A program made the translations under genes and the position numbers. Positions 1-64,000 of a stretch of 64,000 nt of DNA are shown piece after piece. Location: NCBI GenBank assembly GCA_014695345.1, contig JACJOC010000065.1, positions 124,001 through 188,000 of the forward strand, in the 5' to 3' direction. Positions within the stretch are counted from its first letter, which is position 1, and each line of letters opens with the position of its first letter. The notes beneath the pieces were generated by a model that saw only the letters and a program-made list of their open reading frames with translations, searched no databases and was not told the DNA's origin. This DNA comes from Cyanobacteria bacterium FACHB-471 (GTDB lineage Bacteria; Cyanobacteriota; Cyanobacteriia; Elainellales; Elainellaceae).

Positions 1-2
1 AT

Positions 3-203
3 ATGACTGCACAAGATCGAGCTCGTGCCTTAATGATGCGCCACCATCATCTGGTCAAGCAGCGTCAACAGTCTATGCTTGGACGGACGGCGGCTGAAGT
101 GGGACTACCGCCTGAATCAGCTGAATATTGGAACCACATTCAAGGGCAACCTCATCCCACATTCCGAGCCAACTACGATCGCAGCCATGCTTCCTTTAGC
201 TGA
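3..203 (+). CDS. Small hypothetical protein
   Basis: This 66-residue protein is rich in His, Gln and Arg and has no membrane segment or motif I recognise. The ATG lies at the window edge, so the gene could start further upstream. It is followed by a good hairpin at 268-304, which supports a real transcription unit ending here. It is not clearly linked to the cyclophilin gene downstream, which has its own 255-bp upstream region. Function unknown. Confidence 0.5.
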   Translation: MTAQDRARALMMRHHHLVKQRQQSMLGRTAAEVGLPPESAEYWNHIQGQPHPTFRANYDRSHASFS

Positions 204-267
204 GGCCGTTAGACGCTGGGTCAGTTAGGTTAGGTATCGTTTCAGTTTAATTAATTTAAAATGAGTG

Positions 268-304
268 AGTTTGGGCGTAGGAGCATTGCTTCTGCGCCCA
301 AACT
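268..304 (+). terminator. Hairpin after the first gene
   Basis: A perfect 10-bp stem (268-277 with 295-304) encloses a loop that can pair further. It lies 65 bp after the stop of the 66-aa gene. No strong T-run follows, so the terminator role is inferred from position. Confidence 0.5.
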
Positions 305-458
305 TATTGAGTAAGGGTTGAGCAGAGTTGACCTCGCTGTGTCAAACTGCAAACCTCCCTAGCTCCTAAACCGCAGACTGACGTAAACTAGGCTGCACGT
401 TTATCGTGTGAGTTGAATTTTCGATTCCCGAACATCCTTAGTAGATACAGGAGAAACT

Positions 459-878
459 ATGACTCGCGCAATTATGGAAACTGAGAAGGGCACTATCCAT
501 CTCAACCTGTTCGACCAGGATGCGCCCAACACAGTTCAAAATTTTGTTGACCTGGCAGAAAAAGGGTTTTATGACGGACTAACATTCCATCGCGTTATTC
601 CCAACTTTATGGTTCAAGGAGGGTGCCCTCAGGGAACGGGGACAGGCGGTCCCGGATACAAAATTAAATGCGAAATCAATCAAAATAAGCATTTAGCCGG
701 AACGTTGTCGATGGCTCATGCAGGACGAGATACGGGCGGCAGTCAATTCTTTATTTGCCACTCGCCTCAGCCTCACCTCGATGGAGTTCACACCACTTTT
801 GGACAAACTGAGGACATGGATGTTGTGAATGCGATTCGTAAAGGCGACAAGATTTTGTCGCTCAAGATCGAGAAATAA
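459..878 (+). CDS. Peptidylprolyl isomerase, cyclophilin type
   Basis: This is a compact 139-aa single-domain cyclophilin catalysing cis-trans isomerisation of X-Pro bonds. Family motifs are visible: [13 protein letters not shown] near residues 46-58, GTLSMAH near 85, GSQFFICH near 97 and the LDGVHTTFG block near 111. There is no signal peptide or membrane segment, so it should be cytosolic. The GGAG-type ribosome site in 'aggagaaactATG' fixes the start. The gene stands alone and ends in a very long palindrome at 884-939. Confidence 0.93.
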
Positions 879-883
879 GTTTA

Positions 884-939
884 GGAGAGGGATTTTTGCA
901 GTTAGAAAACTAGTTTTCTAACTGCAAAAATCCCTCTCC
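884..939 (+). terminator. Perfect 56-bp palindrome at the end of the cyclophilin gene
   Basis: Two 28-bp arms are perfect inverted copies with no loop (centre CTAG at 910-913). It starts 5 bp after the cyclophilin stop and ends 34 bp before argJ. It probably terminates transcription, but the absence of a loop and of a T-tract makes it unusual. Confidence 0.65.
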
Positions 940-973
940 ATCCAGCAACGCCTAACTAACAGGGAGACTAGCG

Positions 974-2215
974 ATGGCTGATTGGCATGAAATTTCGGGG
1001 GGGGTGACGGCTCCGAAAGGCTTTCGGGCGGCGGGAATTGCGGCTGGGCTGAAGCCGTCTGGCGCGGCGGATTTAGCGCTGATCTTGTCGGATGTGGAGG
1101 CGATCGCCGCTGGAGTATTCACCACTACTCAAGTCAGAGCAGCTTGCGTCGATTATTGCCGTCAGCGTCTCCAGACCAAGGGCAGCGCTCGTGCCATTCT
1201 CTGTAATGCGGGTCAGGCAAATGCAGCAACGGGAGCGCAGGGCTGGTCTGATGCTCAGGAAAGTGCTCAACTGTTAGCTGAGGCATTGGGGATCGCACCG
1301 GAAGCGGTGCTGATTGCTTCAACGGGGGTGATTGGTCAGCGAATTAAGATGGATGGGCTACGGGCAGGCGTTCCTAAGCTGGTGGCTGCGACTTCAGAGG
1401 ATGGATCGGATCAGGCTGCTAAAGCGATCATGACTACCGATTTAGTGCCAAAGACCATTGCTTTGGAGACGCTGTTGGGCGATCGACCCGTCCGCATTGG
1501 CGGCATTTGTAAAGGGTCTGGGATGATTCACCCCAACATGGCGACGCTGTTGGCGTTTGTTACCTGTGATGCAGCGATCGCCCCTCCTTTGTGGCAAGAT
1601 ATGCTCAGCCGCGCTGCTGACAAAAGTTTTAACCAGATCACTGTAGACGGTGATACCAGCACCAACGATACACTGCTGGCATTAGCGAACGGGCAATCTC
1701 GCACCCCTGCGATTACCGAAATGGGGGCGGATGCCGAAAAGCTAGAAGCAATGCTGACTGAGGTGTGTGTGCATTTGGCGAAGGCGATCGCCCGTGATGG
1801 GGAAGGAGCAACCTGTTTGGTTGAAGTGCGGGTTGAGGGGGCAAGCGATGATCAGTCTGCTCGCCAAATTGCTCGAACGATTTGCGGTTCTTCGCTAGTC
1901 AAATCTGCCATTTTTGGACGCGATCCCAACTGGGGCAGAATAGCTGCTGCTGCTGGACGGGCGGGTGTTCCGTTCGAGCAAGATGATCTGAAGGTGCGGC
2001 TAGGTAACTTCCTACTTATGGAGCATGGTCAACCGCTTGAATTTGATCGCGCTGCTGCTAGCGCTTACCTGAAACAGGCAGCAGCAGGGGAATACTTAAA
2101 GACAGATACAGTTCTAATTGCAGTTAGTGTAGGAAGTGGACATGGCTCAGGGGTAGCTTGGGGCTGCGATCTTAGCTATGACTACGTCAAAATTAACGCT
2201 GAATATACAACCTGA
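974..2215 (+). CDS. argJ: Bifunctional glutamate N-acetyltransferase / amino-acid acetyltransferase ArgJ
   Basis: ArgJ moves the acetyl group from N-acetylornithine to glutamate in the cyclic arginine pathway, and in the bifunctional form also acetylates glutamate from acetyl-CoA. The 413-aa length is normal. The self-cleavage motif KGSGMIHPNMATLLAF is present with Thr191 as the new N-terminal nucleophile, so the precursor should split into alpha (1-190) and beta chains. The C-terminal 'GRDPNWGRI' block is conserved. 'cagggag' upstream of the ATG is a good ribosome site. No other arginine gene is adjacent. Confidence 0.96.
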   Translation: MADWHEISGGVTAPKGFRAAGIAAGLKPSGAADLALILSDVEAIAAGVFTTTQVRAACVDYCRQRLQTKGSARAILCNAGQANAATGAQGWSDAQESAQLLAEALGIAPEAVLIASTGVIGQRIKMDGLRAGVPKLVAATSEDGSDQAAKAIMTTDLVPKTIALETLLGDRPVRIGGICKGSGMIHPNMATLLAFVTCDAAIAPPLWQDMLSRAADKSFNQITVDGDTSTNDTLLALANGQSRTPAITEMGADAEKLEAMLTEVCVHLAKAIARDGEGATCLVEVRVEGASDDQSARQIARTICGSSLVKSAIFGRDPNWGRIAAAAGRAGVPFEQDDLKVRLGNFLLMEHGQPLEFDRAAASAYLKQAAAGEYLKTDTVLIAVSVGSGHGSGVAWGCDLSYDYVKINAEYTT

Positions 2216-2430
2216 ACTTGAACCAAGTTGGGTGATGGGGAACAGACCTGAACGGGCGATGGGCAACAACTATCTTTCGGTAGAAAATAAGCGAAGAGTA
2301 ACAGGCACAGCCCTGAACATGCGTTAATTTTCTACAAAGTATTGCGGAAGCTCTACTTAAGGTAGAAGGCAGGTTTTGTCTCGGTACACTAAAGCTATTT
2401 CTCGCCTTTTAGCTAACTTTCTTCTCAAAT

Positions 2431-3297
2431 ATGGATCTACAAGCGATCGCCAGGGGACAAGCAACTTACCCGATCAACAGCGTTCAACAAGACCGTGCTC
2501 TTGTTCAGTCTCTCCAACTGTCGCTCAACAAAATGGGTTTTTCAGCCGGAAGTGCTGACGGCATCTGGGGATCACAAACGGGTTCAGCCTACCGATCTTT
2601 TGCCGATTATTATGGGTTTCGAGCAGATGAGCTTTCGCCCAAAGCGGCTTATTTCATCGTCAGTTCCGTAGGAGTGCAGGTATCCACTCCCACCCCTACT
2701 CCTGTGCCTCCGCGTCCTTCCCCTACTCCTACCCCGTCCCGTCCTGCCCCCACGCCTACACCTGCTCCACAAACAGGCAATATCTTTAGTGAAGGGCTAC
2801 GCTTTTCACTGCGCTGGGAAGGTGGGTATGTAAATAATCCGTCTGACTATGGGGGAGAAACGAATAAAGGTGTGACAACAGCGACCTATCAGTCTTATCG
2901 CAGACGCAAAGGACTTGGGGCTCAGAGCGTTCGACACATTACGGATGCTGAAGTCCATGAAATCTATCGGGATATGTACTGGAAACCTGCTCAGTGTGAG
3001 CTAATGATACGTCCCCTGGCGATCGTGCATCTGGACACGGCAATTAACTTTGGCGTGGGTGGCGCAACGGAGTTTCTTCAAGAAACCTTAGGGATCGGGG
3101 TGGATGGTTCCTTTGGTCCAGCCACCAGAAACGCTTTGTCACGGGGCAACACAGCGGCGACTGCCAGACGCTATTGTCAGGCAAGAATTGATTACCGTTA
3201 CCGACGAGTTAGCCAAGATCCAAGCCAGAGAGTTTTCCTTCAGGGTTGGCTCAATCGAGATAATGATCTCTTGAGATATATCTCAAATATGACTTGA
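2431..3297 (+). CDS. Peptidoglycan-binding / GH108 muramidase-like protein
   Basis: This 288-aa protein has three parts. Residues about 20-70 resemble a PG_binding_1 repeat (ADGIWGSQTGSAYRSF). Residues about 82-118 are a Pro/Thr-rich linker. Residues about 122-288 match GH108/TtsA-type muramidases, with EGGYVNNPSDYGGETNKGVT carrying the expected catalytic Glu130, and a second PG-binding-like motif (GVDGSFGPATRNAL). I see no signal peptide, so export would need a holin-like or other route. The family is common in phage lysis and protein-release cassettes, but no phage genes lie nearby. Confidence 0.85.
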   Translation: MDLQAIARGQATYPINSVQQDRALVQSLQLSLNKMGFSAGSADGIWGSQTGSAYRSFADYYGFRADELSPKAAYFIVSSVGVQVSTPTPTPVPPRPSPTPTPSRPAPTPTPAPQTGNIFSEGLRFSLRWEGGYVNNPSDYGGETNKGVTTATYQSYRRRKGLGAQSVRHITDAEVHEIYRDMYWKPAQCELMIRPLAIVHLDTAINFGVGGATEFLQETLGIGVDGSFGPATRNALSRGNTAATARRYCQARIDYRYRRVSQDPSQRVFLQGWLNRDNDLLRYISNMT

Positions 3298-3374
3298 TTG
3301 TTCTGTCAAAAACAACTGCCAGTCAGCAGCACCAATTCCTGCTTTACTGAAAGAAAGGCAACAGGTTTTTGGGG

Positions 3375-4043
3375 ATGTACACCTACGCTTTTCTTCCTCG
3401 TTCTGAGATGCCGCCGGAGCTGCCGGAGGGTATTTTGGGCGACCTTGCTCTAGTCAACGGGGCATATTTGTCGGCTGTGGTAGAGCCTAAGCTTCAGGTT
3501 GAGCAACTGCAAAACAGTGATGAACAGCTGATGCAAGCTGTTTTGGTACATGATCGAGTAATCCAAGAATTATTTCGTCAGACTGTTGTTTTGCCTTTGC
3601 GGTTTGGTACTTATTTTGTTTCTCGTGAAGGGTTGTTGGAGCATTTAGCAACTCGAAACTCTGAATATTTGCAAAAGCTAGCTAAATTACAGGGCAAGGC
3701 CGAGTATGTGTTGAAGTTAACGCCTGTGGAGCGATCGCAACCTTCCATTGAATCCGATCTAAAGGGGAAAGATTATTTTCTGGCGAAAAAGCAGCGCTAT
3801 CAAAGTCAGGCAGAGCAACAGCAGCAGCAGCAAAGCGAATTGGAACAGTTGATGCAGGCGATCGCCCAGCATTACCCCGATTTAGTCCGGTCTGAACCTA
3901 AGGATGGAGTGGAGCGAATTTATCTCTTGGCAAGTTTTCTGTCCAGCTTCACGCCTCACCACAGCTTACCGAGTTGGCAGTCCCAGTGTCCTCATTGGCA
4001 GTTGAGCCTGGGAGAAGCTTTGCCGCCTTATCATTTTGTGTAA
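3375..4043 (+). CDS. GvpL/GvpF family protein, isolated
   Basis: The protein (222 aa from this ATG) starts MYTYAFLP and has the GvpF/L arrangement: an N-terminal alpha/beta domain with VLPLRFGTYF near residue 75, then a helical region with a poly-Gln stretch near residues 143-149. GvpF/L proteins act in gas-vesicle assembly, but no gvpA, gvpN or other gvp gene is in the window. A TTG two codons upstream could also start the frame; ATG fits the family better. Function without gas vesicles is unclear. Confidence 0.8.
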   Translation: MYTYAFLPRSEMPPELPEGILGDLALVNGAYLSAVVEPKLQVEQLQNSDEQLMQAVLVHDRVIQELFRQTVVLPLRFGTYFVSREGLLEHLATRNSEYLQKLAKLQGKAEYVLKLTPVERSQPSIESDLKGKDYFLAKKQRYQSQAEQQQQQQSELEQLMQAIAQHYPDLVRSEPKDGVERIYLLASFLSSFTPHHSLPSWQSQCPHWQLSLGEALPPYHFV

Positions 4044-4112
4044 ATGAAAGACTAATAAAGACTAATTAACACCAAATCGTGCTTTTGTAAGAAACGGATT
4101 CCGCATAAAACA

Positions 4113-4135
4113 AAAGCGCAGCAACGCCGCGCTTT
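4113..4135 (-). terminator. Terminator of the 509-aa propeller gene
   Basis: A 7-bp GC-rich stem (4113-4119 with 4129-4135) and a 9-nt loop are followed, reading on the minus strand, by a T-rich run. It lies between convergent genes and may serve both. Confidence 0.6.
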
Positions 4136-4157
4136 CACTCAAAACTTTCAGGTTAAT

Positions 4158-5687
4158 CTAGGGCAACCAGTGTGGTCTTAACCCTGCCAGCGGCAAAGGC
4201 TGTGCCTCAACTGGTGCAGGAGTGCCATCTGCTGCAAGGACAACAGGAAGAAACCAGAGTTTGCTGGAGGCGATCGCTTTCCCTTCCTGACTGCGAAGCA
4301 CTCCTGGTTCAGCCCCTTCCTCCGTTTCAGCGATAACCTGGTCAAACAAGATGCCCAGCCCATCAGGTGCAAGGCTCATTTGAATGTCGCGCTGAATGGG
4401 CAACAGCAGTAAATTAGTTCGTTGCTTCGTTTCCAGGTCTACGGCAATTAAGTAGGGTTGCTCCAGGTAAGCCTCGGTGGGCAGTAGCTCTGTCATCAGA
4501 CAGTAAAGGACTCGCTTAGCAGGGTCAAATTCGGCTGAGAGGATTGAGCCGTTTGTACGAAACAACTCTTCCTCAGTGCCCTGATTTGTCACCAGGAAAA
4601 GCGATCGCGTTGGATTCTGAGGCTCTACATTAAACCGCACCATTGCGGCAGCGGTGCCATCTCGGCTAAAGCTCATCACCATGCCAAACTGGGGCAAAAA
4701 GTCGAGCGGGTCTGCCTGGTCGTCCAGCGGCAGAATTGCCATTCCCTGTCCCTGAGCGATCGCCACAGAACTGCTGTCTGGCGCGATTAAAAAGTCACCT
4801 CCTGGCTCAGTCTCTAGCGGACGGGGCGCAGCGTCGGGCTGCAAAATCCATAGCCCAAAGTCGGCTCCAGGATTTTCTCGGCTGACGCGCTGCACAATCA
4901 CAGTTTGACCGTCGGGGGAAAGGTCAAATTTGAGGTTCTGATAATCCTGGCTGTCTAACAACTGTTGAATTACACCAGCGGACTGCGGCTCAATGGAAGT
5001 GGAAGCAGGGTCTTGTCCTCCTAGACTATCTGGCGATCGCACCTGAATTCCAGTGGTGACAGTGTAGATGCGCTGGTCAAGGCTGCCTTGCTGCTGGGCA
5101 GTGCGATCGGTTGCAGAAAAGAGAATGCGATCGCCGTCTGGATAAGGCTCAAAATCCATCACCACGAGGTTCTCCGGCGTTAACACCTGCTCTTGCTGAT
5201 GCGTCAGGTTGTACATCACCAATCGTCCCTCTTGCTCGCCCTCCACGCCTAGATACACAAAAGCGCGATCGCGGGTCTGAAATTTCCCTAGAAATGGCTC
5301 AATAGCCGTTCGCTCGTCGTCTGAGTTGTCAAAGCGATCGCGGGCACCCTGGAGCCGTACTTCAAACTGAGTGCCGTAAGGCGCAGGTTTTTCGAGCGTG
5401 TAGGCCATTCGTCGACCCGACCAGCTAAATTTCCCAGGGAGCGGTGGCTCCAGGCGCAAATTTTCTTCCACACTGGTGCGATCCATCGGGCGGCTGAAGG
5501 TCAGCAGAAAAGCGGTGTCTTCTGCCCCAACGTGAGCATTTTGCCAGCTAAAGTCGCGCACATGGGGGGCAGTGCGATCGCCTTTGAGAACCAGCAAGGC
5601 GATCGCCAAACCCAGCACCAGCATCAAAACCAGTGCAGTTCGGTCAAGTGGTTGTAAAAGCTTAGGACGAGCCGTGGAATCAGTCAT
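4158..5687 (-). CDS. Membrane-anchored protein with Ig-like domain and beta-propeller
   Basis: This 509-aa protein has a short cytoplasmic N-terminus, one hydrophobic helix at about residues 18-34 and a large exported part. Residues about 40-140 resemble a bacterial Ig-like domain (FLLTFSRPMDRTSVEENL). The remainder has repeated strand-turn patterns such as 'DLSPDGQTVIVQR' and 'FSRDGTAAAMVRF', typical of TolB/WD40-like propellers. The likely role is a periplasmic scaffold or binding protein; no enzyme motif is visible. It stands alone between convergent and divergent neighbours. Confidence 0.7.
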   Translation of the reverse strand: MTDSTARPKLLQPLDRTALVLMLVLGLAIALLVLKGDRTAPHVRDFSWQNAHVGAEDTAFLLTFSRPMDRTSVEENLRLEPPLPGKFSWSGRRMAYTLEKPAPYGTQFEVRLQGARDRFDNSDDERTAIEPFLGKFQTRDRAFVYLGVEGEQEGRLVMYNLTHQQEQVLTPENLVVMDFEPYPDGDRILFSATDRTAQQQGSLDQRIYTVTTGIQVRSPDSLGGQDPASTSIEPQSAGVIQQLLDSQDYQNLKFDLSPDGQTVIVQRVSRENPGADFGLWILQPDAAPRPLETEPGGDFLIAPDSSSVAIAQGQGMAILPLDDQADPLDFLPQFGMVMSFSRDGTAAAMVRFNVEPQNPTRSLFLVTNQGTEEELFRTNGSILSAEFDPAKRVLYCLMTELLPTEAYLEQPYLIAVDLETKQRTNLLLLPIQRDIQMSLAPDGLGILFDQVIAETEEGAEPGVLRSQEGKAIASSKLWFLPVVLAADGTPAPVEAQPLPLAGLRPHWLP

Positions 5688-5772
5688 CTAAAGGAGGATT
5701 GTTTAACTTGAGCGAATTGCTTAGGTTGAACTAGAAACGCTACTGTAATCATCGCCCGACCAATATAGGAAG

Positions 5773-6753
5773 ATGCCCGATTACTCCACTTTAACAGCGA
5801 CATTGGTACAGGCGGTTGCAGCAGCCGAGGATGACTTGTCTTTGATGGATGAAAACTGTCGTTCTCGATTTTTGCTTCACCCTAACCCGACGGACAAGGT
5901 ATTTTTATTCTTTCATGGGTTTACGGCTGCACCTGCTCAGTTTGTCCCAATTGGCAAAACTTTTTTTGAGGCAGGCTACAACGTCTTGATTCCTTTGCTG
6001 CCAGGGCATGGCGTAGCTGGAAAGTGGGACAGTGACTCTCCGCCACCCCTGCCGGAAGATCGGCAAATCTATCAGCAGTTTGGGCAAGATTGGCTGCACT
6101 GGGTTCAAGATTTGGGGCAAGAGGTGGTTTTGGGTGGACTGTCAGGTGGGGCAACCCTGGCGATTTGGCTAGCGCTAGAACATCCTGAACGGGTCGATCA
6201 AACCTTGCTGTTTGCCCCTTACCTTCGCAACAGCAACGTTGTGCTGGACTGGGTGATTCGTGCTCTCAACATCTACTTTGAGTGGAAAAGCGAACCAGGA
6301 ACGGCTCACTTTGGCTACCCCGGATTCCGAATGCCAGCCCTGCGCGTCTTTTTGGAAATGGGGCAGGAAATCTTCGATCGCGTTGAAACGCACCCCACTG
6401 CGCGATCGCTCATTGTGTCAAGCGGTAGCGATGCAGCAGTCAGCAATAAGGACCTGCGAGTGTTGTTTGAATCTATTCGCAAACTCCATCCAAAGTCCTG
6501 GTATCACTGCTTTGACAAGGAATTTGATATTCCCCATACGATGATGACCGAGGCTGAAGGCAACGAGTGTGTGGACCTACTGATTGCCGTTGCCAAAGCG
6601 TTCATTGAAAGCGATCTGACCTGGAGTGAGGTAAAGGAAATTAGCGATCGCATCACTCAGGGGCGATCGTTCGATGCTGCTGTTGCGGAACTTCGTCTGA
6701 GTCAAAGGGTGTCACCTGAGCTAATCACACTGGTTACGCTCAAGGCGGATTGA
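5773..6753 (+). CDS. Alpha/beta hydrolase, esterase-like
   Basis: The 326-aa protein has the alpha/beta-hydrolase order: oxyanion-hole motif FFHGFTAAPAQF near residue 47, nucleophile elbow GLSGG with Ser124, and a late His in 'DIPHTMM' near residue 257. The fold suggests a carboxylesterase or lipase, but the substrate cannot be read from sequence. No signal peptide is visible. The roughly 50 residues after the final His form an extra C-terminal helical region. It is transcribed divergently from the propeller gene. Confidence 0.82.
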   Translation: MPDYSTLTATLVQAVAAAEDDLSLMDENCRSRFLLHPNPTDKVFLFFHGFTAAPAQFVPIGKTFFEAGYNVLIPLLPGHGVAGKWDSDSPPPLPEDRQIYQQFGQDWLHWVQDLGQEVVLGGLSGGATLAIWLALEHPERVDQTLLFAPYLRNSNVVLDWVIRALNIYFEWKSEPGTAHFGYPGFRMPALRVFLEMGQEIFDRVETHPTARSLIVSSGSDAAVSNKDLRVLFESIRKLHPKSWYHCFDKEFDIPHTMMTEAEGNECVDLLIAVAKAFIESDLTWSEVKEISDRITQGRSFDAAVAELRLSQRVSPELITLVTLKAD

Positions 6754-6971
6754 CGGTGTGAAATGGGAAGATCCTTCAAATCTTTACCAGATCATTAAAA
6801 AACTAAGAGATTAAGTAGAAAAAATTAAATAAAATGTAACGCAAGGGTTCGGCAACTCGTTTGTCCAGACAGGTGAGGTATTCGCCTTAGATTTGCATAT
6901 CTACGAACTCGACTATTTAGGGGCAGTCTTCCAGGTCTACAACAGTCAACCTATATCGGTTAAGTCGGAAG

Positions 6972-7547
6972 ATGATGTTAAACAAATCCTACAAATCCCG
7001 CTCTCGCACTGTGTTGTTAGCGCTGGCAGTTTCTTTGCTAGCGGCAGGTTTGAGCAGTTGCAGTCAAGCAGACGAACCCGACTTTGAGCCAGTCTCACCG
7101 CCACCGCTAGAGATTCCTCCCGTTGACCCGCCTCCAGTGCCCGATAGCGGGGCTGACGTAACTTCCCCTGCTCCTGATGCTTACAACCCGATCCCAACTG
7201 CACCCACGACGAGTGATGCAAACCCTTCTCCCTACGGTTCTTTTGGGGTGACTCCGGCAACCCCAGCTCCAAACTCAAGCCCCAATTCAACGATTCCATT
7301 TTCTACGGGTGAGCCTGTGATCCCGCCACCGAGCAGCGGTATTCAGGTTACACCTCAATCGCCAATGATTCAGTCTGCTCCGGTGGCTCCGGCTCCTGCT
7401 GCTCCGGTGCCGTCCGTGCCCAGTGCAGTACCCAATGTGGCTCCGTCCATACCCAGTGCAGCACCAGGAATGCCAAATGCGGCACCGGGAGCGCCAAATG
7501 TTACGGGTAATCCTGGAATGTACGTGCCACCTGCTTCCACCTTTTGA
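6972..7547 (+). CDS. Proline-rich lipoprotein
   Basis: This 191-aa protein starts with basic residues, then a hydrophobic stretch (TVLLALAVSLLAAGL) and a lipobox LSSC with Cys30 as the lipidated residue. The rest is low-complexity and rich in Pro, Ala, Ser and Asn, with 'APGMPNAAPGAPN'-like repeats. It is likely an exported lipoprotein with an extended, unstructured tail. The start could equally be the next ATG one codon later. Function unknown. Confidence 0.75.
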   Translation: MMLNKSYKSRSRTVLLALAVSLLAAGLSSCSQADEPDFEPVSPPPLEIPPVDPPPVPDSGADVTSPAPDAYNPIPTAPTTSDANPSPYGSFGVTPATPAPNSSPNSTIPFSTGEPVIPPPSSGIQVTPQSPMIQSAPVAPAPAAPVPSVPSAVPNVAPSIPSAAPGMPNAAPGAPNVTGNPGMYVPPASTF

Positions 7548-7862
7548 AGTTGGGGCGATCGCCAACTCTCACCGCTCACTAAGACTCCTGTGACAATCAC
7601 TGTTTCAAAGGTGAATGGTAGCTGGCAGAACCGCGCTACCATCGCAGGATGTCTAATTTAGATCCACACTTGCACACGCAACCGCTAATCTATAAAGACG
7701 GGATACGACGGGATACAAACAGGCTTCACTGAGTCAGCCATGAGCCTGAACGAAGCCCGAAAGCTATCCACAGCAGATTGCTCTGGAATAACAGAACCGA
7801 CAGCGGGAGTGTGTCAGTCTGTTGCGTATTCTAATTACATATAGGTTGAGCAACGGTGAGTT
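7548..7862. other. Intergenic region upstream of citrate synthase
   Basis: This 315-bp region has no convincing reading frame. Apart from a short hairpin overlapping a HIP1 site just after the lipoprotein stop, I see no RNA gene or known motif. It should contain the citrate synthase promoter. Confidence 0.4.
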
Positions 7863-9044
7863 ATGACTTTTTGTGAATATAAACCCGGCTTGGAGGGAAT
7901 TCCTGCCACTCAATCGAGTATCAGCTACGTCGATGGGCAGAAAGGCATCCTGGAATACCGGGGCATCAACATTGATGAACTGGCAAAGTCAAGCAATTTT
8001 TTAGAAACTTCCTATCTGTTGATTTGGGGTGGGTTGCCTACCAAAGATGAGCTAGCAGAATTCGAGCATGAGATCCGCTACCATCGGCGACTCAAGTATC
8101 GCATTCGCGACATGATGAAGTGTTTTCCTGAGAGCGGTCATCCGATGGACGCGCTGCAAGCTTGTGCAGCAGCATTGGGGCTATTCTACTCCCGCCGCGC
8201 TTTGGATGATCCGGCTTACATCCGGGCGGCTGTGGTACGGCTGCTAGCTAAAATTCCGACAATGGTGGCAGCCTTCCAACTAATGCGGAAGGGAAATGAC
8301 CCTGTGCAGCCCCGCGATGATTTAGATTATTCTGCCAACTTCTTGTACATGCTTAATGAGCAAGAACCTGACGAGTTGGCAGCACACATTTTTGATGTGT
8401 GTCTGACCCTGCACGCTGAACACACCATCAACGCCTCGACTTTTTCGGCAATGGTGACCGCTTCGACGCTAACTGACCCCTATGCCGTTATCGCCTCGGC
8501 AGTGGGAACGCTAGCCGGCCCACTGCACGGCGGCGCAAACGAAGAAGTGATCACAATGCTTGAAGAAATTGGCTCAGTAGAAAATGTGCGCCCTTATCTA
8601 GACGGTTGTTTGCAGCGCAAAGCCAAAATTATGGGATTCGGGCATCGGGTGTACAAGGTTAAAGACCCTCGCGCCATTATCTTGCAAAACCTGGCAGAGC
8701 AGCTTTTTGAGAAATTTGGGCGAGATGACTACTACGACATTGCAGTTGAGCTAGAAACGGCTGTAGAGGAAAGACTGGGGCACAAGGGCATTTACCCGAA
8801 TGTGGACTTCTATTCGGGCTTGGTGTACCGCAAGTTAGGCATTCCAACGGACTTGTTTACACCTGTGTTTGCGATCGCCCGTGTCTCAGGCTGGCTCGCT
8901 CACTGGAAGGAGCAGCTAGCCGAAAACCGCATCTTCCGCCCCACTCAAATCTATACTGGTGCTCGAAATGCATCCTACGTTCCGATTGAGCAACGTCAAT
9001 CGACTCACGATCGTGCACTCTTAGCCAGCCTGATTGCGGAATAG
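7863..9044 (+). CDS. gltA: Citrate synthase
   Basis: Condenses oxaloacetate and acetyl-CoA to citrate, the carbon entry to 2-oxoglutarate for nitrogen assimilation in cyanobacteria. The 393-aa length fits the short bacterial type. The catalytic triad is visible: His222 in LHGGANEE, His261 in GFGHRVYK and Asp315 in NVDFYSGLVY. It is monocistronic, with a candidate terminator about 100 bp downstream. Confidence 0.95.
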   Translation: MTFCEYKPGLEGIPATQSSISYVDGQKGILEYRGINIDELAKSSNFLETSYLLIWGGLPTKDELAEFEHEIRYHRRLKYRIRDMMKCFPESGHPMDALQACAAALGLFYSRRALDDPAYIRAAVVRLLAKIPTMVAAFQLMRKGNDPVQPRDDLDYSANFLYMLNEQEPDELAAHIFDVCLTLHAEHTINASTFSAMVTASTLTDPYAVIASAVGTLAGPLHGGANEEVITMLEEIGSVENVRPYLDGCLQRKAKIMGFGHRVYKVKDPRAIILQNLAEQLFEKFGRDDYYDIAVELETAVEERLGHKGIYPNVDFYSGLVYRKLGIPTDLFTPVFAIARVSGWLAHWKEQLAENRIFRPTQIYTGARNASYVPIEQRQSTHDRALLASLIAE

Positions 9045-9141
9045 CTTTTGACCCTGCCACCCTGTATGGTGGGTCACGCCCCTCTTGTGGATTTTACCGA
9101 GGGTTGCAAGAATGCCTTCAGTGACGATTTTCAGGAACTCC

Positions 9142-9180
9142 AGCCCTCGGACACCCCAGTTTGAGGGTTTTTATTATTTT
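9142..9180 (+). terminator. Candidate terminator of gltA
   Basis: A 7-bp stem (9142-9148 with 9163-9169, one G-T pair) runs into a T-rich tract. It lies about 100 bp after the gltA stop. Confidence 0.45.
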
Positions 9181-9324
9181 AAATCTCACTCAGCTTTTTC
9201 TCTGAACCAACGCGACTAAGGGGCTTCACCCCTCAATTAACTCAGTGTTTATACAGAGAGTTATTACAGTTCCCTTAAATCCTCCTTGGGGAAGAATTGG
9301 CGCAGTGTAGAAGCTTTCCCTCGT

Positions 9325-11481
9325 TTAGCTAATGGACTGAACCGCCATTTCCATAAAAATGTCTTGCGAACTTTGTTCTCCCCCTGACTGTGGTCGTCGT
9401 TGACTGTAGTGCCCATCAGGTTGTAATTCCCAGGCGTGGCGGTTGTCTGCTAGCATGACCCCTAAAATTTCCTGCAAATCTTTAGAGAGGTCAGGATCTT
9501 CGATAGAGACAACTGCCTCTACTCGTCGATCTAGATTTCGCGGCATCCAGTCTGCACTGCCAATAAAAACTTCTTCGTTGCCCTGATTGTGAAAGTAGAA
9601 AATTCGCGAGTGTTCGAGGAAACGACCGACAATGCTGATCACGCGAATATTTTCGCTTATGCCTTCTACACCGGGACGCAAACAGCAAATTCCTCTCACG
9701 ATCAGATCAATTTTTACACCTGCCCGGGATGCTTCATACAGAGCGGCAATTAGTTTTGAGTCAACCAGGGCGTTCGTCTTGGCAACAATGCGTCCCTGAT
9801 GTCCATTCTTGGCATGTTCAGCTTCACGCTGGATCAGCGTCAGGAAGCGATCGCGCAAATTCACTGGCGCAACCAGCAGCTTTCGGTAAGACTGCTGCCG
9901 CGAATATCCTGTTAAATAGTTGAACAAGTCGGTTAGATCAGCACCCAATTCCTCTTGACAGCTGAGTAGCCCTATATCGGTATAGATTCGAGCCGTTTTG
10001 GGATTGTAATTGCCCGTGCCAATGTGAACATAGCGACGAATCCGCTCTTCCTCCTGCCGCACGACCAAAACGACTTTGGTGTGAGTTTTGAGTCCTACTA
10101 ACCCATACACAACGTGAACCCCTGCTTTTTCTAGCTTCCGTGCCCAGTTGATATTGTTTTCTTCATCAAAACGCGCCTTTAGCTCAACCAGCACAGCGAC
10201 CTGCTTACCATTCTCAGCCGCGCTAATCAGCGCCTTGACTATTGGTGAGTCACCTGACGTGCGATAAAGCGTCATCTTGATAGTTAGCACGTTCGGGTCG
10301 TGGGCAGCCTGCGTGATGAACCGCTGCACCGTTGCTGGAAAAGAATAGTAAGGATGGTGAACGAGTAAATCGCCCCGACGGAGCACTGAGAAAAAATCTT
10401 CTCCATCTTCGATGTCCAGGGAACTGCCATCGGCATCTGTCTCACTGATTCGGCGCAGCCGAGGTGGAACTACGGGTATCCAAGGGTCATCTTTGAGTTT
10501 AGGAGCAGATAGCTTCATGAAAGACATCAAGTCTTTCATGCCCAGCAACCCCTCGATATTGTAGACATCGTTCTCGACTAGACCCATTTCACGCATCAGT
10601 GTTTCTCTCACTGATTCGGGTGTGGAAGCCTGAATCTCCATTCTCACGACCGATCCACCTAATCGCTGCCGTCGCAGCTCTTGCTCGATCGCCTGGAGCA
10701 AATCATCTGCTTCATCCTCCTCTACATCCAGGTCGGCGTTACGGGTGATGCGAAATGGATAGTACTCCTGGATATTCATTCCTGGAAAGAGAAACTCCAG
10801 GTTGTGAGCAATCACCTGCTCCAGAGCAACACCCGTCCACAAGGCGGGTCGCCCCTTTTGGTGCAGCTGTAAATCAGGTGGCAAAGAGACAAATCGAGGC
10901 AACACATTGGGCACTTTGACTCTGGCAAAGTGTTCTTCCTGCGTTTCTGAATCTTTTACCACCACTGCCAAGTTGAGGCTGAGATTAGAAATGTAGGGAA
11001 AGGGATGCCCTGGATCAACTGCTAATGGAGTCAAAACCGGAAAAATTTGCTCCTCAAAAAAGCGCTGCATGTAAAGGCGCTGTTCCTGGGTTAATTCCAT
11101 GTAGTCCAGCAGGTAAATGCCTTCTGCTGCAAGCTGAGGACGCAACGCCTGCTCAAAGTGACGATGCTGCTGAGTCACCATGGGTCGCAGGCGCAGGCTA
11201 ATCAGGTCAAGCTGCTCTTGAGGCGTGCGTCCGTCAGGAGGAAGTTTGCTCACGTTCGCTTCGACCTGTTCTTTTAAGGCAGCAACCCGCACCATGAAGT
11301 ACTCGTCTAGATTGCTGCCAAAGATCGCCATAAATTTCAGCCGTTCTAGCAATGGCGTTCTGGGGTCAAAGGCTTCGTGTAGCACCCGATTGTTGAACTC
11401 TAGCCAGCTCAACTCACGGTTGAAATAGTACTGTGGGTCACTCAGATCTACAGGTGATGGGGTCTTTTTGAGTTTAGGCAT
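9325..11481 (-). CDS. ppk1: Polyphosphate kinase 1
   Basis: PPK1 reversibly polymerises the gamma-phosphate of ATP into polyphosphate. The protein is 718 aa from MPKLKK; an ATG four codons upstream is also possible. It shows the N-terminal LSWLEFNNRVLHEA block, the phospho-His486 in VHIGTGNYNPKT and the second conserved His624 in FLEHSRIFYF. The C-terminus is the usual phospholipase-D-like domain (GSADWMPRNLDRRVE). It appears monocistronic. Confidence 0.96.
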   Translation of the reverse strand: MPKLKKTPSPVDLSDPQYYFNRELSWLEFNNRVLHEAFDPRTPLLERLKFMAIFGSNLDEYFMVRVAALKEQVEANVSKLPPDGRTPQEQLDLISLRLRPMVTQQHRHFEQALRPQLAAEGIYLLDYMELTQEQRLYMQRFFEEQIFPVLTPLAVDPGHPFPYISNLSLNLAVVVKDSETQEEHFARVKVPNVLPRFVSLPPDLQLHQKGRPALWTGVALEQVIAHNLEFLFPGMNIQEYYPFRITRNADLDVEEDEADDLLQAIEQELRRQRLGGSVVRMEIQASTPESVRETLMREMGLVENDVYNIEGLLGMKDLMSFMKLSAPKLKDDPWIPVVPPRLRRISETDADGSSLDIEDGEDFFSVLRRGDLLVHHPYYSFPATVQRFITQAAHDPNVLTIKMTLYRTSGDSPIVKALISAAENGKQVAVLVELKARFDEENNINWARKLEKAGVHVVYGLVGLKTHTKVVLVVRQEEERIRRYVHIGTGNYNPKTARIYTDIGLLSCQEELGADLTDLFNYLTGYSRQQSYRKLLVAPVNLRDRFLTLIQREAEHAKNGHQGRIVAKTNALVDSKLIAALYEASRAGVKIDLIVRGICCLRPGVEGISENIRVISIVGRFLEHSRIFYFHNQGNEEVFIGSADWMPRNLDRRVEAVVSIEDPDLSKDLQEILGVMLADNRHAWELQPDGHYSQRRPQSGGEQSSQDIFMEMAVQSIS

Positions 11482-11593
11482 AGCGTTGCACATCAGTCTA
11501 TTGATGACAGCCTACCATTCACCTAAATCAGAGTAGTCAGTCGTCAGCCAGACGTTAATGACAAATCAGCTAATCCTAAATTGGTAAAGCTTG

Positions 11594-11809
11594 TTACCGC
11601 TGGTTAAACATCTCGTCTTCTCTACCGTGCCACCATTCGCCTAAATTCATGACGCTCTGGTGAATGTCGGCTAGTTCACTGGCGTATTCTTCAGGCGAAA
11701 TATCAGCCCGTCGTTCCTCTAGTTTCTTGAGCCGAAGCTGAGCGAGCAGCCAGGGTTTAAATGTGCTGTCTGTTGCTTCCAGGTAACGGGCTAATTCTTC
11801 ACTGTTCAT
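11594..11809 (-). CDS. Small conserved-looking hypothetical protein
   Basis: A 71-aa charged, helical protein (MNSEELARYLEATD...), with no membrane segment. It lies 112 bp upstream of ppk1 on the same strand, so co-transcription is possible. Its regular amphipathic composition and isolated, non-overlapping position suggest a real gene. No function can be assigned. Confidence 0.6.
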   Translation of the reverse strand: MNSEELARYLEATDSTFKPWLLAQLRLKKLEERRADISPEEYASELADIHQSVMNLGEWWHGREDEMFNQR

Positions 11810-11970
11810 TCAATCTGTTTTCAGAATGTTTTCTTACTACTGACGCAATGTGTCGGGAGAAACTTAGCGATCGCCATCAACAAATTACTATAAGCAAGAT
11901 GGGTACTACCTATTTAGTTTACTGAGTTTGCTTCTGCTTTGCAGTTTAAGTCCAATTTGTTAGGTTGTTT

Positions 11971-12591
11971 ATGGCACATATCCTTCACATTGATGTAAGT
12001 CCTCGTGGTGATCGCTCAGTCTCACGCACCCTTTCTAAAGAGTTCGTTAACGATTGGAAGGCGGCTCATCCAGACGATACAGTGACCTATCGAGATTTGG
12101 GACATAACCCTGTTCCCTTGGTGACGGAACCTTGGATTGCTGCGGCTTATTCATCTCCTGAACAACATACACCTGAACAAGCTGAGGCAATTCGGATCTC
12201 AAATGAGTTGGTAGATGAGTTTTTGGCTGCTGATCGTTTTGTCTTCGCCTTGCCGATGTATAACTTCAGCATTTCAGCTAGTTTCAAAGCCTACATTGAC
12301 CAAATTGTGCGGGTGGGTCGTACCTTTGCGGTTGATGAGAATGGCTATAAGGGACTGGTTCACGGCAAGAAAGCACTGGTTGTTGCGGCTCAGGGAGGGA
12401 GTTATCCAGAAGGTAGCCCTGCTCATTCCTACGATATGCAAACCCCATATTTGCAACTCATTTTGGGATTCATGGGCATCACCGATTTGCAATTCATTCA
12501 TGCAGATAATTTGATGGGGGGAGAAGAGGGACGTAAGCAAGCGATCGCTAACGCCCAATCTGCACTAAAAGCTGCTGTATCTAACTGGTAA
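11971..12591 (+). CDS. azoR: FMN-dependent NADH-azoreductase / NAD(P)H:quinone reductase
   Basis: The 206-aa protein has the flavodoxin-like fold of AzoR: the FMN-phosphate loop DVSPRGDRSVSRTLS at residues 7-21, 'ALPMYNFSISASFKAYID' around residue 92, and the 'AAQGGSYPEGS' loop around residue 139. AzoR reduces quinones and azo compounds by two electrons, limiting thiol and redox stress. A TTG two codons earlier is an alternative start. It converges on the MAPEG gene, separated by a hairpin. Confidence 0.9.
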   Translation: MAHILHIDVSPRGDRSVSRTLSKEFVNDWKAAHPDDTVTYRDLGHNPVPLVTEPWIAAAYSSPEQHTPEQAEAIRISNELVDEFLAADRFVFALPMYNFSISASFKAYIDQIVRVGRTFAVDENGYKGLVHGKKALVVAAQGGSYPEGSPAHSYDMQTPYLQLILGFMGITDLQFIHADNLMGGEEGRKQAIANAQSALKAAVSNW

Positions 12592-12637
12592 TTTTACAGC
12601 CAGTCTCTAGACTAAAAATCTCCAACGGCAATACAGG

Positions 12638-12687
12638 GTCATGTTTTTGTGAGTACGAACTGTATCTATCGCTCTCAAAAACATGAC
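12638..12687. terminator. Convergent hairpin between azoR and the MAPEG gene
   Basis: A 16-bp stem with few mismatches (12638-12653 with 12672-12687) overlaps the last codons of the minus-strand MAPEG gene. It probably ends transcription in both directions. Confidence 0.6.
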
Positions 12688-13127
12688 ATCAGCGTATCTG
12701 TTAAGCCAAAGTGAGCAATGGCTGCCCGGATCGTGATAAACCACACCACAAGCGTGGCAAATAGGTAGAGATAAAATCGCAACATAACCCGATTGAACGT
12801 GCAATGAACAACGCTGTGTAGTGCGCGAAAGATAACAAAAATCCATGCAGCGTTCACATACACAGCATCAACCTGATTAGTGACGAAAAGGTATAGCGCG
12901 ATCGCATAGAAAAGAACTGGTATTTCAAACAGGTTTTTTAGGTTATCTGATGGGTTAGATACGGCTGCTGGTGAGATTTGCGCTAATTTGCCCGGTACAG
13001 CAAGCTGATTGAAGTTGGTTTTAATGCGGCCAATAAAATGAATGCGACGGATGTACGTATACACCCACACGATAAGTGTTAAAAACACAGTGGCAAAGAA
13101 GGGACCGAAGATTGCATTTTGCGTCAT
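12675..13127 (-). CDS. MAPEG family membrane protein
   Basis: This 150-aa protein from MTQNAIFG has four likely membrane helices and the MAPEG signature NLFEIPVLFYAIAL followed by 'IFRALHSVVHCTFNRVMLRF'. MAPEG proteins include membrane glutathione transferases and eicosanoid enzymes; the activity of this one is unknown. The open frame extends 22 codons further upstream, but that part is not hydrophobic and reaches into the promoter shared with the LuxR gene. It is divergent from that regulator. Confidence 0.82.
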   Translation of the reverse strand: MTQNAIFGPFFATVFLTLIVWVYTYIRRIHFIGRIKTNFNQLAVPGKLAQISPAAVSNPSDNLKNLFEIPVLFYAIALYLFVTNQVDAVYVNAAWIFVIFRALHSVVHCTFNRVMLRFYLYLFATLVVWFITIRAAIAHFGLTDTLMSCF

Positions 13128-13220
13128 TGCGTTAGGCCGTTTTGAGATCAAAGCTAGTATTAGGCAGAGTCTTTTACTGCTGCTAGTCCTCAATCGGGTA
13201 CTCTTCAGTCCACATGATCC

Positions 13221-13928
13221 ATGACAAGTTCTTTAAAGCTGCTGTTTGAAGCGATTGGTCAGACCCAGAGTGAGCAGGACATGCGATCGCAAATCGTGCC
13301 AAAAATTGGTGAGTATTTTGCAGCTACACGCTGGGGAATTTTCTTCTTTGATCAGCTTCCGTTGGTAGATCGTAATCTTCAAGAGGTGCTCAAAGTCGGA
13401 CTCTCAGTCAAACACAATCCCATTGTGCGATACCTGGTAGAACGTCATGCTCCTGTCCATGAAGCTCTGGTGACATCACCAAAGGCTTGGTCAATCATCT
13501 GTCCTCGTCCCGATCACTGGCATGTAATGGCAGGGCCCGTTATTAATCGAGGTCAGCTTGTGGGAGTTGTAGGTTGCACTCGCGAAAAGTCAAAGTCTGC
13601 TTTTGATACACAAAATTTAGCCGATCTAAGTGCAATCTGTTTGCACTTATCGGTCTGGGTTACAGCGGTGCGATCGCAAAGTATTTCCACAGAACGGGCA
13701 TCACTTTCTCGCGGCAAAGCTCCAAAAAACTGTTTAACCCCTCGTGAATTGCAAATTGCCGAACTGGTTGCCTTGGGGCGAACTAATGCTGAAATTGGCA
13801 GTGAACTTTGGATTACTGAAAACTCTGTCAAGCAGGCTTTAAAGCGGATGTTTCGCAAGCTTGAGGTTTCGTCACGGGCAGAGATGGTCGCACAGCTTAC
13901 CGATTTTGCGTCCCCTCGCCTGGGGTGA
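13221..13928 (+). CDS. GAF-like / LuxR-type transcriptional regulator
   Basis: This 235-aa regulator has an N-terminal GAF-like sensor (residues about 5-145, ending in VINRGQLVGVVGCTRE) and a C-terminal LuxR helix-turn-helix (LTPRELQIAELVALGRTNAE, near 172-232). There is no receiver domain, so it probably responds to a bound ligand or redox signal. It is divergent from the MAPEG gene with a 93-bp shared promoter, so that gene is the natural target. Its 3' end overlaps the broken cupin gene by 32 bp. Confidence 0.85.
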   Translation: MTSSLKLLFEAIGQTQSEQDMRSQIVPKIGEYFAATRWGIFFFDQLPLVDRNLQEVLKVGLSVKHNPIVRYLVERHAPVHEALVTSPKAWSIICPRPDHWHVMAGPVINRGQLVGVVGCTREKSKSAFDTQNLADLSAICLHLSVWVTAVRSQSISTERASLSRGKAPKNCLTPRELQIAELVALGRTNAEIGSELWITENSVKQALKRMFRKLEVSSRAEMVAQLTDFASPRLG

Positions 13929-14287
13929 TAAACAACATCGAACTGGGCGAATGAACCTTGGCGGTATGCCACGTCCCACATGGCACCAGCACAAAAGCTC
14001 CTGGAGTATCCAGGTGTATCGTCTTCTCAGCTTCGTTTTGTTTCAAAATTAGATCGACTTGACCTGAAAGTAGACACAAACTCCTCACCCGCAGGATGCA
14101 TTTCCCAAGTATCCCAGTCGCGCTCAAAGGTAAAGTGTGAAACCAGTCGCTTTCCCTTGAAGTCACCAAATTGGTTTTCTAAATCTGTAAAGAAGCGATC
14201 GCTCACAGCAATTGGAATCGTAGCACCATCTTCCCCAAGCACAACATAGGTAGAACTGATGGTGAATTGGTTAGTTTCAGGGTTCAT
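13897..14287 (-). pseudogene. Cupin-domain protein gene, frameshifted
   Basis: Two minus-strand frames join into one cupin. The first (14287 down to about 14075) encodes MNPETNQFTISSTYVV to MHPAGEEFV. The second (to 13897) continues LLSGQVDLILKQN to PCGTWHTAKVHSP. The break is near 14074, where GTG-T-CTA would restore the usual 'EEFVYLLSG' cupin strand if two bases were added, or 'EEFVLLSG' if one were removed. The first ATG overlaps the upstream VOC stop by 4 bp, so the pair was an operon. Real decay and sequencing error cannot be told apart here. Confidence 0.8.
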
Positions 14288-14646
14288 GAGACTTGGAAAT
14301 GTGGGTTTTGAATAATTCCAAAAATGTTGCCCCAGGGGTCAGTGACAGTAGCCACTAAGATTTCATCACCGACATCTTGGATGTCGGTATGTGGTTTTGC
14401 TCCAAGTTCTATTAGACGACTGTGTGTGCCGTGAATATCTTCCACACCCCAATAAGCAAAATTGCTGCCGCCTGGAGTGCTGTTTGATAAGTCAGGATTG
14501 AGTCCTAACTCATAGCCACCTACGTTAAAGCCAACATAAAACGGCTGATCAAAGTAGGGTTGATAGCCCAGGATCTGAACGTACCAATCTTTGGCTTTGT
14601 CGAGATCAGCAACGTGATAAATGACCGTTCGTAATCCTAAAAGCAT
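14284..14646 (-). CDS. VOC (glyoxalase/bleomycin-resistance) family protein
   Basis: A 120-aa single-domain VOC protein of two paired beta-alpha-beta-beta-beta units: 'TVIYHVADLDKAKDWYVQIL' at the start and 'TVTDPWGNIFGIIQNP' at the end. These motifs match metal-binding VOC members. The substrate is unknown; members range from glyoxalases to drug-binding proteins. It is the first gene of a two-gene operon with the cupin gene (4-bp ATGA overlap). Confidence 0.85.
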   Translation of the reverse strand: MLLGLRTVIYHVADLDKAKDWYVQILGYQPYFDQPFYVGFNVGGYELGLNPDLSNSTPGGSNFAYWGVEDIHGTHSRLIELGAKPHTDIQDVGDEILVATVTDPWGNIFGIIQNPHFQVS

Positions 14647-14893
14647 TCGCTTTGCCTCACTGTTGATTCAGCTTTCAGGTGAACTCGCGTTGTCTTGTGC
14701 TAGATGAAACTAATTCATTTGTACCACTCAGCCGCGATCGGTTGCTACTTTGATTAATAGACTTGAAGTTCAGTCCTAATGTCTTAACCAAAACTTATGC
14801 CAGTCTAAACCTGACTCACATAAGTTTGAAGCTGAGTTGCAAAGGATTAATGCTGAGCCATTAAAACTTACAGCCATTTTTAGATGGGTAAGT

Positions 14894-14933
14894 CATAGCG
14901 TAGGGGCGGTTCGCGAACCGCCCCTACGCTATG
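14894..14933. terminator. Perfect 40-bp palindrome
   Basis: Two 20-bp GC-rich arms with no loop, centred at 14913/14914. It lies 9 bp beyond the stop of the minus-strand DUF2834 gene. The core taggggcggttcgcg resembles dispersed palindromes I recall from other filamentous cyanobacteria, so it may be a mobile repeat as well as a terminator. Confidence 0.6.
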
Positions 14934-14942
14934 CACTTGACA

Positions 14943-15323
14943 CTAGATCTCCTGCCCGAAAGCATTTTGCTCTAGAATTTGCTCTCGGCGGTATAGAAAG
15001 AAGGGTAGAGAACAGGAAAGCCCTACTCCAAAGGTCAGTCCAACATACAGGATGAGCCAGAGGCGAGAAACATTCAATCGTTTTAACTCTACCCAAGCAA
15101 AGCAAAAGAAGGCGATCGCCGAAATAATCAAATCATCGGCCAAGGCAGTCGTAATGTTGTTTGCAAAGGTCGCCTGTAGAAACAGAGTGGGAGACAGGAG
15201 TGCATCTAGGTCTTGTAACAGCCAAAACCAGGGCCCGATCGAACCCACAATTGTGAAGAGTAAATAGATCGGTTTCAAAGGGCTGGATGAACGTTTTACC
15301 GGAACCTCTGTTGATTTCAGCAT
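14943..15323 (-). CDS. DUF2834-like integral membrane protein
   Basis: This 126-aa protein has three to four membrane helices: residues about 18-38 (IYLLFTIVGSIGPWF), 60-80 and 90-110. It ends with SLPFFLYRREQILE, typical of the DUF2834 family of cyanobacteria and plastids. The conserved 'FANN...ADDLIISAI' block is present. Function unknown. It is separate from its neighbours and ends just before a 40-bp palindrome. Confidence 0.75.
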   Translation of the reverse strand: MLKSTEVPVKRSSSPLKPIYLLFTIVGSIGPWFWLLQDLDALLSPTLFLQATFANNITTALADDLIISAIAFFCFAWVELKRLNVSRLWLILYVGLTFGVGLSCSLPFFLYRREQILEQNAFGQEI

Positions 15324-15425
15324 CGTGACTTACCTCAATTGGGATGCTTCAATCGTGCCAACAGAAGATAATAGAAGCAATTACCTGCGAGGTAATAAGT
15401 CACACTATTTATCAAAGATACCGCT

Positions 15426-16169
15426 TTACACCTGATCAGGGTTGATGCCTTGTGATCGCAAGTATTCAGCTAATCTATTTGCCCGTTGCCGTTCTTGTTC
15501 TATCTGTTCAATAGCCCAAGGCAAGAGATGTCCCTTTGCATCCCACCAACGCAACCAATAGCCTCTTCGGTCTGCTTTGTCTCCGTACCAGGTTCCTAAA
15601 AACAGTTCCATTTCAGCAATCCAGTGTTGCCCTTCAGGATTAGGCATCTCTAATTCATAGCGTCCAGAATTCAGGCGATACAATTCCAATAACCCACTTT
15701 CAGGTTCAAAGATTGTGTAAGTGGGAATTTTCAAAATTTGTTCATAGAAGAACCATTTACCAGGAGGAAAGGTACGTTTGATGGAGTATTCAGCGCCATC
15801 CTCGTCAGAGAGAAATTCAATCACCAGGATGGGGAGATCTCCCTCCAAATGAGGTGTGTAGCTGCGTCGTGTTAGGGTCGCGTTAGGAGCATTGACGGCA
15901 GGCACATAGAGCCAGTCAGGTGCTTTAACTACGAGTTCACCATTGACTGTGGCGCAGAGTCCAAAGTTGGAGGCAATCAGCATTTGAGGTTGAATGAAAC
16001 CCTTAATTTCAAGGCTCTCGCGCAAAGCTGCTGCTAGAAGGGGTTGTCCGCTATTGTCCACGGGTTTTTCTTCAAATTTATAGTCCTTCGGTGGCTTTTC
16101 CCAGGTGATTGTAGGAGGAGCGATCGCCCGCGAAATCTTCTGAACCGAGGGGAATGGAATGACGGCCAT
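15426..16169 (-). CDS. Uma2 family (DUF820) putative endonuclease
   Basis: The 247-aa protein has the Uma2 core: 'NSGQPLLAAALRESLEI', then 'DLPILVIEFLSDEDGAEYSIKR' (the PD-(D/E)XK-like Asp/Glu/Lys elements) and 'TYTIFEPESGLLELYRL'. A Gln/Glu-rich helical tail 'IEQIEQERQRANRLAEYLRS' is typical of the cyanobacterial subgroup. The family is very abundant in cyanobacteria and its role is unsettled. A second member lies at 61643-62206. Confidence 0.85.
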   Translation of the reverse strand: MAVIPFPSVQKISRAIAPPTITWEKPPKDYKFEEKPVDNSGQPLLAAALRESLEIKGFIQPQMLIASNFGLCATVNGELVVKAPDWLYVPAVNAPNATLTRRSYTPHLEGDLPILVIEFLSDEDGAEYSIKRTFPPGKWFFYEQILKIPTYTIFEPESGLLELYRLNSGRYELEMPNPEGQHWIAEMELFLGTWYGDKADRRGYWLRWWDAKGHLLPWAIEQIEQERQRANRLAEYLRSQGINPDQV

Positions 16170-16249
16170 GAGAACTGCGTTAAGCGCAACGATGGCTTTA
16201 TTCTATGATGCTTCTGTAGAATGCGCCTTAGCTTGTTCCCTTGAAGTAA

Positions 16250-16873
16250 TTACGTCTGTGTCTGTTTGTGGTAGTCAAGCACCAAACCGACTAGGTAATG
16301 AATTAGCCGTTCTTTGGAGGCAGGTATGATCAGTTTGCCGTGTAGGACTTCCTGACTGAGGATAAAGGAAATGAGAGAGCCGAAGAAAACCTGACAGGTC
16401 ATAGCTGGGTCAGGTACGTCTAGTTCAGGACTCGACTTGAAATAGGCGCTCAAAACTTCTGTACCATGCTGAATCACTTCTCGTACGTAGAGTTGAGCCA
16501 GGTCAGGAAAGCGCCCCGATTCTGCGATCATCAACCGCACAAAGGCAATGTATTCCGGGTCATCCATCCGAGCTAGGAGGATTTCGGCAAATCGCCGCAA
16601 AACTTTCTCGGGTGGCGCAGTTTCAGGCAAACCGCAGCCAAATTCCACTTGAAAATGACGCAGCACTAACCGCTCGATTAAAGCAATAAACAGTCCTTCT
16701 TTTCCCTGAAAGTGATTGTAGATGGTGTGTTTGGAGACACCTGCCTGAGTGGCGACCCGATCCATGCTGGTTCCGGCATAGCCGTGCTGGAGAAATACCT
16801 GAAAAGCACCTTGCAAAATCTGTTCGGGTTTGCAACTAGTCTCAGTTTCGTTGGTTGATTGATTGCTCAGCAT
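16250..16873 (-). CDS. TetR/AcrR family transcriptional regulator
   Basis: A 207-aa repressor-type protein. The N-terminal helix-turn-helix is clear (GYAGTSMDRVATQAGVSKHT, then IYNHFQGKEGLFIALIERL), followed by a helical ligand domain similar to the AcrR/TetR C-terminal type. It is divergent from the DevBCCA exporter operon and most likely represses it through the twin sites at 17052-17102. The effector is unknown; exporter-linked TetR proteins often bind a substrate of the pump. Confidence 0.92.
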   Translation of the reverse strand: MLSNQSTNETETSCKPEQILQGAFQVFLQHGYAGTSMDRVATQAGVSKHTIYNHFQGKEGLFIALIERLVLRHFQVEFGCGLPETAPPEKVLRRFAEILLARMDDPEYIAFVRLMIAESGRFPDLAQLYVREVIQHGTEVLSAYFKSSPELDVPDPAMTCQVFFGSLISFILSQEVLHGKLIIPASKERLIHYLVGLVLDYHKQTQT

Positions 16874-17274
16874 GATTTTGAAGGCGATTTGTAAAAATCT
16901 TGAGGGCTTGGGGCATCAGAAGGGGCGATCGCCAGTCATTCTGGCAGCGGCAATTGTTAGTTGCTTTGCAGTGCAACAACTCCTCCAAGAAAACCAGTGC
17001 AGGAAGATTAATTTACACAGCTAATCTACAAAGTTTTATAGACAGAGCCAGACTGCACGGTGTAGTCTAATGGAAGGAAAGAATTACACTATACCGTGCA
17101 GTATACTCGCCTGAAGTTAGGAATCTCGTCCTCCCAGGCAAGAGACTCTCAATATTTCCTTCACAAAGAGCAAATCGCTCAAAGGTTGTACACCGTCATA
17201 CGTCACTCCATCTAGCCTCAAAGAACGTAAGCCTTAATTGACGTAGCAATTAGATTGGAAAAATCTATAAATTT
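16874..17274. other. Divergent control region between tetR and the exporter operon
   Basis: This 401-bp region has no gene. It carries the twin inverted repeat at 17052-17102 and, just upstream, a weak promoter-like pair TTTACA (17012) and TATAGA (17037) with 19-bp spacing. The repressor site would lie at or just after that start point. Confidence 0.5.
17052..17102. promoter_or_regulatory. Candidate TetR operator: two inverted copies of ACTGCACGGTnTAGTnTAAT
   Basis: The first copy starts at 17052 on the plus strand and the second ends at 17102 on the minus strand; they agree at 18 of 20 positions. The first copy is itself a near palindrome, AGACTgCACgGTGtAGTCT (17050-17068). Position between a TetR gene and its likely target operon supports the call. 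Confidence 0.6.
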
Positions 17275-18504
17275 ATGAGTGCAAGTAATGCTCAGCGCCC
17301 CTGGCAGGGACGGGGGCTATGGTTAGGAATTGCTGCATTAGTTTTGCTAGGAACAGGTTTTCTTGCCGTCAGGATGTTTCAGCAGTCTGCCCAGCAAGCC
17401 GCGATTGAGGAAACGGCTCCTGCTCCTCGTCAAGTGACAGTGGCAGCCTTGGGGCGGTTAGAGCCAGAAGGAGAAGTCGTTAACGTCAGCGGACCGCAGG
17501 GCGATCGCATTAGTGAGTTGCTAGTAGCAGAAGGCGACTACGTGCGTCAGGGTGAGATTTTGGCTTACCTAGAGAGCCATGAAGAACGGCTGGCAGAGCG
17601 TAACTACGCCGCCAGTCAGCTTGCTGAAGCTCAGACCCGTCTAGCTGCCGAAGCTCAATATGGCACTGCTCAGGTCGAAGAAGCCCGCACCCGTTTAGGG
17701 CAAATTGACCGCCCGCAATCACTAGAAATTGAGGCGCAGCAAGCAACAGTGCGCCAGCTAGAAGCAGAGCTAGACCTGGCAGAAACTGATCTGGAACGAT
17801 CTCGAAGCTTACGAGCAGAGGGAGCAATTTCTCAGCAGGAGTTAGACCAGCAATTTACCGAAGTTCGGCGATCGCAAGAAGAACTGAACAACGCCAGAGC
17901 TAGCCTGGTACGGTTAGAAACGGCTCGCACCCGCGATTTAGAAAATGCGCGGGCACAGGTACAGTCTACACAAGCCGAATCGACACGATCGCAAGCTCAA
18001 ATCGAAGTAGATTCAGCCGCGCGTAACCTGGAACTGGCAAATGCTAGCCTCGATCGCACAGTTATTCGCGCTCCCAGTGACGGAGAAGTTTTGCAGATCA
18101 TTACCCAGACCGGGGAAGCGATCGCCGAGACAGGCATTTTAGAGATGGGCGATACTCGCCAAATGTATGTGGTTGCTGAGGTGTATGAAACTGATGTGGG
18201 TTTGGTAGAGCTGGGGCAAAAGGCAACGATCACCAGCCGCAACGGAGCCTTTGACGAAACCCTAACGGGCACTGTTGAGCGAATTGGCACTCAAATTTTC
18301 AAAAACGATGTGCTGGATGATGACCCCGCTGCCAATGCTGATGCTCGTGTGGTTGAGGTGAAGATTCGCCTCGATCAGAGTGAACCCGTTGCCCGACTCA
18401 CGAACTTGCAAGTTGACGTGCGAATTGATGTGGATGCATCCAATGGCAACTCAGCCCCATCCGTTGCCCCTGTAACCCCAACCCCCTCTCCCACAGAAGA
18501 GTAA
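17275..18504 (+). CDS. devB: DevB-like membrane fusion protein (HlyD family)
   Basis: Periplasmic adaptor of a DevBCA-type ABC exporter, 409 aa. One membrane helix lies at about residues 13-31. A lipoyl-like half (ALGRLEPEGEVVNVSG) follows, then a long coiled-coil hairpin at about residues 100-245, the second lipoyl half 'RTVIRAPSDGEVLQI', and a beta-barrel region. DevB proteins link the inner-membrane pump to an outer-membrane TolC. It is the first gene of the operon, 12 bp before the first permease. Low-complexity Pro/Ser residues form the C-terminus. Confidence 0.9.
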   Translation: MSASNAQRPWQGRGLWLGIAALVLLGTGFLAVRMFQQSAQQAAIEETAPAPRQVTVAALGRLEPEGEVVNVSGPQGDRISELLVAEGDYVRQGEILAYLESHEERLAERNYAASQLAEAQTRLAAEAQYGTAQVEEARTRLGQIDRPQSLEIEAQQATVRQLEAELDLAETDLERSRSLRAEGAISQQELDQQFTEVRRSQEELNNARASLVRLETARTRDLENARAQVQSTQAESTRSQAQIEVDSAARNLELANASLDRTVIRAPSDGEVLQIITQTGEAIAETGILEMGDTRQMYVVAEVYETDVGLVELGQKATITSRNGAFDETLTGTVERIGTQIFKNDVLDDDPAANADARVVEVKIRLDQSEPVARLTNLQVDVRIDVDASNGNSAPSVAPVTPTPSPTEE

Positions 18505-18516
18505 CTTGCACTACCC

Positions 18517-19662
18517 ATGAGAACGCCTCTCGCCTGGTTAAACCTGCTGCATGAAAGGACTCGTCTGCTGGTGGCGATCGCTGGAGTCGCCTTTGCGGTA
18601 CTGCTGATTTTTATGAATCTGGGCTTTTTGGGAGCACTCTCACTCACGGCAACCCAAATTTATGACCAGATGAATGCAGAAATTTTTCTGCGATCGCCCC
18701 AAACGCTAGAGATTAGCACCACAGAACCATTCCCCATCGAGCGGCTGTATCAGGTAGCGGGTGTGGAAGGGGTTGATCAAGTGATGCCGGTGTATGTGGG
18801 CTACCAGCAGTGGCGCAACCCTGAAACGCGGCTGAGCCGTGCCATGTTTGTCTACGGCATCAATCCTCGCGATCCGGTGTTTCGCCTGCCAGAGTTGCAG
18901 ACTTCAGAGGCGATCGCTGCCCTTCAACGTCCCAATACCGTCCTGATTGATCAGCTTTCGCGGCCAGAATTTGGGCCGCAAACGATCGGACTGGAAACAG
19001 AATCCGACCGCAGGCGCGTAGAAATTGGCGGACAGTTTACTCTGGGAGGCGGTTTTGCCTCTGATGGCACGCTGATTGTGGGCGACCAAAACTTCTTGCG
19101 GCTCTTCACGCCCCGTACCTTAAACCGAATTGATATCGGTTTGATTAAGCTTCAGCCTGGAACGAATATAGAAGCCGTTGCTAAGACTTTGCGGGGAATG
19201 CTGCCGCAGGATGTGGAAGTGTTGACTCAAGAGGAAATTATTGGGCGCGATCGCGACTTTTGGATCGGCACCACTTCTACTGGCTTCATCTTTAGCATGG
19301 GGGTAGTGGTTTCCTTCATTGTCGGCACGGTGATCGTTTATCAGATTCTTTACACCGACATCTCTGAACACATGCCTGAATATGCCACGCTCAAGGCAAT
19401 GGGCTACCGCAGCCGTTACCTATTCCAAGTGGTGTTGCAAGAAGCAGTCATCTTGGCAGTGATGGGCTATGTTCCCGGTTTGATTCTCTCTTTAGGACTG
19501 TATGAACTCACCACTAACGCCACGAATGGGGGTTTGCCAATGGCAATGAACCTTGGACGACTGGTGTTTGTGTTACTCCTGACGGTGACGATGTGTGCGG
19601 TTTCAGGATTGATTTCTGTGCGTAAAGTGATTACGGCTGACCCAGCGGAGGTGTTTTCATGA
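18517..19662 (+). CDS. devC: DevC-like ABC exporter permease (first copy)
   Basis: A 381-aa FtsX/MacB-type permease: N-terminal helix at about 20-42, a large periplasmic domain (about 43-255), then three helices in the C-terminal third, with the conserved 'HMPEYATLKAMGYRSRYLF' coupling region. Family length and motifs match DevC. It starts RTPLAWLNLLHERTRL, nearly the same as the next gene, so the two are paralogues. Its stop overlaps the next start by 4 bp (ATGA). Confidence 0.9.
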   Translation: MRTPLAWLNLLHERTRLLVAIAGVAFAVLLIFMNLGFLGALSLTATQIYDQMNAEIFLRSPQTLEISTTEPFPIERLYQVAGVEGVDQVMPVYVGYQQWRNPETRLSRAMFVYGINPRDPVFRLPELQTSEAIAALQRPNTVLIDQLSRPEFGPQTIGLETESDRRRVEIGGQFTLGGGFASDGTLIVGDQNFLRLFTPRTLNRIDIGLIKLQPGTNIEAVAKTLRGMLPQDVEVLTQEEIIGRDRDFWIGTTSTGFIFSMGVVVSFIVGTVIVYQILYTDISEHMPEYATLKAMGYRSRYLFQVVLQEAVILAVMGYVPGLILSLGLYELTTNATNGGLPMAMNLGRLVFVLLLTVTMCAVSGLISVRKVITADPAEVFS

Positions 19663-20828
19663 GTCTTTTAAAGCGTACTCCGCTGGCATGGCTAAACCTG
19701 ACTCACGATCGCCGTCGATTACTCACTTCTCTGGGTGGAGTCGCCTTTGCGGTGTTACTCATGTTTATGTTTAACGGCTTCAAAAATGCCCTATATGACA
19801 GTCAGGTGCAGCTTTTACAGCTTTTGAATGCAGATATTATTATCACGAATACGCAAAAGTACAACATGTTTGTACCAGAGCCGTTTGCCCGTCGGCGGCT
19901 CTATCAGGCGCGAGCTTTTGAAGGGGTTGAGGATGCTTACCCGCTCTATATCAATACGGCAAACTGGAAGAACGCGGAGACGAAAGCTACCCGTCCGGTT
20001 CGGGTTTTAGCCTTTAATCCACAAGATCCGGTGTTGCGCTTACCTGAAGTGCAGACACAGCTTGCTAAACTGCAAGCGCCTGAAACGGTATTAATTGATT
20101 TGAAGTCCCGTCCAGAGTTAGGTCCAATTACCGCAGGTGTTGAAACGGAGTTGGGCGATCGCCATGTACGGGTAGTCGGCAACTACAGTCTGGGAACGGA
20201 CTTTGCTTCCGGCAACGGCAACCTGATCATGAGTGACCAAAACTATCTCCGATATTTTGCTCAGGTTGACCCAGAAGATGAGGAACGTGACCTCAGTACA
20301 GTAGATGTTGGGCTGGTCAAAATTGCCGAAAATGCAGACCCCGAGAGAATTGCAGCAATCCTCAGTGAGAACTTGCCCAAAGATGTAAAAGTGATTACCC
20401 AAGAAGGGTTTGTACAGCAGGAACTCACTTATTGGCAAGAAAACACCAACATTGGCTTTGTGTTTAGCCTGTTAACTACAATGGCGTTTATCGTTGGCAT
20501 TATTCTGGTTTACCAGATTCTCTACACTGATGTATCTGACCATTGGGCAGAATACGCCACACTCAAAGCAATGGGCTACCGAAACTTTTTTTTACTCGGT
20601 GTAGTTTTGCAGGAAGCTACGATTCTTTCGATTCTGGGCTTTATTCCAGGCTTTTGCATTAGTGTGTTGCTCTACAACGCGACTGCTAATGCAACCGGAC
20701 TGTTGATGCAAATGACGACTGATCGCGCTCTTTCAACCCTGGTGGCGACATTTATCATGTGCTTGATCTCAGGGGCGATCGCCGTTCGCAAGGTTCAAGC
20801 TACTGACCCAGCGGAGGTGTTTGGATAA
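19659..20828 (+). CDS. devC: DevC-like ABC exporter permease (second copy)
   Basis: A 389-aa paralogue of the preceding permease (KRTPLAWLNLTHDRRRLLTS at the start, 'HWAEYATLKAMGYRNFFLL' in the same coupling position, both ending near 'VRKV..TDPAEVF'). Same topology: one N-terminal helix, a periplasmic domain, three C-terminal helices. Canonical devBCA clusters have a single DevC; two in tandem suggest a heterodimeric pump. The stop overlaps the DevA ATG by 1 bp, so expression is tightly coupled. Confidence 0.9.
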   Translation: MSLLKRTPLAWLNLTHDRRRLLTSLGGVAFAVLLMFMFNGFKNALYDSQVQLLQLLNADIIITNTQKYNMFVPEPFARRRLYQARAFEGVEDAYPLYINTANWKNAETKATRPVRVLAFNPQDPVLRLPEVQTQLAKLQAPETVLIDLKSRPELGPITAGVETELGDRHVRVVGNYSLGTDFASGNGNLIMSDQNYLRYFAQVDPEDEERDLSTVDVGLVKIAENADPERIAAILSENLPKDVKVITQEGFVQQELTYWQENTNIGFVFSLLTTMAFIVGIILVYQILYTDVSDHWAEYATLKAMGYRNFFLLGVVLQEATILSILGFIPGFCISVLLYNATANATGLLMQMTTDRALSTLVATFIMCLISGAIAVRKVQATDPAEVFG

Positions 20829-21622
20829 TGGAAGCCAATGGCGCAAAACCAGTCACGCAGAATGGAAGTGTTGCGATCGCCGATAATCCCGATCTAGCGG
20901 TACAAATCCGTCATCTCAACTACTACTTTGGTCAGGGGGAACTTCGCAAACAGGCTTTGTTTGACATCAGCCTCGATTTTCCGCGTGGGCAAATCGCAAT
21001 CATTACCGGACCTTCCGGTTCTGGTAAAACAACTTTCTTGAGTCTAATTGGGGCACTGCGGACGCTACACGAAGGGAGCCTCAAAGTCATGGGACGCGAA
21101 CTTGTTGGCATGAACAATAGCCAACTGGTAGGGGTGCGGCGTGGCATCGGCTTTATCTTTCAAGCCCACAACCTGTTTGAATCACTCACCGCCTGCCAGA
21201 ACGTCGAAATGGCCGTTGAGCTAACGGGTAGTGGCTCCAAGCGGGCACAGGCGATCGCCGTTTTGGAACAGCTTGGTTTAGGGCAACGAGTCGACTACAA
21301 ACCCAATTCTCTCTCTGGTGGTCAAAAACAGCGGGTGGCGATCGCCCGTGCCTTGGTCAACCAACCCCAACTCATTCTCGCGGATGAACCGACTGCTGCC
21401 CTTGATAAACAGTCTGGGCGCGATGTCGTCAACCTGATGCAACAGCTAGCCCGCGAACAGAAATGCACCATTCTTATGGTGACGCACGACAACCGCATTC
21501 TCGATGTTGCCGATCGCATCATCAACCTGGTAGACGGTCGGCTTGAGTCAGATACCAGCATGACTGAGTTCGTCACTACCCATGATCCTAAGAACCTTGA
21601 TCCTCGCATGTTCATGCTTTGA
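20828..21622 (+). CDS. devA: DevA-like ABC exporter ATP-binding protein
   Basis: The 264-aa ATPase powers the exporter. It has Walker A GPSGSGKTT near residue 60, signature LSGGQKQR near 160, Walker B LILADEPTAALD near 180 and a switch His in 'MVTHDNRI'. It is the MacB/LolD type that works with FtsX-like permeases. DevBCA of Anabaena exports heterocyst glycolipids; relatives in non-heterocystous strains handle other lipids or stress compounds, so the substrate is open. Last gene of the operon, followed by a long-looped hairpin. Confidence 0.92.
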   Translation: MEANGAKPVTQNGSVAIADNPDLAVQIRHLNYYFGQGELRKQALFDISLDFPRGQIAIITGPSGSGKTTFLSLIGALRTLHEGSLKVMGRELVGMNNSQLVGVRRGIGFIFQAHNLFESLTACQNVEMAVELTGSGSKRAQAIAVLEQLGLGQRVDYKPNSLSGGQKQRVAIARALVNQPQLILADEPTAALDKQSGRDVVNLMQQLAREQKCTILMVTHDNRILDVADRIINLVDGRLESDTSMTEFVTTHDPKNLDPRMFML

Positions 21623-21647
21623 GGATGGGCAAGAGGAATAAGCTGCC

Positions 21648-21713
21648 GTAGGGGTGGGTTTTGGCATTTAATCTCCGCTTCATTCAGGTTTTGTCTGCTA
21701 AACCCACCCCTAC
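21648..21713 (+). terminator. Hairpin after the exporter operon
   Basis: A 14-bp perfect stem (21648-21661 with 21700-21713) with a 38-nt loop lies between the convergent devA-like gene and the 93-aa gene. The arm gtaggggtgggttt resembles dispersed cyanobacterial repeats. Confidence 0.5.
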
Positions 21714-21721
21714 CGTGTTGC

Positions 21722-22003
21722 TTACGCATCCAGATCTGTGAGATCAACTTGACGATTTCCTCGGTTTGGGTAGGTGCGTTCTGGCAGCAGTCCCCAAGCG
21801 GCGGCATCAGCAGCCCAGTTGCGAAAGATTTTTTGGCGAGCAAAGCACTGGGCAAAGTGCCAGTTGTAAGCCTGCTTTAGAGACGATGACCAGTCGGACG
21901 TGCGATCAGTGGATTGAAGCGATCGCACTTCTGCCTCCAGTGCCGCTGCGTGCCGCTGCATAATTTCCTCTAGCTGATAGAAATGATCTTGAGGAACCGT
22001 CAA
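21722..22003 (-). CDS. Small conserved-looking hypothetical protein
   Basis: A 93-aa soluble, helical protein (MTVPQDHFYQLEEIMQRHAA) with several Trp residues ('YNWHFAQCFARQKIFRNWA'). No domain is recognised. It is convergent with the exporter operon and has its own upstream region, so it is likely independent of it. The composition looks like a real gene rather than an antisense shadow. Confidence 0.6.
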   Translation of the reverse strand: MTVPQDHFYQLEEIMQRHAAALEAEVRSLQSTDRTSDWSSSLKQAYNWHFAQCFARQKIFRNWAADAAAWGLLPERTYPNRGNRQVDLTDLDA

Positions 22004-22370
22004 TTTTTCAAACCTCCAGGTACAAGGGACTAAATCGGCTAAAATCCTTTAGGAGTTGCTGCAAAAGTTGATAGATTGCGGATTGTAGCTGTTTAAAACT
22101 ATTAATTGAATCCCATAACTAGAATTTGGACGAGCAGAATTCACAAATCAGAGATATCATCACTTCAAATCTGGTATGAAAACCATTACAGACAAGAATT
22201 GCATCGAGCAATTGCTCCCGCTTCTATATAAAGCTTCATATTTTGGAACCTTGAAGAAAATGGGTGTAAAAGGTTTTAGCAAAGTGGCAAAATAGCTGGG
22301 CAAAGCGATAGCAGGGTTTGTAAGATTTACCCAACGCGGTTTTTGGTCAATACGCTAGAGGTTGCAACTG
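22004..22370. other. Divergent intergenic region
   Basis: An AT-rich 367-bp region between divergent genes. It contains a small hairpin (AATTGC at 22197 with GCAATT at 22208) and should hold both promoters. I see no gene or recognised motif. Confidence 0.35.
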
Positions 22371-24245
22371 ATGGGGCGGCTGGACAATCTACCCGAAAAT
22401 TCTGGCGCGGCTGATCCGAATGCAGCGCAGGACATCCTGAACACGGTGACACAAGATTTGCGTCAGCTTCAGCAGGAGTTAGTTTCTCAATTGCATCAGG
22501 ACGTGCAGCGGCTTCAGGCTGAAAAAGCGCGGCTCCAGGGCGACATCGACAACTTGCAATCTCAACAGCAAGTGGCCCTATCGCAGCAGCAGCGTGCTCA
22601 ACAGCAGCTTTGGGCCAAGCAACTGGCGCAAGCACTAGCCCAACACCTCCAGGGGGCACTGGTGCAGCGAATGGAGCAAACCAACTTACCCCAGCGCGTT
22701 GGGACAAATTTGCCTGCCGCTCCAGCCGCCAATAGTCATCATGAAAATGCTTATCGGCTGTTGGCTTCTCTAGACGCAACGCTAAACCGTACCCTGACCT
22801 CATTGCGGCAAGACCTGACGAGCTATCAAAGCTCTCTATCCCAGCAAATTAGCCGGATGCACAATCTGGAGCAGCAGGGAGAAGCAATTTTAGAAGCGCT
22901 GGTCAGTCGGCTCAGTCAGCAGCTTCAGGCAGAAATTATCAGGGAACAAACGGGAGGATTTCAACCGCCGACTGGAGGAGCGGGAACAAACGGAGACCAT
23001 AGACCCCCTTCCGGTGAGCAGCTTGTTCAAGGAAATGGGACTCAAGGAAATGGGACTCAAGGAAATGGGAATAGTGCACCGGGCTATCCTCGTGCCAATC
23101 TGCGTTCTTCCCATGAAGTCATGCAGTCTCCTCGGCAGCGCCCACCGTCAGTGTTGCCAGTTGCGCCATCAACTGCACCTGATCCGGCGGTTGCCCCGAT
23201 GCGTCTGACGAGTCCGATGGGTCTGTCTCAGTTCCAAATTGGGCTGGCGTTGATTTTGCTCTCGACGATCGCCCTTTCCCTCCACAATGTCGTCGTTGGT
23301 GTAATCGGCAATCCAACTAGCGTACTGGGAAGCTTTGAGCTTGGCGGATTTCTAAAACTAGGCTTGGGCAATGCACTGCTGATTTTGCTGTTGCGGATGA
23401 TGATCGTTGTGCCACTGATGATCTGGATGGCGCAGAGGCTCTATCCGTCGGTGTGGCAGGACATTAAGAATTTTCTAACCTCTAACGATCGCCGCTTGCT
23501 AATGACGGTGATTGGCAGTGGTGGCTGTTTGTTTTTGTCGCAAGTGCTGATCTATATTGCGATCGCCGAAATTGGTCCTGGTGTTGCCGTGACAATCCTA
23601 TTCATGTATCCGCTGATCACGGTGCCGCTAGCCTGGTTGTTCTTTGGCGATCGCCCTACCCTGTTGCGATGGGTCGTGATGCTGGTCATCTCTATCGGCA
23701 TTGTTCTGGCTGCGCTACCCCGAATTACTCAAACCAGTAGCGTGTCTGGAGCAGGAGTGGCGATCGCTGTTGGGTCAGGGATTGCCTTCGCCTGCTACCT
23801 GATTTCCATGCAGATTTGCTTTAGAAAGCTGCATCCTGTGCCTGTCAGCCTGGCCCAATTTTTGACCATTGGCTTTCTAGCAGCCGTCAGTCTGATTTTT
23901 CTGCCCGCTCTACCGTTGCCCGATCGCTGGTCTGCCCAAGTGAGCATCGACCAACCGTTGGGCTTTGCCATTGGCGGCATTTTTCTGGGTGTTTTAACTC
24001 TGGTTGGCTATCTTTCAAACAACTTTGGGGTGCGGTTTTTGGGAGCAGCCCGCACTTCGATTATTGCCTCAACAGGTCCAGTGCTGACTGCGCTTCTGGC
24101 TTTTCTGCTTACCCCTGGACCCTTCACCCAACTTCAAGTCGTGCAATGGCTAGGAATTATCGTGGTGACCTTTGGGGTGATTGCACTGAGTTTTGAGAGA
24201 ATGTCTACGGCTCAAGCCAAATCTGTAAGACCTGTCAAAGGCTAG
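22371..24245 (+). CDS. EamA/DMT transporter with N-terminal coiled-coil extension
   Basis: This 624-aa protein is twice the size of a normal EamA carrier (about 300 aa). Residues about 20-215 are a Gln-rich coiled coil (LQQELVSQLHQDVQRLQAEK). Residues about 216-285 are a flexible Gly/Asn/Pro linker with three 15-bp DNA repeats encoding GNGTQ. Residues about 287-615 carry about ten membrane helices of two EamA repeats, with 'MYPLITVPLAWLFFGDRP' as a typical motif. A TTG three codons earlier is possible; 'agagg' favours this ATG. Substrate unknown. Confidence 0.82.
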   Translation: MGRLDNLPENSGAADPNAAQDILNTVTQDLRQLQQELVSQLHQDVQRLQAEKARLQGDIDNLQSQQQVALSQQQRAQQQLWAKQLAQALAQHLQGALVQRMEQTNLPQRVGTNLPAAPAANSHHENAYRLLASLDATLNRTLTSLRQDLTSYQSSLSQQISRMHNLEQQGEAILEALVSRLSQQLQAEIIREQTGGFQPPTGGAGTNGDHRPPSGEQLVQGNGTQGNGTQGNGNSAPGYPRANLRSSHEVMQSPRQRPPSVLPVAPSTAPDPAVAPMRLTSPMGLSQFQIGLALILLSTIALSLHNVVVGVIGNPTSVLGSFELGGFLKLGLGNALLILLLRMMIVVPLMIWMAQRLYPSVWQDIKNFLTSNDRRLLMTVIGSGGCLFLSQVLIYIAIAEIGPGVAVTILFMYPLITVPLAWLFFGDRPTLLRWVVMLVISIGIVLAALPRITQTSSVSGAGVAIAVGSGIAFACYLISMQICFRKLHPVPVSLAQFLTIGFLAAVSLIFLPALPLPDRWSAQVSIDQPLGFAIGGIFLGVLTLVGYLSNNFGVRFLGAARTSIIASTGPVLTALLAFLLTPGPFTQLQVVQWLGIIVVTFGVIALSFERMSTAQAKSVRPVKG

Positions 24246-24287
24246 ATTGCTGCAAATTAGGCGAAACCTGACCTCATTCGCACCTCA

Positions 24288-24578
24288 ATGAATTTTTCTC
24301 CTGACTTCAATTCAGCCCCTTTACCTACAGCCGATACGCTCATGTTTTGGGGCTTCATTATCGGTAGCGGTATTCTGGTTGCTCAAATTTCTACAAAGCT
24401 GAGTGAACGGTTCTTTCAAGACGAAGACGAAGAGCTTGAGGATGTTACCGAAGCAGATGAGATAGGTGAAGCAGAGCAGCAAGCGGACCAGGAAAGTGAG
24501 AACGAAGAAGATGAGAATGAAGAAGAGACCCCTCAAATTGAAAGTGTTGGGGAAGATGGACTAGACAAGGATGCCTAG
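24288..24578 (+). CDS. Small membrane protein with acidic tail
   Basis: A 96-aa protein with one hydrophobic helix at about residues 16-38 (TLMFWGFIIGSGILVAQI) and a strongly acidic C-terminal half made of Glu, Asp and Gln. Such tails often bind cations or basic partners. It lies 42 bp after the EamA gene on the same strand, so co-transcription is likely. No family recognised. Confidence 0.55.
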   Translation: MNFSPDFNSAPLPTADTLMFWGFIIGSGILVAQISTKLSERFFQDEDEELEDVTEADEIGEAEQQADQESENEEDENEEETPQIESVGEDGLDKDA

Positions 24579-24825
24579 TGCTCGACCGCTTCTGTAAAGT
24601 TGTGCTGCGATCGCCTTGCAGATTTCCAATAATCGAAGGGGGCGTCAGTGTCATCCCGAATTCCACCGAGTTGAAGTGCTAAATTTAGCAAACAAATCCG
24701 GAGAATTACAGCGCGAAGTCGTAGCCTCTGTTAGATCAAATAGATGCGGCTGATGGGATTGGTGCAAACTACCGCAAATGTCAATCATCCTCAGTCCGAA
24801 CGTTCTTACTGTTAGAGGAACACCC

Positions 24826-26451
24826 ATGACTTCATTCAATGATAAGTTGTCTGCTTTTGAACCGCCTATCACACCTGGGACTCCTGCCCCACCACCCCAG
24901 ACTGGTTCATCTGCTGATAACCCCTCAGCGCCAGCATCGCCCGATTCGGAAGTGGCTGCCCCCCACACCACTGCTTCAGTGCCGTTACGATCTGCAGCAG
25001 AGATTAACCTACAGAAGTTTAACCAACTGGTTGGCGATTGGGCTGGAAAACCCGTCGATGATTTGAAGCGGCTGTTCACCAAGCAGGTCATCTTGGATGA
25101 TCAAACAACCGTCAACTCTGAAACGATTAAAGTGCCTGGATTCATCGGCATTACAGATGATTTACAAGTACAAAATGCCAATGGACAAACCGTCTCCGGG
25201 CATGAAGATATTGCCAAGTTCTTAGATCGAGATGGGCTGTACATCTGCACCTACCAGTGGCATAAAGAACGGTATGGTGTGCCGCTAGATTTGCGTCAGC
25301 CCTTAGCCCAAGACATTTTTACCGAAGCGTTCATCAAGAATGAGGGACACCACTCTGGTGCAGTGGTACCTGCTCAGCGCAAAGACTCAAGCGGCAACTT
25401 GACCAAGTCCTACGCGACGTACAATGAGCCGGACAGCTATCACGGTGGGCTATACGGCAGCGATGGCTATGTTGCGGTGGCTCAGCGGCTAGTGTTTCCT
25501 GAATTTGTCACACCCAAACAGGCACGCGGTTACACGGATTCGATCGTTTGCTGGATGGGGCTGTTAAATCCCTTTACCCAGTTTCCTAGCAATTACAATG
25601 GCGGTGACCCGACTCGTGTTTCTAATCGGGCAGCACTGACTGAAATTTTAAAGAATGGTCTGCTGGCAGCGTTGGGAGATCCAGGGGCGATCGCCTTCTT
25701 CAAAAATCCTGCCAATCTGACCTATTGCGCTGAGTTCATATTTGTCAACCTGAACACGCCCGTTTATCCCTTCAACAAGCGCGGTTTGGCAAAACTGTTG
25801 AATGGAGACGAAGCAAAAGCAGCCAAGATCCTAGAACTGCGCGATCAGCACAATAGAGGACAGTCAACCGTTCTAAGTCGTCAAACGGGCAACCCAGAAT
25901 TCAAGAAGTTCCACATTCAAATGCCCGTTGTGCCAGAAGATCTGCTGCCTCTAGATGAACTGCTGGCAGCAAATGGGCAAAACGTTAAGCCAGACACGAT
26001 TCCCGTGCCGCCTTTCAAAGTGTCGCAACTGATTCGCCGTGCTTTCCGCGTATTGCTCAAGCCCGAAGAGGTCAACAACGACCGGAAGCTGGCCGAAGCA
26101 CGGGCAAAACTGTTTAAATCAATGGAGCCAGCCATCATTCAGCAGCTTGGGTTGGAAAACCTGCCGCCCAGCGCGCCTGAGTTGGTCGCAGTGCACCAGT
26201 TTCTTGACATCGTGGTGCAAACTCTGTCTCAGCCAGCCTCTAACCGTGAGGAATTTGACCAGCAAATCAACGGGCTGTTGGCTAAAGCGGATGAGATGTT
26301 GGTGGGAGCGGGCGATCGCGCCTACTTCGTGCCCCCTCGCATCTACGTTGATTTGGGTCAACGGGATGGCGATCAAACCATGCCCAAGGGCTGGGGCTTC
26401 CGTTTGGAGACAGTCGGTGCTTTGGTTGCTAGAGGTGTAATTAAGGGTTGA
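24826..26451 (+). CDS. Large hypothetical protein with a conserved-looking Cys motif
   Basis: A 541-aa protein with no signal peptide or membrane helix. Residues about 10-65 are a Pro/Ser/Ala-rich linker; the rest is globular. The phrase LTYCAEFIFVNLNTPVYPFN around Cys301 and upstream His residues in 'KNEGHHSGAVVPAQRK' recall papain-like peptidase sites, but this is only suggestive. 'AGAGGA' at 24814 with 6-nt spacing sets this ATG; an in-frame ATG 16 codons earlier lacks such a site. I do not recognise the family. Confidence 0.7.
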   Translation: MTSFNDKLSAFEPPITPGTPAPPPQTGSSADNPSAPASPDSEVAAPHTTASVPLRSAAEINLQKFNQLVGDWAGKPVDDLKRLFTKQVILDDQTTVNSETIKVPGFIGITDDLQVQNANGQTVSGHEDIAKFLDRDGLYICTYQWHKERYGVPLDLRQPLAQDIFTEAFIKNEGHHSGAVVPAQRKDSSGNLTKSYATYNEPDSYHGGLYGSDGYVAVAQRLVFPEFVTPKQARGYTDSIVCWMGLLNPFTQFPSNYNGGDPTRVSNRAALTEILKNGLLAALGDPGAIAFFKNPANLTYCAEFIFVNLNTPVYPFNKRGLAKLLNGDEAKAAKILELRDQHNRGQSTVLSRQTGNPEFKKFHIQMPVVPEDLLPLDELLAANGQNVKPDTIPVPPFKVSQLIRRAFRVLLKPEEVNNDRKLAEARAKLFKSMEPAIIQQLGLENLPPSAPELVAVHQFLDIVVQTLSQPASNREEFDQQINGLLAKADEMLVGAGDRAYFVPPRIYVDLGQRDGDQTMPKGWGFRLETVGALVARGVIKG

Positions 26452-26500
26452 TTCTGATCCGTTGAGGACTGCCGAGATCTGCAAGTTCTTATAACTTCCT

Positions 26501-26541
26501 GCATGAATCGTTGCGCGGCTCCGCCGCGCAACGATTCATGC
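26501..26541 (+). terminator. Strong terminator with 18-bp stem
   Basis: A perfect 18-bp stem (26501-26518 with 26524-26541) and a 5-nt loop, followed by TTTT. A second, overlapping inverted repeat pairs 26497-26509 with 26553-26565, so the structure is nested. It lies 50 bp after the 541-aa gene. Confidence 0.75.
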
Positions 26542-26615
26542 TTTTAAAACAGGATTCATGCAGGAAGTCTTCTAAGAAGTTGAGGACCTTGACCTGGTCA
26601 GTTTTGGAGCAGGCG

Positions 26616-27755
26616 TTAATCAACCAGGCAGTCTTTGAGTGCGTAGACAACCTGATCCTGCTGCTCGCTGGAAAGCTCTGGGAACATGGGCAGCGAGAGA
26701 ACTTGCTGCGCCACCTGCTCTACAATCGGAAATTTTCCAGTCTGGTCGTTTAACCTGGCAAAAACGGGTTGCAGATGCAGCGGTACAGGATAGTAAATCA
26801 TCGAGCCAATGCCCTGCTGCTGAAGCTTTTGACGCACCTGATCTCGATAAAGCAACTCTGAACTAGTAGCTGAATCTTGGGTTAGCCGGATCGTGTACTG
26901 ATTCCAAACATGCTGCCCACCTGCGAGCGGTTGGGGCGTAATAATTCCTGGCAGGTGTTTAAGCAGTTCGGTGTAGCGGTTGGCGATCGCCCGTCGCTTT
27001 TCATTCCATTCGTCTAAATAACGTAGCTTCAGCAGCAATATGGCTGCTTGCACCGCATCCAGACGGCTGTTTACGCCAATCTCCTCGGAGACATAGCGCT
27101 GCCGCTGTCCGTGATCGCGCAGGACACGAATTTTCTGAGCGATCGCTGCATCATTGGTTGTCACGGCTCCACCATCGCCACAGGCTCCTAGATTTTTGGT
27201 GGGGTAAAAGCTAAAACAGCCAATATGCCCGATGCTGCCAGTCTTCACGCCTTGCCATTCGGTTCCGGTGGACTGGGCACAGTCTTCAATCACAAACAGA
27301 TTGTGGGACTGGGCGATCGCCATGAGCCGAGTCATGTCTACAGGCTGACCAAACAAGTGAACTGGCATAATCGCTTTGGTGCGATCGGTGATTGCTGCCT
27401 CAACCTGATCTAAATCCAGGTTGAATGTGTATGGATCAATATCGACGAAAACCGATTTTGCTCCGGCTGCGCTGATCATTTCAGCCGTTGCGATGAATGT
27501 GAACGTCGTAGTAATGACTTCATCGCCCGCGCCAATGTCGAGCGATCGCAGCGCCAGGTAAAGCGCATCTGTACCAGAATTGCAGGCTATGCAATCCGCA
27601 GCACCAATGTAACTGGCAAACTGCTGCTCAAATTCTTTGACCGCCGGGCCATTGATGTACTGCCCAGAAGCCAGCACGTCCGAAACCGCTGTACTGGCTT
27701 CAGCTTGAAGCATTTTGTACTGCTGCGTTAAATCAAAAGGGGGAATGTGGGTCAC
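26616..27755 (-). CDS. DegT/DnrJ/EryC1/StrS family PLP-dependent aminotransferase
   Basis: A 379-aa sugar aminotransferase of the type that converts nucleotide-linked ketosugars to aminosugars for polysaccharide, O-antigen or glycan synthesis. PLP-binding Lys187 is in SFYPTKNLGACGDGGAV; the cofactor motif 'ACNSGTDALYLALRSL' is near residue 57, and 'FVIEDCAQSTG' near 155. No sugar-nucleotide partner gene is adjacent, so the exact product is unknown. Alone on the minus strand. Confidence 0.92.
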   Translation of the reverse strand: MTHIPPFDLTQQYKMLQAEASTAVSDVLASGQYINGPAVKEFEQQFASYIGAADCIACNSGTDALYLALRSLDIGAGDEVITTTFTFIATAEMISAAGAKSVFVDIDPYTFNLDLDQVEAAITDRTKAIMPVHLFGQPVDMTRLMAIAQSHNLFVIEDCAQSTGTEWQGVKTGSIGHIGCFSFYPTKNLGACGDGGAVTTNDAAIAQKIRVLRDHGQRQRYVSEEIGVNSRLDAVQAAILLLKLRYLDEWNEKRRAIANRYTELLKHLPGIITPQPLAGGQHVWNQYTIRLTQDSATSSELLYRDQVRQKLQQQGIGSMIYYPVPLHLQPVFARLNDQTGKFPIVEQVAQQVLSLPMFPELSSEQQDQVVYALKDCLVD

Positions 27756-28082
27756 TCGCTTACACCAGAAAATCCAAGAATTTTACGTAGAGGCGAGGTT
27801 TAGCTGCCCCTACAGCCAGAAATTAGACAAAATCTAAGTCTATTTAGAAAAGACTTGAATATCATCTTCCCTCAACTCCTAAGATTGATGAAGCCCTGTC
27901 GTTGTTTCAGGTGAAAATCGACCTAGAAGATGAAGAGAGGTCGGTGGGCAATGCCTCCCACGTATCCGACTCCCAGGTATTGGAGAGTTCTCAAGCAAGG
28001 TTGAACCCTTGTAGGGGTGAACGGAGTTTGCTCCTACCAAAGCCTTGCTAGTTGTGCGCCGTCACTTTATAGAGCTTTAACT
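27756..28082 (+). other. Upstream region of fetB with structured leader-like segment
   Basis: No gene is visible. Several stems lie between about 27940 and 28050: GTCG/CGAC and GTGGG/CCCAC around 27940-27970, CTCC/GGAG at 27970-27985, and AGCAAGG (27994) with CCTTGCT (28043) enclosing GTAGG/CCTAC and GGAG/CTCC. They end about 33 bp before the fetB start. It matches no riboswitch I recognise. Confidence 0.4.
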
Positions 28083-28862
28083 GTGAATTCACTCATTCAA
28101 CTGGATTTAGTTCAACTCAGCTGGGCGTTAGGAATGATGGCGGTCGCAATTGGTCTGTCAGCATGGCAAAAGCTGGGTTTGGAAGGCAGTTTGGCGATCG
28201 CCACTTTCCGCACGGTGGTTCAGCTTCTAGCGGTGGGTTACGTTCTCTCTTTTGTCTTTGAACTGCGCGATCCCTGGTCGGTGCTGGCAGTGGTGCTGGT
28301 GATGCTGACGATTGCTGCTGTCGTTGCCCGTAACCGCATCAGCAAAAAGGTGCCCAATCTGCTGCCAATGGTGGGCGGCTCAATTTTCGTTGGGGCAGCG
28401 CTAACCCTGGCTTACACTAACCTGGTCGTGATTCGCCCTGAAACTTGGTACGAACCGCAGTACGTGATTCCCCTAGCGGGAATTCTTTTGGGCAACGCAA
28501 TGAATGCGGCGGCTGTTGCCGGAGAACGGTTTGTCAGCACGCTCAATAACAGCCAGCTTGAAATCGAAACGCATCTGAGTTTGGGTGCAAAACCCTCGCA
28601 GGCGATCGCCCACTATCGTCGAGATGCAATCAAAGCAGGCTTAATTCCTACGATTAACTCCATGATGGTTGTCGGCGTGGTGACACTACCTGGCATCATT
28701 ACCGGACAGATTTTGAGCGGAGTTAGTCCTTTTGATGCAGCGCTTTACCAGATCTTGATTATGTTTATGCTGGCGATCGCCACCCTGATCACGACGCTTT
28801 TGACCATCCAGGGAATTTACCGACAATTTTTCAACCAAGCGGCTCAACTCGTGCTGCATTAA
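28083..28862 (+). CDS. fetB: FetB-like ABC permease (UPF0014)
   Basis: A 259-aa integral membrane protein with six to seven helices. It matches the E. coli FetB/YbbM family in length and motifs (WQKLGLEGSLAIATFRTVVQ near 25-44, 'GNAMNAAAVAGERF', 'MMVVGVVTLPGIITGQIL'). FetAB has been linked to iron export and peroxide resistance. The GTG start (VNSLIQ) is chosen because the longer frame from 28017 runs through a structured leader. The ATPase partner FetA is not in the window. Confidence 0.88.
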   Translation: MNSLIQLDLVQLSWALGMMAVAIGLSAWQKLGLEGSLAIATFRTVVQLLAVGYVLSFVFELRDPWSVLAVVLVMLTIAAVVARNRISKKVPNLLPMVGGSIFVGAALTLAYTNLVVIRPETWYEPQYVIPLAGILLGNAMNAAAVAGERFVSTLNNSQLEIETHLSLGAKPSQAIAHYRRDAIKAGLIPTINSMMVVGVVTLPGIITGQILSGVSPFDAALYQILIMFMLAIATLITTLLTIQGIYRQFFNQAAQLVLH

Positions 28863-28880
28863 CGGCGGCAGGATGAAAAA

Positions 28881-28913
28881 AGAAGCAGTGCAAACCAAAT
28901 TTGCACTGCTTCT
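28881..28913 (-). terminator. Terminator of the aldehyde-deformylating oxygenase gene
   Basis: A perfect 14-bp stem (28881-28894 with 28900-28913) and a 5-nt loop. On the minus strand it is followed by TTTTTT. It lies between the convergent fetB and ado genes. Confidence 0.8.
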
Positions 28914-28947
28914 TCACAAGAATATGATTAATGAAAGTTAATTCAAT

Positions 28948-29643
28948 CTAAGCTGCTGCCAAACCATAAGCAGACATTCTCATGATGTCGCGGGTAGTAA
29001 AGCCAATATTGCTTAGGGCTTCGCCATAGCTGATCATGAAGTCTTCGACTAACGCTTCTTTCTCCATGCCGAGTACATGAGCGTCGTCTTCAACCTGGCT
29101 CAGCATTCGCCAAACTAGAGGCAGATTTTGCCGATTCGCTTCTTCCAGTTCAGCTCTAGCAGTTTCAAAATTTGCCTTAAGCCACTCTTCTCCGAAGTTT
29201 AGGTGCAGATATTCATCCTTCACCACACCCTCAGTGATTTTGCGGGCAAAGTCGTCTGCAACCGGAATGTAGATGTTGTAAGCCGAAATTGCAAAGCACT
29301 CAATAATCAAGGACTGAATCAACAAACAGGTGACAACTCGCCCTGCCGCTGCGGCCTTCTGGAAGTTGCCATGCAACTCAGCAAAGAACTGCCGCCCAAA
29401 CTCCATATCAGCAGTTACGGCTAAATTGCGACCGCAAGCCTGAAAGCCTTTTTTATGGCGGTTTTCCATCTTTGCCAAGCTTAAAAGCTGATCTTTTAGC
29501 TCAGGCAGCATTTCAGCAAGCCGCTGGTAGTTGGCGTAGGCTTCTTCCTCGCCTTCAATTACAATCGCATTAATTCGGCTGTATGCGTCTTTATAGGTTT
29601 CACTACGAAAATCAAGTTCTGGGCTGACTTCAAGCTGCTGCAT
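28948..29643 (-). CDS. ado: Aldehyde-deformylating oxygenase (alkane biosynthesis)
   Basis: A 231-aa ferritin-like di-iron enzyme that turns fatty aldehydes into alkanes plus formate, a cyanobacterial hallmark. All six iron ligands are present: Glu32, Glu60, His63, Glu115, Glu144 and His147. No signal peptide. In many cyanobacteria ado is directly followed by acyl-ACP reductase (aar), which supplies the aldehyde. Here the 3' side is a terminator and then convergent fetB, so aar must be elsewhere or absent. Confidence 0.96.
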
Positions 29644-29856
29644 AAGTCGGTCATCTCCTCGCTGCTGTGGATGAGTCGATCATAATTTATCGACCTCAAT
29701 CAAGTCGTGAGGGCACACACGACTTGGTAACTTCTAATCTACACCCTACTGTTTTCAAATAGGAATTTACAAGCGATCGCTCCCAAGAATAGGAACATTC
29801 CATCTTTGGACAGAATTTTAGGGGATGCTTGTTATCAGTGCCCAATTCTATCACCC

Positions 29857-30714
29857 ATGCTAGATTCAACCCCAAAGGAAGCTCAACCTAGTCTGACTAG
29901 TCTGAATGATTGGCTATCCTGGCTAAACCCTCTGCTGCTGCTCGTTGGGGCAGGAGTGGTACTGGCTCCGCTGCTGATTGTGTTCCTCACCTCGTTAACG
30001 CCACCAGGCAGCGTTGCAGGCGTAAATTTAACTCAGAGCGAGTGGACTTGGGCAAATTACCAGGAAGCCTGGAGACGCGGCAATTTCTTACTGGCGTTTG
30101 CAAACTCTACGCTGGTGGCATTGGCAGTGACCGCCTTTCAGATTTTCACATCAGCTCTGGCAGGTTACGCGCTGGCGCGGCTCCAATTTTGGGGACGACG
30201 GGCAGTTTTGCTGATTGTGCTAGCAACGCTGGTGCTGCCGTTCCAGATTTTAGTCGTGCCAATTTTTTTGGTGCTGCGCTGGGGCAATTTAATCAACACC
30301 TATGGAGCGCTGATTTTGCCGACTGCGGCAAATGGGTTTGGCATTTTTTTACTACGGCAATATTTTCAAACCATTCCGGTAGAGCTAGAGGAAGCGGCAG
30401 CGCTAGATGGGGCAAATCGGCTGCAAATTCTTTGGCGGGTGATTTTGCCGCTGGCTCGTCCAGCACTGGTGACGCTATTTTTGTTTACCTTTATCGGCGA
30501 GTGGAATGATTTGTTTAAGCCACTCGTGTTTACGACCCGACCTGAACTGCGAACCGTGCAGTTAGCGCTGGCAGAATTTCAGGAGCAGTTCACTAATGAA
30601 TGGGCGCTGTTGATGGCGGCAGTGGTGATTGCGACGGTTCCAGTTGTGGTGCTGTTCTTAGTTGGTCAGCGTCAGTTCATTCGTGGCATTGCCGCAACGG
30701 GAATTAAGAATTAG
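29857..30714 (+). CDS. Carbohydrate ABC transporter permease (MalG-like)
   Basis: A 285-aa permease with six membrane helices and the EAA motif EEAAALDGANRLQILWRVIL that docks the ATPase. It is the MalG/LacG-type second permease of sugar importers. No MalF-like permease, solute-binding protein or ATPase is adjacent, which is common in cyanobacteria with scattered subunits. An upstream ATG 17 codons earlier is possible, but the extra residues do not fit. Sugar unknown. Confidence 0.88.
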   Translation: MLDSTPKEAQPSLTSLNDWLSWLNPLLLLVGAGVVLAPLLIVFLTSLTPPGSVAGVNLTQSEWTWANYQEAWRRGNFLLAFANSTLVALAVTAFQIFTSALAGYALARLQFWGRRAVLLIVLATLVLPFQILVVPIFLVLRWGNLINTYGALILPTAANGFGIFLLRQYFQTIPVELEEAAALDGANRLQILWRVILPLARPALVTLFLFTFIGEWNDLFKPLVFTTRPELRTVQLALAEFQEQFTNEWALLMAAVVIATVPVVVLFLVGQRQFIRGIAATGIKN

Positions 30715-30727
30715 GGCTTGTACTGTG

Positions 30728-30762
30728 TTGATGTTCAGCTTCATATAGAAGCTGAACATCAA
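30728..30762. terminator. Convergent terminator, 15-bp stem
   Basis: A perfect 15-bp stem (30728-30742 with 30748-30762) with the loop ATATA lies between the sugar permease gene and the histidine kinase gene, overlapping the kinase stop codon region. Likely bidirectional. Confidence 0.75.
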
Positions 30763-33281
30763 TCCTCTCTAGTCATGAGCTGGAGCGCAATTGAGACTCT
30801 TCTGTACTCAGAGATAAGCTGTACAAGCTGAGCTTCTGTGTTTTCTGTGGTGCCCTGACGAGCAAGTTTCTCTAATTCTGCACACAGCTTGGGCAGCCGA
30901 ATTGCACCCAGGGTTGCACTACTAGACTTGAGCGTGTGACTCGCATGACGGAGCACGATCGCATCTTTTTGGGCGATCGCCTTCTGGATCTTCTCCAACA
31001 GTTTAGGAGCTTCTATCAAATAGCAATTCACTAGCTCTACCAGTAAGTCTGGATCGCCTGCTTCGCTACACAAAGCTTCTAGAGCAGGTTCATCAATTGT
31101 TGTAGACAGCTTAAGCGAAGTCGGAAGGTGGGTGGATTGCTCAGAGGCAAGGGAAATGGGGGCGATCGCCTCAAAATAGAGATGGCACTGCTGCAAAGCC
31201 TGAACTAGCTGCTCATTCCGAATAGGTTTACTGATGTAATCATTCATGCCTGCGGTCAAACAAGCTTCGCGATCGCCCTGCATAGCATTAGCCGTAATCG
31301 CAATGATGTAAGGTTGCTGCGCAACTGACCAGCGCTGGCGAATTTGCTCTGTGGTCATCAGCCCATCCATCTCTGGCATCTGCACATCCATCAACACAAG
31401 ATCGTAGAGTTGCCGAGATAGCGCATCTAAGACTTCGAGTCCGTTGTTGGCAATATCTGCCTGATATCCCAACCGCTTTAGCAAATGCAAAATCACTTTT
31501 TGGTTGACCAGATTGTCCTCTGCCACCAAGACTCGGAGTGAATGTTGAGGCGATCGCTGAATCGGCTCTAATAGAACCGCTTTGTCAATCTGAGCCGACT
31601 CATCTGTCGCAGTGAAAACGTTGACTAACGCTTGATAAAGCTGAGCCTGTTGAATCGGTTTGTTCAGCGTGGCGGCACACTCGACCGTTGTTTCCCATCC
31701 CTCCATTGGCTTGCTTGTCGTCATCAACAGCAGCGGCAACTGGTTTTGAAGCTGCTGTTGCATCACGCCAGCAAGAGTCCAGCCATCGATCTCTGGCAAC
31801 TGACTGTCTAAAATTGCCACGTCAAACTGCTTTCCCTGATTGAGCAAAGCCAGAGCCTCTAACCCTGACGCAACTGCACAGACACTCATGCCCCAAGCTC
31901 TTGCCTGAAGGGTCAGGTTTTGCCGGTTGGTTGAATTGTCTTCTACAATTAGCAACCGCTTTTGAGCGAGAGGCGTAGGGGAGGATGACTGAGCCGGGTT
32001 GGGGGCGATCGCCTTGACTCGAACCGCGCAATAGAATGTAGAACCGCTGCCCAACACACTATCTACCCAAATTCTGCCGCCCATCATCTCGCTCAAGCGC
32101 TGACTGATCGTCAACCCTAAACCCGTTCCCCCATGCGTGCGGCTAATCGAAGAGTCAACTTGGCTGAAGGGCTTAAACAGGCGAGGCAACCGATCTGAAG
32201 GAATACCAATGCCTGTATCCTTGACTGCAAAACGGAGAGCATAGGTTGTCAGAGATGGATCGCTGTCTGACGAGGACGTGTTAGGTAGTGGACGAGCAAC
32301 CACCGAGACTGTCACCTCTCCCTTTTCCGTAAACTTGACGGCATTGCCCAATAGGTTCACCAGAATTTGACGCAGTCGCGTCACGTCGCTCACGATTACT
32401 TCAGGCACCTGTGGGTCAATCAGGTAGGCTAGCTCCAGCCCTTTTTCGATCGCTTTAGGGGCCAGCAGATTTAGCGCGCTCTCAACACAAGTCCGCAAAT
32501 CAAACGGATTTTCCTCCAGGTCGAGCTTAGCGGACTCAATTTTAGAGAAATCGAGAATGTCATTAATAATGCCCAATAGCGCTTCACCACTGTTGCGAAT
32601 GGTGGCGATAAAATCTTGCTGCTGAGGGGTGGGGTTGGTGTCCAGCAGCATTTCAGTCATGCCAATGACCGCATTCATGGGTGTACGGATCTCATGGCTC
32701 ATCGTGGCAAGGAAATCACTCTTTGCCCGGTTTGCGGTTTCGGCTTCCCATCGTGCCTGTTCTAGCGCTGCATTTTTTAGGATCAGTTCTGCTTCTGCCT
32801 GTTTTCGCTGAGTGATGTCAAAGATAATTCCGTCTAACCACATCAGGTTGCCCGCTTCATCCCAGGCTCCCCGCCCCTTTTCATAAACCCAACGAATGCT
32901 ACCGTCTGGTCGAATGATGCGGTATTCCACTTCGTAGGGCTGTCGTTGCTGCAAGCTCTGCTGCACCAGTTGACTGATGCGAGGCGTGTCTTCGGCGTGT
33001 TCGATGCTGGCAAACGATCGCACCCGATCATCGACAAAATCAGAAGCCGGATAGCCAGAAATTTCTTCGATTACGTCACTGATGAATTCTGTCTTCCAAG
33101 TTGGATTCTGCAAACAGCGAAAGACAGCCCCTGGAATATTCGCAATGAGCGATCGAAATCTGGCTTCCTGACGCAATGCTGTTTCATGAAGGGTGTTGGG
33201 GTAGCGCCCCTCTTCTTGAGTTTTTGCCTCTGGCTGTTGCCATGCTTGCTCAGTCCGCTGAATTTCACTCATACCATTCAT
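30759..33281 (-). CDS. Hybrid sensor histidine kinase (PAS-HisKA-HATPase-REC-REC-HPt)
   Basis: An 840-aa soluble phosphorelay kinase. Order: PAS/PAC near residues 40-165 (ending [19 protein letters not shown]), HisKA with His196 in [14 protein letters not shown], an HATPase with the DTGIGIP and GTGLGLTIS boxes near 330-375, a receiver near 430-545, a second receiver near 570-690 ([10 protein letters not shown]), and an HPt domain with His782 in [12 protein letters not shown]. No membrane helix, so it senses a cytoplasmic signal. The ATG is set by 'GAGG' upstream; the longer frame runs into the hairpin at 33391-33436. Confidence 0.93.
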
Positions 33282-33390
33282 GCTGACTACCTCACTGCTT
33301 AGGGTTCCACAAACTGACCCAAAAGCATCGGTGTAGAGTGGATTGCGCCAGCAAATATGTTGATTTTGTGAGTACTGCTGATTTGAAGCA

Positions 33391-33436
33391 TGAATTTTAG
33401 TGGGAATGCCGCACGGCACTTCCACTAAAATTCATA
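33391..33436 (-). terminator. Terminator of the DUF1574 gene
   Basis: A 14-bp perfect outer stem (33391-33404 with 33423-33436) with an inner GC stem (TGCC/GGCA). It lies 24 bp after the stop of the minus-strand 1132-aa gene and before the kinase start. Confidence 0.7.
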
Positions 33437-33460
33437 CCTGGATTAAGCAACGCCAATTTT

Positions 33461-36400
33461 TTACTCTAAGGCTTGTGCAGGGTTTGCCCAGGGAATGAGT
33501 GGGTCTTGGGCAAGTCGCTTAGAGACTTCGTAAGCTCCATAGCGGTTGAGGTGGCTGGGGTCAGAAAAGTAAGCGTGTTGCTCTAGCCAGAGTTGTCCCA
33601 GATCTCGGAAGATGAATCCGGGTTGAGACACAGATAGCTCTAGCATGTACTGCTTAAATTCTTGCTCGTAGCCTGCCCGAACTGGGTCGAGATACTCCTG
33701 AGATAAGGGCAAATTGACAAAAACAATCGGAATGCTGCGTGATTGGGTGAATTGCAGCAGGGATTGCAGTGCTTCTGCCTGATTGCCCGCAATTCTAAAG
33801 GATTCGTAATCGTTGTCATAGTCTCCAGCAACTCTGGCGTATTCCTGGTAGTAGGTGGCTGGATTAAATTGAATGGAAAGGGGTAAGAAGCCGTCGAAAT
33901 CCATCAGCCCTTGAGACTCGGCATTTGCGGTTTGAGGGCTGTTTTGCTGCTCCCCTCCCAGGGGTTCTGTTTCGGTCATCACCCCAATGGCTGTAGTGGG
34001 TTCGGGTTCTGGCAGGAGGGTGCTGACCTGCTGTTGAAAGAGAGATTTGAGGCGATCGCGTTCCTGATAAACGGTCGAAACGGTTCCTACTCGCTGACTG
34101 AGCCAGCGGTCAAATGCCTGATAGTTTGCGGTCAGGGTTGCAGCAATGCCGCCTGTCTGCGGTGTAGCTCCAATGCCGTTACCCGCAAATCGATAGCTGC
34201 TAGAGGTCGGGCTGGGCAAAGCGCCGCTGATCATCTGGCGATAGCCTTCTGAGGCAATAATTCCATCGTAGGTGACATCAACGCCGCCGCTGTTGAACGC
34301 ACGAGCGCCATCTGCCCACAACAGCAGTTTGGGCAATTGGTCTGGGGTTAGCATTTGCTGAAGGATCAGGTTGACCACCTGAGCGGTTGCGCCATTGACA
34401 CCAAAGTTAAATATTTCAATGTCGGAGTAGCCAAGTTCTGCAAGCGATCGCCGCAGTGCTTCCGGATCAACTCCTCGCAATGCCCTGGAACTGCCAATCA
34501 CTAAAACATCAGGTGGTCCGGATTCGACCAACCGCTGATGATAAAGCGCAATCTTTTGATCAAACTGTTGACTGTTGAAGGTAGGGTAGGGTGAGCCATC
34601 CGCAAAGGTTAGCGCCATGTCTGGACTAATCAGTGGGGCTGGATCGCTACTGGGTAGGTTAGCTGACCCATTGCTGGGTAAACGGTTTGGCTCGATTGAT
34701 TCAGGGTTAGCTTGGGTTGCTGCACTGACAAAGCTGGAAGTATCAAAAATATTCTGAGCATCTTGGTCCTGAGCATCTTCGCCCGCTGCAGGTGAAGGTT
34801 CTGCTGTATCCGCTTGGGCGTCAACAGCCACAGTTGGCAGATTAGATGCAGAAGGAACAGCAGTAGGAGATGCGGCAACGGGTGGAGTAACGGGAAGAGC
34901 TGGAGATTCAAGTAATTCGGGCGATCGCGCTTCTACAACAGACGCAGGAGCCGATTGCAGGACTCGACCCAGCATCCAATCTGCCTGCACCATCAACAGT
35001 AAGCCGACCGCTCCCCAAACCAGGGCAATGCCAACTTGCCGGGCTGGGCTGGTGTCATGCAGCGCTGCGCCCTCTTGAGGAATGAAAAACTGAGAGCGCA
35101 GGAGTGTCTGCTGAACGGCATGAACGGCTTCCTGACGTAGCTTTGTCCAGGCGGTTTGAATATCCGTCGGGGTCAGGTCTGGACGGATGATCAGGTCGTC
35201 GGAACGGGTAATCAGGTCGCCTACATACGCATCGGTTGCAGCAAACTCTGGAGCCGCTTCGGGCACCAGCCGATCGCGCAAATTGAAGTCAGCCCCATAG
35301 CTCCAGCGCGGACGCTTCTGCCCCGATCGCCGTCCATAGACACGCACTCCGGTGATGCCGGGAATTTCTAACGGACGCAGGAAGCGGGCGATCGCTGAGC
35401 CAACCTGTTGCTGCTGTGGGCAAACGGGGGCATCGCTCATGATGTGCAGCAGATCTTGCTTGAGCAAAACCTGGAGCCGAATGCCGCCTGTCGCGAGCTG
35501 CTGGTCTAAATCGGGGTTGAGCAAGCGGCTGAGCAAAAATGCAATTGCGGGGCGATCGCCTTGCTTAGCCAGATCAAGCGTTGATTCAGCCAGGGCAGGA
35601 TGCTCCGCCGCAGGCAGATTTAGCCAATTGACCCAGGCAGGAGCCTCCTGCCCTGGCACCTGACCATAAACTGTCGCAGCGTGAATGCCTTGAGGGGCAA
35701 GAGTCGCTAACAGGGGTCCAACAGTCGCATTAATCGCTTCCTGGCTGGGAGCCGTTTCGCCAACTGCCGCCTGAGACTTCTCAGAATAGCTGAAAGACAG
35801 ATGCAGCGTTGCCTCTTTTAGCGAAGCCGTCGCAACGTGAATGTTTGACTCTACCAGTGCCCGATTAACCAGTCGGGTTATCGCCTCGACGTCTCCCCAG
35901 CGCGCCCACTCTCGCAGCATTTCTTCGGGCGGAGTCAGGTCTACGCGCAAGACCCAATCTGGTTTCGCTTCTCCCTGCACCTGAATGCTGGTCAGCGCAT
36001 CTCGATATCCTTCTAGCTGCAAGTCTCGCAGCAGTTTGGCGATCGGTTCGGCAATGAGGGAAGGAGAAGGACTGTAAGCCGCTTCACAGGTAATCCAGAG
36101 GCGCTGGGCAGGGTGAGCCGGAATTGCCGTCACTGCAGCAGGAATGGAAGTGGCGGCACGGCTGGAGTAAGGGCTGGCTTTAACGTGAACTTTGACTGCA
36201 ACCCCCTGAGCACTGAGGGTCTCGCTTAAATAGCGGGCGATCGCATCAGGCTGTCCTTGCTTAGCCAAACTGCGATTTGAAATGGCGATCGCCGAACGCT
36301 TTGCAGCAGAAACGGGTGGCTTCAAGACCGTCGAAGTTCGCCCTGATATTCCTGAGCCTGAGTCGGGACTAGATTTGGCAGCGGAGGACTGGCGAACTGG

Positions 36401-36859
36401 CTCAGCCAGCTTGCTGGGCAGCGTCGAAAATTCAGGAACAACAGGAGCAGGTTCTAGGGGGACGGGTTGAGAGGGATGCTGCTCTTCTAAAGGGCTTTCT
36501 GGGGTAGGGGGATACTTTTCTGCCAGTAGCGCTTCAAGGTGCTGGTCAAGCTGGTTAAGATGAATCGTAAACGTCCATTCAGGGCGATTTTGCCCTGCAA
36601 CTCGACCATCCAGTGAGATTTGGTAAATTTGCGGCTGATCAACTGGAACCAGCTTGTTCAGGTCGGTGTGCTTGAGCGATTTGACCAGGCGAATTAGGGT
36701 GTCTATTCGTTCGGTCTGAGGCAGTCCTTCACAGAGAATATAGAGACTGTTGCCCCGCAGCCGAAACTGAGTCCGAACTGGGATCTCAATCGTCTGATGA
36801 AACCACTGAGCCAGGGGCGATCGCCCTTTTGAACGAGATGCGTCTACTGGATGTGCCAT
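33461..36859 (-). CDS. DUF1574-like protein: repeated N-terminal domains plus SGNH-like C-terminal domain
   Basis: A 1132-aa protein. About residues 28-560 hold four divergent copies of a domain of roughly 110-130 residues, each with a 'LYI/LWI/LHI...' strand and a '...G(Q/E)xxPxW' end (GQNRPEWTFTIHL, 'EAKPDWVLRVDL', 'GQEAPAWVNWLNL', 'GQKRPRWSYGADF'). A membrane helix follows near 610-630, then a Pro/Ser/Ala linker. The C-terminal part has the SGNH-like block VLVIGSSRALRGVDPE near 775 and 'DPSHLNRYGAYEVS' near the end. Possible cell-surface hydrolase or acyltransferase-like role; unproven. Confidence 0.75.
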   Translation of the reverse strand: MAHPVDASRSKGRSPLAQWFHQTIEIPVRTQFRLRGNSLYILCEGLPQTERIDTLIRLVKSLKHTDLNKLVPVDQPQIYQISLDGRVAGQNRPEWTFTIHLNQLDQHLEALLAEKYPPTPESPLEEQHPSQPVPLEPAPVVPEFSTLPSKLAEPVRQSSAAKSSPDSGSGISGRTSTVLKPPVSAAKRSAIAISNRSLAKQGQPDAIARYLSETLSAQGVAVKVHVKASPYSSRAATSIPAAVTAIPAHPAQRLWITCEAAYSPSPSLIAEPIAKLLRDLQLEGYRDALTSIQVQGEAKPDWVLRVDLTPPEEMLREWARWGDVEAITRLVNRALVESNIHVATASLKEATLHLSFSYSEKSQAAVGETAPSQEAINATVGPLLATLAPQGIHAATVYGQVPGQEAPAWVNWLNLPAAEHPALAESTLDLAKQGDRPAIAFLLSRLLNPDLDQQLATGGIRLQVLLKQDLLHIMSDAPVCPQQQQVGSAIARFLRPLEIPGITGVRVYGRRSGQKRPRWSYGADFNLRDRLVPEAAPEFAATDAYVGDLITRSDDLIIRPDLTPTDIQTAWTKLRQEAVHAVQQTLLRSQFFIPQEGAALHDTSPARQVGIALVWGAVGLLLMVQADWMLGRVLQSAPASVVEARSPELLESPALPVTPPVAASPTAVPSASNLPTVAVDAQADTAEPSPAAGEDAQDQDAQNIFDTSSFVSAATQANPESIEPNRLPSNGSANLPSSDPAPLISPDMALTFADGSPYPTFNSQQFDQKIALYHQRLVESGPPDVLVIGSSRALRGVDPEALRRSLAELGYSDIEIFNFGVNGATAQVVNLILQQMLTPDQLPKLLLWADGARAFNSGGVDVTYDGIIASEGYRQMISGALPSPTSSSYRFAGNGIGATPQTGGIAATLTANYQAFDRWLSQRVGTVSTVYQERDRLKSLFQQQVSTLLPEPEPTTAIGVMTETEPLGGEQQNSPQTANAESQGLMDFDGFLPLSIQFNPATYYQEYARVAGDYDNDYESFRIAGNQAEALQSLLQFTQSRSIPIVFVNLPLSQEYLDPVRAGYEQEFKQYMLELSVSQPGFIFRDLGQLWLEQHAYFSDPSHLNRYGAYEVSKRLAQDPLIPWANPAQALE

Positions 36860-37385
36860 CAGAACGTTACGTTAGTCTTACTAGTCTTAACCGATTCAAA
36901 ACTTCTAATAATCTTGCTCTCAGGGATAGCATACTCTCACGCAGGTCAATTCAACAGTCTTCACTGACTGAGCCACGAAATCTGTACCGCTCTAGTACCG
37001 CTAAACCCCCGTGAAGCCTGGTCTGTTGCAGAATTGTTGTGAAGCTGTGCTCCATTCAGTAATCTCAACTTTTGGCAATGTTCTAGCATAGGTTTAACTA
37101 CACCTTGTAGTTCCAGTCGCTTGAGCACCAACTCTTCTCTCCTTGAGTTTTCTACAGTCCGATTCCCAAGCCTTGAATAGAGGTTTTGCTTTGCTATCTA
37201 GTCTGATCTTATCGATCACGCTTCAGAATCTTGGAGAATGCAATTGAGAATGCAATTTTTGTAAACTCAGCAGATTAACTCCAGTCGATCAACTTCGTTG
37301 ACTATTTCGTAGACTAACTTGCGATCGCCCACAAATCTTTCCTTGACCATTCTTCCTCTGATAAACAGTTGGCTTAGATAATAAT
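36860..37385. other. Divergent intergenic region, 526 bp
   Basis: An AT-rich region between the DUF1574 gene and the 68-aa gene. No reading frame, RNA gene or clear repeat is seen. It must hold two divergent promoters. Confidence 0.35.
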
Positions 37386-37592
37386 ATGTTGAACCTTAAA
37401 ATTTCTTCAGAACTTTTGCTTGGGTTAGCTACAGCACCTTTACTAGTCGGTCTATTAGCAGGTAAAGCACTGGCTGAGTTGATGCAAGATCTAGGACAGG
37501 CAAGCGAAGAGGTGTTTCGGGGCGATCGATTGCCTGTGCTTGACTTTTCTACTACTGCAGATAAATCTGACGTAGATGTAACAGAAGTCTAA
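37386..37592 (+). CDS. Small single-helix membrane protein
   Basis: A 68-aa protein with a hydrophobic stretch at about residues 9-30 (LLLGLATAPLLVGLLAGKAL) followed by 'ELMQDLGQASEEVFRGDRLPVLDF'. The second part looks like a conserved cyanobacterial sequence, in my memory of similar proteins. The helix could be an uncleaved anchor. Function unknown. It lies upstream of ppc but with a 222-bp gap. Confidence 0.6.
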   Translation: MLNLKISSELLLGLATAPLLVGLLAGKALAELMQDLGQASEEVFRGDRLPVLDFSTTADKSDVDVTEV

Positions 37593-37814
37593 ATCTGCGA
37601 TCGGTCAGTATTGACACAGTTGGGATTGCCAAGCCTGAAGAATCTGCTATCAGGCTTGGATTAGCTTTTGATGCAACAAGCTGTTGAGTTCAATCCTCCG
37701 AATTCAGGATTAACTTATTTCGGAAAATGGCGTATACCGTTTCTTATGCTGAAAAACTAGAATTTATCCCGCTAAAACCCATAGAATTATCGAGTATTCT
37801 TGCCAGGACAGACT

Positions 37815-40800
37815 ATGAGTTCAACACTCCACTCATCTGATGATGCTTTTAGTTCCGGCACAGCAACAGAATCAAAGGCAGAACAGCCCGTTGCGCTGAC
37901 CTCTACTTCAGATCTGTTTCTACGTCATCGCCTCAAGGTCGTAGAAGATTTGTGGGAGGCTGTTCTCTTGCAAGAATGCGGTCAGCAGCTTGTCGATCTG
38001 CTGCGCCAGCTGCGGGACATGTGCTCCCCCGAAGGACAAGCTCCCAAGTCCGTCGAATCTGAAGCTTTAAAGGTCGTCGAAAAGCTTGATTTGAATGAAG
38101 CAATTCGGGCTGCTCGGGCCTTTGCGCTCTACTTTCAGTTAATCAACATCGTTGAGCAACACTATGAGCAGCGCGGACAGCAACAGCAATATCGAGCCGC
38201 TTATGAAAATGCCAATGGCGCTAGAGAGACGATTCCGGGTTTTGCTGCCGAATCCTCTCTTTTGCCACAAGCCGATGAAACGAAAAGTGGTGGACCCCAG
38301 GCAGACCTGTTAGAGAAGAGCCTGCAAGAAATTTCCTCACGGCGAGAATCTGCCAGTCTCCAGGGGCTATTCCCAAAACTGCGGCAGCTCAATGTGCCGC
38401 CTCAGCAGATCCAGCGGCTGATCGACAATTTAGATATTCGGCTCGTTTTCACGGCTCACCCGACCGAAATTGTGCGTCATACCATTCGCGACAAACAGCG
38501 ACGCATTGCTAAAATTTTGCGGCAGCTTGACCAGGCAGAAGAGGGTCTACAGGCATTTGGGGTAGCGTCTTCATGGGAAGCGATGACCCTACGTGAACAG
38601 TTGACCGAGGAAATTCGCCTGTGGTGGCGCACGGATGAGTTGCACCAGTTTAAGCCGACGGTCCTGGATGAAGTAGACTACACGCTGCACTATTTCCAGG
38701 AAGTGCTGTTTGATGCGATTCCCCAACTCTATCGGCGGTTTCGCCATGCGCTGCACACTACTTTTCCACGGTTACGGCCGCCTAGCTATAACTTCTGCAA
38801 GTTTGGCTCCTGGGTTGGCTCTGACCGAGATGGAAATCCTTCTGTCACTCCACAAATCACCTGGAAGACAGCTTGCTATCAGCGCAATCTGGTACTGGAG
38901 AAGTATGTTCAGTCGATCAAGCAACTGACGAATTTGTTGAGTCTGTCCCTGCACTGGAGTGATGTTTTGCCAGATCTGCTGGAGTCGCTGGAGCAAGACC
39001 AGATGCAGATGCCAGAGGTGTACGATGAGCTGGCAATTCGCTATCGGCAGGAACCCTATCGGCTAAAGCTGGCTTACATTCAAAAACGCCTAGAGAATAC
39101 GCGCGATCGCAGCCTTCAGCTTTATAAAGGCGACTGTTTCCAGGATGAAATTCCAGAAATCAACCCGGCTGCAATTTACCGCTTTGGTACAGATTTTCTG
39201 GCAGAACTGCGGCTGATCCAGCGCAACCTGGAGGAGACGGGGCTAAGTTGCAAGGATCTGGAAAATCTGATCTGTCAGGTGGAAATTTACGGTTTCAACC
39301 TGGCTTATCTAGATATTCGTCAGGAAAGCTCACGCCACTCGGATGCGTTGGATGAAATCGGCAACTATCTACAGATTTTGCCTCGCGCTTACAACGAGTT
39401 GTCGGAGGAGGAGCGATCGCTCTGGCTAGCGACCGAACTGCAAACCCGTCGGCCCCTCATTCCAACGGAACTGCCCTTTTCTGAAAAGACTTGCGAAACG
39501 ATTAAAACCTTCCGCATGGTGCGAAAGCTGCATCAAGAGTTTGGAGCAGAAATTTGCCAAACTTACGTCATCAGCATGAGCCACAACGTTAGCGACCTGC
39601 TGGAAGTGCTGCTGCTTGCTAAAGAAGCTGGACTTTACGATCCCTCAACCGGATCGGGTAGTCTTCAGGTCGTGCCGCTATTTGAGACAGTTGAAGACTT
39701 GCAGCGAGCCCCAGGTGTAATGCAACATCTGTTTGAGTTGCCGCTCTACCGATCCTATCTGTCGGGGGGCTACAAGCAGAATGAAGAAGGAGAAGAAAGC
39801 TCAGCTCCGGCAACCCAGCCGCTGTCGCTGCAAGAAGTGATGTTGGGCTACTCTGACAGCAACAAGGATTCTGGTTTTCTTAGCAGCAACTGGGAAATTC
39901 ACAAGGCGCAGCAAGCATTACAGCGAGTGGCTGAGCGTTATGACATCTCCTTACGCATCTTTCATGGACGGGGCGGTTCTGTAGGTCGGGGTGGCGGTCC
40001 AGCCTATGAAGCGATTTTGGCGCAGCCCGGACGCAGTATTGATGGGCGAATCAAGATCACTGAGCAAGGCGAAGTGCTGGCCTCTAAGTACAATCTTCCA
40101 GAACTGGCGCTGTATAACCTGGAAACGATCGCCACTGCGGTGATTCAGGCTAGCGTGCTGCGAAACGGCTTTGATGATATTCAGCCCTGGCACGAAATTA
40201 TGGAAGAAATCGCGGCGCGATCGCGTTCTCACTACCGCAATTTAATCTACGAACAGCCCGATTTTATTGACTTCTTTCATCAGGTCACCCCGATCGAAGA
40301 AATTAGCCAACTGCAAATCAGTTCTCGCCCGGCAAGGCGTGGCGGCAAAAAGGATTTGTCTAGCCTACGGGCAATCCCCTGGGTATTTAGCTGGACGCAG
40401 ACTCGCTTTTTGCTGCCTTCCTGGTACGGCGTAGGCACGGCAATTCAGTCCTTTTTAGCAGAAGAACCTGAGGAAAACCTGAAGCTATTGCGCTACTTCT
40501 ACTACAAGTGGCCCTTCTTCAAAATGGTGATCTCTAAGTGTGAGATGACCCTCTCTAAGGTGGATTTGCAAATCGCCAGTCACTATGTGCGAGAGTTGAC
40601 TCATCCTGAAGATCGCGATCGCTTCCAACAGGTGTTTGAGCAAATCGCTACTGAGTTTCACCTCACCCGCGATTTGGTTCTGACTATCACCGGACATAAG
40701 CGTCTGCTAGATGGCGACCCTGAGCTTCAGCGATCGGTCCAGCTTCGCAATGGCACCATCGTACCGTTAGGCTTCCTGCAAGTCTCTCTGCTCAAGCGTC

Positions 40801-40925
40801 TGCGGCAGCACAAAACCCATGCAGCTTCCGGTGTGATTCGCTCTCGCTATAGTCGGGGCGAACTGCTGCGCGGCGCACTACTCACCATCAACGGGATTGC
40901 CGCTGGCATGAGAAACACAGGCTGA
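37815..40925 (+). CDS. ppc: Phosphoenolpyruvate carboxylase
   Basis: PEPC fixes bicarbonate onto PEP to give oxaloacetate, the main anaplerotic step in cyanobacteria. The 1036-aa length is normal for cyanobacterial enzymes. Catalytic His215 is in [12 protein letters not shown], and the glycine-rich loop [12 protein letters not shown] and '[10 protein letters not shown]' are present. The C-terminus ends MRNTG, as often in cyanobacteria instead of QNTG. The chosen ATG gives [10 protein letters not shown]; a TTG five codons earlier is possible. Monocistronic. Confidence 0.96.
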
Positions 40926-41045
40926 TTCAGATAAACGCAAAATGGATGTGTGCTATGTCAGTCGTGCATCGCACGGCTGATATGGCGATGAGATAGCTTA
41001 AGATAGAACCGCTAAAATCAATCCAGCGTCATCAGGAGAGAAAAG

Positions 41046-41705
41046 GTGCCCCTGCCCACTCAGCGAACCTTGATCTGTACCTTTGTGGCTTTGGCATCGG
41101 GAGCATTTGGCTTTTTGATCGGTGGACAGATGAGTGTCAACGCTCAGACCCAGCGCTGTCATACTCAACCCTGGGGCTTGCGAAACATCTGTGAAGCCTG
41201 GGTCACTCCCGGAGCCGCGTGGCAGGGCAGCTTTACCGGGCTCTGGACGGGTATGGTTTTAGGTGGCTTTGCAGGTGGGTTGGCAACTCGCAAGCCGCAA
41301 CAAGAAGCGCCTATGGATGCTGCAAATCCTTCTGTCCAGGCTAATGAATCTGCTTTGCAGGCTAATGAACCTGACACGACAACTTTGGGAAACACAGGTG
41401 TAGAAGTTCCGCTTTCCTCAGATCTGAAGCTGACTCAAATGCAAAGAGAGGTGCTTCAGTGCCTTCTGATTCTGCTGGCAGCAACTTCCGATCACCAAAA
41501 CCTTCCAAAACTGCCGTCTAGTAGCTCCGCTCACGCGCAGATCCTTTCCCCCGAACTGCAGGAATGGGCTAAAGTGACGGCGCGATCGCATCCCCTAGCA
41601 ACTCAAAACATCACACTGGCTCAGGCAAAACAGCTTTTGGTCGAACTGGGCTTCTCAGAGAGGGCGATCGAGCAGGCGTGGCGAATTGTGCAGGTGGGAA
41701 GTTGA
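41046..41705 (+). CDS. Hypothetical membrane protein
   Basis: A 219-aa protein with a GTG start preceded by a good AGGAG at 41034. It has two likely helices (residues about 8-28 and 60-80, the latter Gly-rich: GLWTGMVLGGFAGGLA), with a short loop holding two Cys residues between them. The C-terminal half is soluble, with 'SPELQEWAKVTARSHPLATQ' and a helix-turn pattern that could be a small domain. No family recognised. It is close to ppc on the same strand. Confidence 0.65.
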   Translation: MPLPTQRTLICTFVALASGAFGFLIGGQMSVNAQTQRCHTQPWGLRNICEAWVTPGAAWQGSFTGLWTGMVLGGFAGGLATRKPQQEAPMDAANPSVQANESALQANEPDTTTLGNTGVEVPLSSDLKLTQMQREVLQCLLILLAATSDHQNLPKLPSSSSAHAQILSPELQEWAKVTARSHPLATQNITLAQAKQLLVELGFSERAIEQAWRIVQVGS

Positions 41706-41847
41706 GGGTAAAGACTGATTAATCTGAATCCTTTGTTTAAGTATGCACTTTTGGAGGAAGTCTCTAGAGAATGTCATCATTGAGATGAATTGATATAAGT
41801 TAAGAACGCAATTTTGCGATCGCCCCACCTTATTTCTTTGCCATACT

Positions 41848-44514
41848 GTGCCGGAACTTGAGCCAGTGAATCTTCAAAACTCTGTTGAACTTGATCTAGA
41901 AACATTATTTCCGTTTGAGCTGGATGACTTTCAGAAGCAAGCGATCGTCGCCCTAAACGAGGGGCGATCGGTTGTTGTGTGTGCGCCTACGGGTTCTGGG
42001 AAAACGTTAATTGGTGAGTATGCAATTCATCGGGCGCTAGAGCAGGGTAAGCGAGTGTTTTACACTACGCCACTCAAAGCCTTGTCAAATCAGAAATTGC
42101 GAGACTTTCGCGATCGCTTTGGTGCGGAACAAGTCGGGCTGCTGACTGGAGATGTCTCCGTCAACCGGGATGCCCCCATTGTGGTGATGACCACTGAAAT
42201 TTTCCGCAACATGCTTTACGGCACGCCAATTGGTGAAGTTGGCGTTTCCCTCACCCATGTAGAAGCAGTGGTGCTGGACGAGTGCCACTACATGAACGAC
42301 CGCCAACGCGGGACGGTCTGGGAAGAATCTGTGATTTACTGCCCACCTGAAGTTCAGCTTGTGGCTCTGTCTGCTACTGTTGCCAACAGCGATCAGCTTA
42401 CCGATTGGATTGATCGCGTTCATGGGCCAACCGAGCTAATTTATTCCGACTTTCGCCCAGTTCCGTTGCAGTTTCACTTCTGCAACCCCAAAGGGCTGTT
42501 TCCGCTGCTCAACCGCAACCAGAAGAGCATCAACCCCAACCTCAAGCGCAAAGGCAAACAGCGGGGACGGCAGGATACCCCCAGTCTGGCGTATGTCGTT
42601 AGCCAGCTTCAGCAGCGAGATATGCTGCCTGCCATTTACTTTATCTTTAGCCGCAAGGGATGTGATGCTGCCGTCAACGAGCTACAGCAGATGTCGCTGG
42701 TAAATGAGGCAGAGCAACAAGCGCTCAAAACCCAAATTGATAATTTCCTGCACCGCAACCCAGAAGCCGCTCGTAGTGGGCAAATCGAGCCGTTATATCG
42801 AGGAATCGCAGCTCACCACGCCGGAATTTTGCCTGCTTGGAAAGGTTTAGTTGAGGAACTGTTTCAGCAAGGGCTAATCAAGGTTGTGTTTGCCACCGAG
42901 ACATTGGCTGCTGGGATTAATATGCCTGCCCGCACCACAGTCATTTCCAGCCTGTCAAAGCGCACTGATCGCGGTCATCGTCTGCTCAACGCTTCTGAGT
43001 TTCTGCAAATGGCAGGACGGGCAGGACGACGCGGCATGGATGAACTGGGTCATGTGGTAACGGTGCAAACCCGCTTTGAGGGTGCATCTGAAGCGGCTTA
43101 TTTAGCGACATCTGGGGCAGACCCGCTGATCAGCCAGTTTACGCCCAGCTATGGCATGGTGCTAAACCTGTTGCAAACACACAGCTTGGAAGAGGCAAAA
43201 GACCTGATTGAGCGCAGTTTTGGGCAATACTTGGCAACACTGCACTTGAAGCCCCAACAGCAGGCGATCGCTGACCTTTTCGCTGAGCTAGAACACCATC
43301 AGGCTCAGCTAGCCGCCTTTGATAGCACTCTGCTTGCCAACTACGAAAAACTTCAGGAACGGCTAAAAGAAGAACGCCGTTTGCTCAAAATTTTGCAGCA
43401 GCAGGCGCAGGAAGTGCAGGCAAGTGAACTTGGCACAGCGCTATCCTTTGCGATCGCCGGAACGGTTCTCAGCCTCAAGGGAAAACACGTCCCCGTGTCG
43501 TCTCCCTTGCCTGCGGTGCTAGTCACCAAAGTGCCTGGGGCAGGTCAGTTTCCCTACCTGGTTTGCCTGGGTAAAGACAATCGCTGGTATGTGGTTACGG
43601 TTGCTGATGTGGTCGGGCTGCACGGTGAATTTCCCCGATTGGTAGGGGTAGATCAACTCAACCCACCCGCCGAAATGCCACCTAAACCGGGACAAAGCCG
43701 CAGTGGTAGTGAAGAGACGGAGGCGATCGCCACTAAAATTCCCCAACCCCCGTCAGCGCTTGACGTTGCCCCCGAAATTCAGGCACAGCTAGAACGAGTT
43801 CAAATGGTTGAGGCTCAGATCCAAAGCCATCCAGCGCAGGAATGGGGCAACCCAACGGCACTGCTCAAGCGACAGCACCGAATTGAGCGAATACAGGATG
43901 AAATTGGCGATCGCCAGGGCAAACTCGGCAAACAATCCCAGCGCTACTGGCAAGAATTTCTGAGCTTGCTAGAAATTTTGCGGCACTTTGGCTGTGTCGA
44001 AGAAGTTACCCCCACTGCGATGGGGCAGGTTGCCGCTGCTATTCGGGGAGACAACGAACTGTGGCTGGGGCTTGCTCTAGCATCCGGCGAACTCGACGAC
44101 TTAGACCCTCACCATCTGGCCACTGCCTGTGCTGCCTTAGTCACAGAGGTATCGCGTCCTGACAATTGGATTCGCTATGATCTCTCGCCAACCGTTGAAG
44201 AAGCACTCAGCGGACTGCGAGGCATTCGTCGTCAGCTTTTTCAGCTTCAGCGACGCTATCAGATTGCGCTACCCGTCTGGCTAGAGTTGGAATGGATTGC
44301 TTTGGTTGAGCAGTGGGCATTAGGTGTAGAGTGGGCAGAGCTTTGCACCAACACGAGTCTGGACGAAGGCGACATCGTTCGAATTTTCCGCCGTACCCTC
44401 GATTTTCTTTCCCAAATCCCTCACGTTCCCCACCTTCCCAGTGCGCTGAGAGCCAACGCTAACCGAGCGATTCAGCTAATCGATCGATTCCCTGTGAATG
44501 AGGGAATTGAGTAA
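41848..44514 (+). CDS. Ski2/Mtr4-like DExH-box RNA helicase
   Basis: An 888-aa superfamily 2 helicase. Motif I (APTGSGKT) has Lys52, motif II is DECH (Asp144-His147), and motif VI is 'QMAGRAGRRGMDELGH' near 390. The C-terminal quarter is a DSHCT-like helical domain (IRGDNELWLGLALASGEL). Relatives are eukaryotic exosome cofactors and the plastid ISE2 helicase, so RNA decay or maturation is likely. It starts at GTG; an AT-rich leader precedes it. Confidence 0.93.
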   Translation: MPELEPVNLQNSVELDLETLFPFELDDFQKQAIVALNEGRSVVVCAPTGSGKTLIGEYAIHRALEQGKRVFYTTPLKALSNQKLRDFRDRFGAEQVGLLTGDVSVNRDAPIVVMTTEIFRNMLYGTPIGEVGVSLTHVEAVVLDECHYMNDRQRGTVWEESVIYCPPEVQLVALSATVANSDQLTDWIDRVHGPTELIYSDFRPVPLQFHFCNPKGLFPLLNRNQKSINPNLKRKGKQRGRQDTPSLAYVVSQLQQRDMLPAIYFIFSRKGCDAAVNELQQMSLVNEAEQQALKTQIDNFLHRNPEAARSGQIEPLYRGIAAHHAGILPAWKGLVEELFQQGLIKVVFATETLAAGINMPARTTVISSLSKRTDRGHRLLNASEFLQMAGRAGRRGMDELGHVVTVQTRFEGASEAAYLATSGADPLISQFTPSYGMVLNLLQTHSLEEAKDLIERSFGQYLATLHLKPQQQAIADLFAELEHHQAQLAAFDSTLLANYEKLQERLKEERRLLKILQQQAQEVQASELGTALSFAIAGTVLSLKGKHVPVSSPLPAVLVTKVPGAGQFPYLVCLGKDNRWYVVTVADVVGLHGEFPRLVGVDQLNPPAEMPPKPGQSRSGSEETEAIATKIPQPPSALDVAPEIQAQLERVQMVEAQIQSHPAQEWGNPTALLKRQHRIERIQDEIGDRQGKLGKQSQRYWQEFLSLLEILRHFGCVEEVTPTAMGQVAAAIRGDNELWLGLALASGELDDLDPHHLATACAALVTEVSRPDNWIRYDLSPTVEEALSGLRGIRRQLFQLQRRYQIALPVWLELEWIALVEQWALGVEWAELCTNTSLDEGDIVRIFRRTLDFLSQIPHVPHLPSALRANANRAIQLIDRFPVNEGIE

Positions 44515-45264
44515 GTTTGTGGTGATGCCGGATGACGAGGCTTTGCTTTGTACCCCTAGTCGCAAAGCTTTGCTCCATTCCTCTTGCTTAAGGCAGAACT
44601 AATTCCTTCATAGGATTTTTTAATTGCCTAAGCTACAAATTCTTTGCTGTGTGCTGCGCTCAGCAAGGTACACAGCAAAAAACTAAACCTGCTCAAGCGC
44701 AAAGCGCGGTAGGTGAAGATTACTCTAAGTGAAGATTATATGTAACGACAGGTTGCAGGGTTTTCAGCACAAAGCGGAAACGGTAGGATAAGTGACGACA
44801 AGCTCAAGGCTGATTTACTCTGCTGCAATGGGAACAATCAAAAGAATTATTCACTTTGCTGCAATCAAGCGCTTAGATTCCTGATAAAACTTTCTACCCC
44901 AGTAAAATCTTGTATCAGGCACATATCCAACTATGACTTTCCTGAAATAACTTCTCCACCACCAAGCTACTCACGAACTTCACGGATTGTGGCTAGCTTT
45001 GTATGGACTAGTTCATCATCTAGTATTTTTGGCGGATAGACCGGTTGCCTAAATATGAGATCATCCTTTAAGCAACTTCATATTTGGTTCAATCAGTTAA
45101 CTGAAGCCTAAGACCCTATTCGTGCCCTGCAGATCACCATCCAAAAACTCAATCATTCAAAAGCCCAATTGAGTTTTAGATGGATTTCGAGCGCAGGAAG
45201 CCAGCGAATTTAGCCATGCTTCTGCAAGGTGTTGACCGCATTTGGACGTGAGGAGTAAGTTTCA
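44515..45264. other. Long intergenic region, 750 bp
   Basis: No reading frame of interest is present. It contains a hairpin (44643-44679), a direct repeat GTGAAGATTA (44713 and 44729, 16 bp apart), and 'AATTGAGTTTT'-type AT-rich stretches. It could hold a small RNA, but I see no family signature. The last part should be the promoter and leader of the GHL10 gene. Confidence 0.35.
44643..44679 (+). terminator. Hairpin downstream of the helicase gene
   Basis: A 10-bp perfect stem (44643-44652 with 44670-44679) with a paired inner loop. It sits about 130 bp after the helicase stop and no T-run follows, so its role as a terminator is uncertain. Confidence 0.4.
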
Positions 45265-48150
45265 TTGATTCATCGCTTTAGTCAGCCGCTCCGTCAAACC
45301 CAAGCGCGGCGCAACCATCGTACTGCCAGATGGAAGAGAGTTTTAGCCGGAACCTTATCTGGAACTCTGTTATACGCTCCCACTCTGTTGTTGAGCGTTC
45401 AGGCTGGGACGGCACCCAGTTCTCGTGTAGCACAGGCACGGCGGTCGCAGCCCCTCACGCTGGGCGTTGTTCGCAGTCAAGACAATGCATCCCAGTGGAA
45501 TCAAGTGACAACTCGGCTGCAAGCCGCAGAACTGCCCTATCAGGTGATCGATTTGCAGCAGGTGCAACGAGCTGCTGACCTGGAAGGCTTTACGGTAATT
45601 TTCTTGCCAAACGTGCAGACGATTACGTCGGCGCAGCTTTTGGCCTTAGAGTCCTGGATGAATCGGGGCGGCAGGCTGATCGTCAGCGGTCCGGTGGGTA
45701 GCTCTTCGTCTTATGGGGTACAGCAGGCATTGCGATCGCTCCTGGGAGCCTACTGGGGCTTTCAGCTTGAGCAGCCTGCTGCGCTGGAGCCAACTTCTGA
45801 CGCAAACCAGGCATGGGTGAATGAAGCGGAAACATCAAGCTCTGTCCTGGGAGCAGCCGTTATTCCCGATGGGTTGTCGAGTCAGACGGTCGCCACCTGG
45901 AAGAATGTTGCGGGTAATGGTTGGTTTGAGCACTCCCAATCAACGGGCGGCAGAGATACAGTTCCAGCGGTGGTGATTACAGAGCGAACCACCTTTCTAG
46001 GCTGGCACTGGGGCGGGGATAGCTCCGGCTCAGTTGCGTTGGATAGCACCTGGTTGCGGGCGGCACTGGGTCGTCATGGCGATGTCGCCTCGATGTCGGC
46101 TGAAGCACTTCCTGCCCCATCAGCCGTTAATCAACCCGATCAGGCTAACTTTCCAGCCGAGTTTTCATCTCGCGCAGAGACTCCAGCTTCCCCTATCGCT
46201 GAGATGGCTCCCAACCCCACACGCCCAGGGCGATCGCCTTCTCCTAGTCCTGTCACTCCTAACTCTTTAGACCCGGCTGAGCAGGTTGCCCCCGCAGGTG
46301 TGCCGGTTGAAATGAGCGCTTTGCCGATTACGACGCTGGAGGCGATCGCCATGCGTCAGGAGCTAGAAAATCTGATTGGTCGATTTGAAAGCGCTTTGCT
46401 GTCAGCAAATTCAGCTAACAGCAGCGTCAGTCTGAGAGACGTTGATGCTGCTACGAATAGCGCTGGAAGTAATCCTGTGCTGACTGCCAGCGCCGACAGC
46501 ACTGTTCTTGCGGAGAGACTGTCTAGCAGCGGTGAATCGGTCAATGAAACGGTGCGTGAAGCGCAGCAAATTCTGGAAGAGTTTCCTCAGCTTGTTGCGG
46601 CACGAGACTATGCAACTGCACGACGGCAGTGGCTTCGAGCCAGAGAAATCTTGTGGGAAAACTTCCCCACCGATCGCCCCTCAGCACAGCCCGAAATTCG
46701 CGCTATGTGGCTTGACCGAGGCACGATTGTGCGAGCAGGTTCGCGACGTGGGCTAGAGCAAATCTTTGACCGCCTCGCTGCCGCTGGAATTAATACCGTC
46801 TTCTTTGAAACGGTGAATGCGGGCTATCCCATTTACCCCAGCGACGTTGCGCCTGAGCAAAACCCACTCACCCGTCATTGGGACCCTCTGGCAGAAGCGG
46901 TCGATCTGGCGCACGAACGCGACATTGAGCTACACGCTTGGGTATGGGCGTTTGCAGCAGGCAATCGTCCGCACAACACGTTACTCAACCAACCCGCAGA
47001 CTATCCCGGTCCAGTAATTTCAGCGCATCCCGATTGGGCAAATTATGACAACCGGGGCAGTATGTTTCCGCCGGGGCAGGGCAAACCCTTTTTAGATCCT
47101 GCTAACCCTGCGGTGCGGCGATATTTGCTGCGCCTGTATGATGAAATCGTGACGCGCTATGACGTGGATGGCTTGCAGCTTGACTACATTCGCTATCCCT
47201 TTCAAGACCCTAGCGCTGGTCGCAGCTATGGCTATGGACTGGCTGCTCGTCAGCAGTTTCAGCGGTTGACAGGGGTTGACCCAGTTGAGATCTCACCCAG
47301 CGATCGCCAGCTTTGGCAGCAGTGGACAGACTTTCGCACCGAGCAGATTAACTCATTTGTTGCAGATACCGCCCGCCAACTGAGGCAACGCAACCCTGAC
47401 CTGGTTTTATCGGCTGCCGTCTTTTCCATGTCAGAACATGAGCGGGTGCAAAAGATTCAGCAGAACTGGGAAGTTTGGGCGCGGCGCGGCGATGTTGATC
47501 TGATCGTGCCTATGAGTTACGCAATGGACACCAACCGTCTTCAGCGGCTAGCTGGCCCCTGGTTAGACACAGACGCAGATCTAGGTTCCATCCTGGTATT
47601 GCCAGCAATTCGCCTGCTTAATCTGCCTGAGTCAGCTGCGCTTGACCAGATTCAGGCCTTGCGTGACCTGCCCGCCGGGGGCTATTCCCTATTTGCGGTT
47701 GAGAATCTGAACGAGAATCTGCAAGGCATTTTCAGCCGGACTCAGGGCGAAACTGATACCCCCATTCCCTATCGTCAGCCGTTTGCCACAGCAGTAACCC
47801 GATATAACGCCTTGCAGCGGGAGTGGAGCTATTTACTAGAAAACGGGCAGCTTTGGATGCGCGACCAGCAGCTTGAGGAATGGCGCACCGAGGCAGAAGC
47901 TCTGGAACTAGCGCTGAATGAGCTAGCGGATCAGCCCTCCCGACAAAAGTTAGAACGGGCTAGGTTGCAGTTAAACAGCTTCCGTTCTAATTTCAATCGG
48001 TGGATGTATTTGCAGTCGCTAAACCACAGCTACCGGATTAGCACTTGGGAAAACCGACTAGCCGTTTTAGATACGTTGCTGAATTATGGGGAAAGGGTGG
48101 TGATTGAGCAAAGAAATTCCTCAACGACTCAGGCTACTTCAACTCCCTGA
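45265..48150 (+). CDS. Secreted GHL10-type (DUF187) glycoside hydrolase-like protein
   Basis: A 961-aa exported protein. A hydrophobic segment at about residues 26-48 (VLAGTLSGTLLYAPTLLLSV) acts as signal. Residues about 60-270 form a GATase-like domain (RLIVSGPVGSSSSYG). A Ser/Pro linker follows, then the GHL10 TIM barrel at about 475-800: EIRAMWLDRGTIVRAGS, 'DGLQLDYIRYPFQDP', 'LIVPMSYAMDTN'. The C-terminus is helical. Family members are thought to act on glycans at the envelope. TTG start with AGGAG at 45251. Confidence 0.85.
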   Translation: MIHRFSQPLRQTQARRNHRTARWKRVLAGTLSGTLLYAPTLLLSVQAGTAPSSRVAQARRSQPLTLGVVRSQDNASQWNQVTTRLQAAELPYQVIDLQQVQRAADLEGFTVIFLPNVQTITSAQLLALESWMNRGGRLIVSGPVGSSSSYGVQQALRSLLGAYWGFQLEQPAALEPTSDANQAWVNEAETSSSVLGAAVIPDGLSSQTVATWKNVAGNGWFEHSQSTGGRDTVPAVVITERTTFLGWHWGGDSSGSVALDSTWLRAALGRHGDVASMSAEALPAPSAVNQPDQANFPAEFSSRAETPASPIAEMAPNPTRPGRSPSPSPVTPNSLDPAEQVAPAGVPVEMSALPITTLEAIAMRQELENLIGRFESALLSANSANSSVSLRDVDAATNSAGSNPVLTASADSTVLAERLSSSGESVNETVREAQQILEEFPQLVAARDYATARRQWLRAREILWENFPTDRPSAQPEIRAMWLDRGTIVRAGSRRGLEQIFDRLAAAGINTVFFETVNAGYPIYPSDVAPEQNPLTRHWDPLAEAVDLAHERDIELHAWVWAFAAGNRPHNTLLNQPADYPGPVISAHPDWANYDNRGSMFPPGQGKPFLDPANPAVRRYLLRLYDEIVTRYDVDGLQLDYIRYPFQDPSAGRSYGYGLAARQQFQRLTGVDPVEISPSDRQLWQQWTDFRTEQINSFVADTARQLRQRNPDLVLSAAVFSMSEHERVQKIQQNWEVWARRGDVDLIVPMSYAMDTNRLQRLAGPWLDTDADLGSILVLPAIRLLNLPESAALDQIQALRDLPAGGYSLFAVENLNENLQGIFSRTQGETDTPIPYRQPFATAVTRYNALQREWSYLLENGQLWMRDQQLEEWRTEAEALELALNELADQPSRQKLERARLQLNSFRSNFNRWMYLQSLNHSYRISTWENRLAVLDTLLNYGERVVIEQRNSSTTQATSTP

Positions 48151-48158
48151 ACTAAAAA

Positions 48159-48187
48159 GAAGGAGGAAGGCAAAGCTTTCCTCCTTC
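48159..48187 (+). terminator. First hairpin after the GHL10 gene
   Basis: A 10-bp stem (48159-48168 with 48178-48187), 9 bp after the stop codon. It is directly followed by a second, larger hairpin. Confidence 0.6.
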
Positions 48188-48192
48188 CCTTT

Positions 48193-48243
48193 AAAGAATT
48201 AGGGATGCACCCCCGCGTCGCGGGGGTGCATCCCTAATTCTTT
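48193..48243. terminator. Perfect 51-bp palindrome with 1-nt loop
   Basis: Two 25-bp arms pair perfectly around T218 (position 48218), with TTTT at the right edge. It lies between the convergent GHL10 and amt-linked genes and may end both. Confidence 0.7.
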
Positions 48244-48275
48244 TAGTGAGAAAGAAGTAAATCAGGTTTACAGAA

Positions 48276-48695
48276 TTAGCGAACTCTACGCTTACGAATA
48301 GCAGCAGAAGGGTGAGGACGACGATTTTTGCGGCGACGGGTTGCTGCTCCGCCACTCACTAACCCCAATAGGGCAAGCGGTTGAAAGTTGCGGCTTGCAT
48401 GAGGTTTTTCAGGCTGGGTGATACTGGCAGTTGGGCGATTGCCCTCCCTCATATGATTGGCATACACCTGATCCGCCAGTGAAAGTGCGCCTGTTGCAAT
48501 GACAATTCCCAAAAACATGGGATTGTGTCCAGTCGATACTCCTTTCTTGATTACAAAAGAAGCATAGACAAAGTAGAGCGAAATTAATAAACAAATAACC
48601 AGCAAAATACCAATGACAGCCGGACTGTTCGCAAAGGTGTAAATTGGACCTTCTGCTGCAGAAAACTCTTCAAAAGTCTCAAAGGGACTAATCAT
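48276..48695 (-). CDS. Small membrane protein co-transcribed with amt
   Basis: A 139-aa protein with two membrane helices (residues about 27-48: VIGILLVICLLISLYFVYAS; and about 60-75) and a Lys/Arg-rich C-terminus (AATRRRKNRRPHPS). It starts 12 bp after the amt stop on the same strand, so both form one unit. It is not a PII protein, the usual amt partner. It may modulate or stabilise the transporter; no family recognised. Confidence 0.65.
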   Translation of the reverse strand: MISPFETFEEFSAAEGPIYTFANSPAVIGILLVICLLISLYFVYASFVIKKGVSTGHNPMFLGIVIATGALSLADQVYANHMREGNRPTASITQPEKPHASRNFQPLALLGLVSGGAATRRRKNRRPHPSAAIRKRRVR

Positions 48696-48707
48696 TTTTA
48701 TTCCTCC

Positions 48708-50162
48708 TTACTCAGGCGCTAGCTCTGTAGAACCGGAAACTGGTCGTCCTGCGGCAGTTGGAGTAGGTATTTGCTGCGTCACATAAGACATCATGGCGTA
48801 CTCTGGATAGCCCTCAACGCCTAGATCCGACAGATCTAATCCCTCGATTTCTTCTTGCCGGGAGACCCGCAGTAGATTTAGCTTCTTTAGAATCCAACTT
48901 GTGCCATATCCGGGGATGAAACCTAGCAGAACTGTGCAGATAAACGCACCCAGAATTTGTCCACCCAAATTGATTGCTGGAACTGACTCTCCTTGAGGAA
49001 ATCCTGCCGCTGCAATGCCGACAACTACAGAACCAAACAGTCCAGACCAGGCATGTACCCCAACGGCTCCTACCGCATCATCAATGCCAGCTTTCTCGAC
49101 GAAAAGCGCTACTTTCGGCATGATGAAGGCACCGATGAAAGCAATGATAATAACCAGAGCTGGGTGGTAGAGATCCATGCCGCCACCTGCCGAGATGAGG
49201 CCAGCTAAGCCGCCTGAGATGGTGAAAAACGGATCTGCTTTAGAGGAAATGTAGGCAGCTATAATTCCTGCTGCTAGTGCCAAAGTGGTGTTCACACCAA
49301 TCGATGCCAGTGTCATCGGTGTGCCATAAATAGTTGTCTCTGCAGAGTAGCCGGGTAAGAAAATTAAGCAAGCTGCGAGGAATGCATAGAAACCCACAAA
49401 GATGAGTAACAGCCCCACCATTGTTAGCGGTAAGTTGTGCGGCAGAATGGGTCGAGGATTTCCTTGAGCATCATATTTTCCAATTCTTGGACCGAGGTTG
49501 ATCAACACGCCTAGCGTGAAGAAACCTGCAATCCCATGTACCACGGCAGCGCAGCCAAAGTCGTGATAGCCAAAGGAGTTAAACAACCAGCCAAAATAAT
49601 TCCAACCCCAGGCGGCTCCTACAACCCAGGTGAAGCCTCCTAAGACAATTGACATGACGATGTATGCGCCAATCTTGACCCGCTCAATCAGGGCACCCGA
49701 AAGGATGGAGGCAGTCGTCATGGCAAATAGCGCAAAAGCAAACCAGAATACTCCGGTGAGATGGTCGGCTGTGTTAGGTCCAAGGGCTGGCGACCAGGGG
49801 TAAGAAGCCTCTACGTAGACCATTGCTGCGGCGATGGTTTCGCTGGCTTCTGGATTTGTCCACGGACCTAAGATTCCGCCAGTAACTGGAAATAGGGGAA
49901 AGGCATTGTAAACCCACCAGCCGAAGAAGAAAAACGCTAAACCTACGCTCGATAGCGTGATCAAGTTTTTGACCATCGTTGCCAAAACGTTTTTGGTTCT
50001 GGAGGCTCCCCCTTCGTAGGCAAGGAAACCTGCATGGATGATCAGCATGAATACAGAAGCCCAGTAGTAGTAGGATTCTGCAACAAAGGTTTCTAGAAAT
50101 TGAGTTGATTTTGGCAAATCCTCAATGGCAACTTGTGCCAGAAGCAATGCATCAGAAAACAT
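48708..50162 (-). CDS. amt: Ammonium transporter Amt
   Basis: A 484-aa Amt/Rh channel with eleven helices. The hallmark DHLTGVFWFAF-like, 'FGCAAVVHGIAGF' (pore His) and 'GVHAWSGLFGS' blocks are present. It imports ammonium under nitrogen limitation and is normally NtcA-dependent in cyanobacteria. ATG chosen here (MFSDALLLAQ) has GGAG 10 nt upstream; the longer frame from 50261 adds a non-conserved lead. First gene of an operon with the 139-aa membrane protein. Confidence 0.95.
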   Translation of the reverse strand: MFSDALLLAQVAIEDLPKSTQFLETFVAESYYYWASVFMLIIHAGFLAYEGGASRTKNVLATMVKNLITLSSVGLAFFFFGWWVYNAFPLFPVTGGILGPWTNPEASETIAAAMVYVEASYPWSPALGPNTADHLTGVFWFAFALFAMTTASILSGALIERVKIGAYIVMSIVLGGFTWVVGAAWGWNYFGWLFNSFGYHDFGCAAVVHGIAGFFTLGVLINLGPRIGKYDAQGNPRPILPHNLPLTMVGLLLIFVGFYAFLAACLIFLPGYSAETTIYGTPMTLASIGVNTTLALAAGIIAAYISSKADPFFTISGGLAGLISAGGGMDLYHPALVIIIAFIGAFIMPKVALFVEKAGIDDAVGAVGVHAWSGLFGSVVVGIAAAGFPQGESVPAINLGGQILGAFICTVLLGFIPGYGTSWILKKLNLLRVSRQEEIEGLDLSDLGVEGYPEYAMMSYVTQQIPTPTAAGRPVSGSTELAPE

Positions 50163-50502
50163 CAGCGGTTTCGCTCCTTCAAGAAATATTGGCTGGTCTG
50201 GGATTGCCTCATTTGGATATGTTTTCGCGGACGGAGAACTGATCCTCCAACACCAAAACATTTCCGAAGTGAGCGAAGTTGCAACTCCAGATAGATGATT
50301 TAAAGGTTACGGTGAGTAAGTTTGAGGATTAGTTTGCCGCCATTGTTATAACAAGTTTGTAGCTGCTACTACCGAACTCAGAGAAAAAATTGCACTCTCG
50401 GATGCATGAATGGATGTTTATTCTGCTCCATTGGAATTATGTTTCAGTAGGGGTAGCTTGCTAGGATGAAGAGGCAGTTTTGCTAGCAAGGGACTCCTGA
50501 TA
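50163..50502. other. Divergent control region of amt
   Basis: A 340-bp region without a gene, between amt and the coiled-coil gene. It contains a candidate NtcA site (50359-50372) and should hold both promoters. Confidence 0.4.
50359..50372. promoter_or_regulatory. Candidate NtcA-binding site GTA-N8-TAC
   Basis: The sequence GTAGCTGCTACTAC fits the NtcA consensus GTAN8TAC exactly and lies 197 bp upstream of amt. I do not see a -10 element at the usual 22-bp spacing, which weakens the call. Amt genes are typical NtcA targets. Confidence 0.4.
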
Positions 50503-51084
50503 ATGAGCGTATTTGAGGATTTCAGTCGGTTTTTAGAAACTCGGCTGGAGGAGTTTCTACGCAACAACCCGCATCTGGAACTGCAAGCGTTAGAAGAAAA
50601 ATTGCGGGAGCAGGAAGAGGAAACAGTTCGGTTGTTGGCAGATTTGCGATCGCGCGAAAAGCGGCTGCAAGATCAAATCCTGGAAACGGCTCAGGAAGTG
50701 CAGCGCTGGCACATTCGGATTGAGAAGGCAAAAAATGCTGGAAGAACTGACCTAGTAAAACCTGCGGAAGAAAGGGAAGCGGCTCTGTTGAGTCAAGGAA
50801 ACCAGCTTTGGGGACAAATGGAAGTACTCAAAGATCGCAGTAAGCAAACCATTGAGCTACAGCGGCAAATTCAGCTGCGGCGTAAGGAAGTGCAGACGAA
50901 GGTAGCAGAAGCGCAGGCAACCCGCGCCACTCAGCAAGCTGAGCAACGCTGGCAAACCGCTGGATGGAATCAAGATTACAGCTTTAGCAGTACTTCTACG
51001 GCGTATGATCCGTTGGAAAAAAGCTTTCAACAGTGGGAAACGGAAGAGGAGTTGCAGCAGCTTAAGCGGAATATGGGGATGTAG
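50503..51084 (+). CDS. Coiled-coil hypothetical protein
   Basis: A 193-aa, highly charged, almost wholly helical protein (LEEKLREQEEETVRLLADLR, 'IQLRRKEVQTKVAEAQA'), similar in feel to PspA/IM30-type rods and known among cyanobacteria as an uncharacterised family. The C-terminus 'YDPLEKSFQQWETEEELQQLKRN' is distinct and likely conserved. No membrane helix. Its end overlaps the convergent YbjN-like gene by 23 bp. Confidence 0.75.
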   Translation: MSVFEDFSRFLETRLEEFLRNNPHLELQALEEKLREQEEETVRLLADLRSREKRLQDQILETAQEVQRWHIRIEKAKNAGRTDLVKPAEEREAALLSQGNQLWGQMEVLKDRSKQTIELQRQIQLRRKEVQTKVAEAQATRATQQAEQRWQTAGWNQDYSFSSTSTAYDPLEKSFQQWETEEELQQLKRNMGM

Positions 51085-51520
51085 CGGTGATGATGTCGTC
51101 GTAGCGAGTGGCGATCGCCGCCACCGACAGCAGACAGCTTTCTAACTCCAGCAAATCCATGTTTTCACCACCCAAAATGCTGTGGACAAATAGGATTTGT
51201 CCTGCTTCGTCAAGCTGGAATGCACCGAACCGCATTTTGCGATTTTCGGATAGCAAAAACTGAATCAAATCAGCATCTACGGTGCTGCCAACGGTGATGT
51301 GGCTGGAGGCTCTGACGATCGCCACCTCCGAGTCTTCCCAGGGGTGAATCTCCCAGGGCAGCACCTCTACCTCAATCAGCGTTGTTTCTTTGTAGAGCAG
51401 ATTAAACTTAGGTTCGTCTTCTAGGACATGCATTGAGTCCTTGAACATGCTGGACTTGAGGTAGTCTAAGGTGCGGTTGTAGGTTAACTCTTGGGCGTGA
51501 TTGACAAATGAGATTGCCAT
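51062..51520 (-). CDS. YbjN / CesT-like chaperone-fold protein
   Basis: A 152-aa protein with the mixed alpha/beta pattern of YbjN and type III secretion chaperone folds: 'TVDADLIQFLLSENRKMRFGAFQLDEAGQILFVHSIL' (middle) and 'LELESCLLSVAAIATRYDDII' (end). Cyanobacteria have several members of unknown role. It is convergent with the coiled-coil gene, overlapping by 23 bp. Confidence 0.75.
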   Translation of the reverse strand: MAISFVNHAQELTYNRTLDYLKSSMFKDSMHVLEDEPKFNLLYKETTLIEVEVLPWEIHPWEDSEVAIVRASSHITVGSTVDADLIQFLLSENRKMRFGAFQLDEAGQILFVHSILGGENMDLLELESCLLSVAAIATRYDDIITATSPYSA

Positions 51521-51787
51521 AAGGGTGTGAGGTGCAGAGATTATATTCTTAGTTTACAAATGTTTACTTTGGTTTAACATCGCCTGGGTGGACAGAGTTT
51601 CTCACCCTACTAGACAATTTTTGGGCAACAGTTTTGAACTAGGACTGGCGATCGCCAAATAAATCATTGAAGCTCACGGGCAGCTAACCAGTTTCACCTG
51701 TGCAGTGAGTTAAGGTTTTACCTTTTGATTAACCTGCCGCTGTAGGCTGTTGTTTTAATGATTAGTGAGGCGATCGCCCTTCCTCTT

Positions 51788-52030
51788 TTACCTTTCTGGT
51801 CTGCGATCGCGGGTCAAAATGCTCATCACTTCACCGGAACTCGGAGCGGGTAACAGAGGGCTCCACGCTCCTGCTTCGGCAAAGCCGCGTCCGTGCAAAT
51901 CGTGAATCGTTTCGATTACACCATCGCGAGAGCCAATGATCAGAACCCGCAAGCGTTCGCGTTCAGGAAATTGAGCAGGGGATGGGTTCTCAACGGTTGG
52001 TGAGTTGAGATCGAGAAAACACTCAGGCAT
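51788..52030 (-). CDS. Small hypothetical protein
   Basis: An 80-aa protein with a clear internal pattern 'LRVLIIGSRDGVIETIHDLHGRGFAEAGAWSPLLP' that resembles a conserved cyanobacterial small protein. No membrane helix or metal motif. The repeat-rich region lies upstream of its start. Function unknown. Confidence 0.6.
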   Translation of the reverse strand: MPECFLDLNSPTVENPSPAQFPERERLRVLIIGSRDGVIETIHDLHGRGFAEAGAWSPLLPAPSSGEVMSILTRDRRPER

Positions 52031-52072
52031 CAGTTGTAACTCCGTTTAGGGTTTGCAAGGAAACCCCAAAAA

Positions 52073-52145
52073 CCTAGCCACCCCGCACGCGCTGCCGATG
52101 AGAATTAGCAACGCTTTTTTGACATCACAAGTCGGGGTGGCTAGG
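52073..52145. repeat. Inverted repeat with 47-nt spacer
   Basis: Arms cctagccaccccg (52073-52085) and cggggtggctagg (52133-52145) are perfect 13-bp inverted copies. The spacer contains a short GCG/CGC stem followed by TTTTTT (52115-52120). It could be a structured RNA or a small non-autonomous element. Confidence 0.55.
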
Positions 52146-52406
52146 GGAGTGTTAAAATTCTCCGTTAGCCGCCAGACTGCTCATCCAGTTTGGGGGTTAG
52201 TCGCTCATCGCTGCGCTAACAGCTTTGAGCGGCGCTAGATTTTTGGGTGTAGCAGGTTGTTTGTATATAAAAAAACAACCTTAGCGTGACAGCATATCTG
52301 AGCGAACGGTATCTCGTCAAGGTGGCAAGTTGCAGAGTTTTTGAGAAGAGGGAAGTGGCGATCGCCCTTCGCGCAGGTATTTTTGCTGGAAATTGTAAAC
52401 AAAAAC

Positions 52407-52621
52407 AGGTTTAAGAGTTTTAAACCTTGTTTTTAAAGTTCAAAATAAGATTTACAAGTTTTAAATCAGGTTTTTGAGTTTTAAAGCAAGGTTTACAAGT
52501 TTAAAACCTGATTTTTAAATTCAAAACAAGGTTTACAAGTTTTAAATCAAGTTTTTGAGTTTTAAAACAAGGTTTACGAATTCAAAATTAGATTTTTGAG
52601 GCTGAAATTAGATTTCTGAAG
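52407..52621. repeat. AT-rich tandem repeat array, about 41-bp period
   Basis: About eleven half-units of 18-22 bp, e.g. AGGTTTACAAGTTTTAAATC and AGTTTTTGAGTTTTAAAACA. The 'AGRTTTACRA' half recurs at 52448, 52489, 52529 and 52570, giving a period of 40-41 bp. Copies are degenerate. Not protein coding. Confidence 0.8.
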
Positions 52622-52687
52622 AGGATATGTACAAATCAACTCGTTACCATGCTCCGCTTTCTGCTTGGAAACGAGAGATGTTTGCTA

Positions 52688-55639
52688 TTACTGCTGAAGC
52701 TGCCAAATGATGATTGCAATCACTAATCCCACCGTAAACCAAAATATAAAAGATGTTTTGAACCGTTGAAATAAGCGAATTGAAAAAGCAACCAGAAAAC
52801 TCACTCCAGCCAGGATATCCATCAACCAACCAAACTGCTCTTGAGCTTGAATAAATGACTCAGCCCAGTTTTCGCCCTGCTGCTCAAGGTATTTGACCAT
52901 GCGTTTGGTGATTTCTGGAAGCGGAATCACATTGATCGGCAGATTTAGAGATTGCCAAATCTTCACGGCTGCAACTGTACACTCCCGCATTTTTCGGATT
53001 TTGCCTTGCTGCTGATAAAGATTACTAAGATTCCATAGCGAAATGGCTTCACCCTTGCGATCGCCAATCTGGCACTTAATCTCCAAAGACTGTTGATGGA
53101 AGTCGATCGCCTGCTGGTATTGCCCTAGTGAATAGGACGCACTGCCCAAATTGTCTAGAGAGATAGCTTCACCCTTGCGATTGCCAATCTGGCGCTTAAT
53201 CTCCAAAGACTGCTGATGAAAGTCGATCGCCTGCTGATATTGTCCTAGCGAATTGTACGCATTTCCTAGGTTGCTTAAAGAATTAGCTTCACCACCGCGA
53301 TTGCTAATTTCACGCTGTATGTTTAAGGATTGCTGACAAAAATCGATCGCTAACTGGTAATGCCCTAACGACCCGTACGCAGCTCCTAGCCCGCCTAAAG
53401 AATAGGCTTCACCCTCGTGATGCCCTATCTCGCGCTCAATCTCTAAGGACTGCTGGTAGAACTTAATTGCCAACTGGTATTGTTCCAGCGCATCATAAGC
53501 GATTGCCAGATTGTATAAAGACTTTGCTTCACCACCACGATCGCCTATCTCTTGTGCAATCCATAACCACTGCTTTAAGAAGTTAATTGATCGCTGATAT
53601 TGCCCTAACAACTTGTATACAATCCCCAAGTTACCTAAGGAAGCTGCCTCACCCCAACGATCGCCAATCTCGCGCTGAATCCCCAATGACTGTTGATAGA
53701 ACTCGATCGCCTGCTGATATTGCCCTAGCTCTTGGTACGCATTCCCCAATCCACCTAAGGAACCAGCTTCGCCACTACGATCGCCAATCTCACACCTAAT
53801 TCTTAAAGACTGTTGCTGAAAATCAATCGTCTGCTGATATTGCCCTAATGCACAATACATAGCCCCTAGATTACTCAACGAAAGTGCTTCATCACTTCGG
53901 TCGTCAAGCTCCCTCGCAATTTCATAATGTTGCTGAAAGAAGTCAATTGCTTGCTGATTTTGTCCTAACGAATCGTACACAGTTCCTAAATTACACAGAG
54001 AGAAGGCTTCACCACGGCGATCACCAATTTCGCGCCTAATCTCCAATGATTGTCGTTGGACATTGATTGCCTGCTGGTATTGCCCTAACACACGATACAA
54101 AATCCCTATATTGCTTAACGAAGCTGCTTCACCCCAGCGATCATTAACCTCACGCTTAATCTTTAATGATTGCTCCTGAAAATTGATTGCCTGCTGATAC
54201 TGCCCTAACTCGCGGTAGGTTTCCCCTAGAACTCTACAAACATCAGCATAAATTTGACGCTCTTCTAAAGTGGGATGCCATGTAATATGTAGTTGATAAT
54301 AATAATTAACTAAAAGCTGGTAATATCCTCGCCGATGGAGAAATTTATCACAACTGTACATAGTCTTAAACGCTTTGGAATATTGTCTCAGTTGGCATTG
54401 GTGGTAAAAAACTTCTTCGTATTCAATGGCAGCTTCCCGCGTATCGTCTCTGGCAAATTCAGTTTTACGGCGGCTCCAAAAATAGGTAATAGCGCGTTCG
54501 TGGGCAGGCGTGAGATCACTAGCTCGTTTTTGGACAAATTCTTGAATGCGGAGCTGGAGGCGAAACAGCCGTTGCCCCTGTTGGTTCCGCTCTGATAAGG
54601 TTTGCAGCAAAGAGCGACGCTCCAGGTCATCCAGGTCAGCATCGCTCACGGATGGTTTTATCGATTCCGTCACCAGGGCTGCGGCTACTTCAGCGCTAAA
54701 AGCTCCTCGTAAGACGCTGACCTGGGTTAAAAGGTGCTGGTTTTCTAGGGTGAGGCGATCGATGCTCCACTGCAAGATGCGATCGACACTTACTTGCGCT
54801 TCACCCCGGTGCTTTCCTTCCAGTTGCAGCAAATCGGTGTGCTGACTGAGATGGTTAACCTGACGTTCTCCCGGTCGATATTCTTCTCGCAGCCAGCCTG
54901 CAATTAGCATCAGCGCCAGTGGGTTTCCCTGCACTTGTTCTGATACTGTTGCCAAGTTTTTATTGGTGTCTTCTACCTCCAGGTCTTCCAGCATTGCTGC
55001 GCCTTCACCAGGCTTTAAGCCTTTTTCTAACGTCAGCCAGCGTGATCGCTGCCAGCCAAAATACTTGGGCGGATATTCTCGACTTGCCAGCAGCAGCACG
55101 CTTTCACTGCCCAGATTTTGAAAGCCCTCAAAAAAAGAGTCATAGCCGCTCTGCCATTCGCCTGCTGTGGTCAGCACCGATTCTAGATTGTCGATCGCCA
55201 GCAAATAGCGCCCCTGCTGCAACAGTCGCAACAGTCTCGGAATCAGATCTTTTTCCTCGATTGCTTTCACCTGCTCTGGCAACACACCAAACTCTTGCAG
55301 CGCTCGTTCTGCCAGAGCTGTAATGGAAGTGCCCGTTCGCACGTCTGCCCAAAACTTGCCCGCAAATCCCAGACATTCAGCAAACACCTTTGCGGTCAGA
55401 GTCGATTTACCAATTCCCCCCTCACCGCGAACGCTAGCGATCGAAATTGTCCGATCCGCCAACCAGGTGTTGAGTTCTAATAGCTCAGCTTCTCGCCCTT
55501 GAAACAGCCGCAGATCGGGAACGGGGTCACTATAAATCAGCGCTACTTTCTGGCCTTCGTGAATGGTGATGTTGTTGGTCTGGTTATAGACCGTTCCCTG
55601 ATTCACCACCCCAATCTTTTCAGCGATCGGCTCTGTCAT
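52688..55639 (-). CDS. STAND/NLR-like NB-ARC ATPase with TPR sensor and C-terminal membrane helices
   Basis: A 983-aa protein. Residues 6-26 hold the motif AEKIGVVNQGTVYNQTNN, shared with the upstream protein. The NB-ARC ATPase follows: Walker A GEGGIGKST with Lys78, Walker B 'LLAID' with Asp150, and GNPLAL at 238-243. After a winged-helix-like region come ten 40-residue TPRs (about 466-866, consensus LGQYQQAIDFxQQSLEIxREIGDR) and a degenerate eleventh. The last 48 residues carry two hydrophobic helices. It is likely a signal-sensing switch that assembles on activation. The partner gene ends 31 bp upstream. Confidence 0.9.
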   Translation of the reverse strand: MTEPIAEKIGVVNQGTVYNQTNNITIHEGQKVALIYSDPVPDLRLFQGREAELLELNTWLADRTISIASVRGEGGIGKSTLTAKVFAECLGFAGKFWADVRTGTSITALAERALQEFGVLPEQVKAIEEKDLIPRLLRLLQQGRYLLAIDNLESVLTTAGEWQSGYDSFFEGFQNLGSESVLLLASREYPPKYFGWQRSRWLTLEKGLKPGEGAAMLEDLEVEDTNKNLATVSEQVQGNPLALMLIAGWLREEYRPGERQVNHLSQHTDLLQLEGKHRGEAQVSVDRILQWSIDRLTLENQHLLTQVSVLRGAFSAEVAAALVTESIKPSVSDADLDDLERRSLLQTLSERNQQGQRLFRLQLRIQEFVQKRASDLTPAHERAITYFWSRRKTEFARDDTREAAIEYEEVFYHQCQLRQYSKAFKTMYSCDKFLHRRGYYQLLVNYYYQLHITWHPTLEERQIYADVCRVLGETYRELGQYQQAINFQEQSLKIKREVNDRWGEAASLSNIGILYRVLGQYQQAINVQRQSLEIRREIGDRRGEAFSLCNLGTVYDSLGQNQQAIDFFQQHYEIARELDDRSDEALSLSNLGAMYCALGQYQQTIDFQQQSLRIRCEIGDRSGEAGSLGGLGNAYQELGQYQQAIEFYQQSLGIQREIGDRWGEAASLGNLGIVYKLLGQYQRSINFLKQWLWIAQEIGDRGGEAKSLYNLAIAYDALEQYQLAIKFYQQSLEIEREIGHHEGEAYSLGGLGAAYGSLGHYQLAIDFCQQSLNIQREISNRGGEANSLSNLGNAYNSLGQYQQAIDFHQQSLEIKRQIGNRKGEAISLDNLGSASYSLGQYQQAIDFHQQSLEIKCQIGDRKGEAISLWNLSNLYQQQGKIRKMRECTVAAVKIWQSLNLPINVIPLPEITKRMVKYLEQQGENWAESFIQAQEQFGWLMDILAGVSFLVAFSIRLFQRFKTSFIFWFTVGLVIAIIIWQLQQ

Positions 55640-55670
55640 GATTGCGGGCTTTCCTACAGTGCCAAATTAA

Positions 55671-56069
55671 TCAGAATGAGAGGTTATTAGTCTGATTTAC
55701 AATCGTGCCTTGGTTCACTACCCCGATCTTTTCTGCCAGCTTTGTCATGTTGGCGATCGCCCCTGGCTGAGCCTGCACAGCCGTTTGAATTTCCTGCGCT
55801 GCCTGTTGAATTTCGGCATCTTCCTGAGCGGCGGCTTCAACTTTTGTCACCAGTGTCGCCACTCCATAATCCTCTGGCTTTTGCTCTGCTAGTTCCGGGG
55901 TTTTTGCTACTGTTTCGATCGCTGATGCTGTTGCTTCATCTTTTCGCTTTAGAGCATTAAGAAACTTACCTACTAGTTTCCAGACTCCTTCACTAAGCTG
56001 CTCGCCCGTTTTTTCAAAAGCTTTGGTGGCAATTAGGGTAGCGATTACTGTTGCGGTTAAAGGTTCCAT
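55671..56069 (-). CDS. Small Bell-like putative effector with C-terminal amyloid-type motif
   Basis: A 132-aa protein. Residues 1-42 form a hydrophobic/amphipathic helix region (TATVIATLIATKAFEKTGEQ, 'LSEGVWKLVGKFLNALKRK') like the N-terminus of Bell/HeLo-type membrane-acting domains, from my memory of the family. A helical middle follows. The C-terminal 21 residues (112-132, AEKIGVVNQGTIVNQTNN then LSF) match residues 6-26 of the NLR-like protein at 16 of 21 positions. It is the first gene of the pair; proposed to be recruited by templating and to damage membranes. Confidence 0.7.
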   Translation of the reverse strand: MEPLTATVIATLIATKAFEKTGEQLSEGVWKLVGKFLNALKRKDEATASAIETVAKTPELAEQKPEDYGVATLVTKVEAAAQEDAEIQQAAQEIQTAVQAQPGAIANMTKLAEKIGVVNQGTIVNQTNNLSF

Positions 56070-56141
56070 GCGGCTTACGTTTTACCCGTAATTTCCGTAG
56101 TCACCATAGCCCATCCTTCGATTAATTTACGGCGATCGAGA

Positions 56142-56198
56142 TCACGACTTATTCAACTCAATTGAGATGTTTTGCAACTGTTCCGCTTCACGCCTCAT
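56142..56198 (-). pseudogene. Possible truncated HEPN-like remnant
   Basis: An 18-codon frame (MRREAEQLQNISIELNKS) starts in a 4-bp ATGA overlap with the MNT stop, exactly where a HEPN toxin gene usually begins. It ends at once in a stop. This is a weak, position-based call. Confidence 0.25.
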
Positions 56199-56491
56199 AA
56201 CGGTACAGCCTCACGTAAAATGCGATCGCAATTACGTTCTTTCAACATATCTACGGTCGCAATATCAACTTTGCGATTAAGGAGTTGTTCTAAATCAAGC
56301 AACAGCCCACCTGGAAACCAGGGAGTAATCTTCTCCAGGTCATAGTCAAGCAGGAAATCAATATCGCTGTTTTCTGTTGCTTCTCCCCGTGCAACTGAGC
56401 CAAATACCCGCACGTTGTAAGCTCCATGTTTTTCGGCAATAGCGAGAATTTGCGGTGCGAAGCAGTTCCCCTTTGGGTAATCGCTGCTCAT
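56195..56491 (-). CDS. MNT-type nucleotidyltransferase (antitoxin-like), possibly truncated at the start
   Basis: A 98-aa minimal nucleotidyltransferase with the motif GSVARGEATENSDIDFL (GS-x10-D-x-D) and a third carboxylate region 'RKVDIATVD'. MNT proteins pair with HEPN toxins, adding AMP to silence them. No intact HEPN gene follows. A different frame just upstream encodes MGLGVKELLDEQRLPKG, which looks like the missing family N-terminus, so a frameshift near 56460-56490 is likely. The ATG used here would then be an internal rescue start. Confidence 0.75.
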   Translation of the reverse strand: MSSDYPKGNCFAPQILAIAEKHGAYNVRVFGSVARGEATENSDIDFLLDYDLEKITPWFPGGLLLDLEQLLNRKVDIATVDMLKERNCDRILREAVPL

Positions 56492-56646
56492 CCAGTAATT
56501 CTTTAACGCCTAAGCCCATTTTCTCAGTATTACGGAAACTAATTGAGTCAAATTTACATCTATAAGAGTTATCGATGTTGTAATTCACCTCTGGTTTAAG
56601 TGGTGCTTCAAGGTAATTTGGTTTTATAGATGACTAGGAGCTAGGC

Positions 56647-57078
56647 ATGAAAAATCGGATGATAGTTGGGTTAGTAGGTGCAGTTGCTTCTCTAACGATT
56701 TTGGGGCAAACGGCGATCGCCCAAACAGAGTTGCGGAGTGGCGTTGTGCAGCTTGTGCAGCTCAGAGAATTTGCTCAGCAAGGCACCAATACCGTTTCAT
56801 ACGGCACGCTAGCTGACCTTCAGGTTGACCCAAACTTTACAGGTGACTTTCAGCTCATGGTGAATACTGCTGCCACCATTCTGGATGGCTACACGATTGT
56901 GAATCGTGGCGGATATTTCCCTGAGAATGCTGGAATTCCCCGCAACCAGCAGTTAACTCCCTCGGAGGCAGTTTATCGAGTTTATTCACTAAACAACGAC
57001 TACGAACTCGTGCTGTTCCGTACCCCAAGTGAGAATACGTCTGAGTATTTCATTCGCACGACTAACACTAGATTTTAG
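56647..57078 (+). CDS. Secreted hypothetical protein
   Basis: A 143-aa protein with a clear signal peptide (MKNRMIVGLVGAVASLTILG, cleavage after AIA at about residue 25). The mature part contains 'VNTAATILDGYTIVNRGGYFPENAGIPRNQ' and 'YELVLFRTPSENTSEYFI', suggesting a small beta-rich domain. No Cys. Possibly periplasmic or outer surface. Good 'aggagctaggcATG' ribosome site. Function unknown. Confidence 0.7.
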   Translation: MKNRMIVGLVGAVASLTILGQTAIAQTELRSGVVQLVQLREFAQQGTNTVSYGTLADLQVDPNFTGDFQLMVNTAATILDGYTIVNRGGYFPENAGIPRNQQLTPSEAVYRVYSLNNDYELVLFRTPSENTSEYFIRTTNTRF

Positions 57079-57099
57079 GAAGGGCTAGGTGCTGTTTTA

Positions 57100-57142
57100 A
57101 AGGTTGAATTTTCGTGCATTTCACCCACGAAAATTCAACCTT
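57100..57142. terminator. Convergent terminator, 17-bp stem
   Basis: A perfect 17-bp stem (57100-57116 with 57126-57142) and a 9-nt loop, between the secreted-protein gene and the 3' end of sbcC. Likely bidirectional. Confidence 0.75.
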
Positions 57143-57146
57143 CTCA

Positions 57147-60100
57147 TTAAGCTAAAAGGCTTACCTGCGACCCCTGTTGTGTTTTGCAAACCTCAATGCG
57201 GGTTTGGAATGCCTCTTTAAAGTGGGGCATGTGGGTAACGGTGAGAATGCAGGCAAAGTCAGGGGCGATCGCTTGGATAGAACTAATGAGGCGATCGCAC
57301 CCTGCCTCATCCTGAGTGCCAAATCCCTCGTCGATGATGAGCATTTGCAGGGCAGTGCCAGAGCGTTGGGCTAACAGTCGTGCTAGCGCTAGCCGAATTG
57401 CAAAATTGACTCGAAAGGCTTCCCCGCCAGAATAAGTTTCGTAGGGGCGAGTGCCCTGCACGTCACCAATCAGAATATCTAGCGTATCGATCAGCTTCGA
57501 TGGGTTGCGGCTGGTACTTTTACGTCGTCCTGCCCGCTGCGTCACAAACTGGACGTGAAGCTGATTGGCGCTGAGTCTGCCTAAGATGCGGTTAGCTTCG
57601 GCTTCAAGCTGAGGCAGCACGTTTTCGATCATGAGTGCCTGAATGCCGTTTTTGCCAAAGGCTTGAGCAAGCTCCTGGTAAACGCGATATTGCCGCTGAA
57701 GGGTTTTGCACTGCTGCTGCTGTTCCTGCTGCTGCTGTTTCAGTAGTGTGAGCTGCTGCTGTTGCTGTTCTAAGCGTCCCAGGTGCGCCAGGTGTGAATC
57801 TAACTGCGCTCGTCGATGCTGCATTTGAGCTTCGAGAGACTGCATTGCGGCGGTGCAATCAGGAATTTGGGTGAGGTGTGAGTTCAGGGTGTTGGTTTGA
57901 GTGGCGATCGCTTCTAACGCCTGCATTCTGCCCTGCAAGGTTGCTATCAGTTCACCAATACGCTGCTGCACCTGGGGATAGTGCTGCTGTGCTTGCCCCC
58001 ATTCCTGGTAGCGCAGTTGCCAGGTTTGCGCCTGTCGCAGAGCATTTCGCAGAGCGGTGTGTTGCTCTAAATCGTAAGCAATTTCCGCAATGTGGCGATC
58101 GAGATGATTAATTTGTTGCTGAAGAGGCGATTTAGGAATTGCTTGAATTTCACCTTCTAGCGCCGCAAGTTTGGCTTCGAGTTCCGGTTTGCGTTGGGTA
58201 AGCTGGAGCTGTCGCCGCTGTGCCTGCTTGATTTCTGCCTGCTTGATTTCTGCCCAACGCCAGCGATCGACCTGCCCCCGTGCCAGAGCATGATCTTTGT
58301 CGTCATAGTGAAGCTGCTGCACGCTCTGGTCAAGTAGCCGCAGTTCTTCTTGCAATTCGGCGGCGTAGTCGTTGGTGTGGAGCGATCGCTCAATCTTTTG
58401 CTTCTCTTCCATCACCTGCTGTAACCGGATTTGGCTGTCGGCACTGATACTAAGCTGTTCCTGTAGCTGTCCGCGCCGCTCTAGCGCTGCTCCATAGCCC
58501 GCCAACTCCTGATCTAAATCGCGATATTCCTGCCGCAATACTTGGATTTCTCGCTCAGAAACCGCTAACTGTTCTCGCACTACCCAAAGCTGATCGCGCA
58601 CCTCTTTCTGCTCTGCCAAGTGCCGCTCTAGAACCAGTTGAAGGTGGTGTGCGTCGAGGGGGCGATCGCAAAGAGGGCAGGGGGGAAATGGGGATTGGGG
58701 ATTGGGGGTTGGAGATTGGGAGAGCAGAAGGGAAGGGGCGGTGGGAGTTGTATGACCGTTTCTCCGGTCTAATTCTTCTAGGAAGCTGAGTTCTTCTATC
58801 TCTGCTACTCCCTCACCCCTTAACTGCCCTACTCCTTCTCGCCTCAGCATTTGAATTTTGTGATCCAGTTCTGCTAGCTGCAGTTCACAATCGCGCTGGC
58901 GTTCTTGAAGGCGTTCTAGGAAGCTGCGTCGCTCCAGTCCTTTTTCGCGCACGCGCTGCTGGTAGGTGCGCCGTCGTTCTAGATGCTCGATTCTTTCAGC
59001 AACGGCGATAACAGACTGCTGAAGTTGGGGCTGTCGCTGCTGTTGGGTTCCGAGTTGGCGTGAGAGAGAATGCAGTTCTTCAAGACGGGCACTTAGACGG
59101 GTTTGAATGCGGTCAAGTTGACTCTGAACTTGCTGCCGTCGCTGCAACAGGGGGGCAACTTTAACCTGAAGCTGGTCGAGCTCGCTTAACCTTAACCGGG
59201 ACTGGTTTAGCTGCTCTACAGCCGCTTTGACATCATTAGCTTTGCTTAGCGTGTGCTGAATTTCCTGCTCCTGCTGTTGCAGGGCTTCCAATTTTGCCTG
59301 CACCTGACGCAACTGATCTTTGAGTACATTCAACGCCTCGGCTTGCTGCTGCTGAAGCTTCTGCCGCTGAGATTGGGCTGCCTGGTGCGCTTGAAATTTG
59401 GCGGTTTGTCGTTCTTCTTCCGCCTGAAGTGCCTGAAATTGAGTGTATCCGGCAGCGATCGCCTCTCCTTCTGTTAGCACCAGTTCAAGCTGCTGTTGCT
59501 GCTGCTGTAAGGTCGTCAAATCCTTCTGCAATCGCTGGCAGTCTTGGGTTAGATGGCGCTGCTGCTGCTGCTGCAAGGTGAGTTGCTGTTGCCAGGTTTG
59601 GCGCTGCTGCTGCTGGTTTGTGTAATGCTGCAAACTGTTTGCATCGACTTCCTGCTGCTGCTGCATTTGAGACAAGGTAGCTTCGAGGTTGGCTTGCTCG
59701 ACCACCAGCCATTCTCCCGTTTGAAGCTGCGTTTCAATTCGTTCCAAGCTTTGTTCTAATAGCCCTAACTCGGCTTTGATTTGGCGCGATCGCTCCTTCG
59801 CCTGTTCTGCCAGGTCATCATACTGGTCTAGCTTGAGCAAGTCCGCCAAAATCTGCTTGCGCTCTCCTGGACGCTTTAACATGAATTCATCGGCTCGCCC
59901 CTGCCGCAGATAAGCAGAATTAACGAACGTTTCGTAGTCCAGTTTCACATGCTGCAAAATCAACTGCTGCGTTGCTCGAACCCCCTTGCAGGTCAGCGCC
60001 CGAAAACCTTCTGGAGTCTGCACCTGAAACTCTAGGGCTGTCGTTTGTCCCCGATAGCGTGTGCGAATGATGCGATAGATCTGCTGCTGACAGTGAAAGA

Positions 60101-60317
60101 CAAAATCCACCTGCGCCTCTTGAGTGCCCAGGTGAATCATGTCATCCTCAGCAATGGCGCGGCTTTGCCCCCAAATTGCCCAGGCGATCGCCTCCAGCAG
60201 CGAAGACTTTCCGGCTCCATTTGCGCCACAGATACAGGCAACATGCAGGCCCCGAAAATCCAGGGTCGCCTCCCGATAGCTCAAAAAGTTTCTCAGCGTC
60301 AGTTGTTGCGGAATCAT
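57147..60317 (-). CDS. sbcC: SbcC/Rad50-like nuclease ATPase
   Basis: A 1056-aa SMC-like ATPase that with SbcD cuts DNA ends and hairpins. Walker A has Lys37 (GANGAGKSS); the zinc hook CPLC is at residues 547-550; the ABC signature is 'YSGGEAFRVNFAIRLALA' and Walker B 'MLIIDEGFGTQDEAG'. Two very Gln-rich coiled coils lie on either side of the hook. Just before the hook there is a low-complexity insert (SQSPTPNPQSPFPP). ATG chosen over a TTG three codons earlier. SbcD is not adjacent. Confidence 0.93.
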   Translation of the reverse strand: MIPQQLTLRNFLSYREATLDFRGLHVACICGANGAGKSSLLEAIAWAIWGQSRAIAEDDMIHLGTQEAQVDFVFHCQQQIYRIIRTRYRGQTTALEFQVQTPEGFRALTCKGVRATQQLILQHVKLDYETFVNSAYLRQGRADEFMLKRPGERKQILADLLKLDQYDDLAEQAKERSRQIKAELGLLEQSLERIETQLQTGEWLVVEQANLEATLSQMQQQQEVDANSLQHYTNQQQQRQTWQQQLTLQQQQQRHLTQDCQRLQKDLTTLQQQQQQLELVLTEGEAIAAGYTQFQALQAEEERQTAKFQAHQAAQSQRQKLQQQQAEALNVLKDQLRQVQAKLEALQQQEQEIQHTLSKANDVKAAVEQLNQSRLRLSELDQLQVKVAPLLQRRQQVQSQLDRIQTRLSARLEELHSLSRQLGTQQQRQPQLQQSVIAVAERIEHLERRRTYQQRVREKGLERRSFLERLQERQRDCELQLAELDHKIQMLRREGVGQLRGEGVAEIEELSFLEELDRRNGHTTPTAPSLLLSQSPTPNPQSPFPPCPLCDRPLDAHHLQLVLERHLAEQKEVRDQLWVVREQLAVSEREIQVLRQEYRDLDQELAGYGAALERRGQLQEQLSISADSQIRLQQVMEEKQKIERSLHTNDYAAELQEELRLLDQSVQQLHYDDKDHALARGQVDRWRWAEIKQAEIKQAQRRQLQLTQRKPELEAKLAALEGEIQAIPKSPLQQQINHLDRHIAEIAYDLEQHTALRNALRQAQTWQLRYQEWGQAQQHYPQVQQRIGELIATLQGRMQALEAIATQTNTLNSHLTQIPDCTAAMQSLEAQMQHRRAQLDSHLAHLGRLEQQQQQLTLLKQQQQEQQQQCKTLQRQYRVYQELAQAFGKNGIQALMIENVLPQLEAEANRILGRLSANQLHVQFVTQRAGRRKSTSRNPSKLIDTLDILIGDVQGTRPYETYSGGEAFRVNFAIRLALARLLAQRSGTALQMLIIDEGFGTQDEAGCDRLISSIQAIAPDFACILTVTHMPHFKEAFQTRIEVCKTQQGSQVSLLA

Positions 60318-60421
60318 GCCGGTCAAGTGCGTTGCTTGATCTTAAATTAACAGTACGCTCGCACTTTAGTACCTCTGAACTTCAGTACATTCGCACTTTT
60401 TCCCATCATTTTCTGCAAATC

Positions 60422-61240
60422 ATGTCAAACTCGATGCCCCATTCACTGCAAATTGCTTCCTATCTGGCTCCCAATTTGATGAGTCTTTATGCAGCGGTAG
60501 GGCAATATCTGGAACGGGCATTGAAGGTGAAGACACAGATTTGGCAAAGTGAGTTTGACCCCCTCGAAGACCCAAAATTACTGCACGACCAGATCGATTT
60601 AGCTTTCGTTTGTGGCTTGCCGTTTGCCAGACACACTCAAGTGATGCCTGATCAATTTGTGGCGATCGCTGCTCCAGTGATGCAAGCAGAGCGTTATCAA
60701 AATCGTCCTGTTTATTTCTCAGATGTGATTGTGAGTGCTACTAGTGAACTCACCTTGCTTGATCAATTGGCGGGAAAAACCTTCTGCTATAACGATCCTG
60801 GCTCTAATAGTGGTTATAACTTGTTGCGCGATCGCCTGATGCAATTAGGATATCCTTCTCACTTTTTCGGCAAAGTAATTCAGTCCGGTTCTCATCAACA
60901 CTCGATTGCCTGGGTTGCTGAAGGAAAAGTAGATTGTGCCGCGATAGATAGCACCGTGTTGGAGCAAGAATTTCGGAATTCACCGGAGCGATCGCTCCAA
61001 CTACGCATTATCGAGTCGATTGGCCCATGCCCAATGCCACCCCTTGTTGCCGCCCAACGACTTGGTAACACTTTTCTTGACCAACTCCAATCTGTTCTAT
61101 TAAATCCTGATGCGGAGTTACAGTCTTACATGCAACAGGTTGGAATTCGTCGTTTTGCAGCAGTGAAGAGTGAGGATTATGAGGCGATCGCTCACATGTA
61201 CAACGCTGCTCTTGAAGTAGGCTACGAAATAATCTGTTGA
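60422..61240 (+). CDS. PhnD-like phosphate/phosphonate-binding protein without signal peptide
   Basis: A 272-aa type-2 periplasmic-binding-fold protein: 'LASYLAPNLMSL'-like start, DLAFVCGLPFARH near residue 60, 'GKTFCYNDPGSNSGYNLLRDRL' near 122 (the ligand loop) and 'GKVDCAAIDSTVLEQEF' near 170. It matches the PhnD/SsuA-like family. I see no export signal at this start, although the frame is open 82 codons further upstream through non-conserved sequence. It may be a cytosolic ligand sensor. No transporter gene adjacent. Confidence 0.78.
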   Translation: MSNSMPHSLQIASYLAPNLMSLYAAVGQYLERALKVKTQIWQSEFDPLEDPKLLHDQIDLAFVCGLPFARHTQVMPDQFVAIAAPVMQAERYQNRPVYFSDVIVSATSELTLLDQLAGKTFCYNDPGSNSGYNLLRDRLMQLGYPSHFFGKVIQSGSHQHSIAWVAEGKVDCAAIDSTVLEQEFRNSPERSLQLRIIESIGPCPMPPLVAAQRLGNTFLDQLQSVLLNPDAELQSYMQQVGIRRFAAVKSEDYEAIAHMYNAALEVGYEIIC

Positions 61241-61642
61241 TGAATTTTAGGCATAGTGTTACGGCTCCAAAGTTTTGACCAGAATGCAAATCAGGCTTTC
61301 TAAATCATCTGGCACTCGGTAAAGGGTAAGCCCCTACTCAATCTGCTTTTGCTCTCGGTGCAAAATTCCAAACTGCCAAATATCTCTAGAAATGACTTCT
61401 TGCAGAATAGGTTGAGCCTCATCTGTCCACTTATTTAAATGTATAAGACTGTCCGGGTTGAAGAATGGCAGGTCTAGCCATAGAGAACTCTCTAGATAGC
61501 GCTGCTTCCAGCGTACCGAATAAAATGATTGAAGCAAGTTCTCATGAGGTATAGCAATAAAAGAGCAATAAAAAATAGACAGCGAGTAAAAAAGCCTTGT
61601 TTATCAAAGCTTATCCCTCATTCCTATTTCCCTGGAGGCAAG
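61241..61642. other. Intergenic region with a doubtful small frame
   Basis: A 402-bp region between the PhnD-like and Uma2 genes. A 67-codon minus-strand frame (61334-61537) is listed separately. Otherwise AT-rich with no recognised signal. Confidence 0.35.
61334..61537 (-). CDS. Doubtful small hypothetical protein
   Basis: A 67-aa frame with a Trp/Leu-rich sequence (MLQSFYSVRWKQRYLESSLW, 'DIWQFGILHREQKQIE') that reads like a real protein or a fragment of one. No homologue recognised, and there is no clear ribosome site. It could be a remnant. Kept at low confidence. Confidence 0.25.
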   Translation of the reverse strand: MLQSFYSVRWKQRYLESSLWLDLPFFNPDSLIHLNKWTDEAQPILQEVISRDIWQFGILHREQKQIE

Positions 61643-62206
61643 ATGATCCAAACTTCCACCCCCTCCCTCACCCTAGAAGCATTTTTGCAACTGCCAGAAA
61701 CTAAACCTGCCAGCGAATTTATTCATAATCAAATCATTCAGAAGCCAATGCCCCAGGGAGAACACAGCACTTTACAAGGGGAATTGGTTACTGCAATCAA
61801 TGCAGTTGCTAAAGCTGAGAAAATTGCGATCGCTTACCCTGAACTACGCTGTACCTTTGGAGGAGCTTCCATCATTCCTGATGTTTCGGTATTTCGCTGG
61901 CAAAGAATCCCCCGTTCTCCATCCGGTCGGGTTGCTAACCGATTTGAGCTTCATCCTGATTGGGCGATCGAGATTCTTTCGCCTGACCAGTCGCAGACCA
62001 AGGTTTTAGAGAATTTGCTGCACTGTTCTCAAAATGGGACGGAGTTAGGCTGGCTACTTGCCCCAGATGATGAAAGCATTTTGGCAGTATTTCCTGAGTC
62101 TCGCGTCAAGTTCTACCGAGGATCAGAAATGCTACCAGTCTTAGAAGGCATTGCCCTTTCTCTATCTCCTGCTGAGATCTTTAACTGGTTAGCCTTACCT
62201 GAGTAG
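61643..62206 (+). CDS. Uma2 family (DUF820) putative endonuclease
   Basis: A 187-aa Uma2 protein with the core 'TLEAFLQLPETKPASEFI', 'YPELRCTFGGASIIPDVSVF' and 'HPDWAIEILSPDQSQTKVLENL' (PD-(D/E)XK-like Asp/Glu and Lys), and the 'GTELGWLLAPDDESILAVF' strand. GGAGG at 61634 sets the start. It is 12 bp before the DUF29 gene, so the two are a unit. It is a paralogue of the 247-aa protein at 15426-16169. Confidence 0.88.
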   Translation: MIQTSTPSLTLEAFLQLPETKPASEFIHNQIIQKPMPQGEHSTLQGELVTAINAVAKAEKIAIAYPELRCTFGGASIIPDVSVFRWQRIPRSPSGRVANRFELHPDWAIEILSPDQSQTKVLENLLHCSQNGTELGWLLAPDDESILAVFPESRVKFYRGSEMLPVLEGIALSLSPAEIFNWLALPE

Positions 62207-62218
62207 AGGCCTCAAACG

Positions 62219-62650
62219 ATGAAGAATCTCTATGAAAGTGATTTCTATGCCTGGACGAAAGAGCAAGCCGAATTGCTTAAGAATAAAACCTGGGAACAGA
62301 TAGACCTACCCAATCTGATTGAGGAAATAGAAAGTTTGGGACGGCAAGAACGGCAGGAACTCAGAAATCGTCTAGGAGTGCTATTAGGACATTTACTCAA
62401 ATGGCAATATCAGCCGTCTAATCGAGGAAATAGTTGGTTGTCAACTATCCGAGAGCAGCGCCGTGAAGCTTCTCTTGTGTTGCGAGAAAATCCCAGCCTC
62501 AAGCCTTATCTTTCAGAAGCAGTGTGCTTGGGTTACGAATCAGGAGTAGATTTAGCTGTTCGAGAAACCGGAATGGACTACGATGTGTTCCCGGCAGAAT
62601 GTCCCTACACTGAGGAACAAATTTTAGAAGAGACTTTTTTACCGGACTAA
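62219..62650 (+). CDS. DUF29 family protein
   Basis: A 143-aa helical protein with the DUF29 signature: LYESDFYAWTKEQAELLKNK at the start and 'LIEEIESLGRQERQELRNRL' then 'LLGHLLKWQYQPSNRGNSW'. The family is frequent in cyanobacteria and often lies next to Uma2, as here. Function unknown; linked in other genomes with accessory or mobile regions. Co-transcribed with the Uma2 gene. Confidence 0.92.
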   Translation: MKNLYESDFYAWTKEQAELLKNKTWEQIDLPNLIEEIESLGRQERQELRNRLGVLLGHLLKWQYQPSNRGNSWLSTIREQRREASLVLRENPSLKPYLSEAVCLGYESGVDLAVRETGMDYDVFPAECPYTEEQILEETFLPD

Positions 62651-62841
62651 CATAGTGCTAGTTCCTGGAAGGTCCTAGTGATCTATTTACTTAGTGCTGA
62701 TTACTTGGGTGAGAATAAGAAGGAGAGGATTTGGGTACTGAATGAGAGTGCCAATCCTGATGGATACTGGAGTCTTTTTTGCTGCAATTTCAACTCATTT
62801 CACTTATCACTCCGAGCAGGTATAAATTCCGTTATTGTCAT

Positions 62842-64000
62842 TTATCCAACAGCTTTGCTTACGGTGTATTGGGCGAAGGAGGGAGAGTAGGTAGTGCGGC
62901 TTTTTTCTGCTTGGTGCAGCGCGTGCAGGTAAATTTGTTGGAACAGGTGTCTTTGAGCATGACTGCCGCCGACTGACCAGAGGTGAGGCAAAACGGGTTT
63001 GAGGAAAGCGATCGCCCCTTCCCAATCTTTGCTAGCGTGAGCTACCATGCCGTGCGCGGCGGGTAGGGTGACATTGAGCCAGGTATTTTGCTGAGTTGGT
63101 TCTAGCGTGTGGGCGTGAGCTTCCATACTCAGCAGCATTTCGTGCGTTTGGCTAAACCAGCCGCCTCTTGCCAAAGCATAAATGTAGTGCAAATCCTGAA
63201 AGGGTAAGGCGTGTTCGTGAACGCGAGGCAGCAGGTGAGTAACCAATTTCTGCCAGCGATCGCCCACACTCATTCCCTTTAACTCCAATCTGGAGAGTAG
63301 TGCGATCGCCCCGACCTGATCTTTTGGAGTTGATTTGCGAGCGCGGCCCCAGATGTGAGTGTCATAGAGCGACAGCACTTTTTGCCTGTCTGCTTTTGCC
63401 AAGTAATACAATCCGACGTGCCACCAGTTGTGGGTATAAAGCATCGAGTTGCAATCTTCCCAGGTGTCGGACAGGCTTTCCATCCAAGCAATGCCTTCAT
63501 CGATTCGCCCCTGCATTTCCATCACATGAGCAACAGCATGGTGCGCCCAAGGGTTGTGGCGATCAAGAGCAGTTGCCTGTCTGCCAATTTCCTCAGCTTC
63601 TTTTAAGCGATGGCACTGCTCTAGACCAAAGGCAATCATGCTGTAGAGATAAGGATGCTCAGGGTTTGCGGGTAAGGCAGCTTTAGCAATTTGAAGCAAG
63701 CCTGCTGTGTCGCCTCGATAAAAGTAGTGATATTGCCCCTGCTGCACGGAGAGTAAGTCTTGCGGAAACTGCTCAGCGATCGCCCAATGTATTGCAATCG
63801 CCCGATCGATTGCTCCTTTCGCCCAGGCTGCGATCGCTTGAATGTAAAGCTGTTCTCGCTGAGTGACCTGGGGTAGAAGGTGTTGGGCAGATTCTAGATA
63901 GGGTCTTGCCTGCTTACGAGCAGCGGCACTTTCCAGCGAAAGATAATAGGCTGCGCTGTAGGCATGGGCGATCGCACAAGTTGGATCTGCGGTAATGGCG
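62842..64000 (-). CDS. TPR-repeat protein (partial, start outside window)
   Basis: The frame is open from the stop at 62842 to the window end, at least 385 residues, so the gene starts beyond 64000. It encodes helical repeats: 'SAQHLLPQVTQREQLYIQAI', 'HPYLYSMIAFGLEQCHRLKE', 'WAHHAVAHVMEMQGRIDEGI', then 'NTWLNVTLPAAHGMVAHASK'. The pattern resembles StaR-like TPR proteins, with conserved His/Trp-rich loops ('YTHNWWHVGLYYLAK'). It could bind a small metabolite or protein. A GTG at 63747 is only an internal frame start. Confidence 0.8.
   Translation of the reverse strand, partial: AITADPTCAIAHAYSAAYYLSLESAAARKQARPYLESAQHLLPQVTQREQLYIQAIAAWAKGAIDRAIAIHWAIAEQFPQDLLSVQQGQYHYFYRGDTAGLLQIAKAALPANPEHPYLYSMIAFGLEQCHRLKEAEEIGRQATALDRHNPWAHHAVAHVMEMQGRIDEGIAWMESLSDTWEDCNSMLYTHNWWHVGLYYLAKADRQKVLSLYDTHIWGRARKSTPKDQVGAIALLSRLELKGMSVGDRWQKLVTHLLPRVHEHALPFQDLHYIYALARGGWFSQTHEMLLSMEAHAHTLEPTQQNTWLNVTLPAAHGMVAHASKDWEGAIAFLKPVLPHLWSVGGSHAQRHLFQQIYLHALHQAEKSRTTYSPSFAQYTVSKAVG

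Follow-up and report, generated by a model that had tools for sequence, protein, structure and literature searches.

A helically phased tandem array in a cyanobacterial genome: a likely row of putative protein-binding sites with relatives upstream of a small-gene family

Introduction

Iteron arrays of plasmid rep genes and operator or centromere arrays of the parC type are direct repeats of about two helical turns, each with a private sequence. In type III toxin-antitoxin systems a tandem-repeat RNA precedes a small gene. STRR and LTRR are tandem repeats of filamentous cyanobacteria, and the passages that deal with them in PMC2670836 and PMC2408588 give them no known function; STRR are usually 7-bp repeats in the corresponding part of PMC2670836. 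An A-tract periodicity of about 11 bp is treated in the relevant part of PMC4132750 as a genome-wide, statistical property.

We describe a tandem array found in a 64,000-nucleotide stretch of the genome of Cyanobacteria bacterium FACHB-471 (the whole stretch is called the window here) and trace its relatives in other loci and genomes. Most likely, we infer, the array is a helically phased row of putative protein-binding sites. It shares with iteron and parC-type arrays the in-phase direct repeats of period 20-21 bp and, in its relatives, a place upstream of a gene that possibly encodes the binder. Unlike iterons, such arrays occur as many chromosomal copies per genome, and no Rep or Par family is among the Pfam and NCBIfam matches of the proteins scanned. 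Like STRR and LTRR, the array is a tandem repeat in intergenic cyanobacterial DNA (PMC2670836, PMC2408588), although its units measure 20-21 bp and not the 7 bp of STRR (PMC2670836), and in the parts of PMC2670836 and PMC2408588 devoted to them neither repeat class is linked to one gene family at a constant position and period. A search of the open-licence literature returned no account of arrays with period 21 that are linked to a family of small genes.

The array in the window

An initial annotation of the window had called an AT-rich tandem array with a 41-bp period, built of alternating half-units of about 20 bp, and both parts of the description are confirmed. The 41-bp dimer is a 20-bp and a 21-bp unit in alternation. 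Tandem Repeats Finder gives overlapping rows with periods of 20, 41, 61 and 81 between 52402 and 52600, and the self-identity of the array is 0.64 at lag 20, 0.67 at lag 41 and 0.75 at lag 81, against a top value of 0.51 over lags 10-99 in 2000 shuffles of 2-mers. AG(A/G)TTTAC units start at 52448, 52489, 52529 and 52570, exactly the four long-unit positions that had been listed, and RTTTTTRA half-units alternate with them at 52429, 52470, 52511, 52551 and 52592. GC content is 0.237, compared with 0.499 for the whole window.

The annotation had placed the array between an NLR gene and an 80-aa gene. That location stands (the array lies between two minus-strand genes, with the stop end of the NB-ARC/TPR gene on one side and the start of the 80-aa ORF, at 52030, on the other), except that the array starts nearer 52402 than 52407; the element that contains it reads on the minus strand, which corrects the earlier description. 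The features are collected in Table 1. A coding repeat is rejected, since there are 5 to 8 stops in each of the six frames, and a CRISPR array is rejected because the units stand head-to-tail with no unique spacers separating them; the annotation had judged the array in the same way on both points. Elsewhere in the window there is a coding repeat of 120 bp (53046-53847, 6.7 copies), which forms the TPR part of the NB-ARC gene. On the other side of the array, the segment 50449-51594 adjoins a different gene in two genomes of the same genus, without the 80-aa gene.

Table 1. Positions in the window of the array and the features around it
Feature	Position	Strand	Remark
Tandem array	52402..52620	.	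about ten alternating 20- and 21-bp units (41-bp dimer)
Conserved array end, GTTTTTGTTTACAATTTCCAGCAAAAATACC on the minus strand	52376..52406	-	alignment of 12 array ends
Block between array and promoter	52321..52401	-	contains GGCGATCGCC and AAAACTCTGCAACTT
GGCGATCGCC	52357-52366	-	inside block
AAAACTCTGCAACTT	52327-52341	-	inside block
Promoter-like TTGACG-18-TATGCT of 80-aa gene	52291..52320	-	consensus match 9/12
Structured leader RNA of 80-aa gene	52062..52250	-	model R2 match, G000:C81:176062-176250, E 1.9e-54
80-aa gene	51788..52030	-	15 close copies in same genome
NB-ARC/TPR ('NLR') gene	52688..55639	-	neighbour, context only; stop end at 52688

Between the array and the 80-aa gene, the promoter-like TTGACG-18-TATGCT is retained in copies that were compared with it. 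Its TTGACG box lies 71-74 bp from the array end in 9 of the 10 loci measured, the tenth having been missed by the search pattern. We read the AAAACTCTGCAACTT block, from its sequence, as a probable diverged form of the AAGTTCTGTAGCTTTAC stretch that belongs to a second gene family, described below. The GGCGATCGCC word, which we take to be HIP1-like, marks the left edge of homology in several 80-aa copies that have no array, and it occurs again just after the stop codon of the 80-aa ORF in several copies; it looks as if the unit may have been exchanged at these sites.

The leader RNA may well be of greater interest than the array itself. Model R2, of 165 positions, matches in 24/36 genomes of the order, with up to 26 matches per genome, and in 71/291 genomes of the class. 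Nine of the 40 consensus pairs in an alignment of 19 sequences have a two-sided change. Rfam gave only microRNA and other matches in the loci scanned, all below gathering scores, and no family for the leader at that score. The last hairpin is terminator-like, with a T-run at its end, and a stretch able to pair with an earlier stem recurs in its left arm. Because of this hairpin and the alternative pairing of its left arm, the leader is likely an attenuator or riboswitch, a candidate suggested by the alignment.

Relatives of the array

In what is said below, G000 is the genome of the window, which lies on its contig C81, and G001 and G002 are of the same genus. A check proposed with the initial annotation was to look for the unit in other genomes, its absence from every relative counting against the element; relatives were found. 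BLAST places the window array at four further places in its own genome, the copy on C3 being in two pieces. A search of 40 genomes, counting G000, gave matches in four, the three genomes of the genus plus G003, where the match is only a stretch of <30 bases. With a model of the array end (R1), G000 has six hits (C81, C117, C102, C32, C3 and, as a relic, C104), G001 has one and G002 has ten; seven other genomes of the same family have none. Over 291 genomes of the class the model is positive in four, namely the three of the genus and G285, from another family, whose array of eleven 20-bp units is a weaker relative of that in the window. Copies of array plus block were absent from the plasmid and phage collections, and one exact pattern was absent from the viral contigs.

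Three of the six G000 arrays (C81, C32, C117) stand 73 bp upstream of promoters of 80-aa genes. In some copies the promoter, a portion of the leader, or the two together are gone; G002:C46 and G001:C145 keep the array with a decayed promoter. At G002:C46 an NB-ARC/TPR orthologue is also near the array. On that side the locus (L014) has the NB-ARC/TPR gene common to the window and G002, and between it and the array are small genes that by eye resemble toxin-antitoxin pairs. In the C3 copy of G000 (L013, 168-430) some 90 bp that carry an inverted repeat, GTAAGGGCAGTT...AACTGCCCTTAC, interrupt the array; to the eye this segment looks MITE-like. The end of a mobile element was rejected as an identity for the array: inspection by eye showed no terminal repeats or target duplications, though G002 has duplicated segments.

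The 80-aa family is multi-copy. Matches occur in 34/60 related genomes, at 79 loci in named genomes (e.g. Leptolyngbya and Nostoc) and in 12 plasmid records. The protein belongs to no Pfam, NCBIfam, PHROGs or PADLOC family; its predicted fold has a strand-helix-strand core, with no PDB match at E up to 0.001. The 80-aa gene was the first candidate for the gene to which the array belongs, but only 3 of the 15 close 80-aa loci in G000 have an array by the promoter, a fourth (C102) having one 535 bp away, and among 55 distant relatives a single one has an upstream array of the period 20-21 series. Array-bearing 80-aa genes do not form one clade: the tree (20 copies and an outgroup, leaving out L084, L085, L089 and L090, which have no upstream sequence, and L086 and L087, which have no motif) requires three label changes, the same as with shuffled labels.

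At G000:C102 and its orthologue G002:C382 the array stands directly before another gene, for a basic protein of 120-150 aa (at C102 a 148-aa ORF from TTG, 124 aa from its ATG), and the G285 array lies upstream of a homologue with 69% identity to the C102 protein. Between array and gene, AAGTTCTGTAGCTTTAC has no mismatches in G285 and C382 and one in C102. Allowing up to 4 mismatches, it occurs in 9/109 loci of this gene family, each time 107-138 bp before the start codon, and in 0/98 downstream controls. The 120-150-aa gene is absent beside the window array. Since the same sequence family precedes that gene at C102 and C382, we take the window array to be an orphaned or reused version of the array that precedes genes of the 120-150-aa family.

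The 120-150-aa family occurs in 61/291 genomes, often in several copies; one homologue lies on contig JAHHHO010000118.1 of Myxacorys californica. Its alignment has a basic C-terminus, and the protein reaches no Pfam or NCBIfam cut-off. A single-sequence structure model gives long helices at low confidence, with no sign of a known DNA-binding fold. No relatives were found in viral contigs and phages, and plasmids gave one record.

As G285, C382 and C102 share the array and AAGTTCTGTAGCTTTAC, these sequences suggest that the unit of array and block stood in front of the 120-150-aa gene before the genus arose, and that its position ahead of 80-aa genes is secondary. In 45 loci inspected, some of them duplicates of one place, the two genes lie side by side on one strand four times (C102, C28, L194 in G020 and L195 in G017). 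At C102 one gene's stop codon overlaps the -35 box of the other, so that loss of the 120-150-aa gene would give the arrangement of the window; such a loss probably took place at the window locus.

Survey of the 120-150-aa family

We surveyed 109 loci of the 120-150-aa family, 30 from the family search and 79 hand-picked down its listing. L251 was dropped because it duplicates the gene of L280, one locus is counted under two handles (L254 and L215), and exclusion of 4 loci with <400 bp upstream left 105 regions. Tandem arrays whose period is 20-21 bp or some multiple of it (counted as 19-22, 40-43, 61-65 or 82-85) lie upstream in 72/105 regions and downstream in 3/91. The upstream place would be of the iteron type if the family protein were the binder; in the window that gene is absent. 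The arrays keep a place about 200 bp before the start codon (median end -204). Upstream, the best self-identity averages 0.593 for lag 21, 0.582 for lag 42 and 0.35-0.39 for the remaining lags printed. The downstream regions average 0.375 for lag 21 and 0.345-0.373 for the rest of those printed. With an identity of at least 0.60 as the threshold, strong arrays number 63/105 upstream and 0/91 downstream. A looser criterion, by which the best lag need only fall in the set, gives 90/105 upstream, yet it also gives 19/91 downstream and is therefore unspecific.

Because many loci are paralogues or close relatives, we counted by clusters as well. There are 37 upstream clusters without mutual alignment, one of which holds 34 regions, and 28 of the 37 carry a strong array. 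The unit letters of distant copies are unrelated and the period stays; the seven survey copies in G207 have, by eye, seven different units. GC content of the family's upstream regions spans 0.33-0.58. Array similarity increases only above about 0.65 protein identity: the mean local score is 26.7 for 35 pairs at 0.65-0.80 identity, 56.6 for the 25 pairs above, and about 16-17 below. Open frames through the family arrays (2.35/6) are as frequent as through permuted arrays (2.38/6), and none is open in 10/63.

The period is not exclusive to the family, and that candidate rule was rejected. In 400 kb of G207 there are 33 tandem arrays of 84 bp or more, 10 of them in the period 20-21 series, and for these 10 no family gene was detected within 1.2 kb; 7 of the 10 are traversed by an open frame. 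In 464 kb of G000, 2/8 longer arrays are in the series, a list that does not include the window array, whose best period there is 81, outside the set used. Since such arrays are found away from the family in both genomes, tandem repeats of some cyanobacteria may take this period generally, with the family as a hot spot. Nine of the 33 arrays in the G207 tiles (L313-L332) have period 7.

These counts bear on the reading that the array is a neutral or selfish minisatellite, made by slippage or unequal exchange and spread with gene duplications, with no job, its 21-bp preference coming from the duplication mechanism. We consider this unlikely, though not negligibly so. Between orthologues, arrays change by whole units of 20 bp, apart from one gap of a single base, and are no better conserved than their flanks (identity 0.76 and 0.86, against 0.85 and 0.82). 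Recent duplications of segments in G002 have taken the array with them, same-series arrays exist away from the family and many 80-aa copies have none. A minisatellite would accommodate all of this. A passenger would not be expected to show the upstream bias and fixed place of the survey, or the 10.25-bp phasing inside the unit that is described next.

Helical phasing, bending and folding

The initial annotation had proposed that A/T tracts in the array are helically phased and that the DNA could bend. The phasing is borne out: the power of AAA/TTT at 10.25 bp is above that of all 200 dinucleotide shuffles, and among column-permuted arrays of the same period it is reached by 0/500 and 1/500. 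Bending fared less well. With the wedge angles used for the prediction, the ratio of end-to-end to contour length of the whole array is low relative to dinucleotide shuffles (9/200 as low), but not clearly below that of equally periodic permuted arrays, 37/500 and 67/500 of which are as bent. For its most bent 125 bp, 41/200 shuffles are as low, and across nine arrays of the window sequence family the number ranges from 0 to 65 of 200.

A promoter element acting by intrinsic curvature of bent, A-tract DNA, in line with the bending that the annotation suggested, would agree with the phasing and with the constant spacing to the promoter. Helically phased A/T tracts close to a promoter are also a likeness to the phased A-tracts of cyanobacterial promoters in the parts of PMC9825172 and PMC4132750 that treat them, the former coupling phased A-tracts to promoters in Synechocystis. 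The window array differs in being made of tandem units, and the A-tract periodicity is not tied to a gene family in those parts. The permuted arrays that reach the predicted bending argue against curvature as the agent, and other family arrays are not AT-rich; as their units are unrelated and their regions have GC 0.33-0.58, A-tract bending is not a general principle of these arrays. We give the curvature reading a slim chance and keep bending as a side effect.

An RNA element would require that the array be transcribed and its repeats folded or cut to short RNAs, by analogy with type III toxin-antitoxin systems, which likewise have tandem repeats before a small gene. Both strands of the window array do fold better than dinucleotide shuffles (z -5.1 and -4.4). 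However, 28 family arrays have fold energies near those of permuted arrays (mean z -0.38 and -0.69; 3 and 4 below -1.5) and so share no fold, and dyad symmetry is not general among them. Hairpins across units were rejected: the pairing excess is found at one position only (5/2000 shuffles as high, against 760/2000 at the other), in a test that is biased by the alternating extra A. The array also stands upstream of the promoter-like site, and no toxin family was matched for either small protein, both unlike type III systems. Such an element would be very improbable here.

Discussion

A row of proteins lined up along a single face of the DNA would, we infer, require just this: a period kept at two turns of B-DNA, with the sequence free. 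The 20-bp unit steps, the spacings between units (19-21 bp in 91/95 cases) and an A/T phasing beyond what the period alone gives are consistent with such a row. Each unit would be a putative docking site, and the sites would face one side of the helix. A protein, in the simplest case the 120-150-aa product acting in trans from C102 or from a paralogue, would coat the array and control the adjacent promoter. At its own locus this would amount to autoregulation, and at C81, C32 and C117 it would make a small regulon of 80-aa genes. Taken jointly, that the window array is a copy of the 120-150-aa family's upstream array, that its units are docking sites and that a protein there controls the adjacent promoter, we give this reading an even chance. 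Weighing against it are a conservation no higher than that of the flanks, the small number of 80-aa loci with an array at the promoter, the arrays of the series outside the family, the arrays that outlived their promoters, dyad symmetry that is not general, and a protein model with no sign of a known DNA-binding fold.

In a further variant each paralogue would read an array beside its own gene, a private address in which the geometry of protein and DNA fixes the unit length at two helical turns and the sequence drifts. We hold this with low confidence; if it were true, orphan copies would recruit other small genes into the regulon of that paralogue.

The constancy of the period in regions that do not align, with the sequence free, points to a rule of DNA geometry and not of letters. 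If a small protein reads the array, these genomes would each contain several self-addressed DNA-binding systems, each complete with its operator, that are unnamed in the family libraries searched. If nothing reads it, the question becomes why tandem duplication here prefers two helical turns.
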